The notes beneath the pieces are model-generated. The model worked only from the letters and a program-made list of their open reading frames with translations, did no database searches and was not told the DNA's origin. Of a stretch of 64,000 nt of DNA, positions 1-64,000 are shown one piece after another (the stretch's first letter is position 1; every line of letters starts with the position of its first letter). Made by a program: the position numbers and the translations under genes. The stretch is taken from NCBI GenBank assembly GCA_961205875.1, contig OY540810.1, forward strand, positions 4,898,001-4,962,000, given 5' to 3'. Source of the DNA: Sialis fuliginosa. Its lineage: Eukaryota > Arthropoda > Insecta > Megaloptera > Sialidae.

Positions 1-99
1 ATTTTAATGTTAAAAAACGTTTATTAATAATATATTTTTGAATCTTCATATTTACAAAATGAAACTAAAACGTAATTTTCATTTTTCTTTTAATATAAT

Positions 100-450
100 G
101 AGGAAGTTATATGATCATTTCTGAAAATAGAAAAATATTCCGATTTAAAAATTTCCACATGATCTTTCCATTTCAGGTCATGAAAAACACTTCTTTTCAT
201 GTCTGTCTATCTGTCTCCTGAATCCTTGTCACACACATAACTCATAAACTCCTGAAATATTGGGTCTGGGTGGGATGGTTTCCTAAAATTGTTCTTTTTG
301 TTCTTCAAAATATTTTAAGAACAACGCATGCTACATTAAATTTTTATAGAATTTTTTTTCTTCGGTAAAAAAAATATTTTTTTTGTATAAAACAAAAGTT
401 ACTATAAAAAAAGTCATTAAAACTTTAATATATCATTACAACTTTAATGT
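100..450 (-). repeat. ACGG/ACAG-tract interspersed repeat, copy 1
   Basis: Minus-strand copy of a family also present at 47105-47915, 60915-61165 and 63100-63815. The shared core on the sense strand reads as a stretch encoding 'FMSYxCDKDSGDR' followed by ACAG/ACGG repeats and an AAATGGAAAGATCA-like segment; here it lies at about 125-240. The homology fades into T-rich DNA beyond about 370. No intact gene is apparent. The family identity is unknown to me. Confidence 0.7.
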
Positions 451-549
451 ATATCTCCCTTTACCGAATCTTCTTCCTAGAATTCTAGCCATCGTCAATA
501 GTTTGGATACAACGTGCTTTTAAACATATCATTTATGACGTAACATATA

Positions 550-1015
550 TATAGAGAGTGTTTCATAATTGAATGTCAATCTGTGCATGATTTTAAGAGA
601 AAAAGTTCATATTAACATAGGTTCGTTTTCGCTTTATTTTTGATATAAAGATGATCAAGATTATTTTGAAAAAATGTTTTTTTAATAACTCCGAAACTAC
701 ATTAGATGTTTTCATAAAATTTGGTGGGTGTAAACAAGGTGTAGAGACACATCTTTTGTGAAAAAAAAAATTTCAGTTTCAACCAGTGGTGTCCTAATTA
801 ATGTCACCTTATTTTATTAATGGTGCTTTATTTTGTGATAAAAAGATCTCCTGATTTTTTTCGTATCTTGAACTGTTTTTCAGTAAAAAATAAAGAACAA
901 TTATTTGTATGACCCTAAACTAAAAGCAGGCTGTTTTGATATCAATAATAATCAGTATTATAGATTTGACATATACATATGTCAATATTGACATTCAGTT
1001 ATAAAACATCCTGTA
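550..1015. mobile_element. MITE with 31-bp imperfect terminal inverted repeats
   Basis: Positions 550-580 and the reverse complement of 985-1015 match at 26 of 31 positions; the shared inner part is TGAATGTCAAT and the outer part resembles TATACAGGATGTTT. Both ends begin with TATA, so a TA target duplication is possible. The 466-bp length without a transposase frame fits a non-autonomous element; a Tc1/mariner-type TA preference is inferred only from the ends. Confidence 0.7.
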
Positions 1016-2130
1016 TAGTATAACAAAATTTAAACTTAGAAAATCACGAATGTATTACGAAACATTTTGATTAATATTTTCCAATAAAATTGTATAAAAT
1101 GAAAATAATAACCGTTGGTAATTTATCGATGTATGTATATTAAAATTCGTTAATAATAAACTCTTTTTGCAAATATATAGGTACCTATATAGTACACATT
1201 AAAAAAATATGATAAACAGATTGGTACGTCTATCAGTATGAATAGAATAATTTTCTTGAAATAATTTTTGTAACACAACAATAAAAAATTGTATTTCATT
1301 GTTATTAGTATTAATTAATAAGTATTTATAGACATTGATGAAGTAATCAGTACAGAAAACTCTTGGTATTTTTTTAATGCACGCCGAGGAATGTAAATGA
1401 TCTGAACAAAGTTTGTCATTTATAGCTCTTAAAGATGTTACAAAACTTTTATATATTAAACGCAAACAGTTCCATATGTTCGGGAAGATTTTACGAGAAT
1501 AGAATAAAAATTACGTTTTATGTCTTTCCGTTCTTTTAGTATTTTCTATGCAATTTATCAAACATGTTGAATGAATTTTTATGAGGTAACATTATAGTGG
1601 TTATTAGATCCGCATAAAAACTTATTTAAGTGTTTTATTATCGGGATAGTAAAAATATGAATTACTGATTTCAGATCAGGCAGTTTTTTTAATGTTAATG
1701 TATATACATATTATTATACAGGGTAAGTATTATCAGGTGGAATAAACTTGTACATTTGATTGAGAAAAATATTTCAAGCAATTGGCCCACCATTTCCTAT
1801 AATTACGCCAAATCTCAGCTTTATAGGTCAAATGATTCAGTAGCTAGAAGGCTGTGAGTGCTGCGACAGATACAGTGTTTTTTTTCCGAATTCAATACGA
1901 AACACTAAAAATGGAAAACCATTGCAATTTTATTTTGAAATCATTCACAGACCTTCAATAAAGCCTTTAATTTTATATTCTGTATTTCTATAAAAAAATA
2001 ATAATAACGTAAATTTTGAAGTTGAGTTCAAAATTAACGAACAATAAGTATTCAATCAACTAACGAAATGGTATACATACAACGTACAACAAATTAACAT
2101 CAGTGATTTCGTTTACAAAACAGAACTAGG
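1016..2130. other. No gene seen
   Basis: AT-rich DNA with no recognisable coding region. A TATACAGGGTAAGT-like stretch near 1718 resembles a transposon terminus, but I found no partner end. Confidence 0.5.
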
Positions 2131-2252
2131 GTGTATTCAAAATGGCGTCCCTCGTGGTTTTAGAGGGATATGCACAGGAAACATCCGTTGTCCAGCCCTC
2201 TCCTGGGACATTAACAGAGTCGGCTTTAAAAAAAACTCATAAATTCACATAA
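2130..2252 (+). other. GC-richer island with a 36-codon open frame
   Basis: In very AT-rich surroundings, 2130-2230 has many G and C bases and a short frame from ATG at 2142 to TAA at 2250. The start sits in an AAAATGGCG context, good for eukaryotic initiation. The predicted peptide starts MASLVVLEGYAQETSV and ends in a lysine-rich tail. I recognise no family. It may be a short peptide gene, an exon fragment or chance. Confidence 0.15.
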
Positions 2253-3300
2253 ACTTAATTAGTTATTAATACCATTTCGCTACTTAAATACTAGAATGAC
2301 TACTCTACAAAAGTATATCATTCTCTGAAAGGTAACAAAAAAAGATCGGAAAATTTATTAGTAAATTCATGAAATTTTTTACAGAATTCGATGAAAACAA
2401 ATGATGATATCAAGTAAGCAAAACCAAAATTAAAAATATTTGCCAAGGGACTTTCTTATACGTAACACTGAAAATAAAGAGTGTACGATATACGTGCATC
2501 TATTAAGTTTAATAAAAAAAAAACTTTTTTATATAAATTAAAATTTATATAAAACAACAACTTTCGTTATGAACATTTTTTTCTATGTGTCATTTAGAAT
2601 AAAATTTAAAATATTTCTTTATTTTTTTACATCAACAAAACAAAAATTATAGATATTAATATATAAAAAATGTTTTTAATATGCACCGTATAAAAAAAAA
2701 TTCGAAAAATATCAGACGAAAACACATTTTGATAACAAACTAGGTAAAACTAAATTTTCTTCGATCCTGTAAAAGTTTCAAAATTTTTACTGGAGGCTCA
2801 AATTTCCTATATTTAATCATTGTGTCATTTTTGCAATACATTTATATAATTTACATGTGCTGGATGTACAAAATAAAAATTTTTATTCTAAATATTTAAC
2901 TGCTTACAGAAAAAACATTTCAGTTTGCAGTGGGAAATATTGTGAAATTGAGTAACTTTTGTTTGAAAAATTTTCCTGTATGTAGATTAATATTCGAAAT
3001 AAAAATTAAAAATTCGGTATACCTAAGAGTAAAAAAAATCTTACGATGAATAAAACTAAAATTAAAATAAAAAATATAATACATTTAAAAAAACAAACAC
3101 TTATAGTGATTACTTGGCCCCAAGTGGCAACTGTCAAGGCACCAAAAAAATACACTTTAGTATATTAAAATTTAAATATTTGAAACTTCTTAAACTTGAC
3201 TCTGTGTTTCATCTTCACAACAAACTTTTCACCGAGTGTTCTAAATACTTACACAAATACAAGTTGAACAGTTATAAATACATTTCAGTATAGTTCAACG
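2253..3300. other. No gene seen; low-complexity AT-rich DNA
   Basis: Dominated by A and T runs. A GGGACTTTCTTATAC word at about 2449-2463 recurs at about 29971-29985 beside the CCTAA repeat, suggesting a shared repeat fragment. Confidence 0.5.
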
Positions 3301-3362
3301 TGAATCAGGAACACATTCTGTATTCCCTCAGTTGGTAACTTCGACTCCTGTGGGATTATGCA

Positions 3363-3387
3363 CTGTGGTCAACGCAAATGACCACAG
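3363..3387. other. 9-bp perfect hairpin
   Basis: CTGTGGTCA at 3363-3371 and TGACCACAG at 3379-3387 pair perfectly around a 7-base loop. Each arm carries TGTGGT, the runt-domain core, so it could also be read as paired inverted protein-binding sites. Confidence 0.35.
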
Positions 3388-3636
3388 GGAATAGTCTCTA
3401 GTGTGTTACGTAAATGCAGCCGCCTGTATACATAACATGTGTTCCAGTCATGGGTTTCGTGTATTCCTTTCTTTGATTTTGGAACTTGTGTGCAACTACG
3501 TACTATTGACTTGATGATTGGGTAAAATACATTTACATTTTTGATCGATTTGTTTACAATTTAGAGGGGTAAGAGGTTTTAACTTATTATTAGTTACGGT
3601 TTTTACTTCAGCCCCTCCACCAGAAAAAAATGGGCG

Positions 3637-3660
3637 TGACTGTGTTGGGATGCACAGTCA
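3637..3660. other. 8-bp perfect hairpin
   Basis: TGACTGTG at 3637-3644 and CACAGTCA at 3653-3660 pair around an 8-base loop. Function unknown. Confidence 0.35.
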
Positions 3661-3790
3661 AGGGATTGACGTGAATACGTTCAAAAATTAAAGTCTAGTC
3701 GTTTCTGGCAGTGGGGTTAAATAAAACTCAGACTCATGACGAAATTTAATATTTTTTGCTGACTTTTACGCGTGTTTTAGCCGAATTCAG

Positions 3791-3960
3791 ATTTTTTTTT
3801 TACTCACTAAAACTGGTTATATGTTTTGATTTGTACTTGTTCCTTGTAGATCTAATCAAGATCTATAACTTGGGACCAAAACAAGCGTGCTAGCTGTTCT
3901 GAGTGTCGAGCTGTACTGATTTTAAATTTATACTAGCGCGCAAAGTGATCGCTGCGCGTT
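3791..3960 (+). repeat. Local duplication, copy A
   Basis: About 170 bp diverged but clearly alignable to 4239-4410, in the same orientation. Shared blocks include TCTAATnnAGATCTATAACTTG, ACCAAAAC, TATACTGATT-like and GATCGCTGCGCGTTT. Copy A alone keeps a CGCGCA/TGCGCG hairpin near its right end. Confidence 0.65.
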
Positions 3961-4238
3961 TGTTGTAAATTAAAAACAAATTAAAATCAATAAAATTGAA
4001 AAGTTTGTCTATTAATTTAGGAAATGATGCGATAACTTTTTTCAATCTGTTCTTTGTATTCATATTGAGTATTCATTTTTTTTATTCATATTTAAAAAAC
4101 TTTAATCAAAAAATTAAAATAGTCGTTGCGTAGAGAATATATTCTTATTATAATGTTTTTTTTGCTTCAATGGAATTAATTGATATTTATAGGCAAAATC
4201 ATAAAAATACGAAATGCATTTTTTTTAAATTTAATATG

Positions 4239-4410
4239 AAGTTTTTCACTCATTAAAACTATATAGTTAAATGTTTTGTTTTGTATTTGTACCTCGTAGG
4301 TATATCTAATAGAGATCTATAACTTGAAACCAAAACCAGTGTGATAGCTAGAGTGTTGAACTATACTGATTGTAAATTTACGCTAACGTGAAAATTGATC
4401 GCTGCGCGTT
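4239..4410 (+). repeat. Local duplication, copy B
   Basis: Second copy of the unit at 3791-3960, displaced by about 450 bp. The right boundary is sharp: both copies stop being similar just after GCTGCGCGTTT. Sequence between the copies is unrelated, so this is a spaced duplication or two insertions of one small element, not a simple tandem array. Confidence 0.65.
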
Positions 4411-5140
4411 TAGCCCCCCTCCACTTGTACCGAATTTCCGCGGAGTGGCTCAATGTTTAATGAATACGGAACTATACTCCTGTTAGAATGATACCAAAAT
4501 CTTCCCAGTTGGACTAAAAACGTTATATCAAATTTCTGAAATACCTCGTATTTGACGTGAAACACTAAACGTTATTCACGTCAAAATTCTAATTTCACCC
4601 CTGATAAATTACAAATATATTTTGAATTGATAAACGGGAGCTAGTGTAAAGACGTTAATCGACAGTATACAAAATGTTTTCTAACGGTAGGGATCTAAAT
4701 TTGAATTTATTTATTATTCAGATTCGGTTCAAGTTTATATGCATTTAATTTAATTTTCAATGATCGCTTTTACTCCTTAAACTTGAGTTTGAACATAAAT
4801 ATAAAAAATACTTTCTTAATTTTGACTTAATCAACATTTACATATAGGTTCCGTATACTTGAGAAATTTTCTTTTTAATTATCTTTATTTCTAATTTAAA
4901 AAAATTCACAATTAATTTCAAAATTTGTCTCTTCTGCAATTATCTATGTGCAGAGTTTTTATTTTATTTTCATTGCCACCGTTTTACAAAACTGAATATT
5001 TTATTAAAATACAATTATATATTATGTTGTTTATACACATATAATAAGAATTTCTAGCAACGAAAATAAAACGTAATATATATTTATTATATAAAGCTTT
5101 TGCAGATTCGTGATCCACTAAAACAAAAGTAAACAAAAAA
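4411..5140. other. No gene seen
   Basis: AT-rich, with a short GC-richer patch at 4411-4455 (AGCCCCCCTCC). Confidence 0.5.
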
Positions 5141-5146
5141 AGCAAT

Positions 5147-5410
5147 ATGGACGTTTATTTTCGACGATTTCCTAAAACAACAGAGTACAATCACTCAATC
5201 ATCCCTGTCCCAAACAAATCTCAGCACACATTTAATGTATCGCGTGTTCGGGTCCCGGTTTTTTCTAAATCCTACCTACGCGGTCATCATTCATTCCTCG
5301 CGCACCACGGCCATGTCACCTGTCCAGGGTTTCCAGGTGAAGACATTAGCCTGAGTATTCCTCTATACTCTACACCAATACACATAAGTCGTATCGTTGG
5401 CGTCGTATAA
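5147..5410 (+). other. GC-richer island with an 87-codon open frame of unknown status
   Basis: The frame opens with ATG at 5147 and closes with TAA at 5408. The stretch 5240-5345 is notably GC-rich and contains the hairpin TCACCTG...CAGGTGA around 5316-5340. The predicted product (start MDVYFRRFPKTTEYNH, with a His-rich middle) resembles nothing I know. There is no signal peptide or membrane segment. It could be an exon, a regulatory island or chance. Confidence 0.15.
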
Positions 5411-5454
5411 AAACGTTTTGCGGAGAACCACAATTAAACAATAGTTCATAAAAC

Positions 5455-5735
5455 GGACAGTGTCTGTTTTATCGAAAATATCTGAACAAATTTTGATAAA
5501 AATAAATGATTTTTTTTATCTCAAGCATTTTTTATCTTCTTCGCACCGTTTCAAAAATAATTCGAAAAATTCAGAGATTGACAATAGTAAATATTCGTTT
5601 CCGTTTGTAAGATCGTTTTCAAAATTAAGAGGTTTTCTTTAGAAACGAAATTTAGTCGTAAATATAAAATTTCACCCTTCTATGCTTTATCACTTTTGAG
5701 TTACAACAATTATAGACCGACTGACAGACATCACG
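5455..5735 (+). repeat. Interspersed repeat family B, copy 1
   Basis: Alignable to about 30360-30640. Shared blocks are TAATTCGAAAAATT, AAGATCGTTTTCAAAA, a GTTTTCTT segment, TTGAGTTACA and a terminal run of GAC(A/T)GAC units. A weaker relative is at 54365-54640. The two frames here (5460 and 5736) are not gene-like. Confidence 0.6.
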
Positions 5736-5739
5736 GTGA

Positions 5740-6062
5740 AAATAGTTAGAATTGATTCATGGAAGATCAAAGAAAGTAAAAATTGTGTATTAAATCCCTA
5801 TAAACCACTTTTCTGGCAATTGAATATACTTTATCTTATTATCTTTCAATTCATTGTGACTTCTGACAATTTATTGAATTATTTCAAGTGTACAAAATAT
5901 CTTCTTTTCAAGACATTGATTGCTTATATCGGTAAGAAGCTTATCTGAAAACATCATTAAATTAACGTATATATCATATAAAACTTCGGAAATTCCATAT
6001 AGTATATTGCTGCATCTATAAAGAAAAATAAATAATATTTTTTATGTTAATAAGAATTCAAG
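5740..6062. other. No gene seen
   Basis: AT-rich sequence leading into the next MITE. Confidence 0.5.
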
Positions 6063-6633
6063 TAAGGTACTGGCAGCAGTTATGGCCGCTATAAGAGTAA
6101 GGTTTACTGTTTTTGTGATTGACGGACTTCTTTTTTGTAATACTCATAAACTCATGTTACTAATAAAACAAGTTACTTTATTTAATCAATATAATTATCA
6201 AAGTCTGCAAATATAGTTTGTTTTTTAAATTACAGCCTTTTATTTTGTTGACATTTTTTCTTCAGTAATGGATAAAGTAAAATCAGTAATGAGTATGCAG
6301 TAATGGACACTTGCTAAAGATTACAAAATGATAAGTACTACGACACAAAAAATATAAACAAGAGAATCGTCTAATTTGAAACAATGTAAAGCAGATGTTA
6401 TGATAATATAATAATTAATAAATAAATTATACTAATAATTAGTTTAAATGTCTACCATTTTGACACCTATTGGCCGATTGTCATCAAATCACGCTGTAAG
6501 ACAGTTAAATGTATATAGAATAATATTCAGAAATGGTAGAAAAGAAATATCAACAAATATTTCTTATACAGTACATTTATTTAAAAAATAGCCATTACTG
6601 GGGTTATATCCAAGACTGGTGCCAGTACCTTAT
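6063..6633 (+). mobile_element. TA-flanked MITE, AGGTACTGGCACCAGT family, copy 1 (near full length)
   Basis: The left end reads TAAGGTACTGGCAGCAGTTA and the right end is its inverted partner, ACTGGTGCCAGTACCTTA. A TA on each side fits a Tc1/mariner-type target duplication. This is the longest copy in a single orientation (about 570 bp) and serves as the reference for the others at 9695, 11933, 15727, 19102, 51262, 55748 and 59095. It has no transposase frame. The inner 45 bp of the right end (CCATTACTGGGGTTATATCC) is the most conserved segment in the family. Confidence 0.8.
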
Positions 6634-6639
6634 GTTGTA

Positions 6640-7155
6640 TATTTATTTATTTATTTTATTTGCTGTCCTACGATCGATGATACAAATACTTGAAAAATAC
6701 GAAAATAACTGATTTACTTTAAAAACCTCTCAATTTTCCCCCAAGTCAAGCCGTCACTGATAACATATACACACACGGAGTGATGACTGTACATATTCGC
6801 GTAGATTTGAACTGATGCATGGTTTCGTAGCGCTGTGGGATACCGGGTTCCATTGCCGCTGCCGGACATATCTTGATAGATTATTAAGAATGACTTTTTC
6901 TCTTACGTCGTTCTTATATGTTTCGTTATGTCTAAGGGTTTTACGAAACAGGTGGGTTATATAGATAAATTTAAAGGTTTCGAAAGAATACATATCAGTA
7001 TCAAGATATATGTATATGTGTACCTACATGTTTATATTCATATTAATAACCAATAAAATCATTATTGATTTTGTATGTTTTGTTTTTTTTTAATAATAAA
7101 AGATATTTTTAAAAACTAAATTGTTTTAAAAAAAAAGTAAAAAAAAATTTACGAT
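6640..7155. other. No gene seen
   Basis: AT-rich, with a GC-richer patch at about 6770-6870 lacking a convincing frame. Confidence 0.5.
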
Positions 7156-7167
7156 TAAGTATTTCAG

Positions 7168-7206
7168 CCAGGCCCGGATTTAGAAATTTGCCGCCCCTAG
7201 GCAGTT
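7168..7206 (+). repeat. Fragment resembling a conserved transposon terminus
   Basis: The words GGCCCGGATTTAG and GCCGCCCCTAGGCAG occur together. I know this pairing from MITE or hAT-type termini in many animals, but no second end is visible here. A related, reversed-looking fragment (GCTCTAGGCAATG) is at about 58325. Confidence 0.3.
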
Positions 7207-7324
7207 GCGAAAAATCTAAAATAAATAACAAATAAATGAAAAAATGTTGGGAGTTTTCTTTTTAACTAAAATTTAATTAATTATGTATTTATATTATAAA
7301 TTAAGATTAAAGTATAAGTAATTA

Positions 7325-7424
7325 CTAGGGTGGGTCAATTTATTTTACCGTTTTTTTCTTAGAATTGAGAGTACTTTCACGTAGAGGGGTAGCCGAGGTC
7401 GGTTGGAAAATTGATCAACCCTAG
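7325..7424. mobile_element. 100-bp MITE with inverted ends and TA duplication
   Basis: Starts CTAGGGTGGGTCAATTT and ends AAATTGATCAACCCTAG, with TA at 7323-7324 and 7425-7426. The inverted repeats are about 17-20 bp. The element is too small to encode anything; its TA target suggests mobilisation by a Tc1/mariner-type transposase. Confidence 0.7.
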
Positions 7425-7746
7425 TAATTTAAAATATTTATTAAACGAACAATTTGTTGCTAAAATTGAATGCATGCCTTAATGTACATTCTTCAGCTAT
7501 GTAAACAACTCAATGTCGAGTTTAAAGCGTGTATTGCATTGCGTGACGAAACATCGGTAATTAAAATCTGTACATATGTGATTTAGTATTCTATTAGAAT
7601 ACATGCATGTCGTTATTCAAATCATAAATGTCTAATTAAGAGCTGCAAATATTTACTAATAAGAAACCTTTAGCATGATTTGTAATTTTTTAACCTGAAG
7701 TAACATTTTTATTTAAGATTTTTTCATTTTTTTTTCAATTTTGTGG

Positions 7747-7965
7747 ATAATTAAAAAAAGATTATAAGACGTTATATTCAAAATCTTGAAATGATTCACC
7801 ACCTGAGAGCAAAGACATCGTCAAAATAAAATCAATTCATCGCGAGCGTAATTTAATGCTCGCACACAAAGTTAAAATTCGTTTTATTTTGACGATATAA
7901 TTACTCAGAGGTGGTTACTCATTTCAGGATTTTGAACTGAGCTTCTTATAATATTTTTTTAGTTA
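7747..7965. mobile_element. 219-bp foldback (near-complete palindrome)
   Basis: Left arm 7747-7855 and right arm 7858-7965 are imperfect inverted copies: ATTATAAG, CAAAATC(T/C)TGAAATGA, CCACCT and ATCGTCAAAATAAAA occur in one arm and inverted in the other. The turn is at a CGCGAGCG...TGCTCGC segment with almost no spacer. Foldback MITEs have this shape. Confidence 0.7.
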
Positions 7966-8436
7966 TGTATTTATTTACAAAATTTAGGTTTACTCGTGAT
8001 ATATAGATATACCTTAAGAAACGAAAAAAGTGTACAAAGGATACATAATAATAGAATTGATGTTGGTATATTTGATAACAGGTACAAGATACATTTAAAA
8101 TTTTAACAAATATCATTCCATATAGAACAATGGCTTTTAGTAAGTGTTCTGTGAATTTATAGAAGTTCTAAAAGGAAAATTTAATTAATTAAGTAATATA
8201 ATATTATTTGAGAGGCTCTCACTGAACAATTGAAACCATATTTCTAGACTAATAAAACACATAATAACAATTTTGAATTTCATTGTTAAATCCATTTTTA
8301 ATTTCCTTTATTTATTAAACTAGGTAATACTAATAAATATGATAGTTAATAAAAATTTAAAAAAATGTATGCCTGTCTTTTTTTTTTTTTGTTTGTTCAC
8401 TGTTAGAAAGTCTAAGAAAATAATTAGTTTGTGCTA

Positions 8437-8780
8437 GAGCTGGGTGCGGGCAGTGATTTTTTCGGGCCGTGACTCGACGTGAGAGTGAGCGATTTTCAAA
8501 TATTGAATCGTGAGCGTGCGTGATCGTGAGTATATTTCGAAGGTATCTTTTTTAAATATCTGTTACTTTATTTTTTTATTGTTTTGCTTGTTCTATATAG
8601 AAATGCAGTTTAGAAAAAATAATACGAATATAAATATCGCACGTAAAAAACATTAATTTTCATCATTTATAACAATTATATTAAATCGTGTCATGAGTGT
8701 GATACGTCGTGCACGATCGAGCGTGAGTAAAAAAATAGGATTCGTGAACGTGCGTGATCGTGAGCAAAAATTACCTACGC
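8437..8780. mobile_element. hAT-like MITE with subterminal CGTGAGCGTGCGTGATCGTGAG repeats, copy 1
   Basis: A 12-bp direct repeat TAGTTTGTGCTA lies at 8425-8436 and 8781-8792, immediately outside the element. The left end GAGCTGGGTGCGGGC resembles hAT termini, and the interior carries several copies of GTGCGTGATCGTGAG near both ends. The long interior is AT-rich and non-coding. hAT normally makes 8-bp duplications, so the exact border within the 12-bp repeat is uncertain. Related pieces are at 13063-13130 and 58524-58624. Confidence 0.55.
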
Positions 8781-8792
8781 TAGTTTGTGCTA

Positions 8793-9690
8793 TATTATAA
8801 TTCAATTAGATCAGACCCATATTAAGGAAAATATGCAATGGATAGTTTATAATAAAAATATATATATATAACAGAAAAAAATAATTAAATTTAGTTTTAA
8901 TGTTAATGTAATTAAATGAATATACAATTGACATTTTAAAATAAAACGTGTAAAAATGAAAATAATTTGATTTGGAAAAATACGCTTACTTTATTAATTG
9001 TTTCTAGTTTTACATTTTTCGTGTATCGTATTGAGGTAAGAATTTTTTTTTAATACGATTAATAAAAAATAAAAATTAAATAGACCCTAGTATTGAACCA
9101 TGGGAGATTCAAGTGTTAATTACAGTTTAGATCAAATATATAATGTGATAAACTACAAAAAGTATCTTATGTATCGTTAGGTTCAATTAGGTGATATTCT
9201 GAAATCCACCCGGACTATACTGGGTAAGCCAACTAATAAAATATTAAATTATTAAAAAATATGCAAAATTTGTGATATTTCAGATCTTGCACTTTATGTG
9301 AGTAAACTTTATTGTTGTTTTGATTCATCACATCGGTTAGTAACATATAACATAATAGATATCTTTACTTTATTTCAGTTTTATTTTATTGGAATATTAT
9401 TCTGGTTATAAATGTGCAATGAGGTGTTAAAAGATTTCAAAGAGAATCCGATAAGAAATAGTGGTGATATATAAATCATTTTCTCTATTGTTTTTATTCC
9501 ACACTTTGTTATTATACCTTTTTTTACAAAATATATTTGCTATTAGTTTAATAACATTTTCGTTGCTATTTTAATTTATTCTAAATATTTGAAAATGTAA
9601 CTTTAGGACAATCACTCATTTATACTCTCATAAATTATATAAATGTATTTTGTAATAAGAAATGAATAATGTATATTAACTATTTTTTAC
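8793..9690. other. No gene seen
   Basis: AT-rich with a short (TA)n run near 8860. No coding or repeat homology recognised. Confidence 0.5.
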
Positions 9691-9694
9691 TATA

Positions 9695-10016
9695 TGGAAC
9701 TGGCACCAGTTATGACCGCTATAAGAGCAAGGTTTACTGTTTTTGTGATTGACGGGTTTCTTTTTTGTAATTATCATGAACTCATGTTACTAATAAAACA
9801 AGTAACTTTTTATTTAATCAATTCAATTACCAAAGTCCGCAAATATAGTTTGTTTTTTCAATTATAGCATTTTATTTTGTTTATGTTTTTTCTCTAGTAA
9901 TGGATAGAGTAAAACCAATGATGGACACTTGCTAATCAAATCACGCTGTAATTTCAGTACATTTAATTAAAAAATAGCCATTACTGGGGTCATATCTAAG
10001 ACTGGTGCCAGTACCT
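9695..10016 (+). mobile_element. AGGTACTGGCACCAGT-family MITE, copy 2 (internally deleted)
   Basis: Left end GGAACTGGCACCAGTTATGA, right end ACTGGTGCCAGTACCT, followed by TA. Compared with copy 1 about 250 bp are missing between GATGGACACTTGCTA and the AATCAAATCACGCTGTAA block. Both ends are intact. Confidence 0.8.
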
Positions 10017-10019
10017 TAT

Positions 10020-10748
10020 ATGAATTTTCAGTTAAAGTAATAATGCAAATTCTAATAAAATGTAATTTATTTTTCACACTTCTACTAACGAATCAAAATC
10101 ATATAGGTGTTCTCAATTTTTTGCTCATTGTAATTTTACTTTACCATGAAATATTTTTCCTCATCTATCTCTAGAAGAATATCATTTTGATATTCGTTTT
10201 GACATTTTTCATCCAACGAGACAAAGCACATTATGATGAGAAGATTATTATATTCTTGCTTGTCCTTTGAAACAAATGATGTCTTTTCCTTTTATTTTCT
10301 ATTTTAGCTGTTCTGTTCTTTGATTTTTCGTGTAAATTTGACGACGATTACGTAAAAATGTATACATATATTCTTTTATTATAGTCACTTTTAAATTTAT
10401 AATTCATCTTCATTGTTTAAAAATATTTTTTTACTGAAAACGGTTCTTTGCAAAGTGAAATGTAGAATTTTACAATAGGTATAATGGTATAGTAATATAA
10501 TGATAACTTTCAAATGAAATTGAGCATTATGTGTCTGTACTCAAACGTATTAAGAATGACTATGAAAATAAAAATAATATAATATTTACAATAAAGGTAA
10601 ATTCTAACTACTGTCAATTATACATAAACGTTTAGTAAGGCACCCAGAACTCACTTTATGTAATTTTTATTAGCGTTATAAAACAATTATGTTGATATTA
10701 CTGAAAAATACGTTGTTTCAATTTGCGTCGCATTTTTCATGAATTGAA
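10020..10748. other. No gene seen
   Basis: AT-rich sequence without recognisable features. Confidence 0.5.
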
Positions 10749-10752
10749 TTAA

Positions 10753-11261
10753 CCTTTTAAAGACGGGGATTTTTACGTTAAAATCGACCTTTTTATTTAC
10801 CACAAAATTTGTACATAAAAACAATTAATTTCTCACGTGGCGTGCCCGATCATGTTGCCGGTCGATATATCGACCAGTGTCGTCCGAAACGTCCACTGTA
10901 AAAAATTCAGTTTCGACGATTTAAGGTCTAATTTATTGTTGTTGCTATTTTATGATAGCTTCAAAATTGGCAAGCACATGTTTTGTGATGAATTGAGTAT
11001 GGAAAAAATATCCATGGCCTTACATTCACCTTGTAGACGATTTTTGCGTAAAACTATTTTTTTTCATGATCAGTGCATCATAAAAAATAAGTTTATCAGG
11101 CCAAAATAGCCAAAAAATTGACCTTGAAATGCGATTTACAAGGTAAAGAATCTGTTTTACTATTTTTTTTCGTATTCAGCGCATCAAATTACGTAAGAAA
11201 ACATAAAATATTTTGTGTCCTATGGGTGGTTGATATTTCGACCACTCCTTCCCTTAAAAGG
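10753..11261. mobile_element. piggyBac-like MITE in a TTAA duplication
   Basis: TTAA at 10749-10752 and 11262-11265 flanks an element starting CCTTTTAAAG and ending CCCTTAAAAGG. Inside each end is a GGT(C/T)GATAT...TCGACCA motif (10860-10874; 11229-11245), so the subterminal regions are also inverted relatives. TTAA targeting and CCTTT-type ends are the hallmark of piggyBac. The interior holds a diverged direct repeat of about 60 bp (near 11030-11095 and 11125-11195, sharing ACTATTTTTTTTC and CAGnGCATCA). The 90- and 87-codon frames inside look incidental. Confidence 0.7.
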
Positions 11262-11265
11262 TTAA

Positions 11266-11478
11266 CTAATAAATATTTTATCTTTAAAGTAGAAAATTAT
11301 TCATTTAAAAATCATCTTATCATTACGAATTTTAAAACTGAATTTAGTGAATCAAAATATCTAATAAACTATAAATCCTGATTAATAGACAAAATACAAT
11401 CATGTGATCCCATCAATCTCTTCCAGGCTAATCACATTTTTTTATCACTGCCAAAACCCATCTTCTGGTAACAGATTT
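11266..11478. other. No gene seen
   Basis: AT-rich spacer to the next GC-richer island. Confidence 0.4.
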
Positions 11479-11810
11479 TCATTGTGACCTCATATAATTC
11501 TTAAAAATTCCGACACACACGCACAATATACGCACATTTGTCCGTAGAAAGGACACGGAAAAAGAGAGCACAATATCGATCGGCTGGTCCAATGACACGG
11601 TGACATAGAGTATGTCATTTATCACGTTGGCTTTGACAAGATTTGGTAGCGCGAGTTGGCCGCACGATGGCGCTGCTGATGAGATGGATGCAGCGCCACC
11701 TGTGTGAGAGGGACACGCTCTCTTTTGTGAACCAGAGTGTCGAAATTTGACACGGGGAAAATGAAATGCGTGATAGGGTTCAACATACACGATGGATTTA
11801 TGTGTATACT
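11479..11810. promoter_or_regulatory. GC-rich island with a CTCF-like word
   Basis: The island is clearly less AT-rich than its surroundings. It contains GCGCCACCT at 11693-11701, the reverse of AGGTGGCGC, which is the core of the animal CTCF motif, beside a second GATGGCGCTGCTGATGAGATGG block. A minus-strand frame of 103 codons (11479-11790) spans it but resembles no protein. A conserved regulatory element or insulator is one reading; a cryptic exon is another. Confidence 0.25.
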
Positions 11811-11932
11811 GAGCCTTTTCTATGATTCACTTATCTTTTCTATGATATATGACAATATATGTACATTGTACATGTTGTTATTGTGTATGACTGTATATAG
11901 GTTTTAGTGTGTTTTTTTATGAAAAACAAATA

Positions 11933-12543
11933 AGGTTCTGGCACCAGTCTAGGATATGATCCCAGTAATGGTTATTTTTAAATTCAATGTACTGAATTAG
12001 AAATATTTGTTGATATTTGATTGCTACCATTTCTGAATATTAATCTATACACATTTATTTGTCTTACAGCGTGATTTCAAGACAATCGACCAATAGGTGT
12101 AAAAATGGTGGACATTTAAACTAATTATTAGTACCTATAATTTATTTATTAATTATTATATTATCATAGCAACTGCTTTACATTGTTTCAAATTTGACGA
12201 TTATTTCTTTTATATCTTTTGTGTAGTAGTACTTATCATTTTGTAAATTTACACATTGAAAATATTTTAATTAGGTAAAGGTATTCATCACATTACAGTA
12301 CATGTAAATTAAAATAATTATTATAACTTCCATCGAAAACAAGGGGCCTGATTATTAACATTTATTTAATTAGGTAATTTATTTTAATATTACTTTCCAT
12401 AATAAGAAAACATTGTCGAATACATGAAATAATACTACCCAAATTGCTTAATCTAAAATTCGTTATTTAAATAGAGGTGTACCGGAATTCACGATTTTAA
12501 ATAGCCATTACTGGGGTCATATCCAAGACTGGTGCCAATACCT
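11933..12543. mobile_element. AGGTACTGGCACCAGT-family MITE, copy 3: composite with two right ends
   Basis: The left border (TAAGGTTCTGGCACCAGTCTAGG) is the family's right end in reverse orientation. The right border (GGGGTCATATCCAAGACTGGTGCCAATACCTTA) is the same right end in forward orientation. The left part, to about 12255, is a reverse copy up to a TCATTTTGTAA block. The middle (about 12256-12495) is unrelated, and only the last 45 bp repeat the family. TA flanks both borders. Confidence 0.75.
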
Positions 12544-12549
12544 TATATA

Positions 12550-14120
12550 ATTTTAAACATTTTCAAAGACTGGTGGCAGACAGAATCCAAGAAAAACTAA
12601 TTTATTAAAGACAACAATTGAAAAAGCTTCAAATAGAAAGTAATTTTATATTTGATCAAATTCTTATATGAATTTAGTAAATTAATTTTCCCAGAAAAAT
12701 AAAACACAGCTTGATATACCAACAACTACACACAGTAAGAAATATAATATAACATTATAAAATTCCGTTGTATTTTTGAAAATATACCTATGTTACATTT
12801 CAGGTATGTAAACAGTGATTTGTTTCTGCATATTGTTTATTTGTGTTGACAAAACATTGGATCCTTGCTTTCGATATTATACTACGTAGTATGTAAAGAA
12901 AAAATATTTATTTTTGTATCCGCAAGTATTTTTCTGTATCTTTTTTTTGTAAGATTAAAAAAGAATGTAAGATCAATTAGATTTATTACTTTTAATCGAT
13001 ATTTTAAATATTAACTAATGATGTCCTAATGGATTGAAATATTTGTTTAATATCTATAAATATGCATAGTCGTGCGTGATCGGACGTGAATTAATAATTA
13101 ATTCGTGAGCGTACGTATATAACCGTAAGAAAATATGTATATTAAGGTGTCTGTACAAATTTAAATATTAACGGGACACCCCTTCAATCTGTTCTTTGTG
13201 ACCAAAAAATAACGTAGTCACAAACTCAGCGTTCACATTTAATACACTTTTAATTTAACATATATATTTTAAATAGCAATTTTCACGTTTTCTGAAATAC
13301 TAATTTTCTCATCATTTTTACTGTTTTCCGGTATATTATGAATACTTCTGGAAGCTGACAAATTTTCAATCAAGAAGAAAATTGATTAAACATAAAAAAT
13401 GAACAAATTAAATAAATTATTTTCTTTGGAGAAGGAATTTATAAATTAATTTAAAAAAAACTAGTCTTCTTTAAAAATTTTCCATCTACCAGAAAAAGTC
13501 ATAATATACAGGAAAAATGAAGTAAAATTAATATTTTCAGAAAAAAGTGTTATTTAAAATACATGATAAATATATAAAATTTATAGAAGTGGCCATAATA
13601 AAAATTGTTAATAATATAATTCAAGTCTTTTTCTAATAATATCTTTTACTTAAATAAATATTCTACATTCAATATACCCTTAGTTGTTAACATCCCTTCG
13701 ATATTTTCAATCATCCCATATCCTTTTGTCCTTCGCCCTTGCCCTATCTTTTCGGCAAGTAACCTTTAACAATAATTGCAATTGCTCTCCTAATTTATTT
13801 AGTTGCTTTTAACGGCGGTCGTGCCATTCAGACCCACCCTCGTTCGTCAAATCATTTCACCAGTTATGTCTTCTTCATGGTCCATACTTTATTGGACGGT
13901 AGGGACAATTGTATTCTACTCATTACATTTATTTACATTCATGACTTTCTATATGGATTGGAAATAATTGAACAGAAAAATAACAATGTACGCGTGTTTA
14001 TGTTGAACGTAGACACTGCAGTAGACAAGGCCCACTTGACTTTATTAACAAAAAATAATAATTGTACGCTAAAGTAACATTTTTTAGATGCCATGTTATT
14101 TGTAATCTGTTTTTTAAATA
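12550..14120. other. No gene seen
   Basis: AT-rich. Includes an 8-bp hairpin TTTGTGAC...GTCACAAA at about 13195-13225, a small hAT-like fragment (listed separately) and a GC-richer patch at about 13800-13870 without a convincing frame. Confidence 0.5.
13063..13130 (+). repeat. Fragment of the hAT-like GTGCGTGATCG family
   Basis: Contains GTCGTGCGTGATCGGACGTGA and a following TTCGTGAGCGTACGT, matching the interior subterminal repeats of the element at 8437-8780. No ends are visible. Confidence 0.45.
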
Positions 14121-14126
14121 CAATAA

Positions 14127-14446
14127 TGTCCAGTATTATAAACGAGCTAGCAAAATTTGCTAGCTTGCAAGCACTTTCAAACGTATCTGACAGTTTTCTT
14201 TAAGTTTAATAAAATGTTTGACAATTTTCGCGCACGTGTAGTATGTAAACACCAACGGTATTAAAACAGTGGTGATATTATGAAAATTATTTTGTACGAT
14301 CAAAGTCGCCAACTGTGTTACAATTAGTTGAAGTATCACTGCTCTAAATTCCATAGCTAATCCATAGATACTAGTACAGAATTAATACCACATTTGAGAT
14401 TCTTGCAAGGTAGCAAATTTTGCGAGCACCTTTATAATACCGGACA
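14127..14446. mobile_element. PIF/Harbinger-like MITE, copy 1
   Basis: The left end TGTCCAGTATTATAAACGAG and the right end ...CACCTTTATAATACCGGACA are inverted repeats of about 35 bp, continuing into GCTCGCAAAATTTGCTA. TAA at 14124-14126 and 14447-14449 would be a 3-bp target duplication of the TWA type used by PIF/Harbinger. A diverged copy is at 56524-56807. The minus-strand frame 14160-14354 shares VFTY..CAK..K.F.KL.ENC with a frame in the second copy, which follows from DNA similarity and need not be coding. Confidence 0.65.
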
Positions 14447-14449
14447 TAA

Positions 14450-15440
14450 GCAAATTGTATATTAATAAATAATTGCATGCAAGAGTATCATCTCGTAACA
14501 AAACTCTTCTATAATTAAAACTAAGTGTATAAGTATTTATATAACTTAAGGACACTAACTCTAATGTTATATATGTTATTTTCCTTTTGGTTCTCCGATC
14601 TTATTTTTTCATAAATATATAGCCAGTTTAATGTAAATATATTTTCAATTTTAGTCAACAGCTTTTTTGACAATTTGAATCGGATGTTCACTTACAGTCT
14701 ATATTCATACTTTGCACTAAAGTTTTTGATTTTTTACTAAAGGTTGCTTAACATCTTTCTATATCATCTAATTAGGAACGAATATTGTTATTTTCTTAAC
14801 ACTTTTTAATGGAATATTTCGAGAATCCACTGGTTGAATCGTCCAGTTGTATGCCATAAAACCATACAGGTTTTGTATGATTTCAAAATATTTATTTATT
14901 TTCATAATGGGTTATTTGAGAATTACGTAATCACATTCTCGTTGGTTTTGGAACTCCCCTCCCCCTCATATTTAAGACAAAACCAAGATATGTTTTATTC
15001 CCACCCTCATAATGAATAAAATGTATGAAGCTTTTTAAATAAATAATAATTTATTTCATTATTTGAAAAAAAAGTATTCATTCTGTATCCTAGTATTGAT
15101 ACTATTTATAAAAGATGGCCCATCGTGAATTGTTTGTAATGAAATATATAATGAAAAATATACCCCTTCATGTTAAAGAAAGGAAACAAAACAATGAGAT
15201 TTGCTGTGATTGTGTCGTTGAAAATCAACCAGTTCGTCAATAAAATAGAAAACAACTAATAGCCCATTGTTTGTTTCATAAATTTTTTTGCTAACATGGC
15301 CCCTTATCAATAAAAATAAGAACAAATATAAACTCCCAACAGTCTAAACATCTTACGTAATACTTAAATGAACCCTATACAAATATAAAGTTTAATAATT
15401 ATATAAATATAAATTAAAATGTCTTTTAGATCTGCTTTTC
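14450..15440. other. No gene seen
   Basis: AT-rich; short frames only. Confidence 0.5.
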
Positions 15441-15444
15441 TATA

Positions 15445-15468
15445 GTAGCGGTCGTCAACCTGGGTTCC
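15445..15468 (+). repeat. Solo hAT-type terminus
   Basis: GTAGCGGTCGTCAACCTGGG resembles the widespread hAT left end CAGNGGTTCTCAACCTGGG. No partner end is seen nearby, so this is probably a decayed or truncated insertion. Confidence 0.35.
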
Positions 15469-15726
15469 AATTAATTATAATTAATTATTTAATAATTATT
15501 AAAGAGTTTTACTGAAGTCTACAACTTTCAGATAAACTCGTGTATTCAGAATCAATAACATTCGTTTTGAATACTTGGGTTCAAAATTCCTTTGTTGAAT
15601 CATACGATACCTCTCAATTGCCAGTAGGTAAATGAAAAGAAGAACATCGACATTTCAACCGACTTTACATTATTGATAATATTTTTTAAAGTTGCCATTA
15701 TAAAAAATTTCCGCAAACAAAAAAAA

Positions 15727-16138
15727 GTCCGCAAATATAGTTTGTTTTTTAAATTATAGCCTTTTATTTTGTTTATGTTTTTTCTCCAGTAATGGATAAA
15801 GTAAAACCAGTAATGAGCACGCAGTGATGGACACTTGATAATGATTACAAAATGATAAGTACTATGACACAAAATATATGAAAAAAAGAATCGTCAAATT
15901 TGAAACAATGTAAAGCAGTTGCCATGATAAAATTATAATTAACAAATAAATTATACTAATAATTAGTTTAAATGTCCACCTTTTGACACCTATTGGTTGA
16001 TTGTAATCAAATCACGCTGTAAGACAGTTAATATTCAGAAATAGTAGTAATCAAATATCAACAAATATTTATAATTTAGTTCATTTAATTTAAAAATAGC
16101 CATTACTGGGGTCATATCCAAGACTGGTGTCAGTATCT
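15727..16138 (+). mobile_element. AGGTACTGGCACCAGT-family MITE, copy 4 (5'-truncated)
   Basis: Homology to copy 1 starts abruptly at GTCCGCAAATATAGTTTG and runs to the intact right end ACTGGTGTCAGTATCTTA. The left inverted repeat and about 150 bp behind it are missing. The minus-strand frame at 15600-15872 lies partly in this element and is not a gene. Confidence 0.75.
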
Positions 16139-16140
16139 TA

Positions 16141-17784
16141 TTGCTTTCTGTATATTACAAAACAGTTAGATATTAGATGCATGCAGAAGCTAACATGTCT
16201 TCTAAATTTTATTTCATGAATTGTTTTTTCACTCAATATTTTTTTCAAATAAGAATAATATAATGATTTCATTTTGAGGCTAACGTTCTATATTATAGAC
16301 ATAAAGTTAAATTGTTTAAAATATTGATATCAGATTGTTAACCTTAAACTGGCACGTGAATGAAATGCACACATATGACAATGCATTGGTCAGTTTAAAT
16401 TTTTGTTTTATAATGATTTCGTTTATAAATCTATATAAGAAAGATTCATACCCGTAAATAAATAGGTGCATACATACATATATCTTTTATCGTATTACGT
16501 GAACTAAAATGTACATAAAGGCCATAAAAATTGTCTGTGTGTATTCAAACATAACCAAAAAGCAAAAATATACAGTTAGAATTAGATAGGTATCAAGATA
16601 GCGTGCAGTACGGGTGGGATTCTGTAGCACACGCTTTGCACTTTCTGATGTTATCGGAATCTTTTATGGCTTAGACGTTGCAATATTTTTAGGTCGAATG
16701 TGTAATTTTAAATTGTGCAATTCTTCAGAACGATTTACCTGTAAGTTCTATCCGGTGCGAATATAAATCTATGTCTTCACAATTATACTTTAATGATGCG
16801 ATCTATAGAAAAAGTTATTTATTATCTAACATTTTTATTTACTAGTATGTTTTTATTTTCAATTTGCATGGAATGTTATGATAATCTGATATTCCGTTTA
16901 TATAATTTATGTGATATTTTGTTGAAATAGGATATAGGCATTATTATATATGCATGATACCAGATAACTATTAAACAATTTTGTACTTACCATGGAACTT
17001 TCACTGTATGTGTACATTTATAAAAAAAATATCTTATTGGCTAATTGGCAAGAGATATAAAAAAATGAATGAAACTAAATTATAGAAACTAACGTTCTCT
17101 ATAACTTACATACATTTGAAATACTTTTCTTCTAAATCGATAATTTCCTTGACATTCTTTTAGAGGAAAAATGAGTAGAGTATAAATTTTATAAATAAAA
17201 ATATTTCTTTCAACTTTTATTTCAAATTTTTTTTTAATATACACTGTTTAAATTATTTTAGAAAAAAAAAACAAGAGTAGATATTCGTTTTCAGTTGAAT
17301 TTCTCTCAGAATTCGATATTTTCTTTCGAATATATTTTTAGCATTACTGTATATTAAATAAAAAGTTGACATTAGTTATTTTGCAACATATCAACAATTA
17401 TATTCGCAATAATAAACACCGTTTGGCCAAATGAAAATGATCACCAATTAGTCCTTACGTCTTGTATTCTGTTTCGAATACTCGAACGAGAGTGTACCGC
17501 CACCATTCTCTGAAAAGCTTTTCTTTGTCTTCACAGAGAGAACACCCTCTGTTCTCTACTAATGAAACCGACTAACTTAATTGCTTACAAAACTTCTATC
17601 TCCGCTGTAGATTATTCGCACTCGACCTTTTGATTTTTTGTCGTCCGATACGACGACGCAAGATGGAGAACATAAAGCTGGTATTGTTAGTCTATACGAA
17701 TACAGTATGGTCATATATTATTACCTATTATATTAGACTTATGAAATATTTGAATACATTTTAGATTTTTGGATGTAATACATT
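16141..17784. other. No gene seen
   Basis: AT-rich. A TTAACCTTAAACTGGCACG word at 16338 resembles a piggyBac-type end, but no partner was found. The stretch 17440-17680 is somewhat GC-richer without a convincing frame. Confidence 0.5.
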
Positions 17785-18503
17785 TAGGGGAGAGTGGGGT
17801 AATCGCGAATTCAGTAGTTCGGGTACAGTCAAATTGGCTGAATCTGTGACTTGTTAATCAACAAGTTTCAATCGCCGGTTTTTAAATATTAAAAAAAAAT
17901 ATAACATGTCAGTAAACTTTTTTCCACATTGTACACACTGAAACCGTATAGTCCTTTCTAGGATCAAGTTTCGTTTACGTTCGCACTTCGGTAAAGAAAA
18001 ATAATAAACAAACATTTTCAACAGATATTTGAATTCCTAACTATTGACACTGAATAACCATTTTTGAATCTTGTAGGTACATGAAATACTCCAATTTGAC
18101 ATGATTTACATTTATTTTATGTAGTATTATTTAATATTTAATATTTAACCTGAGAATATACTATTATAAAAACATGTCATACATGTTAAAGTTATATAAC
18201 TGAAACAAATCGAGTCTAGGTGACACATTGACTAATATTATGTTTGTTAAATTACGTTTGCAATATAGACGATATTTTACCAGAACACAAAACTTCCTTA
18301 ATATCATAGCACAAAATGTCGTGTCCTGCAGCAAGGACAATTCTCAAGGGAGCAAGGACACACACGCACACCCATACGCACACGTCCAAATGGCAGAAGA
18401 CAAATGAAGGTGTTCCACAACACCATGAATTAATTGCCTTGTTGTGATGAAAGATGTGTTGTGTTACTTGCGAATGTTTTTTGTGTGAATTTCTGTCGGT
18501 TTC

Positions 18504-18740
18504 TAATTTCAGGATGTGTCGAAAAAAAGTGTCCTTTGTCAAACAACATCCAGCCCTATCTGAACATCGTAAATATAGACACAGTTTGGGTGGAAATGAA
18601 AAGGAATCGACGTTTGATTGTTTGTCGTGTTTTGTTGTGGGTTTTTATCTACGTTTTTTACTCTGTATTTTGTAGAGTTTTGTTAATTGCTAACTTTTGT
18701 ACTTCTGTTTTTGTATAATAAATAAAGCTACGTCACATTT
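18504..18740 (+). other. Candidate 3'-terminal exon with polyadenylation signal
   Basis: A pyrimidine-rich tract followed by TTTCTAATTTCAG at about 18501-18513 looks like a splice acceptor. After it, two overlapping frames stay open: one begins ATGTGTCGAAAA and ends at 18675; the other ends at 18718 and contains a hydrophobic segment. AATAAA lies at about 18719-18724, followed by a GT-rich stretch. No protein family is recognised. The segment lies within the putative 17785-23066 element, which argues for either host sequence or a chance combination. Confidence 0.2.
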
Positions 18741-19051
18741 TAAGATGTCTGTAATAATTTTAATTATTTTAGTATATATAATTTTAAATTTAAATACAGT
18801 TTATTGTTATTAGAATTCTCTAAAAAGAACTTATTGTTAGAATATCCTAATAAATAAACAATAAATTAAAAGTTAAGTACTAGTATAAATATTAATTAAA
18901 CCGAGATAAAAAAAAAAAACTAAGTAATATGTATTTTTTATTACAAGTACAAAATAATTTAAGTAGTATTTAAGCTCGCATGATGTTAGACTTTGAGCAT
19001 TAAATAAACTGTTTTTATTTTGAACAATATGGGTTGATCCAGACTATCGTG

Positions 19052-19086
19052 CCGGTCTCGGTCCGGTCTGGGTCCGGTCTCGCTCC
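19052..19086 (+). repeat. GC-rich 12-bp minisatellite
   Basis: Three tandem units of the type GGTCCGGTCT(C/G)G, striking in DNA this AT-rich. A related GTCTCGGT-rich inverted patch is at about 36237-36284. Confidence 0.6.
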
Positions 19087-19101
19087 AATCAAATATAAAT
19101 A

Positions 19102-19127
19102 AGGTAATGGCACCAGTTATGGCCGCT
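19102..19127 (+). repeat. AGGTACTGGCACCAGT-family MITE, copy 5 (left-end stub)
   Basis: AAGGTAATGGCACCAGTTATGGCCGCTT matches the left end of copy 1, then the sequence switches at once to the next repeat family at 19128. This is a truncation or recombination junction. Confidence 0.65.
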
Positions 19128-19375
19128 TCCATAGACTGAAAAGTATATATATCCATTAAGTAGGGTGTCTTTAGATAGGTCTCCTAAAATGCAATAAAAA
19201 ATGTTATAAGATATTTTGATTTTAAATCATCAGTCACGATATATTTGCGTTCAAAATCGTGATCAGAGTGTCCCTCCCCCTTAATTTCTAAACTAACTAT
19301 TAAAAAATCTGAAAAAATTCGAGACTGTAGCGTTTAATTAGTACTTCCACTGAAAATTATAACGAATGCTGTCAA
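19128..19375 (+). repeat. CATAGACTGAAAAG repeat family, unit A
   Basis: First of two head-to-tail units. Shared blocks with unit B are CCATAGACTGAAAAGT, TTTAGATAGGTCTCCTAAAA, CAGTCACGATATATTTGC and GAAAATTATAACGAA. Other copies are at 43390-43860 (+) and 41080-41345 (-). Confidence 0.7.
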
Positions 19376-19770
19376 AATTATTTTGGACCCCCTCCCATAG
19401 ACTGAAAAGTGAACTCATATTTTTTTTCACTTACCCCATTGAGTGGGGTATCTTTAGATAGGTCTCCTAAAATGCAACAAAAAATGTTATATGACCTTTT
19501 GATTTTAACCCTTCAGTCACGATATATTTGCATTTAAATGTTGTTATCAGAGCGTCCCCTCCCCCCTTCTACTTTCTAAAATATCGATGCAAAAAATCCA
19601 AAAAAAATCCAGAATGTATAGCTTTTAGTTAGTACTTTCAATGAAAATTATAACGAACACTGTAGCTAGAATAGTTTATAAAAAAATTGAAATAACTCTA
19701 GTTTCTAAATCTTAATGACTACGGAAACCTATCATATGCGTGCCCAACACGCACTTGGCCGTTTTATTTA
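19376..19770 (+). repeat. CATAGACTGAAAAG repeat family, unit B
   Basis: Second unit in tandem with unit A. It extends further right into ACTACGGAAACCTATCA and GCGTGCCCAACACGCACTTGG, a terminal signature that I know from abundant repeats in insect genomes (TACGGAACCCT...CGCACTTGGCCG). Confidence 0.7.
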
Positions 19771-22080
19771 ATGAACAAAATGTATTACCTTATTGCTAGT
19801 TTTTAACTATTATAAAAACACAAAAAATAATGCTCAATAATATACAAATGATATGATAGTTTATTGAGTGCTTGAATATTTTGTTTAATACTCTATTATT
19901 TATTACTCATCTAAAAAAATAGGGCACGTTTAAGTTTTTCTGAAATTTTAATTACTACCTAATTATTATTTTGATTGTTTTTTACATTATTTCTGTGAGT
20001 TAAAGATATCATTAAAAGAATAATGTGAATCGATATAATACACGTGATAAAGGACACATCTTTTAATTATTTGTTCTGTTTTGTCACGTTCACAGTCGTA
20101 TAACTTTTGTTTGATATTCTTTATGTGTATGGTTTACCGATTGTTCGCCGATATTGAAACTCTTTTCTACTTTCTACACTGCAACATAAAGTATTTTAAA
20201 AGGGCGGAAAACTGATGTTTGTTTTTAATTAAAACCTTTAAATTATTACTGAGTTTGTAATGCTGATATTTTTCATGTTTCAGTGAAACATTTTTTGTTT
20301 GTGATTTTTCCAACGTTAGGATATTTTGTAACAATTTTGGAATGTTACATTTTTGATGATTCACTACATCTGCATTTTTAATACACTATTTAAAATATGC
20401 ATAGTTAAAATGTATATTTGATCAGTCATTTAATTATGATAAATGGTGTTTTGCAATAATAATGTTCACACTTTTGATTTAGAAGCAAGTAAATATGTTA
20501 GTACGACAAATACTAAAGTCAACAATATTATTTAAAATTTTAAAATAATAGGGATGGGCGTCATAGATTTTTTTTCATATCTAGGCATGTGGGATGTCGA
20601 AATGTAGATCTCAATTAGTAGAATATGACACTATTTTTATATTTTTTCTAACTCAAAAATGCACCTGTAAGTGGCTCCAAACAGTCCACGTAGTACGTAC
20701 ATACTTCGGAACCCTTATTTAAAGGTAATATTGAAATTAACCGATACAGAAATATTTTACATACATATGTTTTAAAAACAAATACAATTTATCTGAAGAA
20801 TAAGTAAATAACTACATATAAAGCCACCAAAAAGTTAAAACACTTTTAGGTAGGACGTATTATCCTTGAATTAACTGAATCCTTCAACAAATACAATTAC
20901 GTTTTACTTGAAACTAATTATTTTTGTCAGATAAAACTATTGTTTCAACGTGAATTATATTATTTTATGTTGAGTAAATATCGTGCTAACGAACAATAGC
21001 ATTTCCAATTTTAAAATAACATAACAAATGGCTCAATGTTAAACGTTACGGATTGCTGGGTTTAAGGCCGTCAGATCACATCCCGCCTATATTATAATAA
21101 AATATAAGTGGTAGTTTTTTTGTTGACTGATATTATCTTTTGTATTTGACCATACGGCGCTGTTATGGGCATTATATAATAAATGACACGAAAGTGAAGC
21201 AATTTTTTTTTATTTTGAACACGTTTGTTTTGATAAACAACATTATTATAATTATTTAAAACAGTACCTAAATTTTATGTTGGCTATTTACAAGATGCTT
21301 TAATCATTAATTGAATTTTGTGGGAAAATTTATGTCATTAAAAAAATTTTTTTTCACCACCGAAACTTATTTTTGTTTTTTTTCGGAAACATTTTTTTAA
21401 TTTGTTGAAACTAAGATCATGTCCAAATGCTCACGTCTGATATTTTTATTTTAGAAAATAACAATTGTAAATTGATACACAACTTATGTTTTCTGCCGTA
21501 AAAATCAACAATTTTTTCGTGTAAAGTCAGAACAGACAAAATTTAAAAAAAATTACCAAAAGGGTTTATATTGCTTAAAAACGACTTATGTCGAGTATTA
21601 TAAATAATTTTCTCTTGAGCAATTTAAAAGAGCGTTTTTCTCGATAGCAAATTCTTTGTAATACCAGACATTATAGATTCAATTGTACAGACAGCCCAAC
21701 AGATTTGTATATTAGTATTGATGATCCTTACATAACAATAGTTTTTTATTCGCAAGTGCACGCATTCGCATAACCGCATATTTCACAGCGGTGTCGGAAA
21801 ACACATTATTACGTAACATAGATAATAAAGAAGAAGACGTCCGACAACGACAACAGTAGCAGAGAGAACGATGTAGACCGGAAGTGAATACGAACGCACA
21901 CGAAGAATATCCGGTATCCGGATGAATTGCTCGCAAAGCCTCCTACATAAATTTTAAATACATTTTCTAAAGAATAATAATTTAAAGTGGTGCTTCTTGA
22001 ACTTTTTAAAAGTTGCCTGGTTCATCCAATATTAAATACATCTTTGATAAAGCAGGGTCTTGTTATTACTGATATATCTT
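19771..22080. other. No gene seen
   Basis: Mostly AT-rich. A CAAATACTAAAGTCAACAATAT word at 20504 recurs at about 61518, and AGGCATGTGGGATGT at 20584 recurs at about 62325, so part of a shared repeat lies here. The stretch 21740-21935 is GC-richer, with a partial palindrome ATCCGGTATCCGGAT. A hAT-like word GTGGTGCTTCTTGAACTTTTT is at about 21988. Confidence 0.4.
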
Positions 22081-22106
22081 AAATTCAGGCGCGGATCTAG
22101 ATTTAC

Positions 22107-22441
22107 ATAATAATAATAATAATAATTTATTCTGTGGGTATAAAAAAGTATACATAGAATAAGTCAAAATACATATTAAAAAGTACAATCAATTAAAATA
22201 AACAAATATACATATATGAATTAAAAATATTCACTGATTTTATAGTGACATGAGTCCAACAAGAACGACTTAAACTTTAATTTGAAACTTTTTAAGGGAA
22301 GAGATTTTAAATCATTGGGTATTTTGTTGAAAACAGGTATTATGGTATTGAATACCCCTTGGTTTATTACTGTTAGTTTTGATTGCATTAATGTAAATTC
22401 ATCTTTGTGTCGGGTAAAATGACTGTTATTCTATAATACGA
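22107..22441 (-). mobile_element. Non-LTR retrotransposon (LINE) 3' end
   Basis: On the minus strand a reverse-transcriptase C-terminal frame (22221-22421) is followed by about 90 bp of 3' UTR and a (TTA)n tail at 22107-22129. A simple-sequence tail directly after a short UTR is typical of 5'-truncated LINE insertions. The insertion lies inside the putative Tigger-like element, just before its transposase tail. Confidence 0.65.
22221..22421 (-). pseudogene. LINE ORF2 C-terminal fragment
   Basis: The uninterrupted 66-codon frame ends with TAA at 22223-22221. It contains TRHKDEFTL, then GVFNTIIPVFNKIPNDLK, then FKLKFKSFLL and a terminal SEYF. This order (TR-K, G-x-x-N-x-x-P-x-x-N-x-x-P, FK-x-x-x-K-x-x-L, S-x-E-F) is the usual C-terminus of Jockey/CR1-type reverse transcriptases. 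It would have been part of the enzyme that copies LINE RNA at a genomic nick. The fragment is 5'-truncated, so it cannot be functional. The clade is not certain. Confidence 0.65.
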
Positions 22442-22613
22442 ATGTATATATTATTTTTTTTGACATTAAGACATTAGAAAATTAATATTTATAATATGAC
22501 TGCAAAGGTGAGTTTTATTTCTGACAAATCCCATTTAATTTTTTCATAATAATATATTAAAAATTATTTAAAAAGATATTAAAGAACATGGAATTTCCGA
22601 ACGTTGTAAAAAA

Positions 22614-22861
22614 AGACTGATGATAACTAAAACTGGAAATGCAAGGAATCCCAGTCATTTTAAAGAAAATAACCAAAAGAAGAAGAAACGAAGATGTTGA
22701 TAAAAAAAAAACTATTTTTGTTATTGTAATGAAAAATATCAAGATCCTCCTGTTGAAGACTATAGGTAATGTGCTTCAAGTGCAATTTACGGGCACATTA
22801 TAAGTATACCAGTGGTCAAAGTACATCTAGAGACTTTTGCTGCAAATTTTGTGCAAATTAG
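22614..22861 (+). pseudogene. Tigger/pogo-type transposase C-terminal relic
   Basis: One frame gives a Lys/Arg-rich linker (KENNQKKKKRR), two stops, then YFCYCNEKYQDPPVEDYR. A frameshift then leads into CFKCNLRAHYKYTSG...RDFCCKFCAN and a stop at 22859-22861. The spacing of Cys-x-x-Cys, Tyr, Glu-Asp-(Trp), Cys-x-x-Cys, His, Cys-x-x-x-Cys matches the PHD-like zinc finger that ends many insect Tigger-type DDE transposases. Expected Trp and Cys residues appear as Arg and Tyr. It ends about 200 bp inside the right GGGGAGAGTGGGG terminus, where such a gene should end. It is clearly dead (stops, frameshift). Confidence 0.55.
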
Positions 22862-23069
22862 GTTTAATTATTCCACCGTTCGTGATTACACCATGTTAGT
22901 CGGGTAATCACGAACATATAGGGTTTTATTTTTGTCTTTAATTTTAATTTTGTTTTAATATTTTATTAGAATTGATACTGAAAATATATAACTAATAGAT
23001 TATTATTTTTTATTAATATTATTTGATTTCTTCCTTAAGTGTTCGTAACTACCCCACTCTCCCCTACAT

Positions 23070-23149
23070 TCAAAACATCGGTTCCTACTAAAACGAAATT
23101 AAAGTGTTTATATATTATATATATACATACATGTATAGATAAAAACATG
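23070..23149. other. No gene seen
   Basis: Short AT-rich spacer with (TA)n. Confidence 0.4.
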
Positions 23150-23520
23150 AATAGGTACTGAGTTTTGTGCTCAAGGCCTACAACACTATACATACTCTCA
23201 TTCTGCCATCTGTTGGCAAAAACATGAATAGACGAGGACGTCATACAGTAAACACACACATACAACAGTACAATGGTGTTTGAACAAATGAGTTCACTCT
23301 TAATCATTCCCCAACTTGTTACGAGCACCTGCCGTCTCTGAGGGTCAACAATGGAGACAACAGTGCCAGTGTTGTCCAACCGCAACAAGGAAAATGTCCC
23401 TAGAAACTGCCGCTGACATAAACGACATCCTATACCGCCCACCGCAAGATATTTGTAGGCACAATTATTCGCAAGTTCTTTGTAAGAAACATTGTTAAGT
23501 CGACACGTATCAAACGTAGT
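23150..23520. promoter_or_regulatory. GC-richer island, possible regulatory element or exon
   Basis: The window's longest frame (135 codons, minus strand, 23035-23442) crosses this island, but its last residues come from the transposon terminus and it resembles no protein. CTGCCATCTGTTGG at 23213-23226 matches the reverse CTCF consensus GYGCCMYCTNNNGG at all but the first position. Plus-strand sequence 23340-23460 is stop-poor and codon-like. I cannot decide between a conserved non-coding element and an exon. Confidence 0.2.
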
Positions 23521-23727
23521 TGCTTCGTTGTTCAGGATTAAAATTAAATAACGTTTCGATTGAAAATTGATGACATAAACAATAACAAGATGTAAAAGGA
23601 ATTTAATAAGATATGATATCTATGCAGATGATTTTTTACTTGTGATTATAATCCTCTTATGTCGTAATCTTTACTTTTGCATGTACATATTTTCATCTTT
23701 TTTTATAGATTATTTATTGGTATTTAA

Positions 23728-24015
23728 CTAATATATTCTACCCAACACCTGACTAGGATTACTTGAAAGGGAAGGGAGTTGCCTTGGGGCGATCAAGGCT
23801 GGAAACGTAAGAGATATAATGTTGAAAGGCGGTAGAATTGTTCTGTTAATAAGCTGGTGCATTAAATAATTTATTTCAATTAAATAACGATGGCAAACGA
23901 AGAACATTTGATTAATCGCTGTTGAATGGTTGTAGCATTCGCATATTTCTGAGGGGCTTTTTCCAATTTTGTATTTTGCATGATTGAATCTAAGTCTTAA
24001 GATTGTGACAATCAA
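23728..24015 (-). pseudogene. LINE ORF2 C-terminal fragment (RNase-H-region type)
   Basis: An uninterrupted 95-codon frame. The N-terminal half reads LRLRFNHAKYKIGK, then CECYNHSTAINQMFFVC, then HRYLIEINYLMHQLI. The pattern R-x-R-x-x-H, Cys-x-Cys, x-T-x-x-x-x-x-F-x-x-C, R/H-Y, L-x-x-x-L is the segment that follows reverse transcriptase (and RNase H, where present) in I/Jockey/R1-type LINEs. The rest is a Pro-rich tail ending LIAPRQLPSLSSNPSQV. A second copy of this tail occurs at 56882-56950, so the family is repeated here. The fragment has no upstream RT domain and is not functional alone. Confidence 0.55.
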
Positions 24016-24019
24016 ATTT

Positions 24020-27000
24020 CTAGTATAATTTTTTTTAACGTACGCTACTGTTGTAGATTAATAAGAAATATATATCTATGTAGTTTTTTTACTCAATAAA
24101 AAAAATTCAAGTGCGAGTTGGGTCTCGCGCAATTAATGTATACAAAATATTGCACGAATAATAATGTTTACAAGTAGACCAAAATGACATCTTTATAAGA
24201 CTTGATATTAATATTATAGAAACATATTTTTTAATAATGTAATTTTAATTTAAATGATTATATAATAATACAAAAACAACAGAAAATAGTCGTTATTAAA
24301 TAGTCTTTTATCGAAAAACAGGGATTTCTGTACGTTTTCTCGTTTTTGTTGGATCAGAACAGGATTATTCAGTAAAACTTTGAGCTTACAGTAGCTAATA
24401 ATGTTGATATGTAGCAGCGACACACTAATGACATTAAAATATTTATAGTAACTCACTTAAATGGAAACAAAAAAGAACTAGGATTACGAAACATAATCTC
24501 TTACAGGACACAAAAGTATATAATTATATAACAGACTTATTACTGTGATATTTCCAAGAATTCTTAATATTATTTGAAACGTAAAGGAATTCTGTCAAAT
24601 ATAAAATAAAGAAATAAGGATGTATAGCCAAAATAGTATTTAGTACATATATGTGTATGTAAGGTAATTATTGTAAAATACTAATTTTTATTTGGGCAGA
24701 ACTAGTACATATTAGATGGTACAATTTTTATTATTAACCAAAACATTATCAGATGTTGTCAAATTTTGTAGTTGATACTTTTGTGATAGATTTTGATAAT
24801 TTTTTTTTAAACTTAGTTTATGGTATACATTATTGACCATTATTTTTTTCTAATTTCAGTACGGGACACTTAAAATGACTTTTTAACATTAACAGAGTTT
24901 TTTCAAAGTCTATTATTTCTAACAGTTTTGTTAAATAACGTAATTTTCGACAATATAAGTCATACAGATATCTACTTTTAATAAATACCTATACTGTTTT
25001 TAATGTACTAATAAAATATATTGTATTATTGTATATAATTATAAATTACATTAAGTATAATTCATTTTTGGATGATTGAAACACAAACAATTAAAAATAG
25101 TAAAAACTTTAATCAAAATATGGTACGATTAATAATTTTATCTAAACAACAGTTACAAAACAAATTCGTTTATAAATATTCATACATAACCATGCTGTAA
25201 TATAATTACAGGATGTTCCAAAAACGTTTAGTATTATTTTACGAATGTGTTGAACTTCTTATCAATGTAACAATTATATCTACTTACATATTTAATTGAG
25301 GAGCGTTTTAAAACAAAGTGGTTTAGTACGTTAACTACTAGTCATCGACCAGAAAAATGGCATAAATAGGATTGATAAACAAATTTAGAAATTGTGGTAT
25401 AAAAGCATAGTTTATTTAAAGTTTATAACATTTCTATCAGATTAAAAATTTAATTACAAAATGATAGTTCCAAAAGATAAAATAAATGTCAAATAAAGAA
25501 GAAAAACTTTTATAAAATGTACAATTTCCTTAATGTATTACGTCATTTTCACTATAAACTTTTTCACGACCTTATAATAATTAATTTTTAAACTTCCTGT
25601 GTATATGTTTATACAGGTACTGATTATCGTATACAAAAAAATCATATTAAATACAAAACGAAAGCATAACATTATGTTTGCTATATTAATTACTTTCATA
25701 TTTTATGTCGATCGACCAGAGGTCCAATATTACTGCAATATAAGGTGTTGAAATTCAAAACAAGTTTTTAAAAGTACTAAGGCATCTATTTTGCCGAACA
25801 TCTTAATTTATAATAGACCGTATGTGAATGGTATTAATTGATATTATTAAAACCAATGGACACCTGTGATATTATATATTAAAACATATTTTAAGACCAG
25901 TGTTTTTGATACTTGTTTATATTTAATGGAATATTGATAATGAATGTAGATAAAAAATAATTTGATCAAAGAAAATCAACTATATAATACACATACGTAT
26001 CTACACATACATATCTATAACAGACATCACGGTCGGTAAAACCTTGAGTAATTAGTTAATTAATTGTACCGGCGACGATGTTTTGTTTATCATGAATTTT
26101 CCATGTAAAATAATGTAAAATTAACAAATTCTTATTAAATCTAAATATACTAAATATACTAATATTACATATATGTATATATACGTTAATAATGTGTCAT
26201 TTTTGACATAAAAAAAAAACAAAAACATTTATGAACTTTTGTTATCTCAGAATTTCTTAATTTGGTCCAAAATTTCATAAATAAGGTCATAAGAATATTC
26301 AAAATTAATTTTATTGTCAAAATATGGTAATCTCATTGATTTTTTAATTTAAAATGATAGTTTTACTGTAACTTCACCTCAGAGAAAGATAATGATTCTC
26401 TGTTTATTTTCGAAATTGTTGGCAAACGAAATTGACCCTAGAGATGTATTATTACTTCTGCATGTGAGAGTACATATTATGTAGATAAAAATACTAGTAT
26501 TTACCTAATCTAAAATAAAATAAGCAGAGAAATAGAAAACTTCATTATTTATACCATTCGGGTAAATAAAAATCTTTTCCAGACTATTCCATTAGGTCCC
26601 TTAGTCCTCTACAAGAATCCCTTGAAATCCTGAAAACCCCTTACAACCCGAAGAGGAATAGTGGATATACAGTATACACATACCAGCAATATGGGCTCTA
26701 TGCAATTTGATGCATTGCAAGATAGTAACATATATTGTTGAAAAAACATTATTTATTGCTAATAATAAGCAAAAAGTGTTAAAAATTAGAAGAGTGGCGC
26801 AGTTTTTTTAAACTTTTGGACCATTTACATTTAAATGACAACGTTGTAAAGGATTTAATTCTCAATAGCTTTTGTATAAGAAAAATTTACAATTATTATT
26901 TTCTAATAAATATGAAATGTAAATAAATCTAAAATGTGAATACATTAATTTATTAGGTCAGATGCGTATTAAAAAAATATACAATTGATATTTTTAAATG

Positions 27001-27299
27001 AAATGTATAAAAATTAAAAATAATTAATTTTCAATAAAAAATGTCTCCGCGGCATTTATGCTAGAAAAATAAATACATATGTACATATATATGAAAAGTT
27101 TTTTTTATAAAATAGTTTTATTTTACATTTAAAATTTCATACACATATTAATCTTTGTAAACCAGCGTAAAACCTTTTGTTATGTCAACAAATTCGAATT
27201 GATACATACATACCGATATGTATTTGCTGTGGCATGTACACCCTAATATGTATCATTGTATATATATGTATGTGTGTATAACCTTAGTGTACGGTTTCA
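24020..27299. other. No gene seen over 3.3 kb
   Basis: AT-rich throughout. ACAGGATGTTCCAAAAACG near 25210 and CTTCCTGTGTATA near 25597 might be weak inverted ends of a 400-bp element. ACAGACATCACGGT at about 26021 repeats a word at 5726. No coding region is recognised. Confidence 0.5.
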
Positions 27300-27660
27300 C
27301 TTGTTTTATTATCTGTCAGGCAAGATATGAACGCAGCGCTTCAAGAAAATTAATGCGACTGTTGATAAAACAGACTGGAAACGAGATAGTGCGATAAATT
27401 CGTGCCCAAGCGAGACGGGATGATTTGTTTCATAGTACACTTCTCTTTCGCGCTGAGTTATAACTCAGCCATTCATCAAAAACGTACGAGTATAAATATC
27501 TACAGGCTGTACCTGAAACATGCAAAAATGTAGCTGCACAATGTACCGTACTCATGTGTGGAATTGTAACGGTATTGTTGTAATCATGGGAAAATCAGCG
27601 GCGCGGCGCAGTTTCGGAACGTGAAAATGGAATGTATATTACGAGAATAGTTACGTCTAT
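27300..27660. promoter_or_regulatory. GC-richer island with an 18-bp perfect palindrome
   Basis: Contains GCTGAGTTATAACTCAGC at 27452-27469, a perfect 18-bp palindrome suited to a dimeric DNA-binding protein, and a GGCGCGGCGCAG stretch at about 27598. No frame of note. A regulatory role is inference. Confidence 0.25.
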
Positions 27661-27678
27661 CTATATCTAATAGTCCAA

Positions 27679-28173
27679 GAGGTGAACGACAAAAATTGCA
27701 ACTACTTTATAAAGGCTGATTTTTTTATATTACGTCACATTTGTGGTGTAGAGATACAGCCTGACGTCAGTCAGCTAGTTTCGTTAGCGTTTGGCGCAGG
27801 GGCGGTTTTATTTTTGTAAAAATGTTGCAACTACTTTATAAAGTCTGAAAATTTATTTGTAAGCAGTATACTAAGTAAGAACCCCTTTTATCATAATAAG
27901 CCATCAAAATCTTGCCACCGGGCGCGTCAGCAGCGCGTTAAACTCGTTAAGTTATGATAAAAACGGTTCTTACTCAGTATATTGCTTATATACAAATAAA
28001 TTTTCAGATTTTATAAAGTAGTTGCAACATTTTTACAAAAATAAAGCCGCCCCTGCGCCAAACGCTAACAAAACTAGCTGACTGATGGCATGCTGTATCT
28101 CTACACCACAAATGTGACGTAATATCAAAAAATCAGCCTTTATAAAGTAGTTGCAATTTTTGTCGCTCATCTC
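27679..28173. mobile_element. 495-bp foldback element with about 215-bp near-perfect arms
   Basis: The left arm (27679-27896) starts GAGGTGAACGACAAAAATTGC. The right arm (27952-28173) ends GCAATTTTTGTCGCTCATCTC. Almost every base is mirrored, including CAACTACTTTATAAAG (twice per arm), TTACGTCACATTTGTGGTG, CTAGTTTnGTTAGCGTTTGGCGCAGGGGCGG and AGTATACT/AGTATAT. The loop is only about 55 bp and GC-rich (GGGCGCGTCAGCAGCGCG). There is no frame. High arm identity suggests a young insertion or ongoing conversion between arms. The flanks show no clear target duplication. Confidence 0.8.
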
Positions 28174-28334
28174 CCCGACTATAATAGCAAACATTTTAGA
28201 TTGGAATGTTTTATTTAGTAATATTGTATATGAAAATATATACCTTCTATGCAGAGATATTCAAACCAATACTGATATTAAAATATAAATAAATGTGGCC
28301 ACCATAAGACATTTTATACTAATTGTAAGTAATA

Positions 28335-28441
28335 CTAGAATAATTAAATTTAACATTTTTCTAAGTCGGTTTTATTTTTCCTTAAAAAGAATTTTTTGGC
28401 TTAGAACTGACTTCAAAAACTGTTAAATTTAATTATTAGGT
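28335..28441. mobile_element. 107-bp mini-foldback
   Basis: AATAATTAAATTTAACA at 28339-28355 is mirrored exactly at 28421-28437. Similarity continues inward (TTTTnnAAGTC(G/A)GTT) to a short loop. The AAGTCGGTTTTA word resembles motifs common in insect repeats. Confidence 0.6.
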
Positions 28442-28444
28442 ATA

Positions 28445-30119
28445 CTTTTCAGTGTTTTTATTTATTTTTTTCAAATTGTTTTTATTTTTTTTCATAAACA
28501 GTTTTTATTTTCACCTTTTGAGTGGCCTATCTTTGAAGTCCATGGTCAGATTCTGAAAAAAATTATATGAGACTACCGAGCGACCGACTGCTGTATTATA
28601 TTTTTTATATAAGTAGTAAGTAATACACAATTCGATATCTCCCAAAAGGATTTTTGATGTGGATTTGTATGGATAACATTAAAAAAAATGTTAATTAAGT
28701 ATAGTAGAGAAAAAAAAGAGAATACCACTTCGCAATATTGCACTGCATATGAAATCCTCATGGTGTGGATTCTCTTGACAATATTTGGTACATACTCGTA
28801 GCTGAACTATAATAATATGTGTATAACTGAATGCGCATGTCTGCACGAAGTTTTATATAAAATTCCATTTTTAATAACACCTAATGTTGATCAATACAAC
28901 GTTTATAATTTTCATTTTCCTGCTCTGGATAAAATAAATATTTGAGAATGTAAACAATATGAAGTTCATATTTTAATTAACTTCGAGAGTCTTTCGTGTG
29001 TTTTAATGAATGAAGTTGTAAAGTTTTCTTGTTTTGGTAAGATAAGATCGAACACGTTAATTATATTTGTCATGGTCATATTATTTGTCTATTTATGTTA
29101 TTATTTATAAACTTTGTTATATTTTATATTTATGTATACCAGGGGGGAGCAACAACGTTATTTATTTGGTAAATTTAACGATTGCCGATTGTTACTGTTG
29201 CAGTACAAAATTACTGCTTTGCCAGTTTGAGCTGATTTGGATGAACTTGTATTAGTTATTAATTATTTAATAAGGAAAGAGATTATTTAAGGTTTTGGTA
29301 TTGATTAAACCAGAAAAAGTGTTGAAAAAAATGATAACGTACCAAAGTCTCCAAGAAAAATTGGACTAATTTTATATAAGTAGATACTTAACCCTTAACT
29401 GGTATCGTAAATTTTATAAACGTTACTGGTATCGTGGGCTATTTGCGGCTCCCACTTAAGATTAACTTGTTTTAATAAAGATACTGGATAACACTTTATA
29501 AATGGTAAATAATACACTCATTTTATGTAATCAACTAGCTTTCATTACCATTATTTAATAAATTATCTTCTACGAGAAATCCCAATAAAGTTACATTTTT
29601 TAAAAATATTTTGAGGTACTTACAAAAAATTAACTTTAGGAAAGTTTTTAACACAATTTTTTTTTCTTTCTTATCTAATATGAACCGATTAAGCAAAAAG
29701 ACATGTTTATATGCCTCTAATTAACAATTAAAAAAAATCAACTGCATGTTAAAATTTTTATTTGGGGGGTATAATGGACAGTGACACCCCTTAACTTAAA
29801 AAACATGTATTATTTTTTCTTTCATAAATCAATAGAGTGTAATATTTTGAATACAATGATATAGAATTTGAAAATAATGTATCTTCAAACTTTGGTGTTA
29901 TCGGCACTTTTATAGTCCGCCATATAATTTATACACTATAATAATTAAAAATATCTGCCTTGGGAACCACGGGACTTTCTTATACCTAATCTAACCTAAC
30001 CTAACAGTGAATTTTATATGTGATTCTTAGTTTATTAAAACATTTCTAACAAACTAACAAGAAAGAACAAAATGAATAATTTTATATTTATATAACAAGT
30101 GATTTTTTTAACGTAATAA
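28445..30119. other. No gene seen
   Basis: AT-rich. TTAACCCTTAACTGGTATCG at about 29389 resembles a piggyBac-type end and TTAA recurs at 29461, but the inner sequences do not pair. Confidence 0.5.
29984..30004 (+). repeat. Short interstitial CCTAA (TTAGG) telomere-type repeat
   Basis: CCTAATCTAACCTAACCTAAC: about four units of CCTAA/TTAGG, the ancestral insect telomere repeat, one unit altered. Too short to be a telomere; possibly a break-repair scar or the tail of a retroelement. Confidence 0.6.
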
Positions 30120-30640
30120 CTGAAAACGGATGTTTACTCTTGTAAATTTTTTGATTTTTGAATTATTTTTGAAAAAAGAAAAAAATGTTTTAGATAAAAA
30201 ATGTCGAGTATGTTATTATCTATAATTTTTTCCCCATACATTTTTTTATCTGTTATGAACCATTTGAATTATAATAAATTTTTGTTTTCAAAAATTCGTT
30301 TTTACAAAAAAATGAATAGAACATAAATTATAGATATAGATATTACCTACATTTTTTAACTTGACCAATTTTCTCTATTTTGCACTGTTTCAGAGTAATT
30401 CGAAAAATTAAAAAATCGACGTAGGTAAACATCCGTATCCGGTTGAAAGATCGTTTTCAAAAATAAGACGTTTTCTTCCCAGTCAAAAATTAATCTTAAA
30501 TATAAAATATCAGCCTTCTACGATTTGTCGTATTTGAGTTACAGCGCTTACAGACAGACAGACAGACGGACACACAGGGAAGGTCAAAATAGATCATTTC
30601 GTCAAAATCCGGGGTTCGAAAAAAATCGGTTTCACTATAC
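30120..30640 (+). repeat. Interspersed repeat family B, copy 2
   Basis: The best-matching part (30360-30600) aligns with 5520-5735: TTTCAnAnTAATTCGAAAAATT, GTTGAAAGATCGTTTTCAAAA, TTTGAGTTACA, then CAGACAGACAGACGGACACA. The upstream half resembles 54365-54560 (GAACATAAATT(T/A)TAGAT, CTCTATT...CTGTTTCA). Confidence 0.6.
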
Positions 30641-30809
30641 TAAATGATGATTGAAAGTTACGTCTAAAAAAATTGTCTTTTTATGATATTTTTTTGAGCG
30701 CCAAGGTGGTGTAACCCCGAGTTTTATTAAACAAATTACACTAAAATGAATTAATTTTAAAATTTTGTCGCACAGTGCTATTATATAAATAAATATACGT
30801 TGCATGTGT

Positions 30810-31010
30810 GTAAAGGTATGACATGAGAATAATGAACAGCGTAATGAGTCGGAAATGGGCGTCGAGCAACAATGGCCCAAGGCCGCACGCGAGCGTCGTA
30901 TTCCAGATGGTCTTGTGTTCACATCCCGTCATACAGGACCTGACTGGAACAGACAAAACCGCAGGCGGTTGACAACCCAATTAGCCAGCATCGGTTATTT
31001 TATCTGTACA
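30810..31010. other. GC-richer island with overlapping frames
   Basis: Three overlapping frames (30635-30922 -, 30741-30980 -, 30855-31130 +) cross a GC-rich core at 30850-30980. The plus frame starts MGVEQQWPKAARERRIP. None resembles a known protein; open frames on both strands usually reflect base composition. Could be a short exon or a conserved non-coding element. Confidence 0.15.
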
Positions 31011-34000
31011 TGCTACGTCATGACACTTGTATACTTTACAATATGTAAATATACAGTAATAACTCGTGAAGTAGATTTGATTAATGCAAAAAGTTGCAGA
31101 GAGTCCATTGTGATTAAGTTAGTGTCATAATCGTGAATGGCTAACGTTACTATTAAATTGATACACGTGTGGCTTGAATCTAGTGTAATTTATTTAAAAG
31201 TTGTTAAATTTAATTTCTAAGTAACCGTCAGTGGTGACACCCTATTTTTTAACATTAGTGGTTACATCATGTCTGTTATTACAACGTATACAATTATACA
31301 ATTTTTAAAGAGTGGTTAAAAAAGTAATAACAGCTAATAAAGATACGAAAAGATCTAAGTTTAGTTTTCAAATTCGATAAAAAAAATAAAAAACCAGTTA
31401 GCACAAGGTTTAGCATTTGGGATTTTTTGATGGTCTACATTATAGCATAACTTTTGTGTATCATAATTTCATAATATCATATGACACTAGGATAATGCCA
31501 ATGTCTAGTGTGATATACTTTTTTTAATAATATAAATACTAAAAGTAACACAGAAAAAAAGTAACAGAAAAAACAATAGTTTCTGAGAAGAACACGCATC
31601 TAAATTCTTTATAACCGAAAATCATTTGGGTATTTGAAATTTAACACCACTCCTCCAGTAAATTAAAATTTTGCTGTTTTTCGGAATTTTCACTGTTTCA
31701 GGCAGTTCTTTTATTTGAAACGTTAAATAATGTATGCATTATAATTTTTTGCACCTATCAACAAGTATAATAACAATAAAAGCATTATACACTATTGCAT
31801 ATAATTATATCATTTAGATTGTCGATAATTATAAATGCATGGTATACAAACTGTTATCACTCTTTTCCCCCACTTATAGAGAAAGAAGATATTAAAATTA
31901 TTTTCGAATTTTCACCAGATGTCTACGTTTTTAGATCCTCCAAATCATATTTTATGTATGTCTATATGTTAGCATGTGTGTATATGTGAATCTACCTTAG
32001 TATGTATTTTAATTTATAATTTTTTGTCCGACAATTTCCCCAGAACGGTTTAACAGAAACATATTTTTTTATTTCATTTTTTAGCTTTTTCAATTGTTTA
32101 TTTTGTTTCATTTGTTTTCATTTAACATACAATTATATCTGATTAGTTAACAAACTGTATGTTCCATTAAAAACAACAGAGTTTTATGTAACTCAGTTTT
32201 TATGAGTCATCTATAGTCTGTTTCATTTAAGATTGCAGCGATAGCTTTTGTTAAATTACCAAAAATTTAAAAAAATATAGGTAAATAACAATCAAGCACG
32301 TATTAAGTAAAATTAATGTTTTCTAATTGTATAAAAATCAAATGGTTAAAAAATGGCAGTTCATCTTACTACTTTATCGGTATTCATTAAAATTCTTTGA
32401 TAATTGAATTGTACAAGGAACATTGTGCAATCAGTTGGCAGAAGTTTTTAAAATGTATTTTATATTCGGCCCATTAGTATATATTCCATCTTGTATCCCT
32501 GTTTATTCCCACAACATGAAGTCAACACAAAAACACCACTGAGCTGTTGGAAAAGGAGCAATCCAGTGTCGACACCAATCATCAATTATCAATCAATTAT
32601 AAATATTATATCACAAAAATGTTAAATACTTCATAAAACATCCTACGTACAAGTCTGTCCTGTGAAATGCAGACGAAAGTCCTTATCTTATATGTTTCCA
32701 CTCCAGCTGATATTTTGATAGAGATATTTTATAAATTTGGTGTAAATAATTGTATTATAACATATGTATTTTTTCGTTCCAAACATAACGAATATATTAA
32801 TAAATTTTCTATGTATTTGAAATATTTACTTATTTACATAATTATTGTAAGCATGCAAAGATTAAAAAAAGTGATTGATTTTTAAATGAGTATTGGAGAT
32901 TGACGCAAACAAAATCTATTTTTATTTTCTCCGAATTATGAAAATATAATTTACTGCATTAATTCATTTTCAGAAAAACTGATATGAATTTTCAAAATAC
33001 AAATATGTTTTTGTTGTGGCCGGTATGTAATTATTTATAAAATTATTATCGACAATTTCAAAAGTCATTCTTAAACATAATTATTTGTTGCTACCTGTAA
33101 ATGATTTAGTTATATATCATTATAAAATTTTGAACAATCATGGCTAGATGAATTTTTTATATGTCATGTCATCTATATCACAATTATATTGAAGTTTTAA
33201 AGATTATTTTTAATTTTTATTTATTTTTATAAAATGACTATAATTAATAGATTTTGTAGTAAGCTGGGCAATTATATAAAGATAATAAACAATTGAAATT
33301 TTCATATCTTCCAAAAACAATAATAATACATATTTTAAACTATAGTAGGCGTTATAATAAATACCTGGTTAAAGTGCGAAGTACCCAGGTTCTGAACTAG
33401 TTGAAAATAATAAATAATTAAACATTAATTGCAATGTACCCTTATTATAGCTGATAATAATTCTTTTACCAGACTCTAAAAATTATCTATTCAAAATGTG
33501 TGTCGTATCTTTATCACCACTACTTTTGTCATAAAATATGGCATCACTATAGGGTTAATGTTATATAATATATATTTTGTTAAACTGTTACAACTTGTAG
33601 ATTTATAAATAGAAACTTATAGAAACATATTGCATTTTAAATACCTTCATATTAACTAAAGAAATACTTTAACGTTTTTAGAATAAGTTTATAAACTATG
33701 AACCACCACCTTAGACATTTATAAAAATAAAAACAAACTATTTCTCTCGGAAGGTGCGCTTTCTTAGAAATCGCAGAATAAAGAAAAATTCACTCCTACG
33801 TACAATTGTGCAATGAAAAAAAAATTACAAAAAGAGAAACATTAAACGGTTTCTTTCCTTCAGCTAGCAGAAGAGAAACGCGGACAAAAGTTCTACATAA
33901 CTCTGCTTGCAACCGTACAGCTATGCACAAATAGAGCTTATTTCAATGTTGTACATACGAACTACCAATTGGTAGAAAATGTAAAAGGATTTTTATATAT

Positions 34001-34167
34001 ATCTAATTCACATATATATTCCAAGAACCAAACGTGGTTTGCACGTCATATTATAAGATTATTCAGCATATTGCATACAAATACAGTTTAAGTAGAATTA
34101 TTTTATATATTTTATATTATATGAACATACACTATACATACATACATTTAAAGGTTATGTAACTGAT
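31011..34167. other. No gene seen over 3.1 kb
   Basis: AT-rich. The stretch 33740-33960 is mildly GC-richer. No recognisable coding or repeat homology. Confidence 0.5.
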
Positions 34168-34177
34168 TGGTCAAAAT

Positions 34178-34955
34178 CGTAGACATAGAGAATGGACCAC
34201 GCATCTGACTCGAGAGCAGAGTCGTGTCAAAAGAAAGAGATGGAAACAAGTTTGGAATATACTTGTCCTTTTTTTTGAGGAGTGTAACTATTTCATTCTT
34301 GGTCCCGAACATTACAAATATTCATAGATAAAGAGGTTATAAAAAAAAAAATAATTAACGTTATAAAAAATTTTATAAAAAAAAAACAGTTATTGTTTTC
34401 TAAATAATATAAGTTTCGAATTTTTTGACCCAATTTTAATATCTTGTTCTTCCTTTTTCGTAGCTTCGTAATGTAACCTAATATCAAAAAAAATATTTAA
34501 AATTTTGTTTTCGTATGTGCTGTTTGTAAGTGTAGCAATTCACCTCATCATTTTGTAGCAACCACGTGAGAATTGATTTAAAACTATTTTTTATTAATAT
34601 ATATTTAATATTTATGGTAGCAAAAATGTTATTTTCCCGGAATATCCGTTCATAATTTTGCAAATTTCAATCAGATCAATTGATTTTTTTTTAAATTTCC
34701 TCGATGAAATATGAACCATTATACATAGTATGTTTATTTACTTTTCTAATAAAAAACTTATTGCAAAAAAATCACAAGATAGATATACAAAAATATATCT
34801 GACAGAAATACTACCCTGAACTATAGTAACTATAATCAGATTCATAGAAAAAGAGGCAGATATATTCCAAACTACACTGCATCTCTCTCTCCCTTTTTGA
34901 ACAGATGTTATACCATTTAGTTAATACAGAATGCACTGTCCATTCTCTATGTCTA
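34178..34955. mobile_element. Mutator-like (MULE-type) non-autonomous element with 10-bp target duplication
   Basis: TGGTCAAAAT occurs at 34168-34177 and 34956-34965, immediately outside the ends. The left end TAGACATAGAGAATGGAC is mirrored at the right (GTCCATTCTCTATGTCTA). Inverted similarity resumes about 80 bp further in (AGTTTGGAATATA / TATATTCCAAACT), giving terminal repeats of about 85-100 bp with a variable middle. Long inverted repeats with a 9-10 bp duplication are the Mutator signature. The interior (778 bp in all) has no transposase; frames 34293-34487 and 34811-35020 are incidental. Confidence 0.7.
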
Positions 34956-34965
34956 TGGTCAAAAT

Positions 34966-35762
34966 AGTATCTAACAACCAAATAAAGAGCGATCCACATA
35001 CTAATATTTATCGAGTACATACATAAAATTACGTATTCATAGAGCGATATGTCATTTATAATAATATTCAGTATTTTTTAGCACGTACGCGTAATTTTTG
35101 GCTAAAAATAAACAGCACGTCATCAAGTTTTCATTGTGTGTACCCCGCCACTAACCCATATTAACCATTTCCTTGACAGTTTTATGTACTTAATGACAGC
35201 GGAAGCAATATATTATATTTTTAGCATAATTAAGAATAATTTGTTGGTCCCCGTGTTTTTGAGGAGCCGTATGGTTTGTGTGTGTGTCATTAATTACAAT
35301 AACTCGCCATTTTTCATTAACAGAGTCACACGGGTTATTCTAATCACTTTATAAGTGCACATATTATATACATGTGAATGTTCGTAGGGGTGGTCCATTA
35401 CTAATTATGATTATGATGTCATCTATTGAATTTTTGATTGTACCAAACATATACAGTTACAGTAACAATTGTAAGTAGAGTCGCATGCAGAAGTGGTCTT
35501 ACAGTTTTCATTTATATTCGCTTATCACAAACTTAGTAGGCTCCTCCCATTATAATATTTAAATCATTTCTCCATATACCAAACAAAGACAGATATTTTG
35601 AAACTCATTAGCTAGATGAAGAAGTACTTTTCGTTTATAGTATACTCATATATATTTGTGCGATTAAATTGTTATGTACTATTGAAAATTGTAAAAGTAA
35701 AAATATTTGATAAGTATTGCAAATTTTAGTATTTAAATATATTTAATTTGATATAAAATTAA
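34966..35762. other. No gene seen
   Basis: AT-rich. The 72-codon plus-strand frame at 35136 resembles no protein. Confidence 0.5.
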
Positions 35763-35766
35763 TTAA

Positions 35767-36004
35767 CCCAATCGTGACTAGCATTGCATATATGCAACAA
35801 AGCGCTTTTGTTAAAATTTTGCGTTGCTGTAAGATTATTTTAATTTGAATGGGTTTGAAATCATACTTATTTCGAGTATTGGACTGAATACAGCAACAAT
35901 GCAATTACCAACATTCTGGAGTTTAAGTATACTTATATAGGTATGAATTGATGACAGAAAAATCAGCAATATCAGTAACAAAAAAATCCTCGGGCACGAT
36001 TGTG
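35767..36004. mobile_element. piggyBac-like MITE in TTAA, second family
   Basis: TTAA at 35763-35766 and 36005-36008 flanks a 238-bp element beginning CCCAATCGTGACTAGC and ending CTCGGGCACGATTGTG. The inverted repeat is C(C/A)CAATCGTG(A/C)C. The ends differ from the element at 10753-11261, so this is a separate family with the same target preference. Confidence 0.65.
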
Positions 36005-36008
36005 TTAA

Positions 36009-38260
36009 TGAAATGGACGTATATTTCTGTTTTTATCTAAAATGATGTAACTATATAAGCTCCGCCCTAGAAAAAAAAACCGATGGTCTTTCTAATTTTG
36101 AATCTTTTCTGAAGGCGATAGTACATGGATAGGGCAGGTGGTATAAAATATGTACTTAAGTAAAAGATAACATGAAATAATAGTTATTAACTTACCAGCA
36201 TAGGGAAGTTATTGCAATGAGTGAAGGCCATTTCATCTCGGTCTAGTTTCGAAACCGAGACCGAAAAAAGTTTTGTCTCGGTATGCAACTCTAGTGTTTG
36301 GTCTAAACCATTTTTTTATAATATTAATAATAAATAATATAATAATGTTAGATCACAGTTAATAATAATAAAACATGAATTTTTAATAATAAAGAGGCTA
36401 AAATATTCATAACTTATTTAATGTAATTTACAAACAATAAAAAACGTATAAAATGAACTTAAAAATGTGTGTAAACAATTTGAATGGAGCACATTGATAA
36501 ACCATATATGTAAATAATAAATTAACTACTATTTAAAAACACCAGAAAAAACAACACAATTTCCAATAAAAACAACAAAAAATTGTAAACATAACTAACG
36601 ATAAAACGGCAATCTGTAAATTGTGTTTATTTTTTTGTAGATTTTTGCTCTGCTTGTTTGTCCATTATGGTAATTAATATTCGATTTTTAATTTATGCAT
36701 ATGCCCCACATGGTTGATAAACTTTAATAGTATTTTCTTGTTTACAATTAATTTTACAACGCTATACTGCGTTGATGTTTTTTTTCTTCAGTAACTTGAT
36801 CGATTAATTATTTGAAAATGCATAGCGGATGTTCAACGCGCAATCCAATTATTCAATTCAATTAATCTTGCTAGTATTTATATGGTGGTGCCTTTTTTAT
36901 CCTGTTGCTTGTGGAAGTGTTGATGTTATGATCCGATTTCAATGCATTGATTGAGCAGGAAAAAAAATCGAAACTTTATTAACTTTGATGTTGACGAGTT
37001 CATTAGAAATAGGAAAAATATATTTAAACATAAAATTTTATGTACGTTTCTACAACTATTTTTTATATATGTACTACTTATATTATTTGAAGAACCCATT
37101 GTAGTCCAGGTATAATATTTTATTGAATACAAAACCCTGGTAAAATGTGTAATCGACTTTCAGTTTCAATCGATAATTATTTAAATCATTGTTTCCTTAG
37201 TTAGGCATTTACGCATGTATACAAGTTGGTCCGGTTTGGAAAACTATAAGACTCAGGTGCAAACTTTGTAGGTAACATTATAACGCACCAAAATAATGAT
37301 AAAAATACCACATATTATTATAGGTACTTTGGAGAAAAATGTTATTTTCATTAAAAAAAAATGTATATATTTTTTTGACTTTGATGAGCAATAACTCTGA
37401 ATTAGAAACACGGTTAGCAATAATGGTAATACTGAAAAATGTTATTTAATTACCTATGAAACTGCTCTAGTTACATTACTTTGGAAGTTATCAGATAATT
37501 TTTGTTTGTAAGTACTACTCTGAAGGAACTTTTTAAAGATTTTGTAGGTCTGTATTGGTACAAATATCATATTTGTATAGGTATACGTTATAATAACGAT
37601 ATATCATGCAATCAAAATCAAATGTTACATAGATATTTTTGAAAATTTAATTATAATATTGAAAATGTATATTTGAATAATATTAATTTAAGAGTTATTA
37701 TGAAATAAAGCGAATATTTTCGCACGGGTTCTACTATTATGTATGTATAATATAAAACATCGCTGAATTTCCTGTAACACTACCTATCCAGTTTGCGGTA
37801 AATATTAAGATTGAATAAATAATAACAGGCCTGTCAAACATGAAATTAGCATGTTGTTTTTTCTGTGAAATAATACACAGAACAAACTGTTTCGGCGACA
37901 GATATATTATTTTCCAGAATCGTGTCTGATATTTATTACATCCAACTAACACTTTCACAGCTTGTTTTTTGAGTATGAAATGTCAAGTAATTATGTTAGA
38001 CATTATCTGTAGCCCGATGAGATTAAAAATAGTCCAACTTATTTATACTTATGTACATTAACGTATGTCATGTTTATTTTGTATAATTATTTTTTGTAGA
38101 TTTTCTTATAATTTATTACTTTGTATTTGACTCTTGTCTATGGTCAGTTTTTTAGTCAATGAGAGATAAATGGTGCCACCGAAGAATTATTTTATAAAAA
38201 TATTTTACTACTTAAGGAGTTGCAATTAATTACTGAACATTCTTCCTTAGAAGTTTTTGA
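36009..38260. other. No gene seen over 2.2 kb
   Basis: AT-rich. A GTCTCGGT-rich inverted patch (CTCGGTCTAG...AACCGAGACCG) is at about 36237-36284. Short frames only. Confidence 0.5.
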
Positions 38261-38325
38261 GAAACACTTCTGAAGAAGACCCTGACATGAGAGTCGAAAT
38301 ATCAAGTGATATCATATGATGACAA
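38261..38325 (+). ncRNA. Hammerhead-like retroelement RNA motif (stem I missing)
   Basis: CTGAAGA at 38270-38276 fits the hammerhead CUGANGA core. A paired segment follows (GAC...GTC and CT...AG, 38278-38295), then GAAA at 38296-38299, then a 5-6 bp helix ATATCA/TGATAT ending in the cleavage-type triplet ATC at 38311-38313. The bases on either side (ACTT and ATAT) do not form a stem I. Such motifs are known from Penelope-like elements and retrozymes; here it is probably a decayed remnant. Confidence 0.35.
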
Positions 38326-38716
38326 CTTAGACAACAGCCCGAAAAGTTAACTCTTATGGACAACGGCCTCGAAAGCTTACAAAAGAAAACTATGGAAATA
38401 TTTATATTATATTACAAATACATGTAGATAATTGCTTTGATTTTCTCAACTAGGTTTAAATTTCGTTCTCGAGTTTGGTTATAAACATCAAGGTAAGAGC
38501 TTACACATTAATTAAAAATTAAAATAAAAAAGTATATCTTACAGCATAATTTAATTCAATTTTGCCATTTAATCAGTTGAATTGAAGTGGATTTGAAAAC
38601 ATATTTTCGATAATTAATAATTAGAAGACTCCATAAAATAATTTTAATATTAATTGTAAGTATAATATAGTTTAAAAGTTAAGTCTTTAGTTTTAAAAAG
38701 TATCAAAAGTCAAAAC

Positions 38717-38742
38717 TTAAAAAAACAATATTGTTTTTTTAA
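38717..38742. other. 26-bp perfect palindrome
   Basis: TTAAAAAAACAAT followed by its exact inverse. It could form a cruciform, but A and T runs make chance palindromes likelier. Confidence 0.4.
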
Positions 38743-39222
38743 ACAATCCAAAGCATCGTATTTTCTGCAATTTTCAAAATACTTTGTAAGAATTACTTTT
38801 GGTGTACATGAAGAAACTCATGACGCTAATAATTAATTAACGGTTTTGAAATCAAGCTTCAAAACAAAAACGAAATATTTTCAAGTTTGTATACTTAACC
38901 AAGTAAATATTTAAATGCATCTTAAATGAGATTAATTTCCCTATGTTTCATAGTTGAATGTTTTACTAAATTCTAAAATATATAAAATTAAAACATTAAA
39001 AGCCTTTTATATTTATTGTACGCAGATATCATACTTTTTTCTAATATGAAAGTAATATATTTTTCAAATAAATCATATCTTACAAGCAAAATTCGCAATT
39101 ATCCTTATCGTATCAAGGACCTACGTGAAGGAAAACTCTACTCGTCCCTTTTCCTGGAATTTCTGAACAACTTTCACCACATCGCGGTTTACTTTAAATT
39201 GAAACGAAAGTAAGTGTGAATG
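38743..39222. other. No gene seen
   Basis: Contains a 65-codon plus-strand frame (39016-39213) with a basic end (YFKLKRK); unrecognised. Confidence 0.4.
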
Positions 39223-39250
39223 CCCCACTAACAAGACTGTAGTAGTGGGG
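39223..39250. other. 8-bp hairpin CCCCACTA/TAGTGGGG
   Basis: A perfect GC-containing stem with a 12-base loop in AT-rich DNA. No poly-T or gene context assigns it a role. Confidence 0.35.
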
Positions 39251-39546
39251 ACACTCTGAAAAAGTTCTAAATAAGTTTTTCTCTCTTTTCGGAGTTTCCA
39301 TTTATTGTCGCTTAAAAGAATTCTTGTTTGAAACTCAACTCAAATGAAACGATAGTTAAAAAGTGTAGTACATCTTTAAATGTAAAATTTGTGTATTATA
39401 GTTGTGAAACCGAATTGGTTTTTTGTGTAAAAAGATATTGATATTGATTTTGTTTGGTTTTTCTTTTAATCATCGATTTTTATCAACGGATTGACAATAT
39501 TTTAAATTAACAATTTAGTTGGAATACAAGTCTTCAGGATGGATCT

Positions 39547-39635
39547 TGGCTTCTGAAGATGTCCATTGCAATGTGTACTGAAACGTTGGCCGTTAACACG
39601 ACCAAATCGACGTGGCTTACACTCAGAAGCCAAGT
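39547..39635 (+). ncRNA. Hammerhead-like motif enclosed by an 11-bp outer stem
   Basis: CTTGGCTTCTG at 39547-39557 pairs with CAGAAGCCAAG at 39625-39635. Inside, CTGAAGA (39555-39561) is followed by a CATTGCAATG-centred helix, then GAAACG, then an ACG/CGT helix and T. Conserved hammerhead words are present, but the outer stem overlaps the CTG of the core and stem II has mismatches. The CTTCTGAAGATGTCC...GAAACGTTGG pattern is one I associate with 3' regions of insect retroelements. Confidence 0.35.
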
Positions 39636-39639
39636 TCCA

Positions 39640-40439
39640 ATTTAGATAGAAGTATGTATGTAATTAAAAACTAAAGTTTTGAAATTTATTTCCATTCTGC
39701 ATGTGAGCCCCTGATTAAGACTGAAGTTATCAAAAATAAATATTTGTATGATAGATATAGTTATACAAATTTGTGTGTATTTTGTCATAAAACGTGACTT
39801 CTGAACAAATCCATATTTAATTGAACTTCATAACAAATGTTTGATGTTTAATTATTCATCCCTGAATTATATGAAGTATAGACATTTATAAAGATCACAA
39901 AATACAAAATATATCATTGTGGTGAATTACCATTTCGAGTCGCAATGGTTTAATATTTTTCCAAGGTCAACAACCCCTTTACAATTAACTTTGATTTCAT
40001 TTAAACAAAACCGCTTCGTAGATAATACAGAATATATAAATAAACAAGAGAAACCTATACAAAATTTATTTCATCTCAGAAAACAGTCTTAATACATACA
40101 ACTCGGGCAGACATTCAGTTTGTACAAATTACTACACCGAAGTCTTCATGAATATTCAAGATTGCGCCTCGTTTTTGTAACCTCACACCACCCTGTACAC
40201 CCCAATCAAAATACCACACTACTGGCGACGAGCAAAACATCCCTAACATGTCTCACTATGGGGTATTTCAACTATTTATGTGTTTTATTGTCTCGATGAC
40301 TTTGTGGTCATTCTGTTTATACCAGCTAAAATAATTGGTTTATTTGCGGTTTTGTATTTACAATTAACGAACATTGTAGTTTTAGTATAAAGTTTTAAAT
40401 TCAAAGGTATAGATTTTCTGAGAAGACTACATAAAATTA
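39640..40439. other. No gene seen
   Basis: AT-rich; a GC-richer patch at about 40140-40260 lacks a convincing frame. Confidence 0.5.
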
Positions 40440-40740
40440 TTTATTTTTAACAATAATATAAAGGAGCTCTCATACATACTATTCTTATAGGAAATGAGGT
40501 TTCGCAGATTTGGTTCAAATTCTGCAAAGGATATGAGGGTCCATAAGGCGGATTTTTGTGTGAAAAAAAAAGTTTAAAATCCTTTATTTGAAAGTATTTA
40601 AATGATGCCCATTTAGGAAATGCCAGTCTTGACGATGGGTCCAAACTTGGTCCAATATTGGGTTGCCAAGTGTTGTGTTTTTGATATTGGTCCCAGTCAA
40701 GGCCAACCTTAAGATACCAAGCTTCAATCAATGACAATGT
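40440..40740 (-). other. 96-codon frame of unknown status in GC-richer DNA
   Basis: Minus-strand frame 40447-40737 begins MSLIEAWYLKVGLDWDQ and has several Trp, Pro and aromatic residues (GPSLDPSSRLAFPKW), less biased than the Lys/Ile/Asn/Phe-rich noise frames elsewhere. I recognise no family, and no splice or promoter signals are clear. It may be an uncharacterised repeat or a small coding exon. Confidence 0.2.
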
Positions 40741-40819
40741 TAATATTTATAATAATATTATTATTATAACTTAATTAATTAAATGTGTAAATTGAAATCT
40801 ATAAAGCATTTTAGGTATT

Positions 40820-41775
40820 CGACTGACCAAAGATGCACTTCGACGAACAACCTATGAGTAGTTTTTCCTGTATAGCTACACAAAGAGAAAAGGAGATGGG
40901 TTCTGTTTATACAGATACTTGACCATTTGTAACAATAAAAAACTGGTTCAAGATATTTCGCTAGGATCGAGAAAAACTAGAAGATTATCCATTGACGGAA
41001 GCCCCGTAACTGAACATATCCTGAAATATTGATTGTCTGAAAGAAGTTTTTTCTGAATGATCGTCGTTCGAAAGCAAAGGAAATTTTTAGGAGACCTATT
41101 AATGGGATAAGTGTAGAAAAAAAAATTGAATATACTTTTCAGTCTACAAAAAAGGGGGTTGAAATAATTTTTTTTTTACAAAAATATTATAATTTCTGTT
41201 TTTGGGTTATCAATACGTCCGTATACCAAATTTCATTTTAATCGGTATACAATTTATATAGACGGACGGATGGACGGACAGAGCGAAATTATAAGAGTTC
41301 CTAAAAAGGTGAAGGTCACTCAAGGCATCAAAAAGGTAATGTAATTTTTTGGGACTGTAAGGGAATTTTTTTAGTGAATTTAAAAAAACGAAATAGAGTT
41401 GTTAACGCGGCTTATTATTCCGATTTATTGTGGAAATTAAAGCAACAAATCGTTTAGAAGCGACGAAGAAAGCTGACAATGAGTCGAGGTATCCGCCTGC
41501 TACAAGTACACACTAGTGCCATTTCCATTTTCGAGAATATGGTTTTACAAAACTTCACCACCCACCGTACAGTCCCGACTTAGCTCCTAGTAATTATTTT
41601 TTATTTTCAAAATTAAAGTCTGACCTTGAATGATAACGTTAAACACGCTGTTTTTGACGTTTGTGTAGAAAAAAATTCAAAGTACTTTTACAGCAGTAAG
41701 TGTTAATTAAGAGATATGAAAAAATGTACAAGGGAGGCTCTATTGAAAAATATAATAAAGTTTTCTTTTTCTTCT
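40820..41775 (+). pseudogene. mariner-family transposase relic, interrupted
   Basis: N-terminal piece (40941-41030): NWFKIFR, stop, DREKLEDYPLT, shifting frame into GSPVTEHILKY, matching the helix-turn-helix linker WF..FR.GD..LED.PR.GRP of mariner. C-terminal piece: VHTSAISIFENM (41502-41537, ARPHTA region), then HPPYSPDLAPSNYFLFSKLK at 41559-41618, which holds the last catalytic Asp (41577-41579) and the YSPDLAPSDY signature. RYEKMYKGG...IEKY then ends at about 41773. Catalytic residues upstream are lost. A repeat at 41080-41345 sits in the middle. At least two stops and two frameshifts make it dead. Confidence 0.8.
41080..41345 (-). repeat. CATAGACTGAAAAG family, antisense copy nested in mariner
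   Basis: AGGAGACCTATTAATGGGATAAGTG and ACTTTTCAGTCTA are the reverse of blocks in 19128-19520. TTTCTGTTTTTGGGTT and GTATACCAAATTT are the reverse of 43430-43470. It ends with ACGGACGGATGGACGGACAG and AGTTCCTAA. It splits the mariner relic and is therefore the later insertion. Confidence 0.65.
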
Positions 41776-41779
41776 GATT

Positions 41780-43389
41780 CTTCCTATGTTAGGTCGTATT
41801 GTATGCTATGGACCATAAACGCATATAAAATTTCATTGAATAATTTGGAAAAAAAAGTATCCCCAGAATAATAAATAATATTATAATGTAATATAAATAT
41901 TAGCTTCAAACCATTTACCTATCCTTTTTCTCTGAAAAGTTCATTATTATAAAATATGGTAGTAAATGACAAATCTTCTCAGAAACTAAGATAAAGATTT
42001 TTACGTCTGTTCTGAATTAATATTAAATAAATTAATGTTTGTTTATATAAAAATGAGAGTTACATACTTTTTGTACGAACTATTCACAACATTGAATATT
42101 CACGAAGGGAAGGGGGTGAGATCTGTGTTACGCCCACGATATACATATCTCCGTTCGACAGAGACTCGTTAACAAAGAATATTGTATTTTAAATTTCCTG
42201 TACTCGCTGTATTATGTATGTTTTCAAATTTACAATAAATTTAAATTGATTTAATTTTCTCACAGCACGAAGAAGATAAAAAAGAGTACGATAGAAAATA
42301 TGTTTTGATGTAATTTCAATTTCAAATTTCTTTTCTTTTTTCAATTTTTAAATTATCATTATTATGCAATATTAACTATGCATATTTGAATTTATATTTC
42401 ATTTTAAACATAAGTACACATATATTGATTCATATATGATAATATATATAAACACGAATAAAGTAAACAATAGTGAGCACATGCATTTGTTAATTAGAAC
42501 AGTAATAATCAATAATAACCAGAAATTGCTTATTCTGTGAGGTACTACAGATTCATGATTTCATAAAATAATTAAAACAGTTAAAACATTACATAGATCA
42601 TAACTAACCACACCGTAATTATAAAACAACTGTAACTTTTGTCTTATGGCTTCAATGTATGGGGACTTTTTCAGATGCACTCACTAATATATCTACTACG
42701 CCTGTTTAAAAATATTGTCATACCTACATGATAGCTAACTTTCAAGTACATAATTATCAAATGACTTAATTAAATTGTTGTAATATACAAAAGTCAAATA
42801 AGGAAAAATAAATCAAAATAAAATATTCAAGTATTAAAATTTAAGTTATTATATTTAAACAAAACCAACTTGTATATTATATGCAAATTCTTGATTACAT
42901 AAACTTCTTTATGCTCATTCTATATAGTGTCGGTTCGTTAGGATAATCAAGTAATTGCGACGATGTCCTAGCGTGATATTCAGTTATTCAGTGTAATACA
43001 AAAAAGGATTGTGGATTTATATTTGTTTTGTGTTCTTAATTAAATTATTTAGGACGAAAATTTTGTTTAATTTTGTTAAACCATGTATTAATGTCTTAGT
43101 TAAGAATTACTTTAGCTTTGATGAAGTATAATGGATATTAATTGGATACGTTTTATGTACGAAATGATTTAATTTAAACATGTAAGTTTTCTCTTTCAGA
43201 TTTTTATTAATCTTGTATACGGATTAAATTTTCTACAACTGTTTTCTGTATAATTCCATTAAAATATATAAGTTAATTTTACAGAATTTAAAACTATCTA
43301 ACTATTTTATTGTGTGGCCAAAAATTAAAAAATAAAATTGGAAAATGTAAAAACATTAGTGTTTTCAGGAGGTTAGATTTTATGTGCTT
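41780..43389. other. No gene seen
   Basis: AT-rich. A small GC-richer patch at 42100-42170 (AGGGAAGGGGGTGAGATC) is without context. Confidence 0.5.
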
Positions 43390-43860
43390 TTTATACATAT
43401 ATAAAATGTATATCAACTAAGATAAAATTTGGTATAGGGACGTAAATTGAAAACCCAAAAACAGAAATGATAAGATTAAAAAAAAAATTATTTGGACCCA
43501 CTTCTTACAGACTGAAAAGGATATTCAAATTTTTTTTCTTCACTTATATCCCATAAGTCTCCTAAAATGCAACAAAAAATGTTTTAAGACCTTTTAATTT
43601 CAACCCTTCAGTTACGATATATTTGCATTAAAAGTCGTTATCAGAGCGTCCCTCCACCTTCGATTTTCTAAACTATCGATTCAAAACATCTGAAAAAATA
43701 CCAAAATGTAGCTTTTAATTAGTACTTTCACTGAAAATTATAACAAACACTGTAGTGAAAATAGTTTATAAAATTTTTTGAAATAACTTGTATATAAACC
43801 ATAGTGAGAATGACTTCGGAACCCCATCACGAACTTGGTCGTTTTATCTTATATATTTTT
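43390..43860 (+). repeat. CATAGACTGAAAAG family, third locus
   Basis: Runs from TATCAACTAAGATAAAATTTGG through CAGACTGAAAAG (about 43508), TAAGTCTCCTAAAATGCAACAAAA, CAGAGCGTCCCTCC and GAAAATTATAACAAACACTG to ACTTCGGAACCCCATCACGAACTTGG. Aligns along its length with 19380-19770 and shows what lies upstream of that unit. Confidence 0.7.
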
Positions 43861-46860
43861 TTATTACTCTTATAGAAAGATATATTGAAATAGATTAGTA
43901 ATCATGAGTAAAAATGTTATTCAAAATAAAATTAATTTTTTTGGATACTCAAATTAATTTATAAAAATATAACAAATGTGTATTTTCTTGAAAATATTTA
44001 AAAAAAAAACAATATATAATTTATACATAGAACAAACACTTTGTAGATAGAATAGCAAAATAATATTTTATTATAACTTGACATGAGATATAAATTTCTT
44101 CAATTTCGTCAACAACCCTCGCATCAATATTTTACATAAACCACATAATTCTGTATTCCTTCATCGGAAGTAAACATTTTTTTAGAAAAAAAATCAACGT
44201 AAACAAAATTTAAATATAAAACCAAGTGACGTGTAAGCAGTGCAAGTTTTTGGAAAACAAAAAGGCATAAACAATCTAACAAAAAGAAAGTAAACAATAC
44301 ATGCATATATTGTACCAAATAACAAAATTGAGCATTTTTTAATATCCCAACTCCAAACATACTAAAAATATATCTTTTATAAATAAAAATAATATTCATT
44401 TCTAAGAAACTTATGTTTATTTTTGTTATTTCTTTCCTCGATGAATATTTCGATTGTACCTAATATTTTTTTTGGTATTAAGGATGTTAAAAAAAGATAT
44501 TGAAAAATAAAATGGCCTCCTGTTGGTATTGACAATATGAATAAAAATAGTTTAATTAATATGTGTCTGTAAAATAATCATTCCAGATAAACTTAAAGCA
44601 GTGATGATAAATAACAATAACATCATAAAGCTGAGAATGGAAGAAGGGATGATTAATGGACTTGCGAACCCAACAATTCGTTAGTCATTTTAGTATTTAG
44701 CTCTTAAAATGTCCAACATATTTTTAAACACCTATTTATACAATTATATTATTTAATAAAAGTTTAGTACTGAAAAATGACAATCATTTATTTAAAAAAG
44801 AAACAATATTGTAATAGTGACTTATGTGTGTACCTGATTTTTTGTAGAATGTAAGCATTTAAATAGAATTTTTAATTCGAATGATTTAAGATATTCGAAT
44901 AATTTCGAAAAATCATTCAAAGCAAAAGCAACTTATTTCATTTTAAATAAAATTCGTAGCATAAATATTTTTCATAAAATTGGTTATTCTTCAGGCATAT
45001 GAGTATTTCTATACAAATTTTTAATTATTGTTATAATAACTGCGATCTCATTTTCAAACTAAATGTATTAAAAATATTATCTTTACTTATTGTGAGAAAA
45101 TCTGTCACATATTTGGATACAATAATGGCATATTTCTTTTTAGCTCATGGTAATATTTTTTTTTAATAAAAATTACCCCCATAATATGTATGTATTTTGT
45201 TGCACTAATACCGGTATCATAATACCAGAAAAAAAGAAGTCTGAACCAATAAATAAATACGGATTATTATTAAAAGTATGCCAATTTGTTTTGGAAAAGA
45301 TGCATAGATCTACAAAACATGAAAATAAAAAAAATAGATAAAATTTCGTTAGATTTATAAGTAACAAGAAAAACATACTTATATGCACATAACTTTTTAG
45401 TGAAGTAAATATTCATTACAACAATAGGATTCAATGACGCTAAAGATCAATTAAGGTTCTTTTGAGAGATCTGCGATAGCTGTGGATTGTCTCCATAATC
45501 GGGCGTTTTTCAACGCTTTTGCATTTTACGACGCTTCTTTATAGAGCTTTCAGAAAAATGCCATATTTTTCATATTAATGTATTCTTTTTATGGACGAAT
45601 AAAACAAGAATTTGTGATTGTGGAATATATACGTATAGAATATTGATCAGGTTAGTATACTTGGGAATTTAATTGTAAGGGAAATGTGTGCGAATTCACG
45701 GACATTCTACAGTTATAAATATTTTTATCTTGTCTGTATTTAAAATCAAGTATTTTTATGTATTACCAGAGTAAATATAACTTTCTTTCACTTGTATGTA
45801 AAACATGTTTTGTATGATCTTTTTAATATTTACTATAGAAGTAATTTGTTTTTACTGATTTTAGATGGTACACAATACACATAAAAACAATTTATAATAT
45901 AAAACTAACTAATTTACAATTAGCGAAATATGCAGTATATCTACATTAGCAATTAGCTGGTTAATATAATATTCTAAATAAAAATTAATAAAAAATATTT
46001 TTTAAAACAAGCTTTCGTTAAAAATGCACTAAAGTAAAAAAATAAATTTTCAGCTATCACAAAATTTTCATGTTTTTATGACTAACACCAATAAAAGCTA
46101 TTAAATGCAAATGTATGGAAAAATATTTTGTATAAAATAAGAAATGAATTATATTATTAATTGATTAAATATATAGGGTAAAAAATTTGCACATTTTTTA
46201 AATACATTAAATATATAATTATTCTATTATAACGTATTTTTTAAAGATCAGTCATTTTGACTTTTATAATCTAGTTCTAGCGTTAAAACGAAAATTTTCA
46301 TTCTAAAAATTATAATTCTATAATTTAAAATAACTCCGTTTTATTCATATATCGTGTAAAAAGAATTGTTAATTTTTGATAAATAAATGACTAAATGTGT
46401 ATTTTGTAAATTATACACATTGTTACGTACCACAGTTTTCCCCGAGTTTTATATTATAGTACAATAAATATTACAATTAAAACTTATTATTTTACTGTAA
46501 AATTAAAGAACTATATAAATAAAAAATACATGCACATGTGTTCCTCGTATTAACAAATGTGTATGTTGAATATGAGCAGACATCGACAATTATAAAAGAA
46601 TGAAAACAAAGCGTTCGCCCTAAAAACAACAAAATACGTAAATAGAAACTAATGAAAGGCATCGTTTTCCAAGGACGAAATAATATATTTGCTTTAATAA
46701 AATATCTGTACGTTAACTCATACAGACACAACGAAATTGTGTAATGAAAATAAATATCACAAGCGAAAATATTCCCGCTATTCAATTATTTCCATGTGCA
46801 AAAAAATTTCCTACACGAACGAGACATCTGAACTCGTATATTATAAAATCATAAAATACA
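43861..46860. other. No gene seen over 3 kb
   Basis: AT-rich. Frames of 91 codons (44124, minus) and 97 codons (46492, minus) are hydrophobic or compositionally biased and unrecognised. Confidence 0.5.
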
Positions 46861-46865
46861 CATAT

Positions 46866-46883
46866 TTCTCTCTCTCTCTCGCA
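46866..46883 (+). repeat. (TC)n microsatellite
   Basis: About eight TC units followed by GCACTCTTCTCT. Confidence 0.6.
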
Positions 46884-46899
46884 CTCTTCTCTTGAATAC

Positions 46900-47104
46900 A
46901 CATGCCTACAGGTTATTTACAAACCCGCCGGTTAAATGCGACGCATTTGAATATTTTATAAATAAATACATATAAAATACATGGTTTAATTAGAACTTCT
47001 GAAAAATAAACCAATGCACATAACATATGTACATTCACCTATATAAACTTAATTTAATCAATATAATGTAAGTATACTTATCATCGTATTACATTATTAA
47101 CCCT
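46900..47104. other. No gene seen
   Basis: AT-rich spacer before the large repeat. Confidence 0.4.
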
Positions 47105-47330
47105 AATATAAAAAACATCTGCCAAGTAAATGCACAGTGCTTCCTCGTGCTAAATTCACTAAAACCGATAGTGTTCAGATAAATTGCCTGGCATTGGTTA
47201 ACCATTTAATTTTTATACAAATTTTACTAAAATATCTTAGTTCGAATTTTTTCTTAAAACGCACCTGAATATTTTTTCATATATTTTTAATTTTTTGACA
47301 ATTTCAATCTAAATCTAAATTTATGCAAAT

Positions 47331-47410
47331 GTCAAAATGACATTTAAAACGTCAAAGTGACATTTAAAACGCCAAAGTGACATTTAAAACGTCAAAATGA
47401 CACTTAATAT
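47331..47410 (+). repeat. 20-bp tandem repeat, four units
   Basis: Units of GTCAAA(A/G)TGACATTTAAAAC at strict 20-bp spacing. Each unit contains the inverted half-sites GTCA...TGAC. The reverse copy at 63100-63815 has at most a single degenerate unit in the equivalent place, so the array expanded only here. Confidence 0.8.
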
Positions 47411-47749
47411 ATCCAATCAAATATCAATTTAGAAAAACAAAACACGAATTTTTAAAATTAATTTAGATAAATCTTTGTAAGGGAATATTTTACAACAAAC
47501 GTAGTAGACCCATATTATAGGAAATTTAATTATCTACAAAAAATATTCTATAAAATTTTCTCGTAACATGTGTCGTTCTTGAGATATCTTGAAAAAATAA
47601 ATATTTTGGGGTGTCACCCCTCCCCCTTACACACGATTTTGATGATTTTGAAATGGGACCGTCCTCAAACCAAACCCAACCATCCGACCAAGTTTCAATA
47701 ATATCGGTTCAGTGGTTCATGAGTTATGCGTGTGACAAGGATTCAGGGG

Positions 47750-47801
47750 ACAGACGGACGGACGGACGGACGGACGGACACACGGACAGACAGACAGACA
47801 C
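47750..47801 (+). repeat. (ACGG)n/(ACAG)n microsatellite
   Basis: About eight ACGG and four ACAG units, read in frame as RTDGRTDG and TDRQTDT. The tract is variable between copies of the host repeat. Confidence 0.8.
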
Positions 47802-47915
47802 GGAACGAAAAGTGTTTGTCTTGACGTGAAACGGATAAATAAATTTAAAATTTTGAAATTGGAGAACTTTTTTTTTGTCTCAATCTGAAACGATCACATA
47901 GCTTCTCGTATCTTC

Positions 47916-48699
47916 GATATTGCGAGGAAGCAATTAATACAATATTTAATAAATAAACTTAACTTGATTTAAACTTTGTAAGTACCTTCTCGTTATAAAC
48001 CCTAAGAAAAAAAATAAAGTAATAAAAACAAAAACAAATAATACGATACTTAATAATTTAAGGTAAGATATCGGTTATATTTTACAAAGAGAATTAGAGG
48101 AATGGGAATTAAGATACAAAAATGCAGGGTATTTTATTAATTTATTTTTTTTGTAATTTTTAGTTTTTGAAAGTCAGCAGTTTTTTAACCGACATCCAGT
48201 ATAAAATAACCAAATTTGACATTCAACATAAATTGTTAAGCCGTTAATAACTTCATATAGCGGTATATACCTGAGTATTTGCCTATACATTTTAATTTTA
48301 ATGAAATTGAGCAGTAAAATTTCATAATAATGTTTCTCTGGTATTAATATATATTTTATATACATATATCATCTATTACTGTATCCACACATACATGAAA
48401 GATTATAACAACTTTTAAAAGGGCAATGAAAATTTTATATTATTAACAACGGCTCGTACCTACATTTTCATACAAATGGTACTTTCAGCTTTTTTATTTC
48501 TATTATCCCAATGACCAGCAAAAACCTCTACTAAAATCGTAGAAATCTAAGTAAACATACAAAATGCAAACTCCTATATAAGCCAGTATTTTGTAGTAAT
48601 TAAAAACTAATTTGTGTTTTTGCATTTCTTCTTTGTTACGAATTTCGTGTAAAAAAGGTCGCAACGTAATTTTACTTAAGTGCCATGAAAACGGTCGAC
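47916..48699. other. No gene seen
   Basis: AT-rich; short frames only. Confidence 0.5.
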
Positions 48700-48899
48700 G
48701 GAAAATACCAAATCTGCTGTTACTAAAATGAAAAACAATTTAAGCAAAAACCCTTACCAGAAAATTAACGCAGGCGAAGCTTTTATGGACATACCTGAAA
48801 CAAAAAAAGGTCGTTGTATTTAATGTGTTGAAATTTATTACTCACATAAAAACATTAGCACTGTGCACCTAAGACGCTTCCGTCATACAAGGAAAATAT
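48700..48899 (+). pseudogene. hAT transposase N-terminal relic (BED zinc finger)
   Basis: In one frame: KSAVTKMKNNLSKNPYQ, a linker, then PETKKGRCI, one stop (48821-48823), CVEIYYSHKNISTVHLRRF and RHTRK. The spacing Cys-x-x-Cys, then N-x-S-T-x-x-L/H-x-x-H...H is the BED finger that binds hAT termini (consensus C.yC...y....nTs.L..HLr..H). The second finger Cys follows directly after the in-frame stop. No catalytic domain follows, so this is a fragment. Terminal repeats were not seen around it. Confidence 0.5.
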
Positions 48900-50230
48900 A
48901 TGGCGATACACTGCTACAAAAAACGTATACATTATGCATATTCCTTCATTAAATATTACTTTGTAGAAATGTTCAGCGTTTTTGCCAGATCAAGTGCAAA
49001 TAACTATGAACATTGTATAATATACTGGTTCACTAGTATATTAATAATGAGTAATAAAATGCAAAGTATGTCATATATTTCAAAATATTTATTCATAAGG
49101 GTAGATTTAACGCTCATATCTGTTGCAACGTGATTTCTTAGGTTGGTAAATAAAATGAGCGTCGTTGAAAGAAAATGGTTTCTATTCACAGTACATCAAA
49201 AACACCGGCCTAATGATTTTCATATTGAAATTATAATTTTTACAACAATTATACACATGGATATTCCATTAATTTTTGGCTACTTAAGTTCATAACAGAA
49301 AGGAACCACACTAGTGTAAAAAAATTTGAAAATCTTTTTTTTTGTATTATCGAAAAATATGGACTTTTGTAAACATGCTTTTAAATTTTGGTTGGGATAT
49401 TCGAATTATTCCGGTCGCTACAGCTTTTCTTAGAAAAAGAGATCGACTAGCTGTGTGCAAGAAATAAGGTAGAGTGCATTTCACATGTTAACATTAAACG
49501 CGTTTTTCTCAAACGTCGTTTTTTTATTTGAAAAATTTTTATTTGAAAATTTCACATATTTTTTTAACAAAAATCTGTCGAAAAAAGGCCCAATTTGGCA
49601 CTTAATTTTGAAATGGCCACCATTTTGTTAATTTTCATTGGGAAAAAAATCCATTTCATACTGATTAATATTTTTTATGGTTTTTTTCTTTCAGACAATT
49701 TTTGTAGGAGCAGTGACCAAAAAATTGGATAATAAATAAAAGTTAAACAATAGAAAATATGTACCACATAAGTCATTTGAATAAACAAAAAAAAAATCGG
49801 ACTGATTATCGAATTTTACTTTTAAAAAATCATGAAAAACAGCAATTTTCATGCTCGTCACACTGGAATGGTTCCTTAAGAATTAAAATAAACATGCAAT
49901 ATTAACAACGTTAATAAATTAGCTAATTTTGAAACCGTTAATTTTGATGTACTACATACTTTATGGTTTCATGAATGACAGTTATATATAGCAACTCTTA
50001 TCTATCTCTTACATACTTAAGGAGATATATTGCACTATCGGAATAAGGCTTTTATTGTTCGCGAAACTGGTGGTAAAAGGGCTGTAACTACTAATATAAA
50101 GGATCCCTCGAAATTATTTGATATTTAATACATAATAACGAACAAAGATCTTGTCATTTATTCATTCAGAGTACTCGTATTGTTTCGCTAAAGAAGATTA
50201 GGGAACTTTCTTTTTTGCAAATCTTGATAT
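48900..50230. other. No gene seen
   Basis: AT-rich. The stretch 49560-49870 (GGCCCAATTTGGCAC ... CTCGTCACACTGGAATGG) has the texture of an interspersed repeat, but no second copy is in the window. Confidence 0.4.
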
Positions 50231-50275
50231 CCATTAAATATAACAAACAACAGACAAAAACTATAGTTATGACTT

Positions 50276-50450
50276 ATCAAATACAAATCCCCTAACCATA
50301 AAAATTGTAAGAGTTTAGACTTACTCGTGTTTCAATAGCAATGCTATCATCATCAGAGTCTTAAAGACACTAACTTAAAACTAAATACTACGACTATTTA
50401 TATACCTTAGAAACTACTGAACCGGGACTTATCCTGGAACGGGAAACGTT
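50276..50450. repeat. Left arm of the Penelope-like inverted repeat
   Basis: Pairs with 50670-50827. Shared words are CAAATACAAATCCCCTAACC, TATATACCTTAGAAACTACT and CCGGGACTTATCCTGGAACG. This arm keeps 11 bases (around 50342-50352) that the other arm lacks. Confidence 0.85.
50311..50371 (-). ncRNA. Type I hammerhead ribozyme of a Penelope-like element
   Basis: Read on the minus strand: stem I strand AAGACT; core CTGATGA; a stem II of up to 6 bp (GATAGC / GCTATT, loop ATT, one extra T before it); core GAAA; a minimal stem III of two pairs (AC / GT, loop ACGA); cleavage triplet GTA; and the other stem I strand AGTCT, which pairs base for base with AGACT. Every invariant hammerhead nucleotide is present. 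A very short stem III is typical of hammerheads described in Penelope-like elements. It lies in the 3' UTR just after the coding tail. Activity is not shown. Confidence 0.65.
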
Positions 50451-50470
50451 GACCGTATTGGTCTGAGTCA

Positions 50471-50668
50471 TTACTTTAATAAGGTGAAAAGGTTGGACCA
50501 TAGGGGTCCATTGTCGGAATTAAATACCTTACCCTTATTTTTGAAAATCTCCATATTTTCATAACAATCTAAATCTTTACTGTTAGAAACCGCTTTCAAT
50601 AGATTAAGATCCTGAATTCTGTGGTGATTTTCAAACATATGAGTAGCTACACTAGACTTATTTAATCT
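50471..50668 (-). pseudogene. Penelope-like GIY-YIG endonuclease C-terminal fragment
   Basis: The frame is uninterrupted for 65 codons to TAA at 50473-50471. It reads LNKSSVATHMFENHHRIQD, then LNLLKAVSNSKDLDCYENMEIFK, then a NGPLW end. KSSVA-x-H-x(4)-HH followed by E-x-x-E-I matches the C-terminal half of the GIY-YIG nuclease fused to Penelope-type reverse transcriptases. In the intact element this nuclease would nick target DNA for priming. The N-terminal part is cut off at 50669 by the inverted 3' UTR, so the fragment is inactive. The alternative, a stand-alone GIY-YIG gene, is less likely given the target duplication. Confidence 0.6.
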
Positions 50669-50669
50669 T

Positions 50670-50827
50670 AACGTTTCCCGTTCCAGGATAAGTCCCGGTT
50701 CAGTAGTTTCTAAGGTATATAAATAGTATTTAGTTTTAAGTTAGTGTCTTTAAGACTCTGATTGCTATTGAAACACGTGTAAATCTAAACTCTTACAATT
50801 TTTATGGTTAGGGGATTTGTATTTGAT
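50670..50827. repeat. Right arm of the Penelope-like inverted repeat, ribozyme broken
   Basis: Plus-strand copy of the 3' UTR. At the ribozyme position it reads ACTCTGATTGCTATTGAAACACG: 11 bases of core and stem II are missing, so this copy cannot form a hammerhead. Confidence 0.8.
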
Positions 50828-50841
50828 AATCCATTAAATAT

Positions 50842-51261
50842 TCTTATTATTCTATCAATATACTAAATATATGACTAACACAGTAAAGAAATAATTAAGT
50901 TAATGAAATCAAAACCACCCTCTAGGGTCATTAAACCCGAAAGTTCGGCCACATCCCTTCAACAATCGAAAGATTTAATTCAAGCAAAGTTTTAACATAT
51001 TTAGAGCGGACATTAGTGCAGACAGAGGGTCCCGCAATCACACGATGTGTCCACAATCCCACACCTCTCTCATCACGTCACCTACCCGGACACACAGCAG
51101 TTTATAAAGCAGCGCATTAACCCTTGCAACAACAACAAACTTTCTGTACGGACAGATGTCCCGAGTGTTATTCTGCAATGCGTCAGACACGATGTTCTGT
51201 GGTTACAGTTGAATGAAGAAAATAAAATGGTACAGGCGTTTCTTTTAAAAGTACCTATCCA
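50842..51261. other. GC-richer patch, no gene recognised
   Basis: 51000-51200 is less AT-rich, with overlapping frames on both strands (51047-51337 +, 51082-51273 -). The plus frame runs into a MITE and so is not a conserved gene as it stands. Confidence 0.3.
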
Positions 51262-51417
51262 AGGTAAAGGCACCAGCTATGGCCACTATAAGAGCAAGTT
51301 TTCGAATTTTTGGATTAATGGGCTTGTTTTTTTGTAATTCTCATGAACTCTTGAAGTAACTCTTTATTTAATCAATTTAATAACGAAAGTCCGAAAATAT
51401 AGTTTGTTTTTTAAAAG
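51262..51417 (+). repeat. AGGTACTGGCACCAGT-family MITE, copy 6 (left end only)
   Basis: AAGGTAAAGGCACCAGCTATGG through ATATAGTTTGTTTTTTAAA aligns with the first 150 bp of copy 1, then stops. The right end is missing. Confidence 0.75.
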
Positions 51418-54400
51418 AAAAAATTTTCAACAAAGAAATCAAATAAAAAATCAAATATGTTCAAATACTTTCTTTATCTATTTAACTGTACTATTCACTT
51501 GTACATTCAAGATACTTTAAATTCTACATCCGTATTTGAAATATATATACCCACGTAAATAAAACATATTAAACTCAATATAATATACTTATATTCGTAC
51601 ACCTACATAAAAATTTATTTTTAGGAATTTAATCAAATCTGAAACCAAAATAGATCGAGATGTGGAAGCATTACGTTGAGTTTTTAATATCAACAATTAA
51701 ACTGTGGTTCTCAATAATATAGACCCTAATATATATAAAAAAATTTACGGTATCCTGATATCTTTACCATCATGTTTTTTTGTAAATAGTTTTTTCACGT
51801 ACAAAGGAAAAAGAGATGGTGATAAGAGACTAAATGGGCCCCTAGTGAACATTTCAGTACCTTAATCATTTTAAAGTATGTCACAACTTATGTCGTCATA
51901 CATTACATAATGTAATGTTTTTATAAATTAATTATACTTTTTTTCAAAAACTTAGAATATTTACTAAAACAAAACCAAAATCGATATCGTATTGTTCGAA
52001 ATTAATGGTCATCAGGGGCTGATATAGGCTCTTATCGCCAATACTTCTTTAGAATCCCTTAACTCAATGCAATAAATTAGATCTTATAACACATAAATAT
52101 TCGTGTCACACTTTTTACATGTCCAAAGCACTTTAAGGCAGTGCTTCTAAAACTTTATGTTTTTACAAACCAGTTCTTTTTAATCCTATATATCTGATAC
52201 CAGTATTTTTGTGAAGTAAAATAATGGTAATTTTAAACTGGTCAGAACGAATTTATTGTTAGTAAGAAAAATGCAATAAGAAAATAATATAAAATTAGTT
52301 TTGGTTTTGTTTCAGGGATCATAGTTTGATCATCACTGCTCATACAATATCAAATAACAAGAAAGATATTGAACATTTCTTAAAAATAACTTTATGTAAA
52401 TCGCATACACGCATATATTTGCATTAGTCAACAAATGTAGTACATATATATTTTTGTATGTACGAAAAATAGAGTACACAAAGCAGAAAGCTCGCAGAAG
52501 AAAACACAGAACAACAAGGATAGACAGTTGCGTGCAATGAGTAGATCACCTTCATTAACAAAAACGCCCTGTGCCAAAACAACAGCAACATTTCATTAGA
52601 TTGTATCTGGAATTAAAATCTTATCTATAGCCCGTACACGATTATGAGCAGGTTTACAGTGTATGTGTATAATAACAGTGTACATCATTACTTACAAAGT
52701 GCTTTAGAGTGAACTGTGCACGTACACTGGTAAAAATATCTTAGCTTTTTATATCCATTTGCTTATTCAGTTGTTTTCGTCTAGACGAAACGCATGAATT
52801 TTGTTCTTTAAATAACTTTCTTAAAGGATTTTGAAGTTGGTACTAGAATAAATGCAAATTTCTTTAAAGAAAAAAGTTAAAATGCTTATTATAGTTTTGG
52901 TACATAACATGACTTTCTTCGTTATATGTACAAAAAGAAAATATTACTTACAAAAATAATACATTCTCGTGCTTAATCTTGCAAGGAGGTATACCATTGG
53001 AAGGAATTATAAAATATAAAGCTTTACCAAAAAATATAACCCTCTTTCACCCAATTTTGAATACATAGGACCATCATTTAGATATTGCGATGAAGTTTAT
53101 AAGTTTTCTATTTGCGCTCTTCCCTACTAATTATTTATTACATAAACTAACTAGGCCTTGCCAACAATAAGCCCCGTAGCTTGTATATCATAATATATAC
53201 ATGTATAGGTATTATACCTAATTACACAAACTGCAATCATGTATATACATTATAAACAATGCAATACAAAGTGCATATAATCCACTCAATAAACCACCTT
53301 GAGTTAATTGATTTATCTTTAACAAACCCATTTATGAGAAGTACGTTCGGACTGTTTCATTATTTCAGTGGAATCAAAAGTTAGTGATCCACTTTGGAAA
53401 CGGTTGCAGATATACCCAGTCGACAGCTTGTTAGTTCATAGTTCGATATCTGTGTTTATACTGTTTGCCTAATTGAACCTTTGAAACGCAACTTTCGGCC
53501 AACATTTAGTTAAATGCAATTATAGTATCCATATCTCTAAACTTCTGGCAAAACTTATTAACTTCGGGATTGTTTCAATTTGTTTTTGCTGATGAAACTA
53601 ACGGAAATATGAAATATCTAAGTCTACAACTATTGTAGAAAAATTATAGGTATATTGTGGAAGTAAATATTTATATGCAAGTATTCATTTATATTTTTAT
53701 ATAGTGGAGGGAATAGAGACAATAGAGACAAAAAAGTGATGAATAGTGATGCATTCGAGAAAAATTTTCTCTTTGTGGGTGTAAAAATAAAATTTTACTT
53801 TTGAAAATTTCATCACGTATTTATAAAAATTTATAAAAATTCCTTTATTTTACGTTAATTATTGCATTATTAGTGATAAAAAAGTTTTTCGACAATTTTT
53901 TTTATTTTTGTTTGAAAAATAACGCTACATATGCACTCAGTTCTATAGTATATTAACTTACAATTATTTTATTATTATTTTCATTTTCGTACAATCTGTA
54001 ACACCGGAGATATTTCAAAAACAGTGTAATAATATACTATTTTAGTATGTCAACTTTACTTGAATTTTTTTTTATCGTTTTGTTTCCTATTTGGCTGTTC
54101 CTACAGCCTACATAAAGTCGATATTTCATCCACCCACCAAATATATGATAGTAACCAAGATTTAAAAAAAACACAAGTTGATACAGAAAAAAATAATATA
54201 AATTATCAAAACAGAATAACATGAAAAAGCAAAGTATTAGAAATACAACACAGTAGATTAAACTAGCATTTTATGATTTATTCCGTGTTGAAATTTAATG
54301 GGTGTAGCAGTCGTCGAAAATTTAAAATAAATACCTTAACTTCTGTAACCAACACAAGACTTTTTATATATCATTATAAAAAAAACAAATATCTTGAAAA

Positions 54401-55745
54401 CGGTTTGTTATACCGAAAAATTGAAAGAACATAAATTTTAGATAAAAATATTCTCTACAACTTCTATTCAAAAGTGTTTTCTCTATTACGAACTGTTTCA
54501 AAATTAATAGAACAAAATTATATCTTTATTAAGAAATATTCTGGAAAAATGAACAAATTATACAATGTAATAATATTCCATACAACTTTTATTTAATACT
54601 TTTTTCTATTACGAATCATTCAAATTACGTTAAAATCTTGAGTTCGAATCTTCATGATTACTGTAATTTAGAAATTATAAAATACATTTCATGAGTATGT
54701 AAAAAAAATGTAAAAATTAATATATAGTAATAAATTAAATATTCATATAAGTTAGAATGATACAAAGTTGATGACACGTTTTAATTTTCTTATACTATTT
54801 ATACTATTAATATTCAATCGGTACAATAAAAGTAAAAAGTGTAAGGACTTCTCTTCTTAGTTAATAATAACAATATTTTTTCACAGTGTATTTTTACTGT
54901 CCCATGTTTACGACATGAAGCGAGTTTAAGTTTTCAGTTAAAACTGAACCATCCTGGCAAGATTATGATTATTATTATTATTCTAAGCCTTATTTTAGTT
55001 AATATAAACCAGACGAAGGTTACGAAATAACCTGTAAACGTGCAGAATTTATTATCAAATATTACATACCCAAACATTTGGGGTAAGTAAATTAGTGTAT
55101 GTTTAAAATATTGACAAAAGTGAGTCTACCTTGACTGGAATATTTACCGCTGCTAGATTTAATATTTGATATAATTGTTAGTGCGTTTTAAGGTAAAATA
55201 AACCTTAATAAAATATAAATATAATCCTTTGTTTTATTTAATGAATACTTAAAAAAAAATATTTTTTTTAGATTTTATCAATTAATTAAATACATTTTAT
55301 AAATTAACTATGTCAGATATTAATGTACAAATACTCACAAATATCGTTTTTGAATTATTAATATTGTTTCATTCAAAATAAAGTTCACAATATTACAGAA
55401 AATAGCTCAGAGCGATTTTTTTTATTATAATAAAAAAATAAATAAAAAACACATCCTGCAAAAAATCCTTTTCGGTTTGGTTAAAGAGAAAATTATTTGA
55501 TGATGCATCTAATTAACAAACCAAACGCCAAATTACTTTTTTTCAATAAAAATAAATGTAACAAAATAACGTTGATATCTCACAATGAGCTTTGTGTGGG
55601 ATGATAGATTACTGCAAGTGAGTTCGTTAACGCTTTGTTATATAATTTATAATAGTATGTATTACGTAGATATTATTCAAAAAAATGTTGTTTATAAAAT
55701 ATAAAATACGTACCTACTTATGGATATGTGCGTTCCACATACATA
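51418..55745. other. No gene seen over 4.3 kb
   Basis: AT-rich throughout. It includes a hAT-like solo end (AGTGCTTCTAAAACTTT, about 52141), a diverged family B repeat (54365-54640) and mildly GC-richer patches at 52480-52640 and 53340-53480. Confidence 0.5.
54365..54640 (+). repeat. Interspersed repeat family B, diverged copy
   Basis: GAACATAAATTTTAGATAAA, CTCTATTACGAACTGTTTCAAAA and a second CTATTACGAATCATTCAAATTACG recall 30180-30400; the ACAG tract is absent. Confidence 0.35.
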
Positions 55746-55747
55746 TA

Positions 55748-56273
55748 AGGTAGTGGCACCAGTTTTGGATATGACCCAAGTACTGGCTATTTTTTAATTA
55801 AATGTACTGAATTAGAATTGTCTGTTGATATTTGATTACTACCATTTCTGAATATACTCTATATACATTTAACTGTTTTACAGTGTGATTTGATGACAAT
55901 CGACTAATACGTACCAAATGGTGGACATTTAAACTAATTATTATTAGTATAATTTATTTATTAATTATTATATTATCATTGATTCAAATTTGACGATTCT
56001 TTGTTTTATACATTTTGTGTCGTAGTACTTATCATTTTGTAATCATTAGCAAGTGTCCATCACTGCGTACTCATTACTGTTTTTACTTTATCCATTACTG
56101 GAAAAAAACATAAACAAAAAAAGGCTATAATTTAAAAAAACAAACTGTATTTGCGGACTTTGGTAATTAAATTGATTAAATAAAGAGTTCATGAGAATTA
56201 CAAAAAAGAAGCCCGTCAATCACAAAAACAGTAAACCTTGCTCTTATAGCGACCATAACTTGTGCCAGTTCCT
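55748..56273 (-). mobile_element. AGGTACTGGCACCAGT-family MITE, copy 7 (reverse, both ends)
   Basis: Begins AGGTAGTGGCACCAGTTTTGGATATGACCC (the family right end reversed) and ends GCGACCATAACTTGTGCCAGTTCCT (the left end reversed), with TA at both borders. Apart from small deletions it is collinear with copy 1 in reverse. Confidence 0.8.
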
Positions 56274-56523
56274 TATGTATGTATATTGTATATAATGTTA
56301 ATCAAAGGTAAGGAAGTAAGGAATAGGTGATTCATTTAGGTATTAATCAATTTCATAAATAAAAATACATGTTAATAAAAGTTTAGGCAGTTATTTAGTT
56401 TATTCTTCTTCATAACTGTAAAGTTTTGACATTCTTTTTATGAAACCTTTTTTCTAAATAGCAATAATATGAGTAAATAAATTATTTATTACTGAAAAAT
56501 AATTTTTAAAAATAACAAATTGA

Positions 56524-56807
56524 TATAAAGGAGCTCGCAAATTTGCTATCTTGCAAGGTACTCTCAAATGAGGTATCAAACATATATGGCAGTTCTCTTG
56601 GAGTTTATTGAAGACTTTGACAAGTTTCGCACACGCGTTGTAGGTAAACACCAAAGGTTTTTAAAAAGTCTGTGTTACAATTAGTTGAAATATCACTGCT
56701 CCAAATTCCATAGCTAATCCATAGATACTAGTACAGAATTAATACCCCATTTGAGAGTGCTTGCAAGCTAGCAAAAATTTTCGATCTCCTTTATAATACC
56801 GCGGACA
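56524..56807. mobile_element. PIF/Harbinger-like MITE, copy 2
   Basis: TATAAAGGAGCTCGCAAATTTGCTA at the left and ATCTCCTTTATAATACCGCGGACA at the right match copy 1 (14127-14446); the middle block TACAATTAGTTGAA(A/G)TATCACTGCT and CCATAGCTAATCCATAGATACT is nearly identical. The outermost left TGTCCGG is missing, so no target duplication can be read. Confidence 0.7.
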
Positions 56808-58523
56808 TTAAAAATGTTATGGAATTCGTTGATGTTTTTTTTATTCTATTTTAGTCAGTAAGGACGTCACTTTCTATTTTCAAACGTGGATTACTTGGGA
56901 GAATAGGGATGTACCTCGGGGCGATCAAGACAGGAGATGTAGGTAGTTAGGTAGTAGGTATAATATAATAAATTACAATTAATATTATAGTATAAAACCA
57001 ACATGTTAATAGAATGCGATGTCTTTTTTATATTCCATATATAAAGTAGACATAATATTTTTAAAAAAGACAATTTATATATCTCAATTTTTAGTTTTAC
57101 AAACTATTAAGATCGTTGATAGAAAAAAACTTCACTTTTGCGACATACATACATAACATACAACCATTAATTTTTAGATTACATCCCATTTTTGAAAAGT
57201 CGTTTTATTTTACCTAATATCAAGAAAATAAAAACTATTTACCAACTCTATCGACGAAAATTTATCAAAAAGCAATTTCTCTATATTTTCACGTCGTACA
57301 ACGTCAGCGTATTTCTTCTGTTGAAAACACATACGAACACCCAGCCACACACACAAACACACACGAGCGTTGTTTTCTTAAGCTCGAAGGAGTAGTGGTA
57401 GTGGCTTTACCCTACTTTTAAAGCTAAGTCAACATTACCCTTATATCCACAAAAACAAACGAGGATAAAGAAAAGCATATATATTGTTAGCTCCAAAAGC
57501 TTTTATAATAAATATCGGCTGATTAGAAATACAAAACTATAATGTTGGGAATATCCCATTTCTATACCTAAAATAATACAGTTCATTGTAGTTGCAGATT
57601 TACATCTTTCACTATTAATAACTAACAAATGTTTACATTTGAATTTTTGTATGTAGATTCTTGTACTACATAAAAAAATTAGCAAGTTTTATCAGCAACT
57701 TCCACGTAGTGCACATCAAGTAATACTATTGTCGACGGTATTCACTTTTATCATATCGCAAAATTAGTGTATTGCGAGGTGAGACTGTTATAGTTTTTCG
57801 AAAATTGAATTTACTGTGTCAAGTTGCATTTTTTAGAAAAAAATGTTTCAGATAAAACTTACTCATTTTTTTATATAGTACAAGAATCTGTATTAAAAAT
57901 ATTAAGTTTCTATTTAAAAAAATGGAGTTGACCTTCAAATAACCATGATACCGCCATATAAAAAAAACATCAAACTACATCGATGGCCCCATCTAAACAG
58001 TGTAATTTTTGTTTTAAATGTTTTTTGATAGCACATATATTTCCGTCCGTGAGTATATTTTGAAGGAAATTATAAATTAAATTACTTTTTTTTAATTTTT
58101 GAACACATAACATATAGATAAAATAATCTTTTAAAAATAGATAGGTACCTATTTAATACAATGTAGAATATATTTTATTTTTATGCAATATAATTTTCTT
58201 TTCTGATAAAAATGAAATGAATTTTTTGACGCCCAAGGCGGGAAGAATTTTCCTTTTTTTACAAGATTTTCATAAATAATTTTTTTTCGTCGTCGTCTGA
58301 ATTTTTCCGTCCCTTAAATTCTGTCGCTCTAGGCAATGTTGATAAGAAGGTCAAAGAAGAAACTAAATATGGTCAGTATTGTCTACCGTGTTAAAAACCT
58401 TCGGATTTAGAAATACATGTTGTTATATTTCCTTCAATAAGTATAAAATATATGTACATGCACATAAGATAACAAAATCATTATTTTTATCATTTCAAAA
58501 TTTAATTTATAACATAATAAATT
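56808..58523. other. No host gene seen
   Basis: AT-rich apart from the LINE tail listed separately. A CA-rich patch (ACACACACAAACACACACGAG) is at about 57343-57366. GACGCCCAAGGCGGGAAG and GCTCTAGGCAATG at 58229-58340 may belong with the transposon-terminus fragment at 7168. Confidence 0.4.
56882..56950 (-). pseudogene. LINE C-terminal tail, second copy
   Basis: The minus strand reads TSPVLIAPRYIPILPSNPR, aligning with TFPALIAPRQLPSLSSNPS at the end of the fragment at 23728-24015. GATTACTTG and GGGGCGATCAAG are shared at DNA level. Only the last 20-25 codons are present. Confidence 0.5.
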
Positions 58524-58624
58524 AAATCGTGTCACGAACGTGACCCAGCATTCTAGATTGGGCGTGAAAAAAAAATTAGTGAGCGTGCACAATCGTGAGC
58601 AAAAATTATTGACACGCTCAGCTC
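58524..58624. repeat. hAT-like GTGAGCGTGC family, one end
   Basis: AATCGTGTCACGAACGTGACC, GTGAGCGTGCACAATCGTGAGC and the end GACACGCTCAGCTC match the right half of 8437-8780, and the reverse of the end (GAGCTGAGCGTG) matches that element's left terminus. Confidence 0.5.
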
Positions 58625-60175
58625 AATTTATACACATAAATTAAGTATGTATTAGAACTTTTCGATCATCCCATAGTATTAGGCGTTATCTACTGTATTG
58701 GGCACGTCTCCCCTACAATAAACAATGTTTCTAGACAATATCTGATCGCACGTCGACGAAGTTGCGTGATTAAATCACATATTTTACTCCAACACTGCCT
58801 TTTATAATCTTACATTGTGTTTATGATGCTCATACAGAATCAATAACATCAATGTTTATAGAAATAAATTTATTATATGTGAATGTGTGTGTCTGGTTGG
58901 GATTTATACGTTTCTAGCATACCTATATAGTAAGTTTTAGGAAGTGCAATTGAAATATGAGTGTTAGAGGAAATCAAGGTTTATGGGATTCTTTTTCCGA
59001 ACAACGAATATTTTTCGTTTGGATTTATTGTATATTGATGAATATTTATTTTTACTTTCTTATATATGAAAATAAATATACATACATACATGTAAGGTAC
59101 TGGCACCAGTACTTTGCAGAAAGAAAGAAACAACTTTTGTCTGAATTTTTTATTTTTTTTATTTTTAAGTTAGTAAAGTATTTAAGTATAGGCATGAATA
59201 TAACACTGTCAATACTACTTTTGGATCTTGGTAAGATTCCAAAGACAGATTTTAAAGTAAAGGTGCTATGATAAAAACAAACAATCTTTCATGAAGAAAC
59301 ATATTTAGAAAGAATACTAAAACATTGTACTTATATCATAGATGCATGTTTTAGTTTTTCAAACACAAAATAAAAATTTTCTGTTTTGTTCTGATGTCAT
59401 GTGTGTATTTTTATATTTGTTTGATTCAATAGATTCAGAATGTTACGTTTATTAATGGGAAATTATACACACAAAAATGTTATTGATAAAAAAAATAAAA
59501 TAGTATTGATTTGATATCACAACAGATTTTTAATTTACGAATGATACAAAATATCGTAAATTATTAGATTTATGTACATTCCAGTAATAAACATAAATAT
59601 ATGCTTATTAAAACATATGCCTCATTAATACCTAAACCAATAAGCACTGTAATGTTATCTCAGTAAACAGAACATAAGCCGTGTATTTAAATAACTAATC
59701 AGTTTCCAATGTAACCACAATGTTCTCAGCTCCAAATGTTAGACCGTGTTATATGTACCATTGCTCACAAAACGTAAAAATAAAACCTGTTAATTTTAGT
59801 AACATTTAATTTTCAACTCATTAATATTTATTAAAATTAAATATACTAAAATATTTGGTATTTATTGCAGGTAAAAAATAAAAATATAATTTCATAGTAA
59901 AAATTGTTTTTTACATTTACAATGTATTAATAATAGAATCACCCAAAGATATACTGAAATTAAAATTACAAATGGAGAGTACTTCCTACAATTCAGCCTG
60001 AAAACATTAGTCATTTAAATAAATTACATTGCGTTACATTTCAGAACTCTGTATTTTTTGTTTCTGAACCTTTTAGCGTTATGTTATCCTACTAGTTATA
60101 TTTCATCTCTAAGTCTACCTTTTCGTTTTCATAGTGTGATTAATTTATAGTTTTTCGCTAACATTCATTGTATGA
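58625..60175. other. No gene seen
   Basis: AT-rich. The 104-codon frame at 58957-59271 is rich in Phe, Ile and Tyr and crosses a MITE terminus; not a credible gene. Confidence 0.5.
59095..59113 (+). repeat. Solo terminus of the AGGTACTGGCACCAGT family
   Basis: TAAGGTACTGGCACCAGTACT: the 16-bp terminus is perfect, but no family sequence follows. Either an excision footprint, an extreme truncation, or a very short derivative. Confidence 0.55.
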
Positions 60176-60494
60176 GTACCCTATTAATCTCATTTTGTCG
60201 TCCATTCGTTCGTCCGTCACAGCAAAATATCTCGTATACTATATAAATTTGAAACATGAAAGTTTAAATAAAGATGCAAAGTTATGTAACGAATTTCAGA
60301 TATAAATGTACAAATTTTGGAAAAGGCGTTATTTCAGGAGGAGGGACATCATAGAAAGTTAAGCCTTTTTTGTTGTTATAACAAAAAAAGGCTCAACATG
60401 CTTAGATATACAAATAAAAGGTATCAAAATAAAACATAGAACGGACAGAGTGAAACTATAAGGGTTCCTAATTTTCTACGGAACCCTAAAAACG
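60176..60494. repeat. TACGGAACCCTAAAA-type repeat
   Basis: Left side GTACCCTATTAATCTC...GTCCATTCGTTCGTCCGTCAC and AAAATATCTCGTATAC; right side GAACGGACAGAGTGAAACTATAAGGGTTCC and CTACGGAACCCTAAAA. Both sides carry the CCTATTA/GTCCGTC...GGACAG elements in roughly inverted order. This is a recurring insect repeat type. A hairpin AGCCTTTTTTGTT / AACAAAAAAAGGCT sits inside (60362-60393). Confidence 0.5.
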
Positions 60495-60914
60495 TGAGAG
60501 TTTTGTTGTTTTAATCATAGTCAATAAATGCCTACGGAACTCCAATAGCAACTATCTCTGAAAAAAGTATTCAAAAAGAATTAAAGAAAATGGATTAATC
60601 TGATAAACTAAAGGACAAATATGTACACATTTATGTATAGATATTATGTAGAGATTATTTTATTAACTTAATTAATTATTTTTTTGGTTATTTAAATTTC
60701 AAATTACTGCACGCATTAACAAAATTCGATACAATAGAATAATTGGAAATAAATGACAATCGGTTGCTTAATTACGTATAAATATGGATATTTATTTGCA
60801 ATTTTATACGCGAAGCTAATTTTAAGTGAATACTAATTGAATACAGTGACGTACAAATTAAAAATATATGAATTTATTTTGCTTCTATGACATAAAATAT
60901 CTAAAGGACAGAAT

Positions 60915-61165
60915 GAAGCTATGTGATATCTTTTTTTAAGCAGAAAAAAATTTGGTCTTCGATTTTAAAATGTCCACTAGATCTTTTTTTATCTGACTCC
61001 TAAATCTTTGTGACATAAATAACTCATGAACCACTAAACGGTATTTAATGGAACTTGGTTTGTTAGTTAGGTTAGTAAATTAAATTAATGGTTCAATAAA
61101 AAATCCTCAAAATTGGTTGTGTGGCGGGAGTGGTATTCCACCAAAAAATGTTTTTAATATCACAA
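60915..61165 (-). repeat. ACGG-tract repeat, diverged copy without the tract
   Basis: TTGGTCTTCGATTTTAAAATG, CCTAAATCTTTGTGACATAAATAACTCATGAACCACTAAA and TTGTGTGGCGGGAGTGGTATTCC follow the order seen at 63160-63400, but the (ACGG)n/(ACAG)n block has shrunk to a few bases. Confidence 0.5.
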
Positions 61166-63099
61166 GAACGATGTATGTTACGTACAAAGTATTTTTTTGT
61201 TGGTAGAGCATTACAATTTATTACAACAAATATTAATTTTAGTAAGATATAGCCTTACAAAAATCACTTGACAGATGGTTTGTATATTTTTTATATGAAT
61301 ACATAATACTTGCATTTTATATGTATATTATAGTATATTAACTTAGGTATACACAGGACCGGCGGCGCTAGGGGTTCAGATGGCGTGTGATAAATTCATA
61401 TTGTCACCTATTTGTTCCACACTTTTGCGCCCCTGCTATTTTTTTGTTGTTATTACGATTTTGCTCAAAAAATCTGAAAAAAATTTGGTACCGAAGCTGT
61501 GGTGGAACTAACAACAACAAATACTAAAGTTAACAATATAATTTTAAATTTTGGAATTATTATTTTGATTTATAGCATACACTCGAGTATGTCTTGCCCG
61601 AATTATTTACTCTTCATATCACTTTTTACTTAATTCTGAGAATGCTATTCCCACGCATTTTATTCAAACGCCTTTCTCCAGCCCTGGTTATACATTAATA
61701 AATTATCTACATTTTTTGCTCATAGTACAACACTACTAAAGATTCATTGGGTGACATTTTATAAATATTACATAATGTGATTTCTTCTAACGGCCGACTC
61801 ATAAAAACTTGTTACGTTGGAATAACGGAGTTGGTAGTTTGTAACATATAACTTATATGTTATTTATGACATTGAAAATGTTATATAGAGACATAATAAC
61901 GACAGTTACACTTTACACCTGGCTACAACTATTAAAACAAATATCTATGTTCACTTGGTTGCACCACAGTGATGGATTTTTTTCAAGAAAAACATTATTA
62001 TGTTATAAATAAATGTACCTACATATATACATTATAGTGTGACATTATTACAAAACCAGACATTTCTTTTAGTAACTATTTGCTATTGAATGTTTCATAA
62101 AAGTTTAAATAAGAAATATTTCATATTTTTCATCATGTCAAGAGGAAGCATCCCATTCATATACATTCGCGCAGTCGGTCAAGAAGAGCGCGAGTTGTTA
62201 TAGACTAAGAGCTGGCTGCAAAAAAACTAGCCTATCGAGTAACAGGGTAAAATGTTTTTTTAAATGTTAGTACCCATAGCGATCTTGAGCTAAAGCTAGG
62301 TAAAAAAATATTTTTTTTATACCCAGGCATGTGGCATGTTAAAATGTATAACAAAAGTAGCGAAAATTGACCCTCTTTCTTATTTATGATGATTTTTGAA
62401 ATTAATATTAAATTGTTTCGTTATTATTAGAAATATTAGTTTGGAAAATGTGTAAATATAAATAATTTTTTTTTTCCTAAACTAAGATTTTAAATAATTT
62501 ATTTACACTTGCCTCATTAAAATATATTTGAAACAAACAAAAATATTGTGTAATAAAATTTTAATAATTGCATGTTTTAACATATTTGAGGTTAATTTTT
62601 CAAGAGTTGTTTTTCAATCACGCCAAAGAAATATAACTTTTAACGCGTGTACATATGTAAGTACATTCACCCACTTTTGCACATTAATGGATAAGAATTA
62701 TGAGTTACTATGACTGATTAACTGATAATAACAATAAAATAATTATTCTTCGAAAATTACACATTTTACAGCATATAAGCATTAATTAAATTTTAATAAT
62801 ACAATATTAATTTAACGATCATGTATACTTTGTCTATTAATCAATCAGACGTATAATTTTAATTAAAATTACCAGGTACACAATATATTGTTATTATGAT
62901 TATCCATTAATTACAGCACACCACAGAAATGGTGCTTAATGATTATTATGTGGGGGTACACGGGATACCCCTGCATAATCAATTGGTATGATTGAAATTA
63001 AAGGATAATTGGACTGTGGGAAATTTTAATTCGCACATAGATTGAACATTTTTGAAAATGTGACGTAGATTACGTATAGATGGCTAGATATCACTTTGT
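61166..63099. other. No gene seen
   Basis: AT-rich. Contains a CACAGGACCGGCGGCGCTAGGGG patch (about 61351-61373), a CCAGCCCTGG hAT-end-like word (about 61678) and words shared with 20504-20600 (CAAATACTAAAGT at about 61518; AGGCATGTGG at about 62325). Confidence 0.4.
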
Positions 63100-63815
63100 T
63101 GACTCATTTTGCTATTATACGAGAAGCTTTGTGATCGTTTTAAAATGATAAAAAAATTGTTCTCCGATTTCAAAATTTTAACTTGATCTTTCCGTTTCAG
63201 GTTAAGACAAACACTTTTCGTTTCGTGTCTGTCAGTCTGTGTGTCTGTCTGTCTGTCTCCTGAATCCTTGTCACACGCATAACTCATAAACTACTGAACT
63301 ACTATATTAATAAGAAACTAGATTGGGTCTGGCTTGAGGACGGTCCCATTTTAATATTATTAAAATCGTGTGTAAGGAGGAGGGGTGACATCCCTGAATA
63401 TTTTTTTTAGATATCTTAAGAACGACTGAAAATTTTATAAAAAAAATTTTGAAGAACATTCAATTTCCTATAATATAGGTCACAACAACGTTTGTTGTAC
63501 AATATTCCCTTACAAAGATTTATCTAAATTTGCTTTTTTAAAAGTCATTTGTTATTTACTTTGACTTTAAATGGTATTCTTAATATTGCACAACACAAAA
63601 ATTTAGATTGAAATTGTCAAAAAATTAAAAATATACAAAAAAATAATCAGATGCGTCGTGAGAAAAATGTTGAACCAATATTTTAGTAAAATTGTATAAA
63701 AATTAAATGGTAAACCAATGCCAGGCAATTTATCTGAATATTTTTTCAGTTTTAATTTAGATTGTTCAATAATTAACTACCTTTGGTAAATTTAGCATTT
63801 ACTTGGCAGATGTTT
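63100..63815 (-). repeat. ACGG/ACAG-tract repeat, second long copy
   Basis: Reverse of 47105-47915 along its length. The minus frame 63084-63287 begins MSYACDKDSGDRQTDTQTD and continues into KRKDQVKILKSEN, comparable with the 100-450 copy (MSYVCDKDSGDR, KWKDHVEIFKSE). The ACAG tract here is shorter (about seven units). Confidence 0.75.
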
Positions 63816-64000
63816 TTTTACATGATAATTTTTAAAAATTTTACAAAAATCTTGAATAAGTTTTAAAAAAACTACATTTGTTTGTGTTTATTCATAAGTT
63901 TCATAATTCACAAGAATAACTTTCTTAGACAATTTTACTATTATGATATAGTTTTATTATCTTAAGAGCATTTTGTTTTTAATTACTTAAAAATGGACCA

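Follow-up and report, generated by a model that had tools for sequence, protein, structure and literature searches.

A 5'-truncated copy of a Penelope-like element (PLE), flanked by a 13-bp target-site duplication (TSD), carries a minimal type I hammerhead motif in its direct pseudo-LTR (pLTR), and this particular copy is probably a slow or inactive ribozyme; we place the probability of this reading at about 0.85. The structure is a decayed, worn hammerhead in a truncated Penelope-like insertion, and its kind is already known from PLEs. It lies in the 64-kb window, which is the whole stretch of Sialis fuliginosa DNA that was analysed. The insertion and its principal parts, ordered along the element, are as follows.

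50242..50828, minus strand: Penelope-type insertion of 587 bp (inverted pLTR, coding scrap, direct pLTR, tail), recognized by its inverted arms and exact 13-bp flanking repeats
50829..50841, minus strand: upstream copy of the TSD, ATATTTAATGGAT, an exact 13-bp match whose last base is common to the end of the inverted pLTR
50670..50829, plus strand: inverted pLTR, 160 bp (copy B), its hammerhead core lost through an 11-bp deletion, from alignment with copy A
50753..50786, plus strand: hammerhead remnant in copy B (CTG-ATTGC..., palindromic ACACGTGT, stem I 3' strand AATCT), from the alignment
50471..50669, minus strand: 5'-truncated coding end, an open frame of ~65 codons and the stop codon TAA
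50274..50450, minus strand: direct pLTR, 177 bp (copy A), from inverted-arm search and alignment
50394..50406, minus strand, and in copy B 50714-50726, plus strand: TATA-like GGTATATAAATAG, a possible pLTR promoter
50317..50361, minus strand: hammerhead motif of copy A (stem I, CTGATGA, extra T, stem II, GAAA, weak stem III, GTA), from the sequence and a descriptor search
50242..50273, minus strand: 3' tail, 32 bp, beside the direct pLTR only
50229..50241, minus strand: downstream copy of the TSD, ATATTTAATGGAT, an exact 13-bp match

Three inverted arm pairs span 50269-50450 and 50670-50834. When the two pLTR copies were aligned, 158 of the 177 columns were identical, the others being two substitutions and two gaps of 6 and 11 bp (17 columns). 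Within the window the 13-bp ATATTTAATGGAT occurs, on either strand, at the two flanking places only. According to the part of PMC3846280 that deals with insertion structure, Penelope insertions combine an inverted pLTR placed head to head with a direct pLTR and a short TSD (8, 9 and 10 bp), and a 31-bp tail may be present; the corresponding part of PMC11167929 gives the optional tail as 30-40 bp. Direct and inverted pLTRs, a tail and a short TSD are all present here, and this anatomy is the main basis on which we assign the insertion to the PLEs. The sequence-only reading had proposed a Penelope-like insertion, which is borne out, and the arms, the 13-bp TSD and the 32-bp tail now make its boundaries exact. 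A close structural parallel is with Pen2a/Pen2 of Adineta vaga, as described in the same part of PMC3846280, which likewise have a head-to-head inverted pLTR, a direct pLTR, a tail of ~31 bp, a short TSD and a TATA-like box in the pLTR; their TSDs measure 9-10 bp, whereas the present one has 13 bp and its element is 5'-truncated to ~65 codons. As a TATA box is known in a pLTR (PMC3846280, in part), GGTATATAAATAG may by analogy have a promoter role, and in the direct pLTR the hammerhead lies ~30-45 nt downstream of it. A separate observation is that an AACGTT palindrome starts both pLTR arms (50445-50450 and 50670-50675), where each arm adjoins the coding scrap; for Penelope elements of rotifers PMC3846280, again in part, reports palindromes both at head-to-head junctions and at the 5' ends of pLTRs.

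The interval between the pLTR arms is 219 bp, and its minus strand closes the open frame at a TAA at 50471. We take the ~65-codon peptide to resemble the C-termini of PLE endonucleases, and on this pattern together with the context the coding end is read as a putative PLE endonuclease C-terminus. It had been proposed that the hammerhead lies directly behind a GIY-YIG coding tail: the position behind a coding tail stands, but domain models did not support GIY-YIG, as a Pfam search with the coding end and with one frame beside it gave no match. In the account of the superfamily that PMC1564403 gives in part, GIY and YIG lie near the N-terminus, with a central Arg and a C-terminal Glu; here the GIY and YIG motifs would fall upstream of the truncation. 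A search of PDB sequences with the coding end returned nothing significant (five sequences at E<=10, the best at 0.36); these five, all CASP8-and-FADD-like regulators, were set aside. Among viral and prokaryote contigs, a search for relatives of the coding end gave 22 and 67 pattern matches respectively, none of them confirmed, and one pLTR pattern and one hammerhead pattern found nothing in viral contigs. This is as expected, because the element is of animal type.

The surrounding window is AT-rich, its longest open frame has 194 codons, and no tRNA genes were found in its 64 kb, as would suit a eukaryote, probably an animal. It also contains a tandem repeat at 47327-47407 (4.1 copies of the 20-bp unit AAACGTCAAAATGACATTTA, 90% matches) and an Rfam match to iron response element II (RF02253) at 11058-11088 on the plus strand (34 bits, gathering score 30, E 0.0086), which has an AT-rich stem and a CAGTGC loop and could be due to chance.

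On the minus strand, positions 50361-50317 of copy A read AGACT CTGATGA T GATAGC ATT GCTATT GAAA CACGAG TA AGTCT, which we divide as follows.

50361-50357, minus strand: stem I 5' strand, AGACT
50356-50350, minus strand: core, CTGATGA
50349, minus strand: extra T before stem II
50348-50334, minus strand: stem II, GATAGC/ATT/GCTATT, 6 pairs, one of them G-T
50333-50330, minus strand: GAAA
50330-50323, minus strand: stem III, AC.ACGA.GT, 2 pairs with the loop ACGA, overlapping GAAA at its final A
50324-50322, minus strand: cleavage triplet, GTA
50321-50317, minus strand: stem I 3' strand, AGTCT
between 50322 and 50321, minus strand: predicted cut, after GTA

Each element previously named on this strand (CTGATGA, stem II, GAAA, the two-pair stem III, GTA and AGACT/AGTCT) was found, and stem I of copy A consists of five Watson-Crick pairs. 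Checked against the type I consensus positions set out in part of PMC3088659, copy A has C3 U4 G5 A6 N7 G8 A9, G12 A13 A14, the A15.1-U16.1 pair and H17; copy B does not conform. The passage of the review PMC7761336 on minimal PLE-type hammerheads describes them by a diminished stem III and a pLTR site, both of which copy A shows. The motif of copy A is thus a type I hammerhead of the minimal form that PLEs carry, and it sits in a Penelope-type insertion.

For the Poseidon/Penelope elements of Anolis, the relevant part of PMC11167929 describes a hammerhead (PAc) that likewise sits at the pLTR-ORF junction and has a start codon inside the motif, a canonical core and stems I and II; its ORF begins at stem II and continues, whereas here the frame from the core ATGs stops after 10 codons. 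The core CTGATGA...GAAA, a very weak stem III and a pLTR site beside the coding end are common to the present motif and the minimal PLE hammerheads. Minimal type I hammerheads in PLE pLTRs were reportedly the subject of work by Cervera and de la Pena (2014) and Lunse et al. (2017). The present insertion departs from them in an additional U that separates A9 from stem II, in the broken stem III palindrome of the copy that bears the core, and in the absence of the core from the other copy.

The last two of these departures become apparent when the two pLTR copies are compared. On the plus strand, the remnant in copy B (50753-50786) reads AGACTCTG-ATTGCTATTGAAACACGTGTAAATCT, and the missing 11 bp comprise the last part of the core together with the stem II 5' strand. 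In its stem I 3' strand AATCT replaces AGTCT, which breaks one pair, so that across the two copies stem I pairing is lost and not compensated in copy B (n = 2, one broken). A single base of stem III differs: ACACGTGT of copy B is a perfect palindrome, which copy A breaks at that base, and the calculated self-pairing of helix III falls from -10.3 kcal/mol for ACACGTGT to -0.6 kcal/mol for ACACGAGT of copy A. Weak stem III regions accompany dimer cleavage in amphibian hammerheads, according to parts of PMC7229834 and PMC6155905; in the axolotl, where cutting is better as dimers, stem III has either two pairs with a tetraloop or a single pair whose tetraloop is palindromic (PMC7229834, same part). 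The review PMC7761336 states, in its passage on PLE pLTRs, that the minimal hammerheads there may cleave as dimers. The likeliest reading is that stem III of this family is a palindrome for pairing two hammerheads, and that copy A lost the palindrome and copy B the core, a direction of change that we infer from two copies; the working form of the family would then combine the core of copy A with the palindrome of copy B. In neither copy is a dimer-competent hammerhead preserved whole, because the palindrome is broken in A and the core is deleted in B. The hammerhead had been called complete-looking, and this holds for the core of copy A; it does not extend to a working two-molecule ribozyme, given the broken stem III palindrome and the lost core of copy B.

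The extra T lies between A9 and position 10.1 of stem II (50349, minus strand). We considered whether it forms a U-U mismatch with T11.1 at the base of stem II, an arrangement known elsewhere (PMC3088659 and PMC7229834, each in part), and rejected this. The T is an added base, because a T-T pairing at 10.1-11.1 would leave the remainder of stem II unpaired. The unpaired T had been regarded as unusual; it is certainly present, but it is not unprecedented, as the section of the review PMC3705267 on the plus-strand hammerhead of CChMVd describes a single added nucleotide at this very place, between A9 and 10.1. In that natural case the extra base is an A, which moderately lowers the rate of trans-cleavage; its replacement by C or G is strongly deleterious, whereas that by U raises trans-cleavage 3-4-fold. 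By analogy, the extra T need not harm activity, because U speeds CChMVd trans-cleavage at the same position. CChMVd differs from the present case in being a viroid, in having A and not U, and in possessing loop 1-loop 2 contacts (PMC3705267, same section). The deletion in copy B takes out the position of the extra T, so that copy A is the sole copy showing it. The extra bases might also be taken for a duplicated ATG, a possibility considered on this one intact copy. A more far-reaching suggestion, which we consider rather unlikely, is that the extra U is fixed in this PLE family as a second natural core insertion of the CChMVd type, in which a rate-enhancing base would compensate for the missing loop-loop contacts in dimers with a palindromic stem III.

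The effect of U in CChMVd also bears on an alternative view of copy A, namely that it is a complete and active monomeric hammerhead which the extra U helps and does not hurt. The core bases, the A15.1-U16.1 pair and the NUH triplet are indeed all in copy A, and earlier self-cleavage of PLE hammerhead at 3-25 mM Mg2+ is mentioned in part of PMC11167929. However, in a 45-mer the hammerhead fold has -4.6 kcal/mol with the two-pair stem III and -5.0 kcal/mol without it, and stem III therefore adds no stability. Nor is the hammerhead the best fold of the monomer, as it lies ~4 kcal/mol above the best one (-8.7 kcal/mol), in which stems I and II are retained, the extra U pairs with G12 and further core bases are occupied. 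The passage cited above from PMC7761336 describes minimal PLE hammerheads as being without helix III or tertiary contacts, and in the portion of PMC11167929 on Anolis, PAc was cleaved only after protein was added, with insertion in vitro being independent of the hammerhead. We therefore regard an active monomer as quite improbable, and return to a worn motif from a family that is likely to work through paired hammerheads.

The Rfam search that had been proposed as a check of the motif was run and gave nothing at threshold: at the gathering score over 64 kb no family matched at the motif region, and at E<=10 no hammerhead was found in 401 bases round the motif. On 71 bases, RF00008 was the only hammerhead among the six matches listed (14.7 bits, E 0.56, cut-off 48.5), in a listing that shows the best clan member only and does not display the score of RF00163 itself; for minimal PLE hammerheads the 14.7 bits are an uncalibrated score. 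The RF00008 match was set aside as support for the motif, since its threading uses different stem partners. The fold energy of the 61-mer is ordinary in comparison with shuffled sequences (z = -0.09, with 89 of 200 at least as good), and the bare core CTGANGA...GAAA is not rare, occurring at six places in the window where 2.00 were expected (100 shuffles).

Frequencies of the whole arrangement were obtained with a descriptor modelled on the motif (stem I of 5 bp, stem II of at least 6 bp, at most one extra base). In the 64-kb window, on both strands, the descriptor matches only 50361-50317 when one extra base is permitted, and nothing when none is. As a null we used first-order Markov sequence with the dinucleotide frequencies of the window (770 Mb, one strand), in which it had 0 matches. 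Looser forms with 5 + 5 bp and 4 + 4 bp matched six times (0.001 per window, both strands) and 38 times (0.006 per window), and the 4 + 4 bp form without the extra base 17 times (0.003 per window); all these figures are optimistic, as the descriptor was composed after the motif had been seen. The PLE-type surroundings are support for the motif that is independent of these post-hoc figures. That an AT-rich repeat arm merely reads like a hammerhead, without ribozyme ancestry, could be argued from the missing threshold match in Rfam, the average fold stability, the common bare core and the absence of the core from the second pLTR copy, but it is highly improbable given the scarcity of descriptor matches in random sequence, the position of the motif in a pLTR, which is a reported hammerhead site of PLEs (PMC7761336 and PMC11167929, in part), and a PLE-type host insertion bounded independently of the motif.

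The preferred reading, a decayed hammerhead in a truncated PLE copy, suggests the following course of events. A 5'-truncated Penelope-like retrotransposon would have inserted with formation of the 13-bp TSD. In an active relative, transcription would begin close to the TATA-like box, a short way upstream of the ribozyme, and the element RNA would be cut after GTA, at the equivalent of the 50322/50321 bond. Such cutting would most likely involve two hammerheads paired through a ACACGTGT-like stem III, either in a tandem transcript or in two RNAs. In a read-through transcript, the two pLTR arms would be expected, from their complementarity, to form a hairpin in which the motif is buried. The present copy is probably slow or inactive because its monomeric hammerhead fold lies ~4 kcal/mol above the best one, its palindrome is broken and a hairpin of the pLTR arms is to be expected.

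The 2020 review PMC7761336 describes, in its passage on PLE hammerheads, their role as unknown. The present insertion is a further case of a hammerhead travelling with Penelope-like pLTRs, and is otherwise ordinary. The differences between its two pLTR copies within the ribozyme point to a stem III that is palindromic and of the dimer type, and suggest ready decay of the motif in individual insertions. The extra U, if it is family-wide, would offer a natural experiment on whether tertiary contacts can be replaced by a base at position 10.
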